Shown: in pieces, positions 1 through 64,000 of the stretch
Layout: the number at the start of each line of letters is the position of its first letter
Numbering within the stretch: the stretch's first letter is position 1
Source of the DNA: Halichondria panicea
Taxonomy: Eukaryota > Porifera > Demospongiae > Suberitida > Halichondriidae
Direction of reading: 5' to 3'
NCBI RefSeq assembly: GCF_963675165.1
Contig: NC_087383.1
Span: forward strand, 2,014,979 to 2,078,978
Length of the DNA stretch: 64,000 bases
Program-made: the position numbers and the translations under genes
Notes under the pieces: generated by a model
Database searches by the model: none
Told to the model about the DNA's origin: nothing
The model's input: the letters and a program-made list of their open reading frames with translations, nothing else

Positions 1-560
1 AAACTCTTTAACCACAACTTTGGTAAACATAATATTATTTCTTACCTAAACTTCTTGAAGGCATGAGTGAGTGTTCGGGTTCATTACTGACAGGGCATCA
101 TTCTCAGTCTCAACTCACATCAACCTCCAGCATGGGGTGGGTCGATCACAGTGACATAACACACACAAACTGTGCAAAGGAACAGGAAAACATGATAAAC
201 CGGCATTACGGTAACTTAAACCAACAGATGATAAATGGACTAAAATCATGAAAACTCACTAATAATAACGAGTGTTGCAAACTGCGATGTGCTAATGCAT
301 GCCTCTCACTTATAGTTTCGATTAGGGGGGGAGGGGCTAAATGAGGTTCTTTATACTGCTAATCACAGGGGCCCCTCTTTCCGTACTCTCCTAAAACCTA
401 ATCGCAGTCACGTACGTGACCCCTAACCTCTAGCGTGAGAGATATGAATGGGCACGTACATGTAACATCTGCTTAACCGGTACCTCGCGGATATGACACA
501 ACAAATCTACTGCAACCTGTAAGACTAGTCTGATATACATATACCACAGAAACAGTGTGC
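1..560. other. Left edge: degenerate fragment of the kinesin-exon unit
   Basis: The segment 60-180 matches the FEAENAALSVMNP-type sequence seen at 15.75, 28.3, 35.8, 49.45 and 56.25 kb (gggttcattactgacaggg), with indels. No intact exon was seen. Confidence 0.4.
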
Positions 561-589
561 TTGCGTACATGCTAATTTAAAACTACTCA

Positions 590-720
590 CATCTGCCTTG
601 CTGTTGGCCAGTTCCAATTCTCACTCCAGCTCAGCCATGACACCCGGGTCCATGATTTGAGACCTCTTGAGCAGCTTCTCCTCCATGTCTAGATGACTGC
701 ACTTCTTCTTACTACCACTC
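590..720 (-). pseudogene. Degenerate coiled-coil stalk exon at the left edge
   Basis: The minus strand retains MEEKLLKRSQIMDPGVMAEL followed by ELELANSKAD with a small indel between, and the 5' half is scrambled. It shows that the same kinesin-fragment unit lies to the left of EFR3 copy 1. Confidence 0.5.
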
Positions 721-918
721 TAGAAGGTAAAAAGGAAAACAAAATAATGCATTTGGTAAAGATCTACTCTCGTGCAAACAACATTGTAATTAGTATATAC
801 ATGTGATGATCGTTACTAAATTGTGGGTAAAGGGTCAAAAAAGCAAAATAATTATGATTTTTATAAAAACATTCTTCTCAACTCCTGCCATTCAGGAACC
901 TCGAACCTGGTAGGTATA

Positions 919-1298
919 CCATATATCTTCTAATTTATCGGACACTTCTAATTACCCCGGACACTCTTTTGGGAAATTTTTGCTGTTCTAATACAACTTC
1001 TAATACAACGGACACTCCAGTGCTTTAATATTACATTCGTTCTAAATATCCGGACAATATCTTGAGTTACATTCATAGACGGCAAGTAAGACTTAGAGTG
1101 CTGCAGTTAGATAGCTTGAGTAGCGATAGCTAGTGCATCTATTCAGTCGCACACTGTTCTATTAAACTTAGCTAGCTTGCATGCAGCTGCTTGCTTGTTC
1201 TAATTATTCCGGACACTTCGCATGATCTGTTCCAATTATACCCAGACAATTTCCAAAATAATTATTTTTTGCTGTCCGATAAATTAGAAGATATACGG
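919..1298. mobile_element. 380-bp MITE, TA target
   Basis: Inverted ends CC(A/G)TATATCTTCTAATTTA are flanked by TA. The interior contains repeated ttctaat and cggacac words. A relative with one recognisable end lies at about 48290-48655. Confidence 0.8.
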
Positions 1299-1353
1299 TA
1301 CTCAACCCTCAATACCGTCCCCCCACACATGTACAAGACTGCCCCATACTCAC

Positions 1354-1590
1354 CAGGGTGTCATACAGGATTTTGAAATAGAGAGGGTAATAAGAAGAGT
1401 GACTAGACCTAAAAAAAGGTCAACTGTTATTAGTTAGCAAGAGTTCACAATAGACCTTTATCATGAACTCTTGCTGTTAGTATGTAAAATTGCCAGCTAT
1501 AGACCCCAACTAGTACCTAAATGTAAATTTTAGGGGAGGGAGGATTGGAGCTAGAGGGGGATATCCCCCTTCCCCCTGTATGACACCCTG
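1354..1590. mobile_element. 237-bp hAT-like MITE in EFR3 copy 1 3' region
   Basis: Termini CAGGGTGTCATACAGG and CCTGTATGACACCCTG are flanked by a 5-bp CTCAC duplication. CAGGG termini with short duplications fit hAT-type elements with 5-bp sites. Confidence 0.85.
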
Positions 1591-2204
1591 CTCACCCTTT
1601 AGAAGACTGCCCCCCCCCCCCCATACACACACACTCACCCTCTAGAAGAATGTCCCACCATAGCCTTCGGAGCTGTCTCCCTCCTCTTAGCAATCACTCC
1701 ATCAATGTGCGTCGTCTTGAGTACCTCATTTCGACTGATCTTGGACGCTAGATGCAGCACACCCGCCACTGTAGCATGTAGCACCACTCTGTGATGTGCC
1801 TGAAGGCCTTTCTCCTTCACAGCAAGCTCTTGCAGCTGGTGTAGGAAGACCAGTATATCCGAGAGCCCTTGATAAGAGAATTCCAGTGTCAGGAGAAATA
1901 CGAGTTGGTAGAAAGCGAGTGTGTTAGCAGGGCTAGTGCAGATAGCTTTGGCCAGTTCCAGGAGATTGGTGAAGAGAGAGTTGACTGTTTTAGAGAGGAA
2001 CCTTTTCAAAACCACACCCAGTGAGAGCCCTACAGCCTCCAGACTCACCCAATCACTGCACAAGGGGAGGGTATAAATACACGTACATGTAGCTGTAAGC
2101 ACTGCACATGATTGTATACATACATGTAGTGAAAGCTAAGACAAAATGGACCTGTATAACTGACAAATAAAATCTAGTACGCCCACTGAACATAGCAAGG
2201 TGCA

Positions 2205-2255
2205 CACACACGCACGCACGCACGCAAGCACGCACGCACACACACACACGCACGC

Positions 2256-2301
<46 letters not shown>

Positions 2302-2322
2302 GCACGCACGCACGCACGCACG
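2205..2322. repeat. CA/CG-rich microsatellite beside EFR3 exon 9
   Basis: A (CACA)n and (CACG)n tract whose minus-strand GTGCGTGCG directly supplies the exon-9 splice donor. Confidence 0.9.
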
Positions 2323-4204
2323 TGTTGAGAGGAATCTTGTCCTTCTTGGCATGGTGATCTACGACACGATGCCAGAGTAGGGCCACATCCAGCTGTGTGC
2401 TGGGCTCTCGAATGAGGAGCAATTGGACGAGGGAGGCAAACAGTTGCCCTGGGAACGCAGTCTCCAGCACTGATGCGTGACAAGTGTCAGCCACCGCCCT
2501 CAAACACTTGACCAGGGAGGTAGTCAACATGGGGCTGCATAATAAAGGAGAGTATACAATTATGGAAGCATAAACACTTAGTAATGCACGCAGTCTATTG
2601 TGCATGGTCACATAATTATAAGCAGATCATCCTCTATAATATTCCCCACTTGGGGTCTATATCATAGCAACTGGCTGGGGTTTAACTACCATAAACCCCA
2701 GCCCTAGCCTGGAGCACATTCCTCATAAACTCCCTTGCCTTGAGGGCGCACTGATTTTATACTAGATCTACACAGCCAAAAAGAAGCTAGACACTTGTTG
2801 ACAAAGGCAGGACAGATGGGTGGGGCTCACTAAACACCAGGAAGGCTGGAGGATGGCCGGGTGGGGCTCACTGCTTGGACATTGACAAGTTAGTGCGTAG
2901 AGCTAGAAGCTTAGCACTGGCTAAAAGCTATACGCACAACCTTTTTGCCTCAATAGTTTTTGAGACAGTTAGCTAGTTGTATCCAAGGTAAGGTAGCTTA
3001 GGTAACAAGTACTTTTCATTAAAGTGGGTATATAACACTTACTGTCCACTACATTTGAATTTATGGCAAACGTAAACCATCCTTGGCCTCGGAGCTTCAC
3101 CCTCGTCCTCGGAGGTTTACTGCCATAAATTCTGATGTATGGACAATAAGTATAACATAATATCATAGTCTACTCAAAGGTTACTGCTATAAACAGGATT
3201 CACGAAGGCACCAGAATCATAGAACACGTACATGTACAAACAGTGTTTATGACAGGAAACTAAACACATACATGTACACAAATAGCTAAATGAAGCAACA
3301 GCTTTATAATTACAATTCTCACCTGTTTTGAGTGTCCTGAGGTGCCAGAGGATGTACAGACAGTCCAGTGGTGGCTCCGCTATCAAGACCCCCTGAGGCC
3401 ACGGGTACATAAGAGTTGATGAGCCCCAGTATATCTGGCTTATGATAGTCGGGAAGGACTCCTGCAAACTCCCCCACAGTGATAGTGATGGATTGCTGAA
3501 AGGTCAGAGAGGACGTGAGGTCGGAGGGGCCTTCTGAAACAGTTTCTATGGAGATACGGAGGTGGCGGACCAGTGTACGGAATATATCCAGTACAGACGG
3601 ACCTGCATGAGTGGACACAAGCTAAGTAATGTAAATACATGTATGCCGATTTAAAGCGTGGAATTAAACCATACTACCGTATTACTAGAATGTTTTGCGA
3701 GCATCAAACATTTGCGAATTTTGCGAGGGTTGATCAATTCGCAACAATAATATCTGCAAAACCTAAATTATTAGTAGTAAATACACACGATCCTTGCCAG
3801 AACGCAATAGTTAGATCGCAAAGGGTCACATTTTCTGCTGATTTGGCTCATTCGAAAAGGTTTTTCACCAGAAAAATATTCTAGTAATACGGTACGTATA
3901 ATTATAAAGATTAAGCCAGTGTCAAAACATACAATGTCATGTACAAACTTTAATAACAGCTATGAAAGCATCTGCGTATAAAGAATAAATGCGTATAGCC
4001 TTCTTTAGAAAATGGCCCCAAAATAGTGTTGAAACCATACAAGTACTCTACCATGGAGACTCACCTAGAGAGCTGTCTGCTGCCACGGCAACACACTTAG
4101 AGAGTGTGCCGAGGATCCCCTGTTTGGTCTCCCAGGACTCCTTCACCCTGGCATCCAGGTGGTCCACCAGCGACTGGACGGCCTTGTACCGATCCTGTCT
4201 CTGT

Positions 4205-5180
4205 GGGGGTACATGTACAGTGGATAATGTACACTGGGGGGCTGTGGGGGTACGTGTATTATAGTGGATAATGTACACAGGGGGGCTGTGGGGGAGGTAC
4301 ATTTAAGATAATGTACCCTGGGGGACTCGGGCTGTGGGGGGCACATGTAAGTGGATAATGTACACTGGGGGCTGTGGGGGTACATGTAAGTGGATAATGT
4401 ACACCGGGGGCTGTGGGGGTACATGTAAGTGGATAATGTACACTGGGGGCTGTGGGGGCACACGTAAGTGGATAATGTACACTGGGAGGCTGTGGGGGCA
4501 CATGTAAGTGGATAATGTACACTGGGAGGCTGTGGGGGCACATGTAAGTGGATAATGTACACTGGGGGCTGTGGGGGCACATGTAAGTGGATAATGTACA
4601 CTGGGAGGCTGTGGGGGCACATGTAAGTGGATAATGTACACTGGGGGCTGTGGGGGCACATGTAAGTGGATAATGTACACTGGGGGCTGTGGGGGTACAT
4701 GTAAGTGGATAATGTACACTGGGGGCTGTGGGGGCACATGTAAGTGGATAATGTACACTGGGGGCTGTGGGGGCACATGTAAGTGGATAATGTACACTGG
4801 GGGCTGTGGGGGCACATGTAAGTGGATAATGTACACTGGGAGGCTGTGGGGGGTACATGTAAGTGGATAATGTACACTTGGAGGCTGTGGGGGGTACATG
4901 TAAGTGGATAATGTACACTGGGAGGCTGTGGGGGCACATGTAAGTGGATAATGTACACTGGGGGCTGTGGGGGTATATGTAAGTGGATAATGTACACTGG
5001 GAGGCTGTGGGGGGTACATGTAAGTGGATAATGTACACTGGGAGGCTGTGGGGGTACATGTAAGTGGATAATGTACACTGGGAGGCTGTGGGGGGTACAT
5101 GTAAGTGGATAATGTACACTGGGGGCTGTGGGGGCACATGTAAGTGGATAATGTACACTGGGAGGCTGTGGGGGGCTACG
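4205..5180. repeat. 39-bp minisatellite in EFR3 copy 1 intron 6
   Basis: About 24 head-to-tail copies of a 39-bp unit containing gtaagtggataatgtacact and gggggctgtggggg. Because 39 is a multiple of three, all frames stay open, producing long spurious ORFs. Read on the EFR3 sense (minus) strand each unit ends in CCCCCACAG, identical to the true exon-7 acceptor at 4201. Confidence 0.95.
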
Positions 5181-5289
5181 TATAATTATATCAAGATATA
5201 ATTTTTGGTTACGAAATACTGAATGTAGGGCATAATAGGTTCTTTCCACAAGCATAATAGGCTGAATTTGGGGCAGTGCTCAAAAGCAT

Positions 5290-5347
5290 AATAGGCATCC
5301 AGGTGGTCCACCAGCGACTGGACGGCCTTGTACCGATCCTGTCTCTA
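5290..5347 (-). repeat. Partial duplicate of EFR3 exon 7 beyond the minisatellite
   Basis: The first half of exon 7 (AGACAGGATCGGTACAAGG on the minus strand, to the HLDA codons) with an acceptor-like cccccatag recurs here, on the far side of the 39-bp array from the full exon at 4065-4200. Confidence 0.8.
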
Positions 5348-5823
5348 TGGGGGTACGTGTACAGTGGATAATGTACACTAGAGGGCTGTGGAGGGATAAG
5401 ATAATGTACACTGGGGGGTACATGTCTACACTGTAAGTAGACACTGGAGGGAACAATTGAAATGCTTGAATAAACAATCTTGTTCAGAAAGTGACGGAGT
5501 ATGTTGGACCTGAAAGCTATCAATGTTACGTTGTGGACAGTCAAGTCAGAATTTACAGTCGACCGTACACGACCATAAGTATCAAGCATGATCAAGGGCG
5601 TATACAGAGAAGAGGGCATGCAACTCACTATGTATCCTACGTACTCATCCGACTTCGTATCAGAGACCGGATATGCTAAAAATAGAATTCAGTATACGGA
5701 CGTGAACAAGTGGGCGGTGCTGTTTACGGAGTTATAATTATGGGCGTGTACATCAGAGCTGCCTTTGCTAGCTAGCTAGCTAGCTAACATAACATGAACA
5801 GTGCAGTATTATTTTAGAGAAGT

Positions 5824-5999
5824 GTCATGACCAGTCCTAGTCCAGCCAGGTCCAATACAACCCCTTCGAGCAGGAAGTTAAGTGCTGGGCGCATTGTTAA
5901 GAAGTACCAGAGACTCAGGAAGACAGGTTTATTGTACCTACATGTAGGTTTCATCTTCTTGGAGTTGCAACTGTTGGATGGTTTGCCTCTTTGCCTTTG
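5824..5999 (+). CDS. Small conserved ORF, 57-58 codons, unknown
   Basis: An ATG near 5826 opens MTSPSPARSNTTPSSRKLSA then GRIVKKYQRLRKTGLLYL and stops after a hydrophobic end (LQLLDGLPLCL). The same ORF occurs in the second EFR3 unit near 19552-19720 with a 6-bp in-frame difference and one substitution. It lies within EFR3 intron 6 on the opposite strand. A basic N terminus plus hydrophobic end could be the start of a nested gene, or it could be chance conservation of a recent duplicate. Confidence 0.25.
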
Positions 6000-8239
6000 A
6001 CACTGCTAGTACGAGCCATACTGCTGCTGAGAACTAGTTTTACTATGCTGCAATCAAGCTAGCTAGCTAGCACAGATATAAAAAATACTTTGATTTACCT
6101 TGTGCGGTCAAAGGTTACGCATGGGCGTTTTTGTGGGAAGTTCTAAAAATAGCTCAATACAAAGTCGGATGATCTGAGAATAGGGCGAGAGTTGCATGCC
6201 CTCTTCTCTGTATACGCCCTTGGCATGGTGCACTAATAATAATACACTATGGGGAGAACCGTTTCCAAGTTGGCCACCAGTATATACGTGTACCTGCATG
6301 GCTTCCACGACGATGACGTACACACCAGCTGTGAATTCCTTGTCTGATATCCATAGTTTGTTTACGTCAAAGTGTCTACAAGGGAAGCAATGGAGTGTTA
6401 CACACAGGAAATGAGACAATGGTTGTCATGGTACTAGACCTGCTGAGACAACATTGCACAATAGTCATAGTACTTTACTACCATCAGGAGTTCAATAAGA
6501 ATCCCAATGCACTCCTGCTGAACATGCAGTTCGATTTAAGTTAGGGAAACCACCTTGCCTACAAGTACAGTGTTGTAATACCTACGCATGTACGTACACT
6601 GTAACATATACATTAGGGAAACCACCTTGCCTACAAATAGCACCTATGCACACGAGGCATTGACTGACTTACTGCAGTATTGGCTTGAGGACACTGTCGA
6701 TGTGAGAGAGTCCGGCAAAAGTGATGAGCTCAGTGAGACTATCCTGAGAGTACCCTCCCAGACTGTCCCCCTCCTCCACAACAGGCTGGATCTCACCAGA
6801 CTCTCTGTCAGAGTGGGAGGGGGGTTACTATGGGCACACACTGCATATACTCATACACATTGCCTAAGGCCACCAATGGGTAATGGTGCGTGTACGTCGC
6901 TCATTGAAGCTACAGTATGTATGATTGTGTATTAGCCAGTGCTCCAGGAGCAGCAACTTGTAGATACTATTAATGTTATTACATAATTATAGTATACCTT
7001 GACTGGGCGACACTGTGACTGTGCATATTGAAGAGGAAGGGCGGCACTATCTTGTTCATGTGATCTAGGTCCCAAATGTTCATCTGGAGGTTGTCTTGCC
7101 GACCAATCTTCTTTATCACTCCCCTCAGCCCTTGCAACCCAGCCATCTGCGTCCTGTGTGAGGTGTAGTGGGGAGGGGTGGAGTTGGTGATATAAGCAAT
7201 GTGATCACAAGTAATGCATGTGGCAGAGCACCCTAAGCGCGGTACAGTTAAAATATGACACCTAACACTTCGAACTGTGGCCACTCAAACTCATTTCATT
7301 TCAAACAGTGAATGTGCTCATACTCGTGATATTTGTCGGCGTCGTCGACATTCTTGGTGAGGCTAAGAGAGGCAAAGCGGTGGATGAGGAAGTCGTACTG
7401 TCTGTGGTAGGGGGTGTTCCCTTCCTCTCGCTCGGCAAACTTCACAAACTGTGTGTGTGGAGGAAGGGTCGTCAATGTGTTGTATACACAATACACTATT
7501 AACAAAATGAAAAGTATATGTACATGCAATCTAATCGTGAAGATACACGTTCACTCTCTGCACTCACCCACCCACACACTCTACTCACACACCCACTCCC
7601 ACACCCACACACATCACACTCCCCCCTACTCACCGAATTGGTGGCCAGTTCTGTGTTGCTCGTTTCCAGCATATTATGCAGTATATCCAGGTAGCTATCC
7701 ACAATCAACTGGAGCTTTCGTGAGTCACAGGCTGACAGCAGCTTCTCCGTCACTTGCAGAGCCACTCACATGCCTGGGGGGAGGGAGAGGTGGTATTTTG
7801 TACCACGTTTATGAGAAAGCCATTGGATACTATAGTTGTATCATAGATATAACATTTAAAGTTCCCAGCCAAATAAGATACATCATTTTCTGTTCCGGAG
7901 GTACGGGGAAGGTCGATAAATTTCCCTAGCTATACATGACATGTCGACATTGTATACTGTACAGGTATGTCTCTGAAATAGTCGTCTAACCCGTTACATC
8001 TCCGTTTCTCTCTCTTTGCAGGCTCCGACGCAGGTACTCTCCAATATTGTCCAGATGGTCAGGGGAGGTTTGAGCAAAGAAGAGCAGCTTGTCTATATTA
8101 GCAGACACAGGTGTGGGTGTTTGAGGGTCCTCTGGGAAGAGCCCATCAACCAGCCGTTTGTAGCGAGGTTTGGGGCAGCAGAAGCACGTCGCCATAGTTA
8201 GATCTAGTTCTGTGTCTTGATTGATTGTAGACCTAGCAT

Positions 8240-8910
8240 TTATTTGTAAAACATAGAGCAGAGGTTTTTATGTAATATGTTGGCAACCCTGCGCTTTCTT
8301 CTGGGTTTCTCACCCGTATCGTTTGAGGTACCCCCGAACGAGTCGGGTAAGAACTCAGCTAGTTCGATAAAATCCCCTTTTTCCGATTTTTTAGATAGTT
8401 TGTCGGGAATGGGGATGGCATTCTGGCCTACATTGACCGTATATGAGACTTCTGGTCAAAGTAACGGAATAATGCTTGGTATGGTCGGTAATGTAGGGAG
8501 GCTCATGCGGGTTTGAGTACGGGGGGCACTAGTGGATACGAGGGGAACATGTGCTAGTGAGGTACTTGACATACCTGCCGTTCCGGTGCTGACAACAGGG
8601 CCTGAGGTGGGACTCCGTGGGGTACCCGAGGCGGAAGCAGAGATGGTTGGGATCGAGGATGGGACTGATGGTGAGACTGATGAGGGGCCGGCTGTGGGGC
8701 GGTGTTGTTGGACTGCTGCCTGAATCCGCTGGTCCATTGCGGTGGTAACACCGCGCCGAGGGCTGCCTGGACAGAATTGGCAATCATGGTGTTGAGAGTT
8801 GTCGGAGTTGTCGTCGGGTTGGTGGAACTGATCGGAGGTGTTCCAGTTGAGGATGTGCTCGAGGAGGTAGTGGTCATCTTCGTATAGAGAATTACAGGAT
8901 AGATCAGCAA
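8240..8910 (-). pseudogene. Gag-like retroelement ORF, copy 1 (frameshifted)
   Basis: On the minus strand this segment encodes a Ser/Thr/Pro-rich start (MTTTSSSTSSTG), the segment IANSVQAALGAVLP, a low-complexity middle, and VGQNAIPIPDKLSKKSEKGD then KPRRKRRVANIL. The same order is open in copy 3. Here the frame changes at least twice (after ALGAVLP, and near 8460 where seven or more bases differ). The end is cut after RRVANIL and replaced by unrelated residues. It lies between the two divergent starts of EFR3 copy 1 and NLR-1. Confidence 0.6.
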
Positions 8911-9045
8911 GGGAAATCTTGAGGATAGACCCAGAAGAGAAGTTTTCTAATTCCTTTGTTCTTTCACTGACTGCCTGACCACGTGTTCCTTGCGCATGCC
9001 AGTACCGTGTTGGTTGCAATTGGTATCCTTCTGATTAAATTCCAT

Positions 9046-9092
9046 TATATTTCTGAGAGAGCTAGCTGCAAGGCACAGATTTATTTGCTGGA
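9046..9092 (+). promoter_or_regulatory. Conserved leader just upstream of the NLR start codon
   Basis: A segment of about 45 bp containing atatttc, gagagagctag and ctgcaaggcacagattta is present immediately before the ATG in all five NLR copies (also near 23480, 36136, 49790 and 63142). Upstream of it, copies 1, 2 and 5 share one sequence while copies 3 and 4 share another. It is therefore the smallest 5' segment common to all, and a candidate core promoter or 5' UTR. The TATATTTC-like stretch is only suggestive. Confidence 0.4.
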
Positions 9093-12043
9093 ATGGCCAC
9101 TAAAGAGCAGAACCAAGGTATAAAGACTGTCATGTTTCCTATAAAGGATAAACCCAATGATTGCTAAAGCATAAAACCCTCATTGGTGATTGCTAATCTT
9201 GTGTGCTTGCTATCTATTTCAGAGCTCACAATTGACGATCTGAAGACAGAAATGAAACTGACTGATGAGCAGCTCAATACAGCAATAAAGGAACCAGATT
9301 TACCCGAGTTAGCAGCATGTTTCGACAATGTTCACAAAGGCTATCTTGAAAAATTGGAGCTCTCACCTGGAGAGCAAACTGACGTGAGGACTAGAGCATA
9401 TGTAGATGGCACTCTGGCAGGAATGTTGCTGGCTTTGAAATTCTGGATTCTGACCAACAGACAAGACGCCACTTTCCAAGCTCTGCTACTCATCATACTC
9501 TCCCTGCTCAAAGAAGACGTTGCTGTTCGAGTGTGCAAGTACTTGTCTGACAAATGTGAGTCTGTTATGTGAGAGTGTGGTCATTGTGGTACCATACGTT
9601 GTGGGAGTGATTGCAACCAAATAAGGGACTCTTCAACTTAATTGCTATTGTTACACATACAATTCTGTATTAACTATCACCAGGAATAGTACTCACCTAT
9701 TGTTTTGTTTCCCCAGACTCCACCACCTCGTGTCCCCCCTCCCGAGAGAGGGTCCTGCTGAACCACAAGCTGTCCTCGTACAGGGACTACCTACAAAGTC
9801 GCTACAGAGCACGAGTATCCACATCAGCCACACAATGGCCTCCTGTTCCAACAAACAAAGTCTTCAAACTGGCCATGATTCAGAAGGAGAAAATACAGAG
9901 AGGAAGAATCGACGATGAATTTGTTAAACTAACAATTACGGGGAAAATTGATGACATTTTACTTTTAAAGACTCCTGTTAACTTGACTAACATTTTCTCT
10001 GAGATTGGGGATAGACGAAACTTTGTGTTGATTGAAGGAGCTCCCGGCTCTGGCAAGAGCACCCTTGCTCTACACATCTGTCAGGAGTGGGCAAAGGGGA
10101 AACTGTTCCAAAAGTTCGATATTGCAATCCTCGTGAAACTGAGAGATCCCCTTGTTAGAGAAGCAAAGACAATTGCTGACGTACTTCCCTGCATTGATAC
10201 GGCCGTGGCTAACAAGACAGAGGCAGTTATAAAATCACTGTATGGCAAAGGTGTACTGTGGGTGCTAGACGGATGGGACGAGCTTCCTTCTGACCTCCCT
10301 AGAGACTCAATCATCAACAAACTAATTCGACCAGACATGTCACAAAAAGGAGCCCTACACGAATCAGCTGTGATTGTAACATCTCGACCATCATCTTCGG
10401 CTGAGCTCCACCCACTAGTGTCGTCCAGGGTAGAAGTGTTAGGGTTCACTCCACATCAACTAGAACAGTATTTTACCGAGTGTCTGAATGGTGACTCACA
10501 AGCTGTGCAGACTCTACTGGAGAGAATTCGAGAGAACCCAGTGGTAGAAGGTAGCTGCTACCTCCCCCTCAATGCTTCCATCATCGTTAATTGCTTCTTG
10601 TCTGATAACCACTCACTCCCAACATCCAACCACGGGATATTCATATCAGTTGTCCAGAGCTCTCTCAAGAGATACCTCAAGGAGAAGTTGAGGAAGACCA
10701 TTCCAGTGGGAAACATCACATCCCCAGACTCACTGCCCTCGGAAATCAGAACACAGACCGTACAAATGTGTCAACTTGCATATCATGGGATTGAAAAAAA
10801 TAAAGCAACATTTACTGACGGTGATTTGGCCGCTCTTCACATTACGAAGGAGATTTCAAACGTTGGATTATTACAAACTGTTCCCAGCATCATTAGCGAT
10901 GGTGATCTGGTTTACTACTGCTTTCTCCACCTGTCTATTCAAGAGCTACTAGCAGCAATCCACATCTCTCTCATGCCTCCCAAGCAACAAATTTCTGTAT
11001 TCCAGAAGCTCTTCGGGAATCCTCGATTCAGTGCAGTCTTCCAGTTTTATGCTGGTATCACCAAACTGAGTACTAGTAGACCAATCCTCAGTTTGCTACC
11101 TCGATTCTTGTGTCCAGTTCCAGCCACTGTTTTTGATCTGGTCAGAAAGGTTGTCAAAAATAAGAAAGAGAAAGATTATGGTGAGCCGAAGCCCCTTTTG
11201 TTGTCCCTCATCAATTGTTTGTACGAAGCTGAAGACTCGCGACTGTGTGTGTTTGTGGCTAATCTTCTTAATCACAATCTATATCTTGATTACACTACAA
11301 TGAATCCTATTGACTGCCTCTCTGTTGGATATTTCGTATCAGCTTGTTCCAACACCAGTAATGGATTCATACTTAGCCTCAACAATTGCTCTATTGGTGA
11401 CCAAGGCTGCAAATTTCTGGCCCGAGGACTCTCCAAGTGTCCCAACTCTAATAATGATATTCCTACAGCAGGGATACACATCGCTGAGATTATCGAGAAC
11501 ATTAGTTCAATATCTGAATTGAATTTGTCTGATAATGCCATTGGTAACAGTGGGCTTAGCACACTCTGTGATGCCTTGTCAACTAACACATCATTAAAGA
11601 GCCTGAACCTGACCAATTGCTCACTAACAATATCAGACGACAATGGAGCTGCCCTCTATCAACTTCTGAATACAAACAATTCCCTCGAATATCTTAGTTT
11701 GTATGGTAACACAGTGACTAGCTGTCGTCACATTGCTGCTGGACTTGCAGTCAATAAGACTCTGAGAACATTGGACTTGAATTCCTGTGCACTGACTGAT
11801 CAGAGTATCGAGGAGCTATCAACTGGACTGATCAACAAGATTAAAGCACTGTACATATGGGATAATGACTCAATAACAGAAGATGGAATGAAGACGCTTG
11901 CCAGACATCTAACCACCCACTGCTCTGAACTGACAGCATTGTGGATACCCAGACACCTAATATCCTGTATCGAGACAGTATTCAGGGACACTCACAAAGA
12001 GAGGAAGAGAAATGGACTACCCGAGATTTATTGTGTTAATTAG
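9093..12043 (+). CDS. NLR-1: Death-like / NACHT / LRR receptor, intact
   Basis: Three exons are supported by GT-AG sites and continuous phase: 9093-9117, 9223-9555 and 9717-12043, giving 894 residues. Exon 1 encodes MATKEQNQ with a G at -3 and +4 around the ATG. Exon 2 (about residues 9-119) has a Death-like helical pattern (LELSPGEQ, then an ALKFW-type core and SLLKEDVAVRVCKYL). Exon 3 carries a linker (YRDYLQSRY, WPPVP), the NACHT P-loop GAPGSGKS at residues 227-234, Walker B VLWVLDGWDEL at 299-309, a helical segment with FLHLSIQELLAA near 522-533, and NLR-type LRRs from about 641. In the family these are cytosolic STAND ATPases that oligomerise on ligand sensing and recruit Death-fold adaptors. 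The gene sits head-to-head with EFR3 copy 1 and is followed by a piggyBac-like insertion. The domain calls are firm; the ligand is unknown. Confidence 0.96.
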
Positions 12044-12173
12044 ATTAATAATTAATTATTAAATTGAGATTGATTGATATTCATACAGTTTTGACGATTG
12101 ATTTTATTTTCTGCCATAATTATATCACAATGTCATTATAATATCAATGACAATTTGAGAAAAGTACTATTAA

Positions 12174-13070
12174 CCCTTTCCCGGCTTTAATTAAAACAAA
12201 ATAATACAGAATAAATACATGTTTTTCTTTAAAAATCCATATCTTATGAACCGTACATTGAAATCACTCGTAACTATTTCCTACAGGTAGCCCAGACCCC
12301 GGGGGTACCATGACATCATCATCGTTACCTAGCAACTGACCACCCCCAACTAATTAGCGATTGTTTACAAACATTCACAATTATGTACACAAACAATATT
12401 ATACGAAGGCACAAAGTGACTATAGACACTAAGTAAGTGTTCTCAATGTTCTCACGGTGACATAGTTCGATCAGGATCTGCCGAAACTTCTCTGCGAGGT
12501 CGTATCAGCAGACGCCCTTTTCCCGGGAAACGTTCTTCACCTACACACACGTTTATAAGTTCAATGGTGGCTCATGATATCCACTGCTGTACTAACTAGC
12601 CTAAGCAAACCTATACTGAAGCTATCCTGAAGCTATCAGAATACAGTAGGTTGTACAAATGCTACTCTAGACTTACCAGATCCAGAAACTTGGTCCAGCT
12701 CCTTCAGGCTCCTCAGGCTCTTTATTTTTTAGCTTGAGGTAGCTTCCTACCTAGCTACGATCCCAGTCACTGTCCTCTCACTCTACAAGGCCATAAGCAT
12801 CGATATTCTCACTGTCTAGCAGCTCTAGAGCCCCACTGAGGTTGTACTACAAAGATCTTGAAGTCATCATCAAACGGTCACTTTTCTTTCGACAGTACTG
12901 CACAAAGCGTACCTCGAAGCAAGATGTTGAAAATACCACGTGAAAGAGCAGCTCAATGCGCATGTGCTGGTACCTACAGTGTGCGCATAGCTCCAACACA
13001 GCCCGCACAGCAAATTTTTGAAAAATCTCGGTCAGCTGGACAACATATGTAGTCCAAAGCCGGGAAAGGG
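12174..13070. mobile_element. piggyBac-like non-autonomous element downstream of NLR-1
   Basis: Termini CCCTTTCCCGGCTTT and AAAGCCGGGAAAGGG are flanked by TTAA on both sides. The duplicated region after NLR-2 (near 26745) shows the site with a single TTAA. TTAA targeting and CCC termini are hallmarks of piggyBac. Confidence 0.9.
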
Positions 13071-13158
13071 TTAATAATAGTATAATTACTATAATAGTAT
13101 GTTAGAACATTACGTCGTTAATAACGTGTCAATAGTACATGCAGATGATATAAATAAT

Positions 13159-13329
13159 TCATGCACTGCTGTGAATAGTCAATGAATACATGCACTTTGC
13201 TAATGGCAAATCCAATTTAACGCTCTGTCGATTTTTGTTCATGAGAAAGATGAGCAGATTAACGTTCACTTTGGTCCTCCCAAACATCTTCATGATTGCC
13301 AGGTCCTCGTATTGCAGCTGAAGGAGGTC
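13159..13329 (-). pseudogene. IQGAP-like: IQGAP-like terminal exon, fragment after NLR-1
   Basis: Following an acceptor cacag, the minus strand reads DLLQLQYEDLAIMKMFGRTK then VNVNLLIFLMNKN and ends at 13159. This matches the conserved last residues of IQGAP RasGAP C-terminal (RGCT) domains, QDLLQLQYEGVAVMKLF...NVNLLIFLLNKK, as known for that family. IQGAPs are actin- and Rho-GTPase-binding scaffolds. The exon is open here, but its partner penultimate exon (13505-13600) has an internal deletion that breaks the frame. Confidence 0.8.
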
Positions 13330-13515
13330 CTGTGTGGGGAGAAGAGAGGGCAGTGAAACACTTCAACTGGTATAAGACAAAGAATGCATGTATTTGTAAG
13401 ACAAATGAATACATGTACTTACATACACCGTACAAGCATACCAACACTATACCTGACACAAGGCAGTAAACTTCTTGAACACTTTACGTACCTACCATCT
13501 ACCTGTACACACACC

Positions 13516-13600
13516 CTCACCTGGAGGACCAGCTCCACCTTCTCTATCTGCCTGATGTGATCTCAAACACAACATTTCCGAACCTGAACCTGGGCGAGTA
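13516..13600 (-). pseudogene. IQGAP-like: IQGAP-like penultimate exon with deletion (copy 1)
   Basis: The minus strand reads FGNVVFEITS and then, in another frame, RQIEKVELVLQ before a donor gtgagg. In the fragment at 51420-51530 the same exon is continuous (NVVFKMTSVDVSKFEVSGRF then LGRQIEKVELIFQ). The intervening VDVSKFEVSGRFLG part is deleted here, so a stop follows. The same deletion is present at 27200-27285 and 55335-55410. Confidence 0.7.
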
Positions 13601-13726
13601 AGAAATAATGTTCACATAATTATAGCATAACGTTGCACATAAGATCAAAGCTGTAGCAAGCAGTCAGGCTGACCAGATTTTGGCCTAACCACTTTTTGCA
13701 GCTGGGTAGGTAATGGTCGTAAATAT

Positions 13727-15099
13727 GTGACAGGGCCTAGGAAAACCCCCCTTAACGCGGCACTAATTAAATTAAGCTATAGGTCAATTTAGTAGAAATG
13801 AAAAACATGGGCAAAAAATTTTTTTTTTCACAGGTGCTAACTTCAGCCCTTCCTCTACCTACCTGTAAAAATTTGGCTCTCTACAAAGCTTTAAACAGGT
13901 CAAGCCCTGACGTTGAAGAAACTCACCGAACGTTCATTTTTTACAATGAAATTTACTGTCTATGTGAGGGGAAATTCCCTGGGAATTTCCCTATTATTGT
14001 TAATTATTTTTAACAAAAAAAAATTACAACTTGTACAGGACTATTTCATCAGCCCAGTACTTACAATCATCAAGAGGAGCCAGGTATATTATAGCTCCAC
14101 TTCTTAACAAACATAATTTAGCAACAGAAATTCATTAGAAAGAGCAGCTATCTAGCTAGCTAGCTTGGCGTAGATCCACTCTTGTTTCTTTAGATGTATG
14201 TATCCCGTGCCACTTGTCTTCATAAACCCTCCATAACAACCTACAGATAAGTAGTAAGTTAAGATAGACACAATATCAATGTCACTTACATTCTAGCCAA
14301 TAGACTATTGTTTCTCAGGCCTCCGACACTCGCAACAACCTGGGGGAACCATCCATATAAATGTTATAGGACAATTTCACAGGGTTTCCTGGGCTCTCCA
14401 AGATGTGATCACTCATCCCATCAGGCCTGCTAATACTAAGCACAATGGCAGTGATACCAATACTAAATTAAAGGAGGAAAGCTTCTTGTAAGGCTAATAA
14501 TAAGTTGGATCTAGCATATAGACGAATACTAAGTGAAAGGCCACCTATAATAGATCAGACAGGCTTCCTTTAAGCTTTATGAAGAACAGAGACACTTTTT
14601 GTAGGCTCCATACAAGTGAGCGATCTATTATAAGACTGATACATGACACAGAAAGTAAGTACAAGCTGATAACAAGACATGAAAGCTTACCATTGGAGCG
14701 ACGGGAGTCTTTGTCTTTTTATTTCTTCGAAGATCCTTCCTAGATGCTAAGCAATCCAGCTACATAGCTATACTAGCTAGCTAGAGAGTCCTAGAATGCC
14801 TAGCCTTCATCTAACTAACTCGTCTTCTCCAGAAAATCTTTTACTAAGCTTTATGAGTATACGGAAGTGCCCGGAAATCAATAATTGAACTTCAATTATT
14901 CATGAAGTTTGAGCGTCATTTACTCAAGAGGGCGTTGCAATACTTCGTAGCGTTCCCTCGAACATATCTCCGGATAGAAAATAGCTAGGAGGTCGATCTT
15001 GGTATCATTTTGAAGCTCAGAGAACGCTTTATCTGATTCAACAATAAAAATAAACTTGGGTACACCCGCGTTAAGGGGTGTTTTCCTAGGCCCTGTCAC
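13727..15099. mobile_element. 1373-bp TIR element in the IQGAP intron after NLR-1
   Basis: Inverted ends GTGACAGGGCCTAGGAAAA... are flanked by ATAT on both sides. The collinear sequences at 27400 and 55540 read gtaaatattgtaag without the insert, proving a 4-bp duplication. No transposase-length ORF was found. Family unassigned. Confidence 0.88.
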
Positions 15100-15437
15100 A
15101 TATTGTAAGTGATAATGCACATGCTGTTTTGGTGAGGAAAAGTGATGACCTTTTCTGAGGTAAAAAATTCACCACTGTATGCAATAGTACAAAAACAGTT
15201 GACCTTTAATTGTAAGTTGGCCTGACCACTTTAAAGTTGCTTGCTACGCCCCTGCATGAAGATTGGGGCATAAAAATAAGTTAATAGCCTCACACTGGAG
15301 GAATTGTTAAAGTCTAGATTAGTAGTAGAGTCTGAGCTTCAGTCAAACAGTGGACAAAGTACGTACCAGAGCAATTAATGGCACATGTGATGATTATCAT
15401 GTTGTTTAATAGAAGTATGCTAGTATAACGGCTACTC

Positions 15438-16125
15438 TCACTCAAATATACGGAGACTCACAGAGTGGGTGGAGCATATCTCCATGGACACTGATGTATG
15501 GATGATTGACTTGGTCACGTCAGAGTACTTGTCGATACCCAGCCTTCTGTCCGGGGGGTCGACTGTCGATGCTCGCAAGAACTCTCTGTGGGGGGTACAG
15601 CGAGTGTATGTATATTCATACCCTCGATCTGCATGGCAACGAAAATAGCTAATGTGCAATTTAGATCATACGATACTTTAGTAGAAGGTAGAAACACATA
15701 CAAATTCAGTTTTGGTTATCACATTTCTTATACCTAAATCTTGAAGGCGTCCGAGTGTACGGGTTCATTACTGACAGGGCAGCACTCTCAGCCTCAAACT
15801 GTGCAAAGGAACAGGAAAAACACGATAAACTCTTAAACCAACAGACAATAATCATGGAAAGTTAATAATTTTCTGCTGATTTGGCGTTTTTTACCAACAA
15901 ATAATTATCTCTAGTCCAGTACTAATTTAATGTACATAGATGCAGTGCATAATGTAGGCCATAATCTGTACAGGTATACTGTACCACTTTTATCACCTGT
16001 TGTTTGTAGCACTCAAATATCTACCCCATCGGCACACTGCTCTGCTCCAACTCCTCACAGCGATCCAGTGCCTTCTTGAGCTCTTCCTCCATCACAAGTC
16101 TCTCTTGCACAGCAGACTGGGTAAT
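15438..16125 (-). pseudogene. Exon cluster between stalk and IQGAP tail (copy at 15.5 kb)
   Basis: Minus-strand pieces in order: QSAVQERLV-type exon (about 16120-16020, stop after SSVPMG), FEAENAALSVMNP remnant (about 15800-15745), and REFLRASTVDPPDRRLGIDK then YSDVTKSIIHTSVSMEIC (about 15600-15470). I do not recognise the last two. Homologues recur near 27.8, 29.1, 44.8, 52.0, 56.0 and 57.0 kb, several with an in-frame stop (DR-stop-LGID). Confidence 0.4.
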
Positions 16126-16818
16126 AGATTGCATGGTGGTCATGTACACACACACAGGTATACAGATACAACCATCACAACATCGTGGTAGTGGTACAGT
16201 AGTTATATAATTGCAGGTACATGTATTAATAAAAGCACCGCGGGTGCTGATGCCTCGGTGGAGGTGCAAAGCTACATAACATAAAGCTACACACATTATC
16301 ATGATGAATATTTTTGCATTTTTGCTGCATGCAAACTCAAATTGCATGGTGGTCGATCATGTACACACACACACACACACACACACAGGTAATACAACCA
16401 CCATGTGGTAGTGGTACAGCTGTTTGCTCACTGCATTACCACAAAACAACAAAATACCATACAATGTTGCTATGCAAACAACATGTGGTCCTAAGTAATG
16501 ATGGCTTCTAGCACTTGTATGTTAAATGGGTACTTTTTGAGGGTTACAAAATGGCTAATCTGTGAGACCCTCAAAAATTACCCGCTATAAGGTGGCATCA
16601 ATATTATAGTAAATGCTCTCACGATCTACTCTTGGTGGTATATATGAAAACTCACATACAAATTATGGTGAGGATCTGAAATGGAGAATGGGCGGGGACT
16701 AGCTTGCATATACCAGCAGATATGATATACATGTAGCTACTAACCGTCCACTGAATGTATGGAAAGCAGTGTGAAGGCTGAAGAAACTGTTAGTACGAAG
16801 TACTGCAAAGGACATCAA

Positions 16819-17322
16819 ACAGTGCATGTACATAGTGGGACCATATAGGCAGTGCATGTACATACTGGGACCATAGGCAGTGCATGTACATAGTGGAGCC
16901 ATAGGCAGTGCATGTACATAGTGGGACCATAGGCAGTGCATGTACATAGTGGGACCATAAGCAGTGCATGTACATAGTGGGGCCATAAGCAGTGCGTGTA
17001 CATAGTGGGACCATAAGCAGTGCATGTACATAGTGGGACCATAAGCAGTGCGTGTACATAGTGGGACCATAGGCAGTGCATGTACATAGTGGGGCCATAA
17101 GCAGTGCGTGTACATAGTGGGACCATAAGCAGTGCATGTACATAGTGGGACCATAAGCAGTGCATGTACATAGTGGGGCCATAAGCAGTGCATGTACATA
17201 GTGGGACCATAGGCAGTGCATGTACATAGTGGGACCATAAGCAGTGCATGTACATAGTGGGACCATAAGCAGTGCATGTACATAGTGGGACCATAAGCAG
17301 TGCATGTACATAGTGGGGCCAT
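16819..17322. repeat. 28-bp minisatellite, left half
   Basis: About 18 copies of cagtgcatgtacatagtggg plus accataag, in tandem. It is interrupted at 17323 by an inverted-repeat element and continues at 18001. Confidence 0.95.
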
Positions 17323-17998
17323 CTCAGGTGCATTAAGGACTGGGACCAACATAAAAAAGACATTTATAAGAGGCATTTATAAGAGGCACTTCAACCTGCT
17401 GATGTTTACTGTGTATATTGATCTGTGTAAAACTTTTATGATGAAATGAAACACTGGCTTCCATTCTCTAGGAAAATATTAAATGAAGCCCCGCCCACTA
17501 ATTGATCAGTGGGGGTGGTCCGTTTTGTCGAAGCACTATTTCACTTTTCTATTGAAAAATCGGCGTTTAAACACTAAGTCTACTAGCTATTGCTGCTGCT
17601 CATTATACTTAGTTCTATCTAAGCTAACAACTCACTCTAGCGCTTAGCCCTCCTGGTCTTTGCAAAGGAGAAATAACAGAAAATTGTTTGATGTAGCAGT
17701 CTCATCTTGGATAGTAGGCTTCCCAGGGACATGGTCAACAATTTTTTGACAAAGTACAAGGATAAATCAGCTAAGGAAGGCTTATGGAAGTCATCTATTG
17801 CCTCGCAAGCTTTACTAGAGGGTGTTTTAAACGCCGACTAAGTCACTTCTCTAAACTAGCTGAATTACTGCAAAATGAAAAGGGAGTGGTACGTTGAAGT
17901 AATGAACGCGTGGGCGGAACCATGGCGACCGCATGGGCGGGGCTTATAATTTGCAAATTCAGCAATAATTGAAGGTCCCAGTCCTTAATGCACCTGAG
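17323..17998. mobile_element. 676-bp inverted-repeat element inserted in the 28-bp minisatellite
   Basis: The ends are perfect 25-bp inverted repeats beginning CTCAGGTGCATTAAGGACTG. The flanking repeat unit ccataag is split as ccat / ataag, giving an AT target duplication. There is no long ORF inside, so it is non-autonomous. Family not recognised. Confidence 0.85.
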
Positions 17999-18000
17999 AT

Positions 18001-18655
18001 AAGCAGTGCGTGTACATAGTGGGACCATAGGCAGTGCATGTACATAGTGGGACCATAAGCAGTGCATGTACATAGTGGGACCATAAGCAGTGCATGTACA
18101 TAGTGGGGCCATAAGCAGTGCATGTACATAGTGGGACCATAGGCAGTGCATGTACATAGTGGGACCATAAGCAGTGCGTGTACATAGTGGGACCATAGGC
18201 AGTGCGTGTACATAGTGGGACCATAGGCAGTGCGTGTACATAGTGGGACCATAGGTAGTGCGTGTACATAGTGGGACCATAGGCAGTGCGTGTACATAGT
18301 GGGGCCATAAGCAAGGCAGTGCGTGTACATAGTGGGGCCATAAGCAGTGCATGTACATAGTGGGACCATACGCAGTGCGTGTACATAGTGGGACCATAGG
18401 CAGTGCATGTACATAGTGGGACCATATAGGCAGTGCGTGTACATAGTGGGACCATAGGCAGTGCATGTACATAGTGGGACCATAAGCAGTGCATGTACAT
18501 AGTGGAACCATAGGCAGTGCATGTACATAGTGGGACCATAGGCAGTGCATGTACATAGTGGGACCATAAGCAGTGCATGTACATAGTGGGACCATACGCA
18601 GTGCATGTACATAGTGGGACCATAGGCAGTGCATGTACATAGTGGGACCATAAGC
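18001..18655. repeat. 28-bp minisatellite, right half
   Basis: About 23 copies of the same 28-bp unit, with cgtgtacat and catgtacat variants interspersed. Three units span 84 bp, so all frames stay open and long artificial ORFs arise. Confidence 0.95.
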
Positions 18656-19027
18656 TCTGTACACACACTAGATGTCAATTTGAGTACCTTTTCTACTTTG
18701 CTCAAGACAATCATTCCGCCAAATTTGTCCGGTGGCTGCCTCCTGAACCCCCCCAACTGTTCAACAGCGTACGGCAGTCGTCATTTCCCCCCTTAGCTTA
18801 AAAATCCTGCTTGAAACCCTGACAATAGTGAATATTTGTGACATACCGTATAAGTAGAGGTTGTATGGTGAAAATGTTCGTATATTTCGTACTGTAGAGC
18901 ATCATACACTGTACGAAAAATAAAACTACAAAACTATTCTACAGTAATAGGCTCAATGTGGCTGTATGAATATTTAAAATACGAAATATTTCCAGTCCTA
19001 CAGTATTATAAACTCTTTAACTCTTTT

Positions 19028-19165
19028 TTGTCTCTGTGGGGGTACGTGTACAGTGGATAATGTACACTACAGGGCTGTAGGGGTACGTGTTAGATACTGT
19101 ACCCTGGGGGGCTGTGGGGGGATAAGATAATGTACACTGGGGGGTACATGTCTACACTGTAAGTA
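19028..19165. repeat. Remnant of the exon-7 acceptor minisatellite (EFR3 copy 2)
   Basis: Two to three degenerate units (tctgtgggggtacgtgtaca, gataagataatgtacactgg) remain after loss of exon 7. They match the flank of the 4.2-5.4 kb array. Confidence 0.7.
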
Positions 19166-20123
19166 GACACTGGAGGGAACAATTGAAATGCTTGAATAAA
19201 CAATCTTGTTCAGAAAGTGACGGAGTATGTTGGACCTGAAAGCTATCAATGTTACGTTATGGACAGTCAAGTCAGAATTTACAGTTGACCGTACACGACC
19301 ATAAGTATCAAGCATGATCAAGGGCGTATACAGAGAAGAGGGCATGCAACTCACTATGTACCCTACGTACTCATCCGACTTTGTATCAGAGACCGGATAT
19401 GCTAAAAATAGAATTCAGTATACGGATGTGAACAAGTGGGCGGTGCTGTTTACGGAGTTATAATTATGGGCGTGTACATCAGAGCTGCCTTTGCTAGCTA
19501 GCTAGCTAGCTAACATAACATGAACAGTGCAGTATTATTTTAGAGAAGTGTCATGACCAGTCCTAGTCCAGCCAGGTCCAATACAACCCCTTCGAGCAGG
19601 AAGTTAAGTGCTGGGCGCATTGTTAAGAAGTACCAGAGACTCAGGAAGACAGGTTTATTGTACCTAGGTTTCATCTTCTTGGACTTGCAACTGTTGGATG
19701 GTTTGCCTCTTTGCCTTTGACACTGCTAGTACGAGCCATACTGCTGCTGAGAACTAGTTTTACTATGCTGCAATCAAGCTAGCTAGCTAGCACAGATATA
19801 AAAAATACTTTGATTTACCTTGTGCGGTCAAAGGTTACGCGTGGGCGTTTTTGTGGGCAGTTCTAAAAATAGCTCACTACAAAGTCGGATGATCTGAGAA
19901 TAGGGCGAGAGTTGCATGCCCTCTTCTCTGTATACGCCCTTGGCATGATGCACTAATAATAATACACTATGGTGAGAACCGTTTCCAAGTTGGCCACCAG
20001 TATATACGTGTACCTGCATGGCTTCCACGACGATGATGTACACACCAGCTGTGAATTCCTTGTCTGATATCCATAGTTTGTTTAGGTCAAAGTGTCTATA
20101 AGGGGAGCAATGGAGTGCTACTA

Positions 20124-20454
20124 CCGTATAGCGGGTATATTTCGAGGGTATAAATTTTCGCGAATGGACCATTACAAAGGATTTCGCGGATTTTATTTTC
20201 GTGGTCTGAGTTCCAGCCTTTTGGCGCATGCGCACATCAACATGCAGCTGTTACCACCACACCGTTAGCCTCGAATCCAGGCCTAGCCTATAACGGTGAG
20301 GCACCTCTTATTGTCGATAGGTGTGGTCAATAATACTGAACACGCCTACTATTCAATAAAGATATAAATTTTCGTGGGTAAAAATTTTCGCGGTAGAGGC
20401 TCAATCCGCGAAAACCGCGAACATTTATACCCTCGAAATATACCCGCTATACGG
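20124..20454. mobile_element. 331-bp MITE in EFR3 copy 2, TA target
   Basis: Termini CCGTATAGCGGGTATATTTC and its inverse are flanked by TA. The corresponding position in EFR3 copy 3 (near 60312) is uninserted (actatatacac). Tc1/mariner-type MITE by target and structure. Confidence 0.88.
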
Positions 20455-20573
20455 TATATACACAGGATATGAGACAATGGTTGTCATGGTACTAGACCTG
20501 CTGAGACAACATTGCACAATAGGTCATAGCACTTTACTAACATCAGGAGTTAATTAAGAATCCTAATGAACTC

Positions 20574-21133
20574 TAGCCTCGATCCCAGGCCGCACTTCCC
20601 ACTAGGGAAGTAGGCCTGGTATCGACTGCTTGCGCATGCCCTAATATCCCCCCGATATCTGGGGGCTTTGGATAACATCGTTTATGCTCAGTAAAACTAT
20701 GACATCACAACGAAAGGAAGTGGATTGAAAGAAGTAGATAGAAAGTTCGATTGAAGGTTTCTAGCCCATCGGATAGCATTCTCTGATAGCTACCCTTAGC
20801 CTGCTATGTTAACAAAAGACTCACAGCCTGCAACAGTGTGGATGACGATCGTCTGAAAGGAGTGACGGCTGATAAAAGCCTATATGGACAGGCCACGCCC
20901 ATTTAACACTAACTTGGTGAAAGTCTACTATACTACTGCTACTGATTCTATCAGAAGAAAATAGCAGTACAACAAACCTACACAGCTCTGTCTCTAGCTA
21001 GCTAGCTATATAGCTCTGTGTATGACTTTTAGGATATTTTCTCTGATGTATCCAGTATTATAGGAATATTTATTTGGCGCATGCGCAAGCAGTCGATAGC
21101 AGGCCTTCTTTCAAAGGCCGGTGAAGGAGGCTA
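20574..21133. mobile_element. 560-bp TIR element in EFR3 copy 2, 9-bp target duplication
   Basis: Imperfect inverted ends TAGCCTCGATCCCAGGCC are followed by inner inverted arms (atcgactgcttgcgcatgc). The flanks are AATGAACTC and AATGAATTC. EFR3 copy 3 has a single aatgaactcc. A 9-bp duplication suggests a Mutator-like origin (inference). Confidence 0.78.
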
Positions 21134-22261
21134 AATGAATTCCTGCTGAATGCAGTTCCATTTAAGTTACACCTATTAGGGAAACCACCTTGCCTACAAG
21201 TACAGTGTTGTAACACCTACGTACGTACACTGTATACATGCACATTAGGGAAACCACCTTGCCTACAAGTAGCACCTACGCACACGAGGCATTGAATGAC
21301 TTACTGCAGTATTGGCTTGAGGACACTGTCGATGTGAGAGAGTCCGGCAAAAGTTATGAGCTCAGTGAGACTATCCTGAGAGTACCCTCCCAGACTGTCC
21401 CCCTCCTCCACAACAGGCTGGATCTCTCTGTCAGAGTGGGAGGGGGGTTACTATGGGCACACACTGCATATAATTATCTAAGGCCATCAATAGGTAAGTT
21501 TGATACAGACTGAGGCTATCAATGTTTCTGGTACATGTATGTAGCTCATTGAAGTATGTGTATTAGCCAGTGCTTCAGGAGTAGAACTGAAGCAAATTGT
21601 AGTGACTATCCTAGACAGTATACCTTGACTGGGCGACACTGTGACTGTGCATATTGAAGAGGAAGGGCGGCACTATCTTGTTCATGTGATCAAGGTCCCA
21701 AATGTTCATCTGGAGGTTGTCTTGCCGACCAATCTTCTTTATCACTCCCCTCAGCCCTTGCAACCCAGCCATCCGCGTCCTGTGTGAGGTGTAGTGGGGA
21801 GGGGTGGAGTTGGTGATGAAAGCAATGTGATCACAAGTTATGCATGTGGCAGAGCACCCTAAGGGCGGTACAGTTAAAATATGACACCTAACACTTCGAC
21901 CTGTGGCCACTCAAACTCATTTCAAAACAGTAAATGTACACATACTCGTGATATTTATCGGCGTCGTCGACATTCTTGGTGAGGCTAAGAGAGGCAAAGC
22001 GGTGGATGAGGACGTCGTACTGTCTGTGGTAGGGGGTGTTCCCTTCCTCTCGCTCGGCAAACTTCACAAACTGTGTGTGTGCGGAGGAAGGGTCAATGTG
22101 TTGTATAAACAAGTTCACTTCACACACTCACTCCTGGCCAATGGCATACCCCCTCCACACCCACTACACACACCCACACATATACATGCATGTTCACTTT
22201 TCACACTCACTACTCAAACCCACACACGTTCACTCTCGGCACTATCACAGACACACTCTAC

Positions 22262-23329
22262 TCACACAAGAGTGTTGGTATGGACAGTTTGGGAGGCGTG
22301 GGCATGTGCCAAAGTTCCAATTGCGGCTGCCGAGTTGACAGCCGCAATAGGTCGTTTGTGGTAGTTAGTAGGTGCTTTGGGAGGTTCGTAGTCATCGCAT
22401 TCCGTCGTTGCGTGGTCTAGGCTAAAGCATAACGAACAAAGCTCTTTGGTTTTTGCATTTACAAAAGCCATAGCATAAAATGTTTGATAGATCTCGCCCC
22501 ACTTCATGGCTGGGTTAGCTGCAGCTGATTTTCTAAAGTTTCTATCATACTGTATCCACATACTGTATCCACCCGTCTCCAGCGTATTTCCGGGCCGTGT
22601 GGACGATTAGTGAGGAATACGCTAAAAGGTCATGCACGCGTGTGGGGTCACGTTGCGTGACAAATGAGACGTATGCGTTAAAGCATTCAACCCACTGTAA
22701 TATGTTGGCAACCCTGCGCTTTCTTCTGGGTTTCTCACCCGTATCGTTTGAGGTACCCCCGAACGAGTCGGGTAAGAACTCAGCTAGTTCGATAAATTCC
22801 CCTTTTTCCGATTTTTTAGATAGTTTGTCGGGAATGGGGATGGCATTCTGGCCTACATTGACCGTATATGAGACTTCTGGTCAAAGTAACGGGGCTTGGT
22901 ATCGTCAGTAATGTGGGGAGGCTCATGGGGGTTTGAGTATGGGGGGCACTAGTGGATACGAGGGGAACATGTGCTAGTGAGGTACTTGACATACCTGCCG
23001 TTCCGGTGCTGACAACAGGGCCTGAGGTGGGACTCCGTGGGGTACCCGAGCCGGAAGCAGAGATGGTTGGGATCAAGGGTGGGACTGATGGTGAGACTGA
23101 TGAGGGGCCGGTGTTGTTGGACTGCTGCCTGAATCCGCTGGTCCATTGCGGTGATGATCGTTGGTAACACTGCGCCAAGGGCTGCCTGGACAGAATTGGC
23201 AATCATGGTGTTGAGAGTTGTCGGAGTTGTCCTTGGGTTGGTGGAACTGATCGGCGGTGTTCCAGTTGAGGATGTGCTCGAGGAGGTAGTGGTCATCTTC
23301 GTATAGAGAATTACAGGATAGATCAGCAA
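22262..23329 (-). pseudogene. Gag-like retroelement ORF, copy 2 (longest, with zinc-knuckle-like end)
   Basis: Starting at 23329 it matches copies 1 and 3 but then continues past RRVANIL into LQWVECFNAYVSFVTQRDP, DLLAYSSLIVHTARKYAG, WIQYDRNFRKSAAANP and CSLCFSLDHATTEC. The pattern W-YD-FR-AA followed by C-x2-C-x4-H-x4-C is typical of ORF1/gag-like proteins of DIRS/Ngaro-type tyrosine-recombinase retroelements (family knowledge; class assignment inferred). The frame is broken near 22900 and a short duplication of tactgtatccac occurs at 22550-22572. No reverse transcriptase or recombinase was seen. This copy occupies the place where exons 1-2 of EFR3 lie in copies 1 and 3. Confidence 0.6.
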
Positions 23330-23521
23330 GAGAAATCTTGAGAATTATAGGATAGACCCAGAAGAGAAGTTTTCTAATTCCTTTGTTCTTTCACTGACTG
23401 CCTGACCACGTGTTCCTTGCGCATGCCAGTACCGTGTTGGTTGCAATTGGTATTCTGAGAGAGCACCCAATATAATTATTTCAGAGAGAGCTAGCTGCAA
23501 GGCACAGATTTATTTGCTGGA

Positions 23522-26500
23522 ATGGCCACTAAAGAGCAGAACCAAGGTATAAAGACTGTCATGTTTCCTATAAAGGATAAACCCAATGATTGCTAAAGCA
23601 TAAAACCCTCATTGGTGATTGCTAACCTTGTGTGCTTGCTATCTATTTCAGAGCTCACAATTGACGATCTGAAGACAGAAATGAAACTGACTGATGAGCA
23701 GCTCAATACAGCAATAAAGGAACCAGATCTACCCGAGTTAGCAGCATGTTTCGACAATGTTCACAAAGGCTATCTTGAAAAATTGGAGCTCTCACCTGGA
23801 GAGCAAACTGACGTGAGGACTAGAGCATATGTAGATGGCACTCTGGCAGGAATGTTGCTGGCTTTGAAATTCTGGATTCTGACCAACGGACAAGACGCCA
23901 CTTTCCAAGCTCTGCTACTCATCATACTCTCCCTGCTTAAAGAAGACGTTGCTGTTCGAGTGTGCAAGTACTTGTCTGACAAATGTGAGTCTGTCATGTG
24001 AGAGTGTGGTCATTGTGATACCATACGTTGTGGGAGTGATTGCAACCAAATAAGGGACTCTTCAACTTAATTGCTATTGTTACACATACAATTCTCTATT
24101 AACTATCACCAGGAATGGTACTCACCTATTGTTTTGTTTCCCCAGACTCCACCTCGTGTCCCCCCTCCCGAGAGAGGGTCCTGCTGAACCACAAGCTGTC
24201 CTCGTACAGGGACTACCTACAAAGTCGCTACAGAACACAAGTATCCACTTCAGCTACACAATGGCCTCCTGTCCCAACAAAGAAATGTTTCAAACTAGCC
24301 ATGATTCAGAAGGAGGAAATACAGAGAGGAAGAATCGACGATGAATTTGTTAGGCTATCAATCACAGGAAAAATTGACGATATTTTACTTCAAAAAACTC
24401 CAGTTAACTTGACTAACATTTTCTCTGAGATTGGAAATAGACGAAACTTTGTGTTGATTGAAGGAGCTCCCGGCTCTGGCAAGAGCACCCTTGCTCTACA
24501 CATCTGTCAGGAGTGGGCAGAGGGAAAACTGTTCCAAGAATTCGATATTGCAATCCTCGTGAAACTGAGAGATCCCCTCGTTAGAGAAGCCATTACAATT
24601 TCTGACTTACTTCCCTGCACACACAAAGCGATGGCTAATGAAACAGAAACTGCAATTATGTCACTGTACGGCAAAGGTGTACTGTGGGTGCTGGACGGAT
24701 GGGACGAACTTCCTTCTGACCTCCCTAGAGACTCAATCATCAACAAACTAATTCGACCAGACATGTCACGAGAAAGTCCACTACACGAATCAGCTGTAAT
24801 TGTAACATCTCGCCCGTCGTCTTCAGCTAAGCTCCACCCACGTGTATCGTCCAGGGTGGAGGTGTTGGGGTTCACTCCACATGAACTAGAACAGTATTTC
24901 AAGGAGTGTCTGAAAGGTGACTCACAAGCTGTGCAGACTCTACTGGAGAGAATTCGAGAGAACCCAGTGGTAGAAGGTAGTTGCTACCTCCCCCTCAATG
25001 CTTCCATTGTCGTTAATTGCTTTCTTTCTGATAACCACTCACTCCCCACATCCAACCACGGGATATTCATATCAGTTATCCAAAGCTCTCTCAAGAGATA
25101 CCTCCAGGATAGGTTGGGGAAGACCACTCCAGTGGGAGACATCACATCCCCAGACTCACTGCCCTCGGAAATCAGAACACAGACCGTACAAATGTGTCAA
25201 CTTGCATATCATGGGATTGAAGCCAACAAGGCGACATTTACTGACGGTGATTTGGCCGCTCTTCGCATTACGAAGGAGATTTCAAACGTTGGATTATTAC
25301 AAACTGTTCCCAGTATCATTAGCGATGGTCATTTGGTTTACTACTGCTTTCTCCACCTGTCTATTCAAGAGCTACTAGCAGCAATCCACATCTCTCTCAT
25401 GTCTCCCAAGCAACAAATTTCTGTATTCCAGAAGCTCTTCGGGAATCCTCGATTCAGTGCAGTCTTCCAGTTTTATGCTGGTATTACCAAACTGAGTACT
25501 AGTAGACCAATCCTCAGCTTGCTACCTCGATTCTTGTGTCCAGTTCCAGCTACTGTTTTTGATCTGGTCAGAAAGGTTGTCAAAAGTGAGAAAGAGAAGA
25601 AGTACGGTGAGCCGAAGCCCCTTTTGTTGTCCCTCATCAATTGTTTGTACGAAGCTGAAGACTCGTCACTGTGTGTGTTTGTGGCTAATCTTCTTAATCA
25701 CAATCTGCATCTTGATAACACTACAATGAATCCTATTGACTGCCTCTCTGTTGGATATTTCGCATCAGCTTGTTCCAACACCAGTAATGGATTCACACTT
25801 AGCCTCATAAGTTGCTCTATTGGTGACCAAGGCTGCAAATTTCTGGCCCGAGGGCTTTCCAAGTGTTCACAGAGTGAGATTAGTCTTAATCTTTCTAATA
25901 ATGATTTTCAAGAAGAAGGGATACACCACATCGCTGAGATTATCGAGAACACTAGTTCAATATCTAAATTGGTTTTGTCTTTTAATGCCATTGGCAACAG
26001 TGGACTTAGCACACTCTGTGAGGCCTTGTCAACTAACACATCATTAAAGAGTCTCGATTTCTCTGAATGCTCACTATCTCTCAACGATCACGGAGCAATC
26101 CCTCGACTACTGAGCACAAACACTACTCTTGAAGACCTCACATTGTCACGCAATGTTATTGGTAACACTGAGCTGAAGAATATCTGTGAGGCCTTGTCAA
26201 CTATCACATCATTAAAGAGCCTGAACCTGACCAATTGCTCACTAACAATATCAGACGACAATGGAGCTGCCCTCTATCAACTTCTGAATACAAACAATTC
26301 CCTCGAACATCTTAATTTGTCTAATAACACAGTGACTAGCTGTCGTCACATTGCTGCTGAACTTGCAGTCAATAAAACTCTGAGAACATTGTACTTGGAT
26401 TTCTGTCAACTGACTGATCAGAGTATCGAGGAGCTATCAACTGGACTGATCAACAAGATTGAAAGATTGGACATTGATGGTAATGACTCAATAACAGAAG

Positions 26501-26652
26501 ATGGAATGAAGACGCTTGCCAGACATCTAACCACCCACTGCTCTGAACTGACACGATTGTGGATACCCAGACACCTAAGATCCTGTATCGAGACAGTATT
26601 CAGGGACGCTAACAAAGAGAGGAAGAGAAATGGACTACCTGAGATTGTTTAA
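23522..26652 (+). CDS. NLR-2: Death-like / NACHT / LRR receptor, intact, with extra LRRs
   Basis: Exons are 23522-23546, 23652-23984 and 24146-26652 (954 residues), with the same splice phases as NLR-1. The P-loop GAPGSGKS is at residues 226-233 and Walker B WVLDGWDEL starts near 300. The Death-like exon is nearly identical to NLR-1. The LRR block is longer: two extra 28-residue repeats occur around 26060-26220 (LDFSECSLSLNDHG and LTLSRNVIGNTELK). NLR-2 also keeps a complete LNLSNNDFQEEGIHH repeat where NLR-1 and NLR-3 carry a shortened PNSNNDIPTAGIH version. It is therefore either the fuller ancestral form or an expanded one. It lies head-to-head with a gag-like ORF and the remnant EFR3 copy 2. 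No stop or frameshift was seen. Confidence 0.96.
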
Positions 26653-26829
26653 TATTATAATTACTTTTTGACAATCGATTTTATTTTCTGCCATAATTAT
26701 ATCATGTCATTATAATATCAATGACAATTTGAGAAAAGTACTATTAATAAGTATAATTACTATAATAGTATGTTAGAACATTACGTCGTTAATAACGTGT
26801 CAATAGTACATGCAGATGATATAAATAAT

Positions 26830-27285
26830 TCATGCACTGCTGTGAATAGTCAATGAATACATGCAATTTGCTAATGGCAAATCCAATTTAACGCTCTGAC
26901 GATTATTGTTCATGAGGAAGATGAGCAGATTAACGTTCACTTTGGCCCTCCCAAACATCTTCATGATTGCCAGGCCCTCATATTGCAGCCGAAAGAGGTC
27001 CTGTGTGAGGAGAAGAGAGGGCAGTGAAACACTTCAACTAGTATAAGACAAAGAATGCATGTATTTGTAAGACAAATGAATACATGTACTTACATACACC
27101 GTACAAGCATACCAACACTATACCTGACACAAGGCAGTAAACTTTAAACTTCTTGAACACTTTACGTACCTACCATCTACCTGTACACATACCCTCACCT
27201 GGAGGACCAGCTCCACCTTCTCTATCTGCCTGACGTGATCTCAAACACAACATGTCCGAACCTGAACCTGGGCGAGTAAGAAGTA
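26830..27285 (-). pseudogene. IQGAP-like: IQGAP-like 3' exons, fragment after NLR-2
   Basis: The terminal exon begins near 26999 and reads DLFRLQYEGLAIMKMFGRAK then VNVNLLIFLMNNNRQSVKLD, without the 11-bp duplication seen in other copies. The penultimate exon near 27200-27285 carries the same internal deletion as the NLR-1 copy and cannot be read through. The surrounding intron sequence is collinear with the NLR-1 copy but lacks the 1.37-kb insertion found there. Confidence 0.72.
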
Positions 27286-27769
27286 ATGTTCACATAATTA
27301 TAGCATAACGTTGCACATAAGATCAAGGTCGTAGCAAGCGGTCAGGCTGGTCAGGTTTTGGCCTAACCACTTTTTGCAGCTGGGTAGGTAATGGTCGTAA
27401 ATATTGTAAGTGATAATGCGCATGCTGTTTTGGTGAGGAAAAGTGATGACCTTTTTCTTACGTAAAAAATTCACCACTGTATGCCAATAGTAGAAAAGCA
27501 GCTGACCTTTAATTGCAAGTTGGCCTGACCACTTTAAAGTTGCTTGCTACGCCCCTGCATTAAGATTGGGGCATAAAAATAAGTTAATAGCCTCACACTG
27601 GAGGAATTGTTAAAGTCTAGATTAGTAGTAGAGTCTGAGCTTCAGTCAAACAGTGGACAAAGTACGTACCAGAGCAATTAATGGCACATGTGATGATGAT
27701 CATGTTGTTTAATAGAAGTATACTAGTATAACGGCTACTCTCACTCAAGTATACGGAGACTCACAGAGT

Positions 27770-29140
27770 GGGTGGAGCATATCTCCATGGACACTGATGT
27801 ATGGATGATTGGCTTGGTCACGTCAGAGTACCCGTCGATACCCAGCCTTCTGTCCAGGGGGTCCACTGTCGATGCTCGCAAGAACTCTCTGTGGGGGGTA
27901 CAATGAGCAGGGTGTCATACAGGGGGGGGAAAGGGGGGATATCCCCCCCTAGCTCCAATTTCCCCCCCCTTTCAATTATGACTGAGTGTCCATAGCTGGG
28001 TATTGAAATAACGGTTGACCTTTTTTTAGCAACATTTTCTGGTTACTTTTCTCATTTCCCCCCTCTACTTCAAAATCCTGTATGACACCCTGATGAGTGT
28101 ATGTATATTCATACCCTCTGCATGGCAACGAAAATAGCTAATTTGCAATTTAGATCATACGTAGGTACGATACTTTAGTAGAAGGTAGAAACACCCATGG
28201 CATCATCACATGACCATCATTCTTACATACACACTTTCAACTATTTAACTACAAATTCAGTTCTGGTAATCACATTTATTCCTTGATTTCTTGAAGGCTT
28301 CCTGAATGCACGGGTTCATTACTGACAGGGCCACATTCTCAGCCTCAAACAGCGCGAAGGTATACAGAAAAACATGATCAACTCTAAACCAACAGATAAC
28401 CGGACAATTCATGGAAAGTTACGAAAGGGTCAAATTTTCTGCTGATTTGGCATTTTTTTACCAAAAATTAATGATTATGGTTAAATTGAAAAACAGTCTA
28501 GTCCAGTAATGTACATAGATGCAGTGCATAATGTATGCCATAATCTGTACAGGTATACTGTACCACTTTTATCACCTGTTGTTTGTAGCACTCGAGTATA
28601 CCCCATCGGCACACTGCTCTGCTCCAACTCCTCACAGCGATCCAGTGCCTTCTTGAGCTCTTCCTCCATCACAAGTCTCTCTTGCACAGCAGACTGGGTA
28701 ATAGATTGCATGGTGGTCATGTACACACACAGGTATACAGATACAACCATCACAACATCGTAGTGGTTAGCCTCGATTCCAGGCCGCGAAGAGAAAGGCG
28801 GCCTGGAATACCTTGTATGCACATGTGCGTACATTACCCCAAAAAGGGGGTAATCCGTGCATTTGTGGATACTGTCAGTAAAATAAACCGTATACTATTT
28901 GTATTTTGAAGTTACGGTCCGTTACATAAAAGTATTGTGCAAATAAAAAATTATGACTGAGTTCTTACGCCTTTTATTGTATCAAGCCAAGTCTCTACTT
29001 AACGACACTGTAAGGGCATATCTCATGGACACTGATGCAGATGATTGGTTTGATCACGTCAGAGTACGCATCGATACCCAGCTATCTGTCCGGGGGGTCC
29101 ACAGTCGATGCTTGCAGGAAGAACCCTCTGTGGGGGGTAC
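27770..29140 (-). pseudogene. Exon cluster FLRAS / FEAEN / QSAVQ (copies at 27.8-29.1 kb)
   Basis: The block contains FLRASTVDPLDRRLGID (about 27895-27775), FEAENVALSVMNPCIQEAFK (about 28350-28285), a shortened QSAVQERLV exon (about 28700-28600), and a second FLRAS copy with a stop (about 29140-29030). It is collinear with 55.9-57.1 kb. The function of FLRAS and FEAEN is unknown. Confidence 0.4.
27908..28092. mobile_element. 185-bp hAT-like MITE
   Basis: Same termini as 1354-1590, flanked by ATGAG on both sides. Empty sites (tacaatgagtgtatg) are seen at 56041 and, with one change, near 15602. Confidence 0.9.
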
Positions 29141-29577
29141 AATGAGAGTCATAATTATTATTATGATTCAGTTCCGGGAATAAATGTCATAGAAAGTCAC
29201 TAATTGACTCACTTTTTTTCCAGCCGAGGCAAATGGAGCACAGCTATAATAGGTTACGTCTCTGTGGGGCATGTAAAAATTGATTGACTTATATTGTGTA
29301 TCAGGTTTTAAGCAACTAATAAGGATTATCACTTATTGAGCGCACAGTCCATTCTACCCCCCGCCCACACACACCTGGTCAGTAGACAGCTGATTGCCCA
29401 TCCACAACATCGAAGGATTTTATCGCAGCCATGTACTTCATTGTATAGCTGCAAGGGGAGTGACGTGTGATACAGTGTGATTCAATGAAAGTCAGTACAA
29501 CACAGTTAGTGTATGTTTACCAAAGAGGTACATGAGATTGTTCTGACAAATCATTCTTGTACTCTCTAATACACTAA

Positions 29578-29834
29578 CAGGGTTTCATCTAGGATAACAA
29601 GTTGGGGGGGGGGGAGATTTGGGAGTGCGTAAGCACGTCGCAACATGTTTGGCTACGCCCACTTTTGTTTTAAAAAAAAGTTGATTACAACATGCTTAAC
29701 CTAACGCATCACAGTAGAGATATCTACCTTTAGTTAACTAATGTGGTGACATGTAGTACTAATGTGATGATGTCATTATTCTACAACATGGGGTGGGGAA
29801 GAACCACCCCCCCCCCCCAATAGATGAAACCCTG
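29578..29834. mobile_element. 257-bp hAT-like element CAGGGTTTCATCTA
   Basis: Inverted ends CAGGGTTTCATCTA are flanked by ACTAA duplications, with poly-G and poly-C runs just inside the ends. Copies carried by segmental duplication lie at about 45337-45593, 52458-52629 and 57519-57774. Confidence 0.85.
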
Positions 29835-30176
29835 ACTAACTGATACAGTACCAGAAATGCAACTTTTATATGGGGAAAAAAAAAGGACAATAGTCTCTAG
29901 ACACAATCGGCATCATGTATTGTGTATTTTGCCTAAGCCTTAATCAGTACATACTGTATAGCAGGTCATTTTCGTGGGATAAAAAATCCGAGACAAAAAC
30001 GTAGGCGTGGTGCAGCAGTGATTTCGTGTGTAAAAATTCCCTTTGCTTCACTGCATTGCACGCGTTCCGGTCAACCATGCCTACGTTTTCGTGAGTGATA
30101 AATATTCGTCAAGGTTTAGCTTGCCTATACCCAGGACGCTATACGTACGGTACGGTATACTGTACCACTTTATCAC

Positions 30177-30330
30177 CTGTTTCAAGTACTCTTCCTTCTC
30201 CCGTTACTTTGTAGCACTCGAATATGTCCACCCCGTCCACTGCAGGCACACTGCTCTGCTCCAACTCCTTACAGTGATCCAGTGCCTTCTTGAGCTCTTC
30301 CTCCATCACAAGTCTCTCTTGAACAGCAGA
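30177..30330 (-). pseudogene. Coiled-coil exon QSAVQERLVMEEELKKALD (copy at 30.2 kb)
   Basis: A 154-nt exon encodes SAVQERLVMEEELKKALDHC, KELEQSSVPAVDGVDIFECY and KVTGEGRVLET, with donor-like gtgata. Similar full-length copies lie at 46099-45946 and 58278-58125. Shorter frameshifted forms (SSVPMG then altered) lie near 16020-16120, 28600-28700 and 56540-56640. It is the next stalk-like exon after VEEKSETI on the minus strand. Confidence 0.5.
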
Positions 30331-30430
30331 CTGGGTAATAGATTGCATGGTGGTCATGTACACACACACAGGTATACAGATACAACCATCATAGCATCGT
30401 GGTAGTGGTACAGTAGTTATAATAAAGGTA

Positions 30431-30871
30431 CAGTAGACTCTCGCTATTCCGACTCTCTGAAGTACGGCCTGAAATGTGGCCAACTCGCTATTCTGTATAC
30501 TTGCTGCCCCAAACTAGTAATTTTATACGTATACATTTTGGGTGTGGTTTAGCAGAAAAACTGTGTGTGGAGGGAGTGGTTGGGGTGTACAATGAGAGGT
30601 AGGAAGCGGGATGCTCATGAACACTACAATGAAAGTTATAAAAAAGGTAAACCGTTTTGTGAGCAAACACAGCTGTGGGATTACATTGTAATAGAGAGGA
30701 AATGATTCATTATCTTTATTTATTATCCTCGAGACAAAACCGCAAAATTAGTCATTAATATTCGAGGTAGGTTGATTATAAGCCGCGGCTATTTTCTGAA
30801 ATGCAAACTACCGCGCTATTCCGGCCAAGTTGCACTGTCCCAAGGGTGGCCGGATTAACGAGAGTCTACTG
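30431..30871. mobile_element. 441-bp pogo-like element (30 kb copy)
   Basis: Termini CAGTAGACTCTCGCTATTCC and GAGAGTCTACTG are flanked by TA. It lies between the QSAVQ and VEEKSETI exons. An internal copy of tattccggccaagttgcac suggests a nested structure. Confidence 0.85.
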
Positions 30872-30928
30872 TACATGTATTAATTATACAGTATTCACCG
30901 AGTGTATACATGTACATGCTAAACTCAC

Positions 30929-31078
30929 ATCTGCCTTGCTGTTGGCCAGTTCCAATTCTCTCACCAGCTCAGCCATGACACCTGGGTCCATGATTTGAGA
31001 CCTCTCGAGCAGCTTCTCCTCCAGCTCCCTCAGCAGGTCATCCTCTAGACATCGAATGGTCTCACTCTTCTCCTCAAC
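30929..31078 (-). pseudogene. Coiled-coil stalk exon VEEKSETIRCLEDD (copy at 31 kb)
   Basis: A 150-nt exon encodes VEEKSETIRCLEDDLLRELE, EKLLERSQIMDPGVMAELVR and ELELANSKAD, a strong heptad-like acidic coiled coil, bounded by ctgtcag and gtgagt. This is the cleanest of four copies. It lies between the 72-nt stalk exon and the QSAVQERLV exon on the minus strand, consistent with one kinesin-like stalk. Confidence 0.55.
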
Positions 31079-31438
31079 CTGACAGGGGAACATCAATAAG
31101 TTGCTGCCAGGTGGAGAATACTCGACATACAATAGTGACGTGCATGTACACTCAACTACAGAAAATCTGGCAATGAAATTTAACGGTATTCTCCCACTTT
31201 GAGATAAAGGTCAGCTTAAAGTTGGACTGTAGTTAGGTATTAAATAGGCATCTGCTATCAGGGTTGTTGCAATAACTATTATAAAGAGATAGTAGCGTAC
31301 GTGTACATACAGCTGTAATCACACAGTACACCATCAGATCGGCTATTCAGAGCATAGATCATACAGTATATACATGATCAATTGCTAAATGCTCTGAAAT
31401 GCAGCTCACTAGCAAAAAAAAGTAATGCCTAGCAAATA

Positions 31439-31691
31439 CCGTATAGCGGGTATATTTCGAGGGTATAAATGTTCGCGGATGGACCTCTACAAAGGATTTT
31501 GCGGATTTTATTTTTGTGGTCTGAGTTCCAGCCTTTTGGCGCATGCGCACATCAACATGCAGCTGTACCTACACACCGTTAGCCTCGAATCCATAATACT
31601 GAACACGCCTACTATTATAAATTTTCGCGGTACAGGCTCAATCCGCGAAAACTGCGAACATTTATACCCTCGAAATATACACGCTATACGG
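31439..31691. mobile_element. 253-bp MITE, same family as 20124-20454
   Basis: Carries CCGTATAGCGGGTATATTTC and the inverse (one mismatch), flanked by TA. The duplicate at about 47008 (gcaaatagtagatc) is the empty site. Confidence 0.88.
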
Positions 31692-31699
31692 TAGTAGAT

Positions 31700-32640
31700 C
31701 TATTTTGATTAAAGGACACTAAACACTGCACATGTGTATCTCTCACCTCTGTGGGTGGTATAGGAACGAGGGAGGCCCTCTGATACTGTCTAGAGGACTG
31801 GACTTCTTCTCACTGCCAATCTAGAAAACACAATACGCATTTGGTAAAGATCTACCGTAATCGTTCTCATTATAGAACCAGTAAAAAATTTTTATTATTC
31901 TAGAAACAATGTACCAAAAAAAATGAAAGAGGGCGTCCTAATGGAGGCTGGTTCTATGATTGGAATGCTTATGGTACTCCCAAACAACATTGACCACAAT
32001 TGATCCAACAAAATTAAAATTCCTCACAATTTACCACAACCACAGACAAGTACTACATGTATCAGATTATTTTACACCACAACTGTCAAAGATAAAAATC
32101 ACAAATGTACCTAAGTCATTTTGAAACATACCTTGTAACCCCCCCCCTGTACGAGTTATATGTTTGTGTTAAGCACACTTAACAGTGTACTCTAAAAGCT
32201 ACATTTTGATAGTAAAAACTTGGGTATGATGTAAACACTACTGACGTTTTGGCAGGATTAGTGGAACATATATTTATGATCCATTCCCCCCTTAAGCCGT
32301 GGCTATTTTAAACCACCTCGCTATTCTGGCCAAGCTTCACTGTGCCGGATTAACAAGAGTCTAGTGTACATGTATTAACGAGTGCTGCAAGCTGCGCTGT
32401 GCTAATGCCTCTCGTCATGTTTCGCTTTCTCTCAAACTATGAGAGTGTTAGAGAGGTGAAGAGGTAATTACATAATGTATTACTGTTGACAGAATTAAAT
32501 TACAAATAGAATAGGAGAGGAGCTGAATGGAAACAGAAGCCTATCTTCTCAACGTTACACAGACTTGTGTACTCTATTGTTATCTATTCTATAATCATTG
32601 TTGTGCTTGTGGCTTCTTACCAGAATCCCAAGAGAAAAAG
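31700..32640. other. Non-coding interval with a decayed pogo-like end
   Basis: The stretch near 32285-32370 (gccgtggctattttaaacca ... ggattaacaagagtctagtg) is a decayed right half of the pogo-like element. Near 31745-31825 there is a copy of the RQYQRASLVPIPPTE exon region. Nothing else was recognised. Confidence 0.45.
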
Positions 32641-33095
32641 TAGATCAGGATCTGGATTATCTCACACGTGGGGATGAGCGCGCATGCGCATTAAATCTGC
32701 AAGAATAATGGGTGTCTGCAAAGAGAACAAAATAATGGCTACTATACTATAGCTATATAGCTGCTTTAAACAACAGATCTTTTCTGGCTCTTAGCGAACA
32801 AAAAGCAAGCGCTTTAGTGCAAGGCTAACGAATAGTGTGAACAGATGATTCTGAAGAGACTGTTACAGTAACAGCCTTCAATATGTGAGTCAAACTAGCC
32901 ATATCTCGAGAAAGAAGCCTTAGTTTGCTAATCCACGAATAAAATCCAAGAAAACGTGGCTAAAAGCCTATAGAAGCTGTTAGTTTTTGTCGTATTGCAA
33001 CCGTTGAGCAGTTACAGCTGGAATACACACACACACACACACACACAGTCAGCTTTAGCGTATCCCTCATACGGCTGCGCCTCAGTCGAGGCATA
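32640..33095 (-). repeat. Interspersed repeat ending in GAGGGATACGG..GGCATAA (copy A)
   Basis: Read in reverse it matches 39150-39620: atgcctc..aggcg.agccg, a CA tract, then gctgtaactgctcaacggtt and ttcttggattttattcgtgg, ending near gcgcgcatgcgcatt. End fragments only lie near 40200-40255, 40640-40735 and 51045-51100. Confidence 0.75.
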
Positions 33096-33148
33096 ATAAA
33101 TTATTATACAGTATTCACCGAGTGTATACATGTACATGCTAAACTCAC

Positions 33149-33291
33149 ATCTGCCTTGCTGTTAGCCAGTTCCAATTCTCTCACCAGCTCAGCTATGACA
33201 CCCGGTTCCATGACCTCTCGAGCAGCTTCTCCTCCAACTCCCTCAGCAGGTTATCCTCTAGACATCGAATGGTCTCACTCTTTTCCTCAAC
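33149..33291 (-). pseudogene. Coiled-coil stalk exon, copy at 33 kb (8-bp deletion)
   Basis: Same exon as 30929-31078 but with eight bases missing after LLERS, which shifts the frame to a stop (SWNRVS). It is a tandem partial duplicate of the 31-kb unit, separated from it by two inserted repeats. Confidence 0.55.
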
Positions 33292-33427
33292 CTGACAGGG
33301 GAACATCAATAAGTTGCTGCCAGGTGGAGAATACTCGACATACAACAGTGACGTGCATGTACAGTCAGCTCTCTCAACTCTGGCAATCAATACTGCTCAA
33401 AGACATTCTTAAAGTGATTGAGCTCAC

Positions 33428-33499
33428 CTTTGGTAGCGCTGACTTATCACAGCTGTTGGTCCAATTCTCCAGAACTCTGAGCTTTCTTTCGAGGTGCAA
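33428..33499 (-). pseudogene. Stalk exon LHLERKLRVLENW (copy at 33 kb)
   Basis: A 72-nt exon between cttgcag and gtgagc encodes LHLERKLRVLENWTNSCDKS and ALPK, a charged helical segment. By position it follows the kinesin motor exons on the minus strand, so it is probably part of the kinesin neck or stalk. The same exon is present at 48190-48119. Identity beyond coiled-coil character is not established. Confidence 0.5.
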
Positions 33500-33755
33500 C
33501 TGCAAGTGACAGAAGAGAAAATAGCTCCAATAATATTATACAATAATTAGTAGTATAGACACTGAAAGAGCAGATTACCAGGGACATAATTATTGCAGTG
33601 CTTATAATTATAGCTGCTCAAAGTGGTCATAAAGCTTCAACAGAATAACCAACCTGTATATTAAAATACATGCATGTACCCTGGGAGCAATGCAGACGTC
33701 AATCAGTCAAGTATTTATTCACAGCTGTAGGCACACACTTGCCCAACCCACTCAC

Positions 33756-33823
33756 CAGAGAGGCCACCCTGATAGTGCCATCACTGTGTTCCTCATCTCT
33801 AACCCTGCTTTCAATGGTCAGCT
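33756..33823 (-). pseudogene. Kinesin motor exon, partial second copy
   Basis: The minus strand reads LTIESRVRDEEHSDGTIRVA before a gtgagt donor, the 3' part of the switch I exon. The frame is open here, with the two bases lost at 34.8 kb present, but the 5' part including SRSHTIF is replaced by unrelated sequence. A still smaller remnant occurs near 49060-49097. Confidence 0.6.
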
Positions 33824-34765
33824 TGTGTTATCTAAATCGAGGTATGAGAAAAACACTCCAATGTAAACAGTAGTACTTCAGAAACAGACATACAGGTTGG
33901 TGTCCTATATTGCAGTGCTTGTAATTATAGCTAGTACAAGGGTGTTCAGTCATGCAAAGTAGACTACCTTACCATAACAACCAATCGTGATCCTAAACAT
34001 CTTCATACATACAAAATTCAGTCCATAATAAAAGAGAGAAAGTATCGAGCGTATATCGTTACCTTGCATCAGATGTATTCGGAGTGTAACATTACACCCT
34101 GTCTGAACAACTTATGGCATAAAATGTTTCTGCCTCGAGGTAAGTAGCGGCTTCGGGTACTCGGATTGTTTGGTTAAAAAGCAAGAAGTTACGTCACTTT
34201 CCGAATACATTTGACGGAAGGTAATGGTACGTTGAATACTCCCTCTCTTTTATTATGGACTCTTGCTATTAGCGGCCTCTCAAAACTGGTAAGAAACTTA
34301 AGCAACTGTAATCACATGACGTACGTACATGTACCGACACCATTTTATGAAGGAGAGAGTATAATTATACAAAGCATCACATTCAGCGTGGGATTAATAT
34401 AAGGACTGTACATTTCCATGCAGTGCATACTGTACAATGTAACTATAGTAACTCACACGGTTCACTCTGATAACTTAATTTGATATGATCTTCATCAAAA
34501 AAGCAACGGGAAGTTTTACATGATTGGCTACTGTATCAGCTTGTCCCAAAACTGCTCACCCGTGGCACCTGTTGCACTTACACGCTCTGACCAGCCAGGT
34601 CAACCAGGCTCTGAACACAGAGAAGGAGGTAAAATCATCATAATAACAATAACTTATATGTACATTTACACATACATAGTCTGTACGTGTAGATCAAATT
34701 AAAGCAAAATAGTCGACCTAGTGTATGTTCACAGCTGTAGGCACACACTTGCCCAACCCACTCAC

Positions 34766-34888
34766 CAGAGAGGACACCCTGATAGTAGTGCCATCACTGA
34801 GTTCCTCATCTAACCCTGCTTTCAATGGTCAGTTTGAATATTGTGTGTGATCTGGAGTTGTGCTCGGTAGATCCAAATGTCCGGTTCT
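34766..34888 (-). pseudogene. Kinesin motor exon (switch I), CENP-E-like
   Basis: Joined in phase to the exon at 35167-35137, the minus strand gives IFTSLIEIGEKNRTFGSTEH and then NSRSHTIFKLTIESRV. The NxxSSRSH-type switch I and GEKNR match kinesin motors, closest by eye to kinesin-7/CENP-E. The reading frame meets a stop just after ESRVR because two bases are missing relative to the fragment at 33756-33823 (tcatct-aaccc against tcatctctaaccc). The rest of the motor (NLVDLAGSER, P-loop) was not found in the window, so this is a fragment. Confidence 0.78.
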
Positions 34889-35136
34889 CTGAGCAGAAGA
34901 GATTATACACATTACCAGCACATCAGGTGCACAGGCAGCATGCATGTACATGTACACACAAGGCTAAGTCTGAGAGCTCACACTAGGGCAGACCAACAGT
35001 GGCTGTAATAAAGAGGTGACATGCTAACACAGGTTGCATGAAACCAACCCTATGGAGACTGGGCCATTAACCTGGCTATAGGGTGATCACATTAGACAGA
35101 CAGGTTCACAAAGGTGCACAAGTGATAGTGACTTAC

Positions 35137-35167
35137 TCTCCCCGATCTCAATGAGACTAGTAAATAT
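35137..35167 (-). pseudogene. Kinesin motor exon preceding switch I
   Basis: This short exon of 31 nt, bounded by acceptor cccaag and donor gtaagt, encodes IFTSLIEIGE plus one base. It continues in phase into the switch I exon at 34888. It corresponds to the helix before switch I in kinesin-7 motors. Confidence 0.65.
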
Positions 35168-35451
35168 CTTGGGGAGGGAAATCGGCTCCTCAGACAACCC
35201 AACCAACTTATGAGTTAGCCTAGCTTGCACTAATTTAAAGCCCTATTGATTATTAGTCATAAAAGTGCAACAAAAGCTGTGCTGCCTAGCAGCAGCCATT
35301 GTGAACTTTGACCGCTTTGGAGATACATAATTATGGCAGGAAATGCAACTTCTGTTTCCTATAATTATTGGACCAAAGCTAATTCTCCAGAGGTGCACAC
35401 TTAATACACGGCAATCAGAGAGTGCAAAAACTCAACTCTGCAGTTCTGGTA

Positions 35452-35765
35452 CTGTAAGACCTCTAATTAAGGTGACCCTCCAAATATGCGACACTCTCGA
35501 GCTTAGGTAATTTTCTGACTTCTACGACAGCTACGTTGACAATTATGTTTTAATGTCGCGTCCTAAATGATGTAAATATAGCCACACCCTAGCATCGTTT
35601 TTGGAAAACACGTTCTAGAAATTGAGGCAAGTATAGACTGAGTAGAGCTATCCATAATCAGATACGACATCAGGTTTTTAACATAATTGTTCAACCTCCA
35701 AAAGAAGCGACATCTGGCTTCGTAATTAGTTAAAAAAAGTGTCGCTTTAATTAAAGGTCTTACGG
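35452..35765. mobile_element. 314-bp MITE upstream of NLR-3, TA target
   Basis: Ends C(T/C)GTAAGACCT(C/T)TAATTAA are inverted and flanked by TA. A degraded relative with the same right end lies at about 49097-49422, in the matching position upstream of NLR-4. Confidence 0.78.
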
Positions 35766-36183
35766 TAATCACATTTCTTACTTGAATACGTCGGGTTCAT
35801 TACTGACAGGGCAGCATTCTCAGCCTCAAACTGTGCAAAGGAACAGAACAGAGCATGATCCACGACCTTACAAGGTAACTTAAACCAACAGATTAACCAG
35901 ACAATATTATTGATGAACCAGACAATAATCTATGGCTGATCAATTGACTCACCCTCTTTCCATTCGGAGAATGCTGTAATACTTTAGCAATGGAGCCAGG
36001 TTTTGTCTCTGTTGGGTATGTGAACAGTGAAAATCAAATATCTTTGGTGGATGTGGATGTGGTCTGCAAAAAAAGTGGGTGTCTGAGATACACCCACTTT
36101 TTTGCAAGTCATGCAAAAACAACACACAAATATATTTCAGAGAGAGCTAGAGCTAGCTGCAAGGCACAGATTTATTTGCTGGA

Positions 36184-39114
36184 ATGGCCACTAAAGAGCA
36201 GAACCAAGGTATAAAGACAGTCATGTTTACTACAAAGGATAAACACAATGATTGCTAAAGCATAAAACCCTCAATGGTGATTGCTAACCTTGTGTGCTTG
36301 CTTATCTATCTTCAGAGCTCACAATTGATGATCTGAAGACAGAAATGAAACTGACTGATGAGCAGCTCAATACAGCAATAAAGGAACCAGATCTACCCGA
36401 GTTAGCAGCATGTTTCGACAATGTTCACAATGGCTATCTTGAAAAACTGGAGCTCTCACCTGGAGAACAAACTGACGTGAGGACTAGAGCATTTGTAGAT
36501 GGCACTCTGGCAGGAATGTTGCTGGCTTTGAAATTCTGGATACTAACCAACGGACTAGATGCCACTTTCCAAGCTCTGCTACTCATCATACTCTCCCTAC
36601 TCAAAGAAGACGTTGCTGTTCGAGTGTGCAAGTACTTGTCTGACAAATGTGAGTCTGTCATGTGAGAGTGTGGTCATTGTGGTACCATACGTTGTGGGAG
36701 TGATTGCAACCAAATAAGGGACTCTTCAACTTAATTGCTATTGTTACACATACAGTTCTCTTTTACTATCACCAGGAATGGTACTCACCTATTGTTTTGT
36801 TTCCCCAGACTGCACCACCTCGTGTCCCCCCTCCCGAGAGAGGGTCCTGCTGAACCACAAGCTGTCTTCGTACAGGGACTATCTACAAAGTTTCTACAGA
36901 GCACAAGTATCCACATCATCCACACAATGGCCTCCTGTCCCAACAAACAAAGTCTTCAAACTGGCCATGATTCAGAAGGAGAAAATACAGAGAGGAAGAA
37001 TCGACGATGAATTTGTTAAACTAACAATTACGGGGAAAATTGATGACATTTTACTTTTAAAGACTCCTGTTAACTTGACTAAGATTTTCTCTGAGATTGG
37101 GGATAGACGAAACTTTGTGTTGATTGAAGGAGCTCCCGGCTCTGGCAAGAGCACCCTTGCTCTACACATCTGTCAGGAGTGGGCAAAGGGGAAACTGTTC
37201 CAAGAGTTCAATATTGCAATCCTCGTGAAACTGAGAGATCCCCTCGTTAGAGAAGCAAAGACAATTGCTGACATACTTCCCTGCATTGATACGGCCGTGG
37301 CTAACGAGACAGAGGCAGAAATAAAATCACTGTATGGCAAAGGTGTACTGTGGGTGCTGGATGGATGGGACGAGCTTCCTTCTGACCTCCCTAGAGACTC
37401 AATCATCAACAAACTAATCCGACTAGACATGTCACAAAAAGGAGCCCTACACGAATCAGCTGTGATTGTAACATCTCGACCGTCATCTTCGGCTGAGCTC
37501 CACCCACGTGTATCGTCCAGGGTGGAAGTGTTGGGGTTCACTCCACATCAACTAGAACAGTATTTTACCGAATGTCTGAATGGTGACTCACAAGCTGTGC
37601 ATACTCTATTGGAGAGAATTCGAGAGAACCCAGTGGTAGAAGGTAGCTGTTACCTCCCCCTCAATGCTTCCATCATCGTTAATTGCTTCCTTTCTGACAA
37701 CCACTCCCTCCCAACATCCAACCACGGGATATTCACCACAGTTGTCCAGAGCTCTCTCAAGAGATACCTCAAGGAGAAGTTGGGGAAGACCACTCCAGTG
37801 GGAGACATCACATCCCCAGACTCACTGCCCTCGGAAATTAGAACACAGACCGTACAAATGTGTCAACTTGCATATCATGGGATTGAACAAAATAAAGCGA
37901 CATTTACTGATGGTGATTTGGCTGCTCTTTGCATTCCGAAGGAGATTTCAAACGTTGGATTATTACAAACTGTTCCCAGTATCATTAGCGATGGTGATCT
38001 GGTTTACTACTGCTTTCTCCACCTGTCTATTCAAGAGCTACTGGCAGCAATCCACATCTCTCTCATGCCTCCCAAGCAACAAATTTCTGTATTCCAGAAG
38101 CTCTTCGGGAATCCTCGATTCAGTGCAGTCTTCCAGTTTTACGCTGGTATCACCAAACTGAGAACTAGTAGACCAATCCTCAGCTTGCTACCTCGATTCT
38201 TGTGTCCAGTTCCAGCCACTGTTTTTGATCTGGTCAGAAAGGTTGTCAAAAATAAGCCGACGATCTTTTTGTTGTCCCTCATCAATTGTTTATACGAAGC
38301 TGAAGACTCGCAACTGTGTTTGTTTGTGGCTAATCTTCTTAATCACTATCTAGATCTTGATCGCACTACAATGAATCCTATTGACTGCCTCTCTGTTGGA
38401 TATTTCGCATCAGCTTGTTCCAATAGCAGTAATGGATTCACACTTAGCCTCAACAATTGCTCTATTGGTGACCAAGGCTGCAAATTTCTGGCCCGAGGAC
38501 TCTCCAAGTGTCCCAACTCTAATAATGATATTCCTACAGCAGGGATACACATCGCTGAGATTATCGAGAACACTAGTTCAATATCTAAATTGGATTTGTC
38601 TAATAATGCCATTGGTAACAGTGGACTTTTCGAACTCTGTGCGGCCTTGTCCACTAACACATCATTAAAGAGCCTGAACCTGCGCAGTTGCTCACTAACA
38701 ATATCAGACGACAATGGAGCTGCCCTTTATCAACTTCTGAATACAAACAATTCCCTCGAATATCTTGATTTGTCTGGTAACACAGTGACTAGCTGTCGTC
38801 ACATTGCTGCTGGACTTGCAGTCAATAAGACTCTGAGAACATTGGGCTTGTATAACTGTAAACTGACTGATCAGAGTATCGAGGAGCTATCAACTGGACT
38901 GATCAACAAGATTAAATCACTGAACATTTATGGTAATGCCTCAATAACAGAAGATGGAATGAAGACGCTTGCCAGACATCTAACCACCCACTGCTCTGAA
39001 CTGACACGATTGTTGATACCCTACCACCTAATATCCTGTATCGAGACAGTATTCAGGGACGCTAACGAAGAGAGGAAGAGAAATGGACTACCCAAGATTA
39101 ATGTTGTTTATTAA
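36184..39114 (+). CDS. NLR-3: Death-like / NACHT / LRR receptor, intact
   Basis: Exons are 36184-36208, 36316-36648 and 36809-39114, giving 887 residues. The Death-like exon, the P-loop GAPGSGKS (227-234), Walker B DGWDEL and the LRR order match NLR-1. Compared with NLR-1 it is shorter by seven residues after VVKNK (PTIFLLSL instead of a KEK-rich stretch, near 38250). LRR strand-face residues differ from both other intact copies (for example LGLYNCKL, LNIYGNAS). Unlike NLR-1, -2 and -5, its upstream sequence is not the gag-like/EFR3 block but a stretch with a GTGGGTGT inverted repeat, so it may be expressed differently. Downstream are a composite repeat element and two IQGAP-tail fragments. 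Confidence 0.96.
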
Positions 39115-39149
39115 TTGATTGATTATTAATTGAGATTGATTGTTATTAT

Positions 39150-39620
39150 GCCTCTAGGCGTAGCCGCACCAGGGATACGGTAAAGCTGAATGTGTGTGTC
39201 TGTTCCAGCTGTAACTGCTCAACGGTTGCAATGCGACGAAAACTAACAGCTTCTATAGGCTTCTAGCCACGTTCTCTTGGATTTTGATTCGTGGATTTGC
39301 AAACTAAAGCTTCTTTCTCGAGTTATGGCTAGTTTGACTCACATTGAAGGCTGTTGCAGTCTCTTCAGAATCTTTCATAGCATCATCTGTCCGCACAAAC
39401 TTTCTATTTAACATATGAGTTAGCCTTGCACTAAAGCGCTAGCTTTTTGTTAGCTACAATACTCAGAAAATATCTGTTAAAACAGCTAGCTAGCAGTAGC
39501 CATTTGTGAAATTGATCTCTTTGGACACACCCTTTAATTATTCCTGTGTATGTAATGCGCATGCGCGCTCATTCCCCACGTGTGAGAAAATAATAATATC
39601 CAAGATCCAGATCCAGATCC
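39150..39620 (+). repeat. Interspersed repeat (copy B) downstream of NLR-3
   Basis: Opposite orientation to 32640-33095, with 85-90% agreement by eye over most of its length. No coding potential was recognised. Confidence 0.75.
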
Positions 39621-40329
39621 TCCTGGCAGAATCATCTTTGTCTTGAGGGCCTGGTAAGCCACAAAACACTACCATAATTATAACAATATAGATAACAATA
39701 TGCATGTACACAGGTCTTTTCTTCTTAGATATTATATACACTGAACTACAGATCTTGGAAGAATCAATTTTCTTCTTTCTTGAGGTCCTAGTAAGCCACA
39801 TAATACAACAATAGATGCATGTAAATAAGTCTTTTCTTCTCAGTGACTTTATATAGATAAGCTAACTTTAATATAAAATTCATTATAGAAACTAATATAA
39901 CACTCTAATACTTTTCAGCGAAAGCAAAAACATGGCGAGAGGCATTAGCACAGCGCCAGCTTGAACACTAGTTCATACAGTTTTGACAATTGATTTTAAT
40001 TAATTCTGCCATAATGCATTCAATGACAATTTAAATGCACAGAGAAAAGTAGTGAAGTATTATATACTAGTACATATAATTATGTTAGACACTATAAAAA
40101 CAAAATTAATGTTGTTAATTAATTACAACTTGTCAATAGCACAGCAATAACAAAGGCTTCTCCTTGGTAACAATAACAGACACACAGACACACGCACGCG
40201 CACACAGTCAGCTTTACTGTATCCCTCGTGCGGCTACGCCTCGAGGCATAACAAGGGCTTCTCCTTGGTAATAATGATAAATGCTCACATGCACAGTAAA
40301 TTGTCAATGAACACAAAGCAATTTGCTAG

Positions 40330-40472
40330 TGAAAATCCAATTTAACGCTCTGATGCCTTTTGTTCATATAATTATGAGGAAGATGAGCAAATTAACGTTC
40401 ACTTTAGCCCTCCCAAACATCTTCTAAACATCTTCATGATTGCCAGGCCCTCGTATTGCAGCTGAAGGAGGT
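40330..40472 (-). pseudogene. IQGAP-like: IQGAP-like terminal exon, first copy after NLR-3
   Basis: The minus strand starts DLLQLQYEGLAIMKMF but then reads RRCLGGLK and a stop, because agaagatgttt is tandemly duplicated (11 bp, near 40415-40437 on the + strand as catcttctaaacatcttc). A second tandem copy of the same region follows at 40810-40960. Confidence 0.72.
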
Positions 40473-40809
40473 CCTGTGTGGGGAGAAGAGAGGGCAGTGA
40501 AACACTTCAACTGGTGTAAGACAAATGAATACATGTACTTACATACACCGTACAAGCACAACACTATATACCTGACACAAGGCAGTAATTTTTTTCTTCT
40601 CCTTGGTAATGATAGACACACACACACACACACACACAGTAAGCTTTACCGTATCCCTCGTGCGGTAATAATAGACACACACGCACAGTCAGCTTTACGG
40701 TATCCCTCGTGCGGCTACGCCTCGAGGCATAACAAGGGCTTCTCCTTGAATTGGATAAATGCTCACATGCACAGTAAATTGTCAATGCAAGCAATTTGCT
40801 AGTGAAAAT

Positions 40810-41160
40810 CAAATTTAATGTTCTGATGCCTTTTGTTCATATAATTATGAGGAAGATGAGCAAATTAACGTTCACTTTAGCCCTCCCAAACATCTTCTAA
40901 ACATCTTCATGATTGCCAGACCCTCGTATTGCAGCTGAAGGAGGTCCTGTGTGGGGAGAAGAAAGGGCAGTGAAACACTTCAACTGGTATAAGACAAAGA
41001 ATGCATGTATTCTACATAACACAAAATCATATTAGTACTCCCTTTATTGCTCCCCTCACCTGGAAGACCAGCTCCACATTCTCTATCTGCCTGCCCAGGA
41101 AACGACCAGACACCTCAAACTTGCTCACATCCACTGACCAGTTGCTCCGCCATCTGACAG
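40810..41160 (-). pseudogene. IQGAP-like: IQGAP-like 3' exons, second copy after NLR-3
   Basis: The terminal exon (near 40815-40952) carries the same 11-bp duplication and frameshift. The penultimate exon (about 41060-41150) reads VDVSKFEVSGRFLGRQIEN then VELVFQ and keeps the part deleted elsewhere. Its 5' end (NVVFKMTS) is replaced by unrelated sequence, and a piggyBac-like element begins shortly after, at 41334. Confidence 0.68.
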
Positions 41161-41333
41161 CTCACGTGAATATATTTGCAACCGTGACGTCATCAACAGC
41201 AACAAAAATCACAAAGAAGCTCCGCTTGATAGTGTTGTAGGTTAGTGGCAATAGCTGAAGATACAGTCCTATAACTCAAGCTATAAAGTCTGATACTGGC
41301 TGCATAGGTGTTGTAGCAACCACCAAGCCTTAA

Positions 41334-42238
41334 CCCTTTCCCGGCTTTAGCCGTCATATGACGGCAGCGGTAGTGATAATTTTCAAAAAATCGTTGTGGG
41401 CGCTGTGTTGGAGCTATGCGCATGCTGTAGGTACCAGCACATGCGCATTGGGCTGCTCTTTCACATGGTATCTTTAATATCTTGCCTCGAGGTACGCTTT
41501 GTGCAGTACTGTCGAAAGAAAAGTGACCGTTTGATAATGGCTACAAGATCTTTGTAGTACAACCTCAGCGAGGTTCTAGGGCAGCTAGACAGTGAGAATA
41601 ATGATGCTTATGGCCTTGTTGAGTAAGAGGACAGTGACTGGGATCATACCAAGAGAGGAAACTACTTTTCAGAGGTCAAGCTATAAACATAGAGCCTGAT
41701 CTGAAGAGCCAGAGGAAGAAGCTCCTGAGCATGAACCAAAGTCCTGGACCTTGTAAGTAACTATGGAGTATCATATGTAGTCTGGATAGCTTCAGTATGG
41801 TATGCTTAGTCTAGTTAGTACACAAGTGGACATCATGAGCCACCATTGAACTTGTAAACCTGTGTGTAGGTGAAGAAAACATTTCCCGGGAAAAGAGCGT
41901 CTGCCGATACGACCTCGCAGAGAAGTTTCTGCTGATCCTAATTGAACCATGTCACCGTGAGAACATTGAGAACACTTACTTAGTGTTTTTAGTTACTTCA
42001 TGCCTTCATACAATATTCTTTATGTTCATAATTGTAAATATGTGTAAAAAATTGTTAATTAGTGGGGGGTGGTCAGTTGCTAGGTAACGATGATGATGTC
42101 ATGGTACCCCCAGGATCTGGGCTACCTGTAGGAAATAGTTGCAAGTGATTTCAATGCATTGTTCATGAGATATTTATTTTTAAAGAAAAATATGTATTTA
42201 TTCTGTATTTTGTTTTTTTAATTAAAGCCGGGAAAGGG
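41334..42238. mobile_element. piggyBac-like element with transposase remnant
   Basis: Same termini and TTAA flanks as 12174-13070, inserted in the opposite orientation. On the + strand 41538-41690 reads like a decayed acidic N terminus (LSEVLGQLDSENNDAYGLVE then EDSDWDH) with stops, consistent with a dead transposase start. Confidence 0.88.
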
Positions 42239-42560
42239 TTAAATAATGCCATGCCTCTTATTTTTGAAAGAGGTTGCACTGTTTTTGTTACAAAAAGCTA
42301 CCACCAGCCCCCCTGGAATTTTTACTGAGACGGCGCTTATGGAATAACGGTGAGCGAGTACAAGTCAGTTTTAGCTGGTAGCTGTTGTACAAGCCTTTAG
42401 CTACAGTGTATGCTAAGTAAGGAACAGATTCGTTGTTACCAAAATTTTTTGCCACTTGTTTTAGCATGCCTAGTAAAGCCACACACAATTTGAGTACAAG
42501 TAAAAATATAAACAATATTTTAAGCATAACAAACAATATCTTAAACATAACAATTTAATA

Positions 42561-43295
42561 TTAGTCTAACTCAGGCTCTGATTCGGACTGACTGGTTTGA
42601 CTGTCACTCCCTGTATTTTGTCCGAACACCCAGTCGACGATGTCTTCCCCTTCTCTGTCTGTCAATCTGCCTGCCTCCACATCTTCTTCCAGAGATATAA
42701 TGTGAGTTTCGTTCTGTTTTGACCCTGCTATGTTATTACCACAATTTAAACACTCACAGCCAATTGAACAATGCTTCCCCCTTTTCTTGCAGCCACACCG
42801 TCCAGTCAAACAACCTGTCGAACACTTGCATCCTTTAAGGAGTGAGTTGACTCGATCACGGACAGCCTGTACGTTGGTGGCAGTATCCCATTTAATGGTG
42901 AGCTCATTGTCTGTGATACTCCAACCGTAGTTTTCTAATGGCTCTAATGTCATAATGGGTTGATCAGATTGTTGCCACATGTGTAGAACCCAACACGATC
43001 GCTTCCAATGAAGCAAAAGTGCATCATCAGATGGTATCATCTCGTTTTCAAATTTGACCCTGTCCCAAATATTTTGCCTTATATTGTCTAGCCAAATAGA
43101 GTGTTGTTCTTTAACTGTTAAATTTTGTTCAGACAATGAATGGTAATATGTAGCTGGTGAGTTAGTGTCAAATCCTGTTGCATGTTGTTTAAAGTAAGCT
43201 GTTCCCACCAGACGTACAAATGCTAAAAAACCCAATTCGTACTCTTGATTTGAAAGTCTTACATTTGCTAGGGTGCCTGGGGTCGAGCTTTCCAA
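42561..43295 (-). CDS. CXC-domain protein, C-terminal exon
   Basis: The reading frame opens at an acceptor-like cag near 43300 and ends at 42561 (about 245 residues). It contains a WLDNIRQNIWDRV helix, IPSDDALLLHWKRSCWVLHM, YGWSITDNELTIKWD, and a cysteine cluster near residues 155-190 of the form C-x-C-x3-C-x4-C-x-C-x6-C-x3-C-x-C-x2-C. The cluster resembles tesmin/TSO1-type CXC zinc-binding motifs. The tail is acidic. Proteins with this HWKRSCW plus CXC arrangement occur as repeated, mobile-element-like families in invertebrates, but I cannot name the element. It belongs with the ORF at 43352-43752 upstream. The reading frame has no defects. Confidence 0.6.
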   Translation of the reverse strand: MESSTPGTLANVRLSNQEYELGFLAFVRLVGTAYFKQHATGFDTNSPATYYHSLSEQNLTVKEQHSIWLDNIRQNIWDRVKFENEMIPSDDALLLHWKRSCWVLHMWQQSDQPIMTLEPLENYGWSITDNELTIKWDTATNVQAVRDRVNSLLKGCKCSTGCLTGRCGCKKRGKHCSIGCECLNCGNNIAGSKQNETHIISLEEDVEAGRLTDREGEDIVDWVFGQNTGSDSQTSQSESEPELD

Positions 43296-43351
43296 TCCTG
43301 AAGATATAAACTTAGTGTTCTGGTAAAAATATCGTAAAAATGTTGTTTTTC

Positions 43352-43752
43352 CTATTTTGCTAAAAAAGGATATGTAGTCACATCCACTTTAGCGTGTCGA
43401 AGTGCATCTTCTATGAGATCTTTGGGTTTACCGAGTGACGCTAGTATAGCATCTGTAACATTCCAATACACTACATATGCTTTTTTGTTAGGTTTGTCCC
43501 ATTGTGGTGCGTATGTATCATCCCCTAAACAGCGTGTTATATCTTTTCTACATTTAGGACAAACCTGACGAGTGAAATCAATCTTCAAGGAGGCTGCAAG
43601 GGTACGTGCTGGCTCACTTCGCCAGTTGCTTGGACTACTCATATTCCCACTGACGCCATGGCACAACTCACATACTCCGTTGTCTGCAACACTGTCACTG
43701 ACTTCCCCAAAAGAAAGCTGCCTTCTAGTTTTTCGCTTACTAGCTAGACACT
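43352..43752 (-). CDS. Zinc-finger-like 5' exon preceding the CXC ORF
   Basis: The minus-strand frame is open from about 43752 (SKRKTRRQLSFGEV) through VCELCHGVSGN and a second pair VCPKCRKDITR to TTYPFLAK, ending near 43352. The two C-x2-C pairs about 40 residues apart suggest a zinc finger. It is about 50 bp from the start of the CXC ORF with an acceptor-like atcttcag between them, so both are probably exons of one gene. The first in-frame ATG is at 43666, but the open frame extends upstream, so the true 5' end is unsettled. Confidence 0.5.
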
Positions 43753-44489
43753 ATTAATTTTTACAAATGTTTGTATTAATTTTTTATATCATTATTGTGT
43801 GACACAACAAACCTGGAATGTCTATGATGTGTCCATAGTCTGTGTACGTGTGGTGCACTCCATCTTGTGGGACTCCATGTGGTTTGACATGGAAATTGTG
43901 GTCAAGTTTGCAAGCTCATAATTTTTGCTTCAAAGCTGGGTACAAGCAAAATGTTTTTGCAAAGTAATGCTCAAAGCTTACAAATTTTGTTGATACCCAT
44001 CACGTAGCTTCACTTTGTTAGCAAAATTTTTTGTCACTTGTTCTAGAGGAGTACTATCATATGACATAGAGTGCTATTTGAGCTCGTGGAGCCAAACTTA
44101 TAAAAGCTTAACAACTATTCTCGTGTATGCATGTAGACTAGGAACAGTTCTACGTGCCTGAGCTCGTTCGTGAGTGTATGTACAATACTTCGTAGAATAT
44201 AAGTGTGTGAATATTTAATTACTTGTAGTATTAGCTTCATTTTGATAGCGGAAGTTGAACTTCCGTTGCAAATAAATTTGTGTACTTATATAGTACTTCC
44301 AGAATCTTGGCGGAACAACTGTGACGTGATCAACACAACATTTCTGAACCTGGGGGAGTGTTAACATAGCGCTCAACGTTACACATAGAGGCATAAAGTA
44401 AGTCAATAGCCTCACACTGAAATAGATTAGTAGTAGAAGCTGGACAAAGTATGTACAAGAGCAATAATATTAAGAGCACATGTCGATGA

Positions 44490-44870
44490 TTATCATGTTG
44501 TTTGATCATAGTAGAGGGATTCCCAGAATAGTACATCAATGACAAGAGACATACGAAGCTCTTAACATCAATACCGTGACACACCAATGTACGCAGGAAT
44601 TGAAAGCATAATTATATTCTATTTAGTATATAGACAGCCCGTATTAAAGATCTAAGCACACAACACAAGTATGTTAGTATCTGCTATGCACTCTCCAGTA
44701 CGTAGGTGAAGACTCACAGAGTGGGTGGGGCATATCTCCATGGACACTGATGCAGATGATTTGATTTGATCACGTCAGAGTACGCGTCGATACCCAGCTA
44801 TCTCTCCGGGGAGTCCACTGTCGATGCCCGCAGGAAGAACCCTCTGTGGGGGGGGGGGGAACAGTGAGAG
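44490..44870 (-). pseudogene. Exon fragments FLRTLVCHGIDVKSF and FLRAS (44.5 kb)
   Basis: The minus strand contains QFLRTLVCHGIDVKSFVCLL (about 44600-44520) and a FLRAS-type exon with an internal stop (about 44860-44750). The same pair recurs at 51700-52040. Unrecognised; kept because the order is conserved between duplicates. Confidence 0.3.
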
Positions 44871-45336
44871 TCATATTATGATTTAGTTCCGGAAATAAAT
44901 GTCATAGAAAGTCACTAATTGACTCACATTTTTTCCAGCCAACGTAAATGGAGCACAGCTATAGGTTACGTCTCTGTGGGGCATGGAAAAATTGATTGAC
45001 TGAAATTGTGTATCAGGTTTTAAGCAACTTTTTTTAGCAGAATCTCATTGAACATCTACTTATTCAACGTATATATAACGTATAAATCACTTATTGAGCG
45101 CACAATCCATTCTACCCGGCCCACACACACCTGGTCAGTAGACAGCTGATTGCCTATCCACAACATTGAAGGATTTTATCGCAGCTATGTACTTCATTGT
45201 ACAGCTGCAAGGGGAGTGACGTGTGATACAGTGTGATTCAATGAAAGTCAGTACAACACAGTTAGTGTATGTTTACCAAAGAGGTACATGAGATTGTTCT
45301 GACAAATTAATCTTGTACTCTCTAATACACTAACAG

Positions 45337-45593
45337 GGTTTCATCTAGGATAACAAGTTGGGGGGGGGAGATTTGTGAGTGCGTAAGCGCGTCGCAACAT
45401 GTTTGGCTACGCCCACTTTTTATGTTTTTTTTATTTGATTACAACATGCTTAACCTAACGCATCACAGTAGAGATATCTACCTTTAGTTAATCACATTAA
45501 CTAATGTGGTGACATGTAATACTAATGTGATGATGTCATTATTCTACAACATGGGGGGGAAGAACCACCCTCCCCCCAATAGATGAAACCCTG
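45337..45593. mobile_element. hAT-like element CAGGGTTTCATCTA, 45 kb copy
   Basis: Same ends and flanking ACTAA/acaaa context as 29578-29834, and collinear neighbours. Confidence 0.8.
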
Positions 45594-45945
45594 ACAAACT
45601 GATATAGTATCAGAAATGCAACCTTTATATGGGGAAAAAAAAACGGGCAATAGTCTCTAGACACAATCGGCATCATGTATTGTGTATTTTGCCTAAGCCA
45701 TAATCAGTACATACTGTATAGCAGGTCATTTTCGTGGGATAAAAAATCCGAGACAAAATCGTAGGCGTGGTGCAGCAGTGATTTTGTGTGTAAAAATTCC
45801 CTTTGCTTCACTGCATTGCATGCGTTCCGGTCAACCATGCCTACGTTTTCGTGAGTGATAAATATTCGTCAAGGTTTAGCTTGCCCACGGAAACTATACC
45901 CAGGACGCTATACGTACGGTACGGTATACTGTACCACTTTATCAC

Positions 45946-46099
45946 CTGTTTCAAGTACTCTTCCTTCTCCTGTTACTTTGTAGCACTCAAATATGTCCAC
46001 CCCGTCCACTGCAGGCACACTGCTCTGCTCCAACTCCTTACAGCGATCCAGTGCCTTCTTGAGCTCTTCCTCCATCACAAGTCTCTCTTGCACAGCAGA
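45946..46099 (-). pseudogene. Coiled-coil exon QSAVQERLV (copy at 46 kb)
   Basis: Full-length 154-nt version of the 30177-30330 exon (KALDRCKELEQSSVPAVDGV). The local context (hAT-like element, then pogo-like element) is collinear with the 30-kb unit, which shows a segmental duplication of at least 29.2-31.1 kb against 44.9-46.9 kb. Confidence 0.5.
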
Positions 46100-46199
46100 C
46101 TGGGTAATAGATTGCATGGTGGTCAACTACACACACACAGGTATACAGATACAACCATCATAGCATCGTGGTAGTGGTACAGTAGTTATAATAAAGGTA

Positions 46200-46642
46200 C
46201 AGTAGACTCTCGTTATTCCGACTCTCTGAAGTACGGCCTGAAATGTGGCCAACTCGCTATTCTGTATACTTGCTGCCCCAAACTAGTAATTTTATACGTA
46301 TACATTTTGGGTGTGGTTTAGCAGAAAAACTGTGTGTGGGGGGAGTGGTTGGGGTGTACAATGAAAGGTAGGAAGCGGGATGCTCATGAACACTACAATG
46401 AAAGTTATAAAAAAGGTAAACCGTTTTGTGAGCAAACACAGCTGTGGGATTACATTGTAATAGAGAGGAAATATGATTCATTATCTTTATTTGTTATCCT
46501 CGAGACAAAACCGCAAAATTAGTCATTAATATTCGAGGTAGGTTGATTTTAAGCCGCGGCTATTTTCTGAAATGCAAACTACCGCGCTCTTCTGGCCAAG
46601 TTGCACTGTCCCAAGGGTGGCCGGATAAACGAGAGTCTACTG
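46200..46642. mobile_element. 443-bp pogo-like element (46 kb copy)
   Basis: Duplicate of 30431-30871 with the same TA flanks, carried along by segmental duplication rather than a new insertion, since its neighbours are collinear. Confidence 0.85.
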
Positions 46643-46699
46643 TACATGTATTAATTATACAGTATTTACCGAGTGCAAACATGTACATGCTAAACTCAC

Positions 46700-46850
46700 A
46701 TCTGCCCTTGCTGTTGGCCAGTTCCAATTCTCTCACCAGCTCAGCCATGACACCCGGGTCCATGATTTGAGACCTCTCGGGCAGTATCTCCTCCAACTCC
46801 CTCAGCAGGTCATCCTCTAGACATTGAATGGTCTCACTCTTCTCCTCAAC
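46700..46850 (-). pseudogene. Coiled-coil stalk exon, copy at 46.8 kb (1-bp insertion)
   Basis: Reads VEEKSETIQCLEDDLLRELE and EILPERSQIMDPGVMAELVR, then an extra base in tctgcccttg changes the last residues (SKGRC instead of SKAD) and the phase at the donor. Confidence 0.55.
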
Positions 46851-48118
46851 CTGACAGGGGAACATCAATAAGTTGCTGCCAGGTGGAGAATACTCGACAT
46901 ACAATAGTGACATGCATGTACACTCAACTACTGAATCTGGCAATGAAATTTAACGGTATTCTCCCACTTTGAAATAAAGGCCAGCTTAAAGTTGGACTGT
47001 AGTTAGCAAATAGTAGATCGATTTTGATTAAAGGCCAGTGAATATTCTAACCACTGCACATGTGTATCTCTCACCTCTGTGGGTGGTATAGGAACGAGGG
47101 AGGCCCTCTGATACTGTCTAGAGGACTGGACTTCTTCTCACTGCCAAGGTATAAAAACAAAATATGCATTTGGTAAAATCTACTCTCAAACAACATTGCA
47201 CATTGACAGGTAAAGGGTTATTAAAGTAAAATATGAAGTTTGACCAAGCATTCCTCCTCTCACCTCCTGCTCATTCAGGAACTTCATGAACCTTTGAAGG
47301 ACTCGTCACATGATCTTGAAAGATACGGACTTGGTTGAGGATTTGAGTGGGGCTAAAGTGAGAGAGGAGGTTGTGGGAGAGGGGCCTCAGACCAGGGCTG
47401 GTGGGACGCAGTGTCACGTGAGAGAAGACTCGAACACATGATCCTCCGTCTGCGGACAGTTGCTGTGAGGAGAATGAGAATTTTAAGGCACTGGAATTGA
47501 ACTGTGCACAAGCACGAAATACATGCACTATTTTATTCGTACCACATAACTAACTAAAAATGCTCACCAATAAAACACCACACACCACTTGGTGTACAAC
47601 ATTTTAACGAATCTACAAATGAACTGCTGCTCCTCTAGACAACCTGCCCAACCCTCCACATACACACTGGCTGCATCATGCATAAAGAAAATGGCATCTA
47701 TTTTCACAGCGTTTGACCATCAAACGTATCAGAGAATAATCTCACGCCCATATTGCTGATTTGCTTGAAATGCCCACCACCATCTTAGCAATGTACCAGC
47801 AAGGGGCTTTTGTTGTGAGCATCAATGGTAGGCCATGGCATTCAGTTGCTATTGATGAGTCACATGAAATGCAGGTACTCTCTGATAAGAAGATCTTAAT
47901 TGGACTGTTTGTGTCTGAAATGGGAGGCTTACTACAACTTCATATCAGCTAAAGCCTACAAGGTGTTAGGGCCTTCTGAAAATATGATTTCCTCTACCAA
48001 CTCGATCAAAACTATATAAGAAACAAGTTTACTTTTCCCTAGTGAGATCTCAGCTCTCTCAACTCTGGCGACCAATTACTGCTCAAATACATTTATTCTT
48101 AAAAGTGATTGAGCTCAC

Positions 48119-48190
48119 CTTTGGTAGCGCTGACTTATCACAGCTGTTGGTCCAATTCTCCAGAACTCTGAGCTTCCCCTCGAGGTGCAA
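48119..48190 (-). pseudogene. Stalk exon LHLERKLRVLENW (copy at 48 kb)
   Basis: Same 72-nt exon as at 33428-33499, with acceptor cttgcag and donor gtgagc. Its next exons on the minus strand are near 47530-47270 (LSADGGSCVRVFSHV, QILNQVRIFQ) and 47150-47080 (RQYQRASLVPIPPTE), which are not seen as complete units elsewhere in the window. Confidence 0.5.
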
Positions 48191-48289
48191 CTGCAAGTGA
48201 CAGAAGATTTAAGTTGAGGTTGAGAAAAGAGTTTCATGCAATAAAGTTAGAAGACACTGAATAAGCAGATTACCAGATAAAGTACAGCA

Positions 48290-48655
48290 TAATTATGTTC
48301 TGGACAGGAAATTGTCCGGGTATAATTGGAACAGATTTTTATAGCGCATGCGAAGTGTCCGGGAATAATTAGCATGCAGCTGCATACGAGTGAGCTAAGT
48401 TTAATAGAACAGGGCACGACTGAATAGTTGCACTATTATAGCTATCTAAAACTAGATACTCAAAGCTATCTAACTGCAGCACTCTAAGTATTACTGGCTG
48501 GTTATGACTGTAACTCAACTTTTCAAGGTATTGTCCGGACAAATGTAATATTAAAGCACAAGAGTGTCCGTTGTATTAGAACAACGAAAATTGGCAGGCA
48601 AGAGTGTCAGGGATAATTAGAAGTTTCTGAGGCGATAAATTAGAAGATATACGGT
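48290..48655. mobile_element. Relative of the 919-1298 MITE
   Basis: The right end gataaattagaagatatacg and internal tgtccgg..aataatt words match the 0.9-kb element. The left end is degenerate. Confidence 0.6.
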
Positions 48656-49701
48656 ACCTCAGAAACAGACATGCAAGTTCGTTGTCTAAGGACATAATTA
48701 TTGCAGTGCTTATAACTATGGCTAATACAAGGGTGCTCAGTTAAAGTCGACCATACATACTTGATCCATATTATACATGTACCCTGGGAGCAGTACAATA
48801 AGTCAAGAGCTCATAGTAAAAAAGAGAGAGTATCGAACGCATCGCTATCTTGCATCAGATATATTCGGAAAGTAACGTGACACCCTGTCTGAAACACGTC
48901 ATCAATTAAATTGATCAGTTACAAAGCAGGAAGTTACGCTACTTTCCAAATACATCTTATGCTACGTTGGATACTCTCTCTCTCTTATTATGGGACTCTT
49001 GTTATTAGCGGCCTCTCAAAAAATTGGCTAAGAATAATTACATGTACACAGCTGTAGGTACACACTTGCCCAACCCACTCACCAGAGAGGACACCTTCGA
49101 GGTTAGGTAAATTTATGACCTCTAAAAGTAGCGACAGCTGCGTTGACAATTAATTTTTAATGCCGCGTCCTAAATGGAGGTAAATGTAGGCACACCCTAG
49201 TAAAGTAGTAAAGATTCTAACTCACTGGAAAATACGTTTTTAAGTGGCTATAGAAATCGAGGCAAGTAGACTGAGTAGAGTTACATGTACCTCCAATTAG
49301 ATGAGACCCTCTAAATAATGGACACCAGGTCTTCAACATGATTTTCAACCTCCAAAAGAAGCGATCTCTGGCTTCAATAAGTTTTAAAAAGTGTTGCTTT
49401 AATTAAAGGTCTTACGGTAATCACATTTCTTACTTGAATACGTCGGGTTCATTACTGACAGGCAGCATTCTCAGCCTCAAACTGTGCAAAGGAACAGAAA
49501 ACATGATCCACGACGTACCTTACAAGGTAACATAAACCAAGAGATGAACCAGACAATCATCTATGGCTAATAAATTGACTCACCATCTTTCCATTCAGAG
49601 AATGCTGTAATACTTTAGCAATGGAGCCAGGTTTTGTCTCTAGCTCTAGCTAGCTCTGTGGGTGAAAACAATATGTCTTTGGTGGGTGTGGTGGTGAATG
49701 T

Positions 49702-49750
49702 AAAAAGTGGGTGTATCTCAATCTTAGATATCTGAGATACACCCACTTTT
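49702..49750. other. Perfect hairpin upstream of NLR-4
   Basis: A 19-bp stem AAAAAGTGGGTGTATCTCA with a short loop and perfect complement lies about 95 bp before the NLR-4 start. A shorter version (aaaaaagtgggtgt...acacccacttttt) lies at 36066-36104 before NLR-3. Confidence 0.75.
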
Positions 49751-49842
49751 TTTGCAAGTCATGCAAAAACAACAACACTCAATAATATATTTCAGAGAAA
49801 TCTAGAGCTAGCTAGCTGCAAGGCACAGATTTATTTACTGGA

Positions 49843-50793
49843 ATGGCCACTAAAGAGCAGAACCAAGGTATAAAGACTGTCATGTTTCCTATAAAGGATA
49901 AACCCAATGATTGCTAAAGCATAAAACCCTCATTGGTGATTGCTAACCTTGTGTGCTTGCTATCTATTTTCAGAGCTCACAATTGACGATCTGAAGACAG
50001 AAATGAAACTGACTGATGAGCAGCTCAATACAGTAATAAAGGAACCAGATCTACCCGAGTTAGCAGCATGTTTCGACAATGTTCACAAAGGCTATCTTGA
50101 AAAATTGGAGCTCTCACCTGGAGAGCAAACTGACGTGAGGACTAGAGCATATGTAGATGGCACTCTGGCAGGAATGTTGCTGTCTACTTAATTGCTATTG
50201 TTACACATACAATTCTCTATTAACTATCACCAGGAATGGTACTCACCTATTGTTTTGTTTCCCCAGACTCCACCACCTCGTGTCCTCCCTCCCGAGAGAG
50301 GGTCCTGCTGAACCACAAGCTGTCCTCGTACAGGGACTACCTACAAAGTCGCTACAGAATGCAAGTATCCACATCAGCCACACAATGGCCTCCCGTCCCA
50401 ACAAAGACAATTTTCAAACTAGCCATGATTCAGAAGGAGGAAATACAGAGAGGAAGAATCGACGATGAATTTGTTAGGCTAACAATTACGGGGAAAATTG
50501 ACGATATTTTACTTCAAAAAACTCCGGTTAACTTAACTAACATTTTCCCTGAGATTGAGGATACACGAAACTTTGTGTTGATTGAAGGAGCTCCCGGCTC
50601 TGGCAAGAGCACCCTTGCTCTACACATCTGTCAGGAGTGGGCAAAGGGGAAACTGTTCCAAAAGTTCGATATTGCAATCCTGGTGAGACTGAGAGATCCC
50701 CTCGTTAGAGAAGCAAAAACAATAGAAGATCTTCTCCCTTGTAGGAATTCAACACTGGCATGCCAAATAGGGGCAACAATTATAATTAATTGA
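49843..50793 (+). pseudogene. NLR-4: truncated NLR, two internal deletions
   Basis: Exon 1 (49843-49867) and the start of exon 2 (from 49974) match the other NLRs. Exon 2 stops at GTLAGMLL and joins directly to intron-2 sequence (tctacttaattgc), so the second half of the Death-like domain and its splice donor are missing. Exon 3 resumes at 50267 with the linker and an intact P-loop GAPGSGKS. It breaks off after a DLLPCRNSTLAC-like stretch and runs into sequence that in NLR-3 lies just beyond the stop codon (attgattgattattaattgag). Walker B, the rest of NACHT and all LRRs are absent. A decoy or regulatory short product cannot be excluded, but the lost donor makes a pseudogene most likely. Confidence 0.9.
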
Positions 50794-51179
50794 TTGATTA
50801 TTAATTGAGATTGATTGTTATTCATACAGTTTTGACAATTGATTTTAATTCTGCCATAATGCATTCAATGACAATTTAAATGCATAGAGAAAAGTAGTGA
50901 AGTATTATATACTAGTATATATAATTATGTTAGACACTATAAAAACAAATGTTGTTAATTAATTACAACTTGTTAATAGCACAGCAATAACAAAGGCTTC
51001 TCCTTGGTAACAATAACAGACACACAGACACACGCACACGCACACAGTCAGCTTTACCGTAGCCCTCGTGCGGCTACGCCTCGAGGCATAACAAGGGCTT
51101 CTCCTGGTAATAATGATAAATGCTCACATGCACAGTAAATTGTCAATGAACACAAAGCAATTTGCTAGTGAAAATCCAA

Positions 51180-51535
51180 TTTAACGCTCTGATGCCTTTT
51201 GTTCATATAATTATGAGGAAGATGAGCAAATTAACGTTCACTTTAGCCCTCCCAAACATCTTCTAAACATCTTCATGATTGCCAGGCCCTCGTATTGCAG
51301 CTGAAGGAGGTCCTGTGTGGGGAGAAGAGAGGGCAGTGAAACACTTCAACTGGTATAAGACAAAGAATGCATGTATTCTACATAACACAAAATCATATTA
51401 GTACTCCCTTTATTGCTCCCCTCACCTGGAAGATCAGCTCCACCTTCTCTATCTGCCTGCCCAGGAAACGACCAGACACCTCAAACTTGCTCACATCCAC
51501 TGACGTCATCTTAAACACAACATTTCTGAACCTGG
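51180..51535 (-). pseudogene. IQGAP-like: IQGAP-like 3' exons, copy after NLR-4
   Basis: The penultimate exon is intact: FRNVVFKMTSVDVSKFEVSG then RFLGRQIEKVELIFQ, followed by a gtgagg donor. It aligns with the IQGAP segment NVIFEIS...DFEVKAKFMGVQME. The terminal exon (about 51185-51318) reads DLLQLQYEGLAIMKMF and is then frameshifted by the 11-bp duplication. It is the mirror image of copies 1, 2 and the 55-kb copy, where the terminal exon is good and the penultimate exon is broken. Confidence 0.75.
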
Positions 51536-51689
51536 GGGAGTGTTAACATAGCGCTCAACGTTACACATAGAGGCATAAAATAAGTCAATAGCCTCACACT
51601 GAAATAGATTAGTAGTAGAATCTGGACAAAGTACGTACAAGAGCAATAATATTAAGAGCAGATGTCGATGATTATCATGTTGTTTGATC

Positions 51690-52045
51690 ATAGTAGAGGG
51701 ATTCCCAGAATAGTACATCAATGACAAGAGACATACGAAGCTCTTAACATCAATACCGTGACACACCAATGTACGCAGGAATTGAAAGCATAATTATATT
51801 CTATTTAGTATATAGACAGCCCGTATTAAAGATCTAAGCACACAACACAAGTATGTTAGTATCTGCTATGCACTCTCCAGTACGTAGGTGGAGACTTACA
51901 GAATGGGTGGGGCATATCTCCATGGACACTGATGCAGATGATTTGTTTGGTCACGTTAGAGTACGCATCGATACCCAGCTATCTCTCCGGGGAGTCCACT
52001 GTCGATGCCCACAGGAAGAACCCTCTGGGGGGGGAACAGTGAGAG
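51690..52045 (-). pseudogene. Exon fragments FLRTLVCHGIDVKSF and FLRAS (52 kb)
   Basis: Near-identical duplicate of 44490-44870, lying directly upstream (minus-strand sense) of the IQGAP-tail copy at 51.2-51.5 kb. This shows how the unassigned exons and the IQGAP tail travel together. Confidence 0.3.
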
Positions 52046-52457
52046 TCATATTATGATTCAGTTCCGGGAATAAATGTCATAGAAAGTCACTAATTGACTC
52101 ACATTTTTTCCAGCCGAGGCAAATGGAGCACAGCTATAGGTTACGTCTCTGTGGGGCATGGAAAAATTGATTTACTGAAATTGTGTATCAGGTTTTAAGC
52201 AACTAATAAGGATTATCACTTATTGAGCGCACAATTCCCCGCCCACACACACCTGGTCAGTAGACAGCTGATTGCCTATCCACAACATTGAAGGATTTTA
52301 TCGCAGCTATGTACTTCATTGTACAGCTGCAAGGGGAGTGACGTGTGATACAGTGTGATTCAATGAAAGTCAGTACAACACAGTTAGTGTATGTTTACCA
52401 AAGAGGTACATGAGATTGTTCTGACAAATCATTCTTGTACTCTCTAATACACTAACA

Positions 52458-52629
52458 GGGTTTCATCTAGGATAACAAGTTGGGGGGGGGGATTTGGGAG
52501 TGCGTAAGCGCAAGTGTTTGGCTATGCCCACTTAAAAATAGTTGATTTAATACTAATGTGATGATGTCATTATTCTACAAGATTTGGGGGGGGGGAAGAA
52601 CCACCCCCCCTACTAGATGAAACCCTGAC
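52458..52629. mobile_element. hAT-like element CAGGGTTTCATCTA, 52 kb copy (deleted centre)
   Basis: Both ends are present, but about 80-90 bp of the interior is missing relative to the 29.6-kb copy. Confidence 0.78.
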
Positions 52630-52817
52630 TAACTGATACAGTACCAAAGATGCAACCTTTTACATGGCAAAATTAAAAACGGCCATTGTCAAAGTAATGT
52701 AGACGCAATCGTCATCATGTATAAATTGTGTATTTGGCCTGGCCTAAGCCATATTCAGTACATACTATATAGCAGGTCATTTTCGTAGGTTATAACATTC
52801 GAAACAAACAACGTCTA

Positions 52818-53001
52818 CACACAGTAAGTGCAGTAGTAGTAGATCTAAGAGGTAGTCTAATGCTCAAGAATGATGGAACATCTTATATACATATAGTAGT
52901 CATCTGCAGAATTGTGTAGAGGAGATGTTTCACCATCTTTGAGCATTAGTTTACCTCTTAGATCTACTACTACTGCACTGCACTATACTGCACTTACTGT
53001 G
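52818..53001. repeat. Hairpin with long arms and adjacent direct repeats
   Basis: The left arm cagtagtagtagatctaaga...taatgctcaa pairs with ttgagcatta...tcttagatctactactactg. A segment tagtaggtatcttcaagacc is then directly repeated at about 52990-53045 and 53115-53160. Confidence 0.75.
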
Positions 53002-53270
53002 TATATAGCTAGTAGGTATCTTCAAGACCAGCTAGCTCACTGACAGTTGACAAACTAATGCTCAATGGAACATCTCTACACAATTCTACTACTACTGCAT
53101 GCACTTACTGTGTATATAGTAGGTATCTTCAAGACCAGCTAGCTCACTGATAGTTGACAAACACTCTCTGGGACAAAAACCATTGTGTAGCTCTTACTTC
53201 AATATTTTACAAACTTCCTTTATTTAGAATAATAGCGCATGCATTGCAGAATGCAGAGGCTGCAAAATAT

Positions 53271-54743
53271 GGTGGGCCGTTTGTTTCAAAATTCAAATGT
53301 TACATTTTCATTCAAATCACAATACATTCATTCAAGATGTGCAATTTTCATTCAAGAGCATTCAAGATTATTCATTCAAGATTCAAGATTTTGATGGATG
53401 CATAAACATGCATAACTTCAGATGACTTTAGCCACACTTTGTGGTTTTATTGCATGGTGTAGTTGTTTTAATTAACAGGAAATGGGGTTCACAATAATCA
53501 ACTCCCTCCCTCAGTAGTGGTAAGGTGATTCCCAAACCAGAAACATGACATTGATTGATGAAAATTAACAAGAGGTCAGGGGTTCGTTGCAGACCTTCGA
53601 GTTTTGAGCATTAAGCAAAGGACATCTTATAAATGTTGTGTTTTAATGACTGTATATGCATGCATGGCATGCATATCTTGAATAATTATTGTCGACTTGA
53701 ATGCATTAAAATCTTGAATGACAATTGCATGGTCTTGAATGGTCAGTGGATCTTTGGATCAATTTAAATTTGTTTTGGGCAGAATTTCAAATCGATAGAA
53801 ATTTATATATTTTTTGATTTTGAATATTTTGAAACTGCAAGAGTACATGCAAATGAGTGCATTCTATTTTCAATTCTTGAGGAAGAACTGGTCCTGAGTT
53901 TCGTGCAGAAAAAAGCAGTTTCATATTTTGCACCCACAGGGGTTAGCTTATAATGACCTTTGTACTCTAAGAAGCTGTGCACTTTATAGTCTGTTATAAA
54001 ATCAGTATTATGTGCACCTAGCTTGTATGCGTACAGGTTATGTTAACAGTTGTATCCCACCCTGATTGACAATGACAATTACACCCCTGTCTGTATAGGT
54101 GTTCCAAGTACCATGGCCAATAGATGAGTGTTCCCAGCATACAGACGGTACTATACATATAATCATACAGTTGTTCGATTGCACACACGCACACACAATA
54201 ATATCATAATTTAATTGATCCTTCAACATTGAAATGTTTAATAATATTAATTATGTACAGTTAAGGAAGTACATTATTATATTATACATAGCAGAGTCGT
54301 GCAGTTGGCTAGCCTCGAGGAAGTGATTGGGATATCAAGGCTAGCAGTTGGCAAGGTTATATTCTGGCTATATTTAGCATTGCATTGGAGCATGGCTTCT
54401 CAAGAGTACAAAGGTCATTTTAAGCAAACCCTGTGGATGCTATAAGCGCTAGTGATGGTCAAAAATTGAAAATGCTTTTTCTGCACGAAACTCAGGACCA
54501 ATTCTTCCTCAAGAAATTAAAAGTAGAATGCACTCATTTGCATGTACTCTTGCAGTTTCAAAATATTCAAAATCAAAAAATATATAAATTTCTATCGATT
54601 TGAAATTCTGCCCAAAACAAATTTAAATTGATCCAAAGATCCACTGACCTTGAATGAATACTGTATATGCATCTTGAATGAATGTATTGTAATCTGAATG
54701 AAAATATAACATTAATTTTGAATTTTGAAACAAACGGCCCACC
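53271..54743. mobile_element. 1473-bp palindromic TIR element
   Basis: Outer ends GGTGGGCCGTTTGTTTCAAA are inverted. A second, longer inverted pair inside (about 53735-53925 against 54470-54655, containing cctgagtttcgtgcagaaaa) makes most of the element foldable. The left arm has many attcaag words. No transposase seen. Confidence 0.85.
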
Positions 54744-55019
54744 ATACACCATAGCAAAAACACATTGATTTTACAATGTAAAAGGGTGGGCCAGCTCAGC
54801 ACAATTCAAATAGCAATCAAAATTCCAGGCTCTTAAAAGAATAGGACTATTATATCATTCAATGACAATTTAGAGAAAAGTAGCGAAGTACATAGTATGT
54901 TAGAACATTAGGTCGTTAATTAATCAATTGCAACGTGTCAATAGTACATGCAGATGATATAAATAATTGAAGAATGCTCACATGCAATTGTCAATGAATA
55001 CATGCAATTTGCTAATGAA

Positions 55020-55410
55020 ATCCAATTTAACACTCTGAGGATTTTAAAAGTTCATGAGGAAGATGAGCAGATTAACATTCACTTTGGCCCTCCCAAACAT
55101 CTTCATGATTGCCAGGCCCTCGTATTGCAGCTGAAGGAGGTCCTGTGTGGGGAGAAGAGAGGGAAGTGAAACACTTCAACTGGTGTATAAGACAAAGAAT
55201 GCATGTATTTGTAAGACAAATGAATACATGTACTTACATACACCGTACAAGCATACCAACACTATACCTGACACAAGGCAGTAAACTTCTTGAACACTTT
55301 ACGTACCTACCATCTACCTGTACACACACCCTCACCTGGAGGACCAGCTCCACCTTCTCTATCTGCCTGATGTGATCTCAAACACAACATTTCCGAATCT
55401 GAACCTGGGC
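55020..55410 (-). pseudogene. IQGAP-like: IQGAP-like 3' exons, isolated copy at 55 kb
   Basis: The terminal exon reads DLLQLQYEGLAIMKMFGRAK then VNVNLLIFLMNF and stops. The penultimate exon (55335-55410) has the same internal deletion as the NLR-1 and NLR-2 copies. No NLR is present next to it: the preceding 1.5 kb is a palindromic element. Confidence 0.72.
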
Positions 55411-55879
55411 GAGAAGAAATAATGTTCACATAATTATAGCATAACTTTGCATAAGATCAAGGTCGTAAGAAGAGGTCAGGCTGGTCAGATTTTGGCCTAA
55501 CCACTTTTTGCAGCTGGGTATAGTAATGGTCGTAAATATTGTAAGTGATAATGCGCATGCTGTTTTTGGTGAGGAAAAGTGATGGCCTTTTTCTTAGGTA
55601 AAAAATTCACCACTGTATGCAAAAGTTCCAATAGTACAAAAACAGTTGACCTTTAATTGTAAGTTGGCCTGACCACTTTAAAGTTGCTTGCTATGCCCCT
55701 CCATGAAGATTGGGGCATAAAAATAAGTTAATATAGCCTCACACTGGAGGAATTGTTAAAGTCTAGATTAGTAGTAGAGTCTGAGCTTCAGTCAAACAGT
55801 GGACAAAGTACGTACCAGAGCAATTAATGGCACATGTGATGATTATCATGTTGTTTAATAGAAGTATGCTAGTATAACG

Positions 55880-57100
55880 GCTACTCAAGTATACGGAGAC
55901 TCACAGAGTGGGTGGAGCATATCTCCATGAACGCTGATGTATGGATGATTGGCTTGGTCACGTCAGAGTACTTGTTGATACCCAGCCTTCTGTCCAGGGG
56001 GTCCACTGTCGATGCTCGCAAGAACTCTCTGTGGGGGGTACAATGAGTGTATGTATATTCATACCCTCTGCATGGCAACGAAAATAGCTAATTTGCAATT
56101 TAGATCATACGATACTTTAGTAGAAGGTAGAAACACACATGACCATCATCACATGACCATCATTCGTACATACACACTTTCAACTATTTGACCACAAATT
56201 CAGTTCTGGTAATCACATTTCTTACTTGATTTCTTGAAGGCTTCCTGAATGCACGGGTTCATTACTGACAGGGCAGCATTCTCAGCCTCAAACAGCGCGA
56301 AGATATACAGAAAAACATGATCAACTCTAAACCTACAGATAACCGGACAATTCATGGAAAGTTACGAAAGGGTCAAATTTTCTGCTGATTTGGCATTTTT
56401 TTACCAAAAATTAATGATTATGGTTAAATTGAAAAACAGTCTAGTCCAGTAATGTACATAGATGCAGTGCATATTGTATGCCATAATCTGTACAGGTATA
56501 CTGTACCACTTTTATCACCTGTTGTTTGTAGCACTCGAGTATACCCCATCGGCACACTGCTCTGCTCCAACTCCTCACAGCGATCCAGTGCCTTCTTGAG
56601 CTCTTCCTCCATCACAAGTCTCTCTTGAACAGCAGACTGGGTAATAGATTGCATGGTGGTCATGTACACACACAGGTATACAGATACAACCATCACAACA
56701 TCGTAGTGGTTAGCCTCAATTCCAGGCCGCGAAGAGAAAAGCGGCCTGGAATACCTTGTATGCACATGCGCGTACATTACCCCAAAAAGGGGGTAATCCG
56801 TGCATTTGTGGATACTGTCAGTAAAATAAACCGTATACTATTTGTATTTTGAAGTTACGGTCCGTTACATAAAAGTATTGTGCAAATAAAAAATTATGAC
56901 TGAGTTCTTACGCCTTTTATTGTATCAAGCCAAGTCTCTACTTAACGACACTGTAAGGGCATATCTCATGGACACTGATGCAGATGATTGGTTTGATCAC
57001 GTCAGAGTACGCATCGATACCCAGCTATCTGTCCGGGGGGTCCACAGTCGATGCTTGCAGGAAGAACCCTCTGTGGGGGGTACAATGAGAGTCATAATTA
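55880..57100 (-). pseudogene. Exon cluster FLRAS / FEAEN / QSAVQ (56-57 kb)
   Basis: Collinear with 27770-29140: FLRASTVDPLDRRLGINKYS (about 56035-55915), a FEAEN remnant near 56250-56310, a shortened QSAVQERLV exon (about 56640-56540), and a second FLRAS with a stop near 57090-56980. The 27.9-kb hAT-like insertion is absent here. Confidence 0.4.
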
Positions 57101-57518
57101 TTATTATGATTCAGTTCCGGGAATAAATGTCATAGAAAGTCACTAATTGACTCACATTTTTTCCAGCCGAGGTAAATGGAGCACAGCTATAGGTTACGTC
57201 TCTGTGGGGCATGGAAAAATTGATTTACTGAAATTATGTATCAGGTTTTAAGCAACTAATAAGGATTATCACTTATTGAGCGCACAATCCATTCTACCCC
57301 CCGCCCACACACACCTGGTCAGTAGACAGCTGATTGCCCATCCACAACATCGAAGGATTTTATCGCAGCCATGTACTTCATTGTATAGCTGCAAGGGGAG
57401 TGACGTGTGATACAGTGTGATTCAATGAAAGTCAGTACAACACAGTTAGTGTATGTTTACCAAAGAGGTACATGAAATTGTTCTGACAAATCATTCTTGT
57501 ACTCTCTAATACACTAAC

Positions 57519-57774
57519 AGGGTTTCATCTAGGATAACAAGTTGGGGGGGGGGGGAGATTTGGGAGTGCGTAAGCACGTCGCAACATGTTTGGCTACGCC
57601 CACTTTTGTTTTAAAAAAAGTTGATTACAACATGCTTAACCTAACGCATCACAGTAGAGATATCTACCTTTAGTTAACTAATGTGGTGACATGTAGTACT
57701 AATGTGATGATGTCATTATTCTACAACATGGGGTGGGGAAGAACCACCCCCCCCCCCAATAGATGAAACCCTGA
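57519..57774. mobile_element. hAT-like element CAGGGTTTCATCTA, 57.5 kb copy
   Basis: Near-identical to 29578-29834 with the same flanks, part of the collinear 29-31 / 57-58.6 kb duplication. Confidence 0.8.
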
Positions 57775-58124
57775 CTAACTGATACAGTACCAGAAATGCA
57801 ACTTTTATATGGGGAAAAAAAACGGGCAATAGTCTCTAGACATAATCGGCATCATGTATTGTGTATTTTGCCTAAGCCATAATCAGTACATACTGTATAG
57901 CAGGTCATTTTCGTGGGATAAAAAATCCGAGACAAAAACGTAGGCGTGGTGCAGCAGTGATTTCGTGTGTAAAAATTCCCTTTGCTTCACTGCATTGCAC
58001 GCGTTCCGGTCAACCATGCCTACGTTTTCGTGAGTGATAAATATTCGTCAAGGTTTAGCTTGCCCACGGAAACTATACCCAGGACGCTATATGTACGGTA
58101 CGGTATACTGTACCACTTTATCAC

Positions 58125-58278
58125 CTGTTTCAAGTACTCTTCCTTCTCCCGTTACTTTGTAGCACTCGAATATGTCCACCCCGTCCACTGCAGGCACACT
58201 GCTCTGCTCCAACTCCTTACAGTGATCCAGTGCCTTCTTGAGCTCTTCCTTCATCACAAGTCTCTCTTGAACAGCAGA
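58125..58278 (-). pseudogene. Coiled-coil exon QSAVQERLV (copy at 58 kb)
   Basis: Full-length 154-nt version with one change (MKEELKKALD). It belongs to a third collinear unit (57.1-58.6 kb) that ends abruptly inside the pogo-like element where EFR3 copy 3 sequence begins. Confidence 0.5.
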
Positions 58279-58375
58279 CTGGGTAATAGATTGCATGGTG
58301 GTCATGTACACACACAGGTATACAGATACAACCATCACAACATCGTGGTAGTGGTACAGTAGTTATAATAAAGGT

Positions 58376-58640
58376 ACAGTAGACTCTCGCTATTCCGACT
58401 CTCTGAAGTACGGCCTGAAATGTGGCCAACTCGCTATTCTGTATACTTGCTGCCCCAAACTAGTAATTTTATACGTATACATTTTGGGTGTGGTTTAGCA
58501 GAAAAACTGTGTGTGGAGGGAGTGGTTGGGGTGTACAATGAGAGGTAGGAAGCGGGATGCTCATGAACACTACAATGAAAGTTATAAAAAAGGTAAACCG
58601 TTTTGTGAGCAAACACAGCTGTGGGATTACATTGTAATAG
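58376..58640. mobile_element. Truncated pogo-like element at a duplication junction
   Basis: The left end and about 265 bp match the 30-kb copy, then the sequence switches at gtaatagata to DNA homologous to the EFR3 exon 8-9 intron. The right terminus is missing. Confidence 0.82.
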
Positions 58641-58910
58641 ATAATAAAGGGGAAGTATGTGGAAGCATAAACACTAGTAATGCAGTGAAACCGTGCAGTC
58701 TATTGTGGTCACGCAGGTCATCCTCTATAATACAGCCACTATTAGTCTACTCACAGACTACAATAATTAAGTTTTACAAAGGCGACAGAATCACTAAGCA
58801 CTTTTGCATAGAACACGTACATGTACAAACAGTGTTTATGACAGGAAACTAAACACATACATGTACACAAATAGCTAAATGAAGCAACAGCTGTATAATA
58901 TCATTCTCAC

Positions 58911-61900
58911 CTGTTTTGAGTGTCCTGAGATGCCAGAGGATGTACAGACAGTCCAGTGGTGGCTCCGCTATCAAGACCCCCTGAGGCCACGGGTACATAA
59001 GAGTTGATGAGCCCCAGTATATCTGGCTTGTGATAGTCGGGAAGGACTCGTGCAAACTCCCCCACAGTGATAGTGATGGATTGCTGAAAGGTCAGAGAGG
59101 ACATGAGATCGGAGGGGCTTTCTGAAACGGTTTCTATGGAGATACGGAGGTGGCGAACCAGTGTACGGAATATATCCAGTACAGACGGACCTGCATGAGT
59201 GGACACAAGCTAAGTAATGTAAATACATGTATGCAGATTAAAGCGTGGAATTAAACCGTGTCAAAACATACATGTACAGTCATGCAGAAACTTTAATAAC
59301 AGCTATGAAAGCATCTGCATATGAAGAATATATGCGTATAGCCTTCTTTAGAAAATGGCCTAAAAATAGTGTTGAAACCATACAAGTACTCTACCATGGA
59401 GACTCACCTAGAGAGCTGTCTGCTGCCACGGAAACACACTTAGAGAGTGTGCCGAGGATCCCTTGTTTGGTCTCCCAGGACTCCTTCACCTTGGCATCCA
59501 GGTGGTCCACCAGCGACTGGACGGCCTTGTACCGATCCTGTCTCTGTGGGGGTACGTGTACAGTGGATAATGTACCCTGGGGGCTATGGGGTGATAAGAT
59601 ACTGTACACTCGGGGCTGTGGGGGATAAGATAATGTACACTGGGGGGCTGGGGGGCTGTGGGGGGATAATATAATGTACACTGGGGGGCTGTGGGGGTAC
59701 GTGTTAGATACTGTACATTGGGGGCTGTGGGGATAAGATAATGTACACTGGGGGGATGTGGGGGGATAAGATAATGTACACTGGGGGCTGTGGGGGGATA
59801 AGATAATGTACACTGGGGGCTGTGGGGGGATAAGATAATGTACACTGGCATGGGGCTGTGGGGGGATAAGATAATGTACACTGGGGGGCTGTGGGGGGAT
59901 AAGATAATGTACACTGGGGGGTACATGTCTACACTGTAAGTGGATACTGGAGGGAACAATTGAAATACTTGAATAAACAATCCTCTTCAGAAAGTGACGG
60001 AGTATGTTGGACCTGAAAGCTATCAATGTTACACAACAGAATAAAGCAGAGAGCAACGAAATACTGTTGATCACAGTCCGTTATATGGACAGTCAAGTCA
60101 GAATTTACAGTCGATCGTATGACCACAAGTATTTTTATCAAGCTATGATGCACTATACACTATGGTGAGAACACTTGGCCACAAGTGCATGTATATACGT
60201 GTACCTGCATGGCTTCCACAACGATGACGTACACACCAGCTGTGAATTCCTTGTCTGATATCCATAGTTTGTTTAGGTCAAAGTGTCTACAAGGGGAGCA
60301 ATGGAGTGTTACTATATACACAGGAAATGAGACAATGGTTGTCATGGTACTAGACCTGCTGAGACAACATTGCACAATAGGTCATAGCACTTTACTAACA
60401 TCAGGAGTTCAATAAGAATCCTAATGAACTCCTGCTGAACATGCAGTTACACCTATTAGGGAAACCACCTTGCCTACAAGCACAGTGTTGTAACACCTAC
60501 GTACGCACAATGTATACATATACATTAGGGAAACCACCTTGCCTACAAGTAGCACCTACGCACACGAGGCATTGACTGACTTACTGCAGTATTGGCTTGA
60601 GGACACTGTCGATGTGAGAGAGTCTGGCAAAAGTGATGAGCTCAGTGAGACTATCCTGAGAGTACCCTCCCAGACTGTCTCCCTCCTCCACAACAGGCTG
60701 GATCTCACCAGACTCTCTGTCAGAGTGGGAGGGGGGTTACTATGGGCACACACGGCATACTCATACACATTGCCTAAGGCCACCAATGGGTAATGGTGCG
60801 TGTACGTCGCTCATTGAAGCTACAGTATGTATGATTGTGTATTAGCCAGTGCTCCAGGAGCAGCAACTTGTAGATACTATTAATGTTAGTACATAATTAT
60901 AGTATACCTTGACTGGGCGACACTGTGACTGTGCATATTGAAGAGGAAGGGCGGCACTATCTTGTTCATGTGATCAAGGTCCCAAATGTTCATCTGGAGG
61001 TTGTCTTGCCTACCAATCTTCTTTATCACTCCCCTCTGCCGTTGCAACCCAGCCATCTGCGTCCTGTGTGAGGTGTAGTGGGGAGGGGTGGAGTTGGTGA
61101 TATAAGCAATGTGATCACAAGTAATGCATGTGGCAGAGGACCCTAAGCGCGGTACAGTTAAAATATGACACCTAACACTTCGAACTGTGGCCACTCAAAC
61201 TCATTTCATTTCAAAACAGTGAATGTGCTCATACTCGTGATATTTGTCGGCGTCGTCGACATTCTTGGTGAGGCTAAGAGAGGCAAAGCGGTGGATGAGG
61301 AAGTCGTACTGTCTGTGGTAGGGGGTGTTCCCTTCCTCTCGCTCGGCAAACTTCACAAACTGTGTGTGTGGAGGAAGGGTCGTCAATGTGTTGTATACAC
61401 AATACACTACAGTTGAGCCTCGGTTATCCGAACACCTTTGTCCCCGGGCCCATTCGGGTAAGTGAAATATTCGGATAATCAAAAGCTGGCTTTTGCCAGC
61501 CACGTGGGCAATTTCCTACTGCGCATGCTCAGATTGCACTATGCTCTAGCATTCGGATAATCGAGGATTCGGATAACCGGGATTCGGATAACCGAGGCTC
61601 AACTGTATTAACAAAATGAAAAGTATATGTACATGCAATCTAATCATGAAGATACACGTTCACTCTCTGCACTCACCCACCCACCCACCCACACACTCTA
61701 CTCACACACCCACTCCCACACCCACACACATCACACTCCCCCCTACTCACCGAATTGGTGGCCAGTTCTGTGTTGCTAGTTTCCAGCATATTATGCAGTA
61801 TATCCAGGTAGCTATCCACAATCAACTGGAGCTTTCGTGAGTCACAGGCTGACAGCAGCTTCTCCGTCACTTGCAGAGCCACACTCACATGCCTGAGGGG

Positions 61901-62315
61901 AGGGAGAGGCATGAAAATGGTATTTTGTACCAAGTTTGGGAGAAAGCCATTGGTTGTATCATAGATATAACATTTAAAGTTCCCAGCCACATAAGATACA
62001 TCATTTTCTGTTCCGGAGGTACGGGGATGGTCGATAAATTTCCCTAGCTATACATGACATGTCGACATTGTATACTGTACAGGTATGTCTCTGAAATAGT
62101 CGTCTAACCCGTTTCTCTCTCTTTTGCAGGCTCTGACGCAGTCTCAGAGCGAGGTACTCTCCAATATTGTCCAGATGGTCAGGGGAGGTTTGAACAAAGA
62201 AGAGCAGCTTGTCTATATTAGCAGACACAGGTGTGGGTGTTTGAGGGTCCTCTGGGAAGAGCCCATCAACCAGCCGTTTGTAGCGAGGTTTGGGGCAGCA
62301 GAAGCACGTCGCCAT
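58911..62315 (-). CDS. EFR3-like: EFR3 copy 3: exons 1-8 in frame, 3' end missing
   Basis: Exons on the minus strand are 62315-62158, 61892-61751, 61359-61235, 61063-60908, 60716-60585, 60286-60205, 59543-59408 and 59190-58911, 1211 nt in frame. They encode the Cys-rich start MATCFCCPKPRYKR, the FVKFAEREEGN and NIWDLDHMNKIVP segments, HFDLNKLW, and the VLDIFRTLVRHLRIS armadillo-like region. Exon 1 lacks the 12-nt deletion of copy 1, and exon 2 lacks the 2-bp deletion. Exons 9 and 10 are absent: at about 58640 the sequence switches into a pogo-like element belonging to the kinesin-fragment unit. Copy 3 therefore keeps the 5' reading frame but is 3'-truncated, unless the switch is an assembly join. 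A short protein without the C terminus might still be made. Confidence 0.75.
59548..59935. repeat. 32-38-bp minisatellite upstream of EFR3 copy 3 exon 7
   Basis: About eleven units built on ataagataatgtacactggg plus gctgtgggggg, period mostly 32 bp. They are related to but distinct from the 39-bp version in copy 1, so the arrays expanded independently from the same acceptor region. Confidence 0.9.
61410..61605. mobile_element. 196-bp pogo-like MITE in EFR3 copy 3 intron 2
   Basis: Termini CAGTTGAGCCTCGGTTATCC and its inverse are flanked by TA. EFR3 copy 1 has the empty site (acactattaac near 7494). CAGT..CTCG.TTATCCG termini are characteristic of pogo/Tigger-type elements. Confidence 0.92.
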
Positions 62316-62359
62316 AGTTAGATCTAGTTCTGAGTCTTGATTGATTGTAGACCTAGCAT

Positions 62360-63025
62360 TTATTTGTAAAACGTAGAGCAGAGGTTTTTATGTAATATGT
62401 TGGCAACCCTGCGCTTTCTTCTGGGTTTCTCACCCGTATCGTTTGAGGTACCCCCGAACGAGTCGGGTAAGAACTCAGCTAGTTCGATAAATTCCCCTTT
62501 TTCCGATTTTTTAGATAGTTTGTCGGGAATGGGGATGGCATTCTGGCCTACATTGACCGTATATGGAATAATGCTTGGTATCGTCGGTAATGTGGGGAGG
62601 CTCATGCGGGTTTGAGTACGGGGGGCACTAGTGGATACGAGGGGAACACGTGCTAGTGAGGTACTTGACATACCTGCCGTTCCGGTGCTGACAACAGGGC
62701 CTGAGGTGGGACTCCGTGGGGTACCCGAGCCGGAAGCAGAGATGGTTGGGATCGAGGGTGGGACTGATGGTGAGACTGATGAGGGGACGGCTGTGGGGTG
62801 GTGTTGTTGGACTGCTGCCTGAATCCGCTGGTCCATTGCGGTGATGATCGTTGGTAACACCGCGCCGGCGCCGAGGGCTGCCTGGACAGAATTGGCAATC
62901 ATGGTGTTGAAAGTTGTCGGAGTTGTCGTCGGGTTGGTGGAACTGATCGGCGGTGTTCCAGTTGAGGATGTGCTCGAGGAGGTAGTGGTCATCTTCATAT
63001 AGAGAATTACAGGATAGATCAGCAA
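62360..63025 (-). CDS. Gag-like retroelement ORF, copy 3 (open, 221 codons, truncated)
   Basis: An uninterrupted ORF on the minus strand from 63025 encodes the S/T-rich start, IANSVQAALGAGAVLPTI, a Pro/Ser-rich middle, NVGQNAIPIPDKLSKKSEKG and KPRRKRRVANIL. It then ends in a non-homologous tail (HKNLCSTFYK). The region is basic near its end and lacks the WVECF/zinc-knuckle part present in copy 2. It sits between EFR3 copy 3 and NLR-5. Whether it is translated is unknown. That it is still open while copies 1 and 2 are broken may reflect recent conversion or chance. Confidence 0.55.
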   Translation of the reverse strand: MLIYPVILYMKMTTTSSSTSSTGTPPISSTNPTTTPTTFNTMIANSVQAALGAGAVLPTIITAMDQRIQAAVQQHHPTAVPSSVSPSVPPSIPTISASGSGTPRSPTSGPVVSTGTAGMSSTSLARVPLVSTSAPRTQTRMSLPTLPTIPSIIPYTVNVGQNAIPIPDKLSKKSEKGEFIELAEFLPDSFGGTSNDTGEKPRRKRRVANILHKNLCSTFYK

Positions 63026-63187
63026 GAGAAATCTTGAGAATTATGGGATAGACCCAGAAGAGAAGTTTTCTATTCTTTCACTGACTGCCTGACCACGTGT
63101 TTCTTGCGCATGCCCGTGTTGGTTGCAATTGGTACTCCATTATATTTCTGAGAGAGCTAGCTGCAAGGCACAGATTTATTTGCTGGA

Positions 63188-64000
63188 ATGGCCACTAAAG
63201 AGCAGAACCAAGGTATAAAGACTGTCATGTTTCCTATAAAGGATAAACCCAATGATTGCTAAAGCATAAAACTCTCATTGGTGATTGCTAACCTTGTGTG
63301 CTTGCTTATCTATTCTCAGAGCTCACAATTGACGATCTGAAGACAGAAATGAAACTGACTGATGAGCAGCTCAATACAGCAATAAAGGAACCAGATCTAC
63401 CCGAGTTAGCAGCATGTTTCGATAACACTGATGATTATCTTGAAAAGCTGGAGCTGTCGCCTGGACAGAAAACTGACGTCAGCGAAGTGAAGGCTAAAAC
63501 ACGTCTAAACCGCACTCAAGCCGGAATAAAACTTGCCCTAGAATACTGGCAGAACAAGAACCAACTACAAGCCACCTTCCAAGCTCTGCTACTCATCATA
63601 CTCTCCCTGCTCAAAGGAGACGTTGCTGTTCAAGTGTGCAAGTACTTGTCTGACAAATGTGAGTCTGTTATGTAAGAGTGTGGTCATTGTGGTACCATAC
63701 GTTGTGGGAGTGATTGCAACCAAATAAGGGACTTTCAACTTAATTGCTATTGTTACACATACAATTCTCTATTAACTATCACCAGGAATGGTACTCACCT
63801 ATTGTTTTGTTTCTCCAGACTCCACCACCTCGTGTCCCCACTCTCAAGAGAGGGTCCTGCTGAACCACAAGCTGTCCTCGTACAGGGACTACCTACAAAG
63901 TCGCTACAGAGAACCAGACTCCACATCAGCCACACAATGGCCTCCCGTCTCAACAAACAAAGTCTTTAAACTGGCCATGATTCAGAAAGAGAAAATACAG
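63188..64000 (+). CDS. NLR-5: 5' part of an NLR with divergent Death-like core (runs off window)
   Basis: Exon 1 is 63188-63212, exon 2 is 63320-63658 (339 nt, two codons longer than in other copies), and exon 3 starts at 63819 and continues past the window end. The exon-2 ends match the other NLRs almost exactly, but roughly 63420-63570 is replaced by a different sequence encoding SPGQKTDVSEVKAKTRLNRT and an ALEYWQNKNQLQ helix. The Death-like hydrophobic pattern, including the core W, is retained. The linker WPPVSTNKVFKLAMIQKEKI is present. The P-loop lies beyond the window, so whether the gene is intact is unknown. Upstream it shares the gag-like/EFR3 head-to-head layout of copies 1 and 2. 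Confidence 0.92.

Follow-up and report, generated by a model that had tools for sequence, protein, structure and literature searches.

Probable diversifying selection at residues predicted to form the concave face of the leucine-rich repeats in a tandem array of sponge NACHT-LRR genes

The tandem array of NACHT-LRR genes of the sponge Halichondria panicea described here has, in our judgment (with a probability of roughly 0.85), been shaped by strong diversifying selection acting on residues predicted to line the concave face of its leucine-rich repeats (LRRs) while being reshuffled by conversion or unequal exchange. Amino-acid change is in excess at the variable (x) positions of the LRR strand motif, the scaffold is conserved, silent divergence in the LRR is low, the LRR is decoupled from the NACHT domain, and blocks of repeats switch between copies. 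The exchange may have proceeded by gene conversion or by unequal crossing-over, and a rare-type advantage might be what drives the diversity.

The window (the whole stretch of 64,000 nucleotides that was analyzed, C7:2014979-2078978 within a 131-Mb assembly) carries three full NACHT-LRR genes, all on the + strand and all encoding both a NACHT domain and LRRs; the long open frames, also on the + strand, lie at 9674-12043, 24103-26652, and 36718-39114. The genes, and the parts of the first one needed here, are as follows:

9093..12043, + strand: NLR-1 gene, 894 aa, with an N-terminal region of ~118 aa, NACHT, helical domains, and LRR
9093-9117, 9223-9555, and 9717-12043, + strand: NLR-1 model exons, with GT/AG splice sites and an open spliced frame; the two short exons (9093-9117 and 9223-9555) fuse in frame with the large exon at 9717
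10025..10486, + strand: NACHT domain of NLR-1, P-loop GAPGSGKST (PF05729, residues 118-271 of the NLR-1 open frame, P0001, 72.2 bits)
24103..26652, + strand: NLR-2 (P0002, locus L050), NACHT-LRR open frame with two additional LRRs
36718..39114, + strand: NLR-3 (P0003, locus L012), NACHT-LRR open frame
63776..64000, + strand: start of the match to a fourth paralogue (locus L004, C7:2078754-2081111), truncated by the window end

With regard to family membership, PF05729 (NACHT) was matched with E values of 5.7e-20 in NLR-1 and of 1.5e-21 and 1.4e-19 in NLR-2 and NLR-3, and the NACHT domain has the P-loop of an animal NLR (NACHT-LRR, STAND NTPase); the C-terminal LRRs are of the ribonuclease-inhibitor type, as judged from LRR_6 matches, a predicted model, and PDB matches. 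The N-terminal region of NLR-1 (~118 aa) gave no match to any Pfam family at E 1, and a Death domain in its N-terminal exons, considered as a candidate, is left unsupported by that blank. A whole-genome search with gene 1 returned at least 57 near-full-length copies like NLR-1, a lower bound because 57 of 328 candidates were scored. Of these copies, 56 occupy a 2.4-Mb stretch of C7 (1.80 to 4.19 Mb) and one lies on C1; the long open frame is intact in 56 of the 57, and in the array genes it terminates after the LRR.

As x sites we took positions x3, x5, x7, x8, and x10 of the motif LxxLxLxx(N/C)xL in eight repeats, which gives 40 sites. Counts refer to 53 copies: L008, L028, and L057, each of which duplicates another copy exactly or almost exactly, were omitted, as was L043 (in-frame TGA) from the all-pairs counts; silent-linkage values and the first codon-model run are based on 54 copies, and the comparisons of L030 with L035, of L023 with L043, and of shared words draw on all 57. 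The copies are paralogues from one assembly and their pairs are not independent, so the selection test mixes duplication, conversion, and selection. Nonsynonymous divergence (pN) at x sites was 0.315 (0.258 to 0.370), with a silent divergence (pS) of 0.084 (0.047 to 0.123); the LRR pS was 0.071, the pN of the leucine, asparagine, and cysteine framework was 0.028, and the NACHT domain had a pN of 0.052 and a pS of 0.149. Change at x sites thus lies above even the higher silent rate of NACHT. The ratio of dN at x sites to dS was 5.5 over the whole LRR, ranging by repeat from 2.8 (R3) to 15.4 (R9), and 2.5 when taken against the higher NACHT silent divergence. Mean numbers of residue types per site were 5.4 at x3, 7.5 at x5, 7.6 at x7, 8.5 at x8, and 3.0 at x10, compared with 1.4, 1.5, and 1.9 at the framework positions L4, L6, and N9. 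Mean x entropy was 1.67 bits, whereas none of 20,000 equally large sets drawn at random from the LRR went above 0.87, and when all 767 codons are ranked by variability, the top 30 include 21 x positions.

For a per-site test over the 53 copies, a grid codon model (custom code) was set against four null simulations, all of them LRR-like and two with free recombination between blocks. In the LRR, β > α was favored with a 2ΔlnL of 473, versus 8 to 9 in the nulls without recombination and 25 to 36 in those with free recombination; mean rates were 5.18 at x sites, 0.40 at non-x sites, and 0.53 for silent change, placing x change at about 10 times the silent rate. A posterior above 0.95 was reached by 32 of the 40 x sites but only 17 of the 214 other LRR sites (odds ratio, 46; p, 6e-21). 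Since the recombining nulls produced 7 and 10 false sites of 254 at 0.95, individual sites called outside the x class carry little weight. In the NACHT segment β > α is favored too (2ΔlnL 141; 36 of 513 sites above 0.95), a result to be read with care given that the nulls were LRR-like only. Diversifying selection at exposed strand positions, as proposed in the first-pass annotation, is strongly supported by this paralogue-wide test, and silent and framework changes are rarer than x changes, the reverse of the outcome that had been named as speaking against the proposal. The same numbers bear on relaxed constraint, under which x residues, lying exposed to solvent, would simply tolerate change. 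Exposed LRR positions are, from general knowledge of the fold, freer than buried leucines; however, neutral sites should equal silent divergence, and the pN at x sites is far above the pS of both LRR and NACHT, its interval does not overlap that of NACHT, and β > α is favored at the level given above, which makes this reading extremely improbable.

Where these sites lie in the protein was read from structure models. In NLR-1, the LRR and its strand motifs have the following positions:

11267..12028, + strand: LRR region of NLR-1, ribonuclease-inhibitor-type, bearing the hypervariable x positions (gene-2 structure model, PDB match)
11267..11302, + strand: R0, extra N-terminal strand motif LNHNLYLDYTTM, with x5, x7, and x8 variable
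11360..11395, + strand: R1 strand motif NGFILSLNNCSI
11507..11542, + strand: R3 strand motif SISELNLSDNAI
11591..11626, + strand: R7 strand motif SLKSLNLTNCSL
11681..11716, + strand: R8 strand motif SLEYLSLYGNTV
11759..11794, + strand: R9 strand motif TLRTLDLNSCAL; 51 different five-residue x words in 53 copies
11837..11872, + strand: R10 strand motif KIKALYIWDNDS; 52 different x words in 53 copies
11927..11962, + strand: R11 strand motif ELTALWIPRHLI

The LRR of gene 2 was predicted with a mean pLDDT of 85.4 as 11 strand-then-helix units, and x3-L4-x5 fell inside all 11 modeled strands; a first full-length model was weak outside the LRR (pLDDT 53.5). In the PDB, the LRR model was best matched by ribonuclease inhibitor in complex with angiogenin (20% identity, E 1.2e-13), and further matches include NLRP3 and NOD2. 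In LRR strands of this kind, x residues are established to point to the concave side, and from this general property of the fold the hypervariable x positions are predicted to make up a concave, ligand-type face. The earlier suggestion that changes cluster on the strand surface is borne out both by the modeled strands and by the share of x sites among those with a high posterior. Codons 518, 520, and 521, the last being the strongest unlabeled site, were already strong in the first codon-model run, before R0 had been labeled; the R0 strand is seen in the structure models, and its NLYLDYTTM fits x5, x7, and x8 of one further repeat, so that the strong signal had located a strand face that was not labeled beforehand. 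Other strong unlabeled sites, e.g., 504, 748, and 754, are without such an explanation.

The pattern had been proposed from the three genes of the window, and the residues and codons quoted for them are exact: R9 reads GAC/TAC/GGC, AAT/GAT/TAT, TCC/TTC/AAC, and GCA/CAA/AAA in genes 1/2/3, with framework codons TTG, TTG, and TGT the same in all three. Identity of framework codons holds for R9 as quoted but not generally, silent differences being present across the framework (trio pS 0.064). That LRR differences sit on x positions agrees with our counts, the amino acid differing in the trio at 27 of 40 x codons versus 20 of the 214 remaining codons of the LRR (Fisher p = 2e-14), and changes at x codons are, as claimed, nearly all nonsynonymous (Nd 92.8/285, Sd 1.2/75); the corresponding trio values are 2.0/266 and 6.0/94 for framework codons, 48.5/1209 and 21.5/357 for the remaining LRR, and 157.5/3502 and 154.5/1091 for the NACHT part. 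In absolute number of amino-acid differences, the larger NACHT part exceeds the LRR in the trio. Some of the description needs adjusting. The pattern holds within 11366-11970, the range first given for it, but begins at R0 (11267-11302) and ends at about 11962; the background is highly similar but, with a mean nucleotide identity of 92% over the 53 copies, not near-identical throughout; and most x positions are hypervariable, but x2 is quiet, x10 is mostly mild, and x7 is almost constant in R8 and R11.

A targeted mutation or conversion process had been offered as an alternative source of the variation, and of the two, exchange between copies, which decouples LRR blocks, has stood up, but targeted mutation has not. 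The latter would have a process of the diversity-generating retroelement, deaminase, or similar type alter x codons in the germline or soma, with selection secondary. Such a process would fit the almost unique x words of R9 and R10 (51 and 52 of 53), the little silent change near them (R9 block pS 0.041), and the low linkage inside x words. It would also fit the fixed third base of several variable codons, which is reminiscent of NNC/NNT schemes: at R9 x7, where 11 residue types occur, 52 of 53 copies have T as the third base; at R9 x8, where 12 occur, 52 of 53 have C; and in several x codons, though not every one, the third base is almost fixed and bases 1 and 2 span all four letters. However, the third base argues the other way as well, its mean entropy at x codons (0.23 bits at x3, 0.34 at x5, 0.55 at x7, 0.40 at x8, and 0.05 at x10) lying well under that of bases 1 and 2 of x3 to x8 (0.66 to 1.33 bits), so that x codons are not mutated as units; background third-base entropy is 0.15 bits in the other LRR codons and 0.27 in NACHT. 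Third-base change at x codons is partly nonsynonymous. Silent change in x codons is uneven, with values above background in R7 (0.18) and R11 (0.15), as targeting might produce, and 0.001 to 0.09 in other repeats, but overall it matches the rest of the LRR (pS 0.084 [CI 0.047 to 0.123] versus 0.069).

Untargeted hypermutation fails because x codons change silently at the background level, and its rejection is further supported by third bases that vary far less than the first two. Tree length was 11.05 for bases 1 and 2 of x codons versus 1.67 for third bases of other LRR codons (6.6 times); an upstream tree length of 5.5 came from a badly aligned mix of divergent upstream classes and was not used as a clock. 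Adenine-targeted mutagenesis, as at the target of a diversity-generating retroelement, was also rejected: framework adenines are stable, majority-A framework positions having an entropy of 0.10 (37 positions), and the x positions that vary most are those with a G majority (1.32), variability being independent of base identity. The transition/transversion ratio (kappa) was 1.7 at x positions versus 3.1 to 4.4 at third positions, a difference that saturation or selection could cause. We know of no precedent for a process aimed mainly at codon positions 1 and 2. Assembly noise as a source of the variation was rejected as well, with 56 of 57 frames open, amino-acid changes in the scaffold rare, and the same copies showing near-identity in their 5′ flanks. 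With the mutagenesis tests negative, selection on ordinary mutations is the simplest reading, and targeted mutation appears very unlikely.

As for exchange, the LRR and non-LRR parts of the gene are decoupled, and neighboring blocks change partners. NACHT pS is below 0.02 in 29 pairs (29 genes in 11 groups), and these pairs differ at 9 to 26 of the 40 x sites (median, 20), with a median of 22 over all pairs. Not one difference separates L023 from L043 in 692 nt of upstream sequence or in the 1539 nt of coding sequence ahead of the LRR, but 43 sites differ in the LRR itself. L023 and L034 show 3 aligned differences (plus some gaps) in 4.2 kb of upstream and NACHT sequence and 42 in the LRR; past the LRR, they differ at 26 of 196 sites around the C-terminal tail and then at 0 to 4 per 200 for 600 bases, followed farther 3′ by more differences and gaps, until the alignment is lost after about 1.6 kb. 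L030 and L035 differ once in all the sequence up to and including R7 but 22 times from R8 onward, and GNPFA TNRNS is common to L026, L031, and L043 in otherwise unlike LRRs. Correlations are weak: the Mantel value is 0.15 for NACHT versus x distance and 0.11 for the x residues of R0 to R7 versus those of R8 to R11, and silent linkage is 0.01 to 0.02 between NACHT and LRR versus 0.05 to 0.16 inside NACHT. Some upstream sequence diverges at 150 of 649 sites, in a different part of the gene from the LRR. In outline, these patterns point to conversion or unequal exchange as the mechanism. Linkage of x sites is 0.079 inside one repeat and lower between repeats, and such low within-repeat linkage is not what conversion of entire words would by itself predict, so that, in addition to the exchange of blocks, single codons must have changed recurrently. 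A copying model gave an LRR tract length of 17 nt, which is at the grid edge, so that conversion tracts there were not resolved.

Might conversion have shuffled old LRR cassettes, taken from genes or from a bank of orphan cassettes, without any ongoing selection at x? Block switches, the recurrence of words such as TNRNS in several copies, and the near-zero silent linkage between NACHT and LRR are all in keeping with this idea, as is the presence on the same contig of at least 20 orphan LRR pieces (150 of 210 candidates scored). However, old cassettes would carry nearby silent differences, and the LRR pS is 0.071, against an x pN of 0.315. The 20 orphan pieces, moreover, form three near-identical groups, plus one single piece beside gene L005, and hold 3 x words at R9 (8 pieces) and 2 at R11 (8 pieces), too few for the 51 words of R9. 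Orphan cassettes were thus rejected as a source of x diversity as far as the pieces read are concerned, and cassette shuffling alone is highly improbable. The x residues of R11 are the same in 7 of 8 orphan fragments, which tells against targeted mutation too, although the fragments are alike, probably young, and few. Pair comparisons among orphans gave 7/168 at x versus 19/4200 elsewhere, from a single x substitution and too few to weigh; taken alone, the orphan-fragment comparison does not argue against faster change at x.

The mechanism that we favor, selection combined with exchange, would run as follows. The large tandem NACHT-LRR array would encode NLR-type intracellular receptors, with strong, recurrent diversifying selection acting on exposed β-strand positions of the LRR and purifying selection holding the leucine/asparagine/cysteine scaffold. 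Conversion or unequal exchange would homogenize the 5′ part, made up of the N-terminal exons and NACHT, within each group of copies and would join this shared part to different LRR blocks, so that each copy would end up with its own combination of x residues. The face so formed may bind varied targets, microbial or self.

The residue pattern is neither unique to the C7 array nor common to all NLR clusters. In a set of 11 copies from C13 (chosen from a longer match list; 76% amino-acid identity; four strand motifs assigned by pattern), entropies of 2.4 bits at x3 and 2.1 at x5 stand against 0.1 to 0.2 for L4, L6, and N9; since third positions of x codons are raised there as well (0.9 to 1.3 bits versus 0.44 ahead of the LRR), we claim no selection for this set. 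In a C14 set of 11 out of 12 copies (85%; three strand motifs assigned by pattern; the short L064 dropped and L069, which lies about 1 Mb away from the cluster, included), x8 and x10 alone stand out.

Among known systems, the closest parallel is with the highly variable NLRs (hvNLRs) of plants, which by definition have at least ten residues with an entropy of 1.5 bits or more. The C7 family has 41 such sites among 767, with entropy taken across paralogues and not alleles; 26 of them lie in the LRR (24 being x sites) and 15 outside it. Work on RPP1, RPP8, RPP13, and flax L gives the same residue cutoff of 1.5 bits and describes entropy and positive selection on LRR strand x residues, tandem copies with intergenic conversion between paralogues, and direct effector binding demonstrated for flax L5/L6 (PMC8226289, PMC6771003, PMC3510248). 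As in those genes, the variable residues of the C7 array cluster on the LRR strand surface, and by analogy the array appears to work like the plant hvNLRs. Unlike these NB-ARC proteins, it is of the animal NACHT-LRR type with ribonuclease-inhibitor-type repeats, its entropy comes from paralogues in one genome, and binding by its variable face is predicted, whereas flax L5/L6 do bind effectors. For zebrafish, the NLR-B30.2 family is described as having hundreds of copies, most on one chromosome arm, conversion that differs between NACHT and the C-terminal recognition domain B30.2, positive selection on B30.2, and LRRs that are not particularly variable (PMC4852459). In contrast to that description, the hot spot of the C7 array is the LRR strand face, and the frame ends after the LRR.

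Among sponges, Amphimedon reportedly has a large lineage-specific NACHT-LRR expansion with some CARD or DEATH N-termini (Yuen et al. 2014). The same is described for Dysidea avara, in a paper that does not contain the term "positive selection" (PMC12909245). A survey of the then-available genomes reports for Amphimedon an NLR cluster of just 5 genes (PMC5041008). Compared with such a cluster, the array here is much larger, at least 56 copies in 2.4 Mb. No report of per-site selection in sponge NLR LRRs was found among the titles and abstract openings listed for the open literature, and we claim no priority. Lamprey VLRs are LRR receptors with diverse strand-face residues, conversion among modules, and somatic assembly from donor cassettes; the C7 array likewise varies the LRR strand face, but each of its copies is a gene already complete in the germline, and little diversity is seen among the orphan pieces examined to date.

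We see a small chance that this early-branching animal runs a dedicated diversification of NLR strand-face codons, combining locus-directed mutation, mainly of codon positions 1 and 2, with short-tract conversion, a chance left by the near-unique R9 and R10 words, the low linkage within words, and the divergence of the face despite identical NACHT sequence. Receptors would then be almost unique to each gene copy, and perhaps to each individual or tissue, and the system would be an innate counterpart of antibody hypervariability. On the favored reading, that of selection with exchange, the 2.4-Mb array has a signaling part that is largely common and a predicted binding face that differs from copy to copy. 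Diversification of the NLR strand face is well documented in plants, and in zebrafish, with its large and well-described animal family, another domain is diversified. The array may thus offer a tractable system for finding out whether recognition in the gene-for-gene style of plants also arose in animals, and the analysis points to about two dozen residues that could be swapped in binding tests.

Across the family alignment (53 usable NACHT-LRR gene copies, 767 codons), silent divergence within NACHT peaked in codons 150-200, where the proportion of silent differences, pS, reached 0.336, against 0.045 to 0.266 in the remaining 50-codon NACHT bins. Because pS is highest there, this segment suggests that old divergent haplotypes may have been retained within an otherwise more uniform NACHT. 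Its position in gene 1 (NLR-1), with two further features, is as follows in window coordinates:

about 10166-10315, +: NACHT codons 150-200
about 11429-11506, +: second LRR
12029-12040, +: C-terminal tail after GLPEI

The upstream 700 nt and the N-terminal exon sequence also fall into divergent classes among the copies. Between copies L007 and L014, 150 differences among 649 upstream sites contrast with 12 among the 1,539 sites of coding sequence that precede the LRR, a disparity which argues that the 5' end of the copies is exchanged as well.

A stretch of approximately seven residues that takes in the second LRR strand (SNNDIPT) is missing from most of the copies listed; L039, L050 (NLR-2), and others retain the strand, as EISLNLSNND. 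The final residues before the stop, after GLPEI, are highly variable in both sequence and length, and alongside this variable tail the 3' flanks are changed in many copy pairs.

Across upstream region, coding sequence, and short 3' flank, L027 and L028 (C7, i.e., NC_087383.1:2139474-2142584 and 2339369-2342479) show no differences, and L007 and L008 show one. With 200 to 300 kb between members, each pair would either have arisen very recently by duplication or be a duplicate introduced by the assembly.

Outside the window, C7 also carries at least 20 orphan LRR 3' pieces (L097 to L116) that lie outside genes, in three near-identical groups plus one single piece:

L109-L116
L098, L099, L103-L108
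L100-L102

A partial LRR copy, L097 (C7:2833799-2834077), directly follows gene L005, 25 bases beyond its last matched base, as if it had arisen by local tandem duplication. Some orphan pieces carry stops or frameshifts, and x words (the five variable residues of one LRR strand motif) are few among them; these pieces look like remnants spread by duplication.
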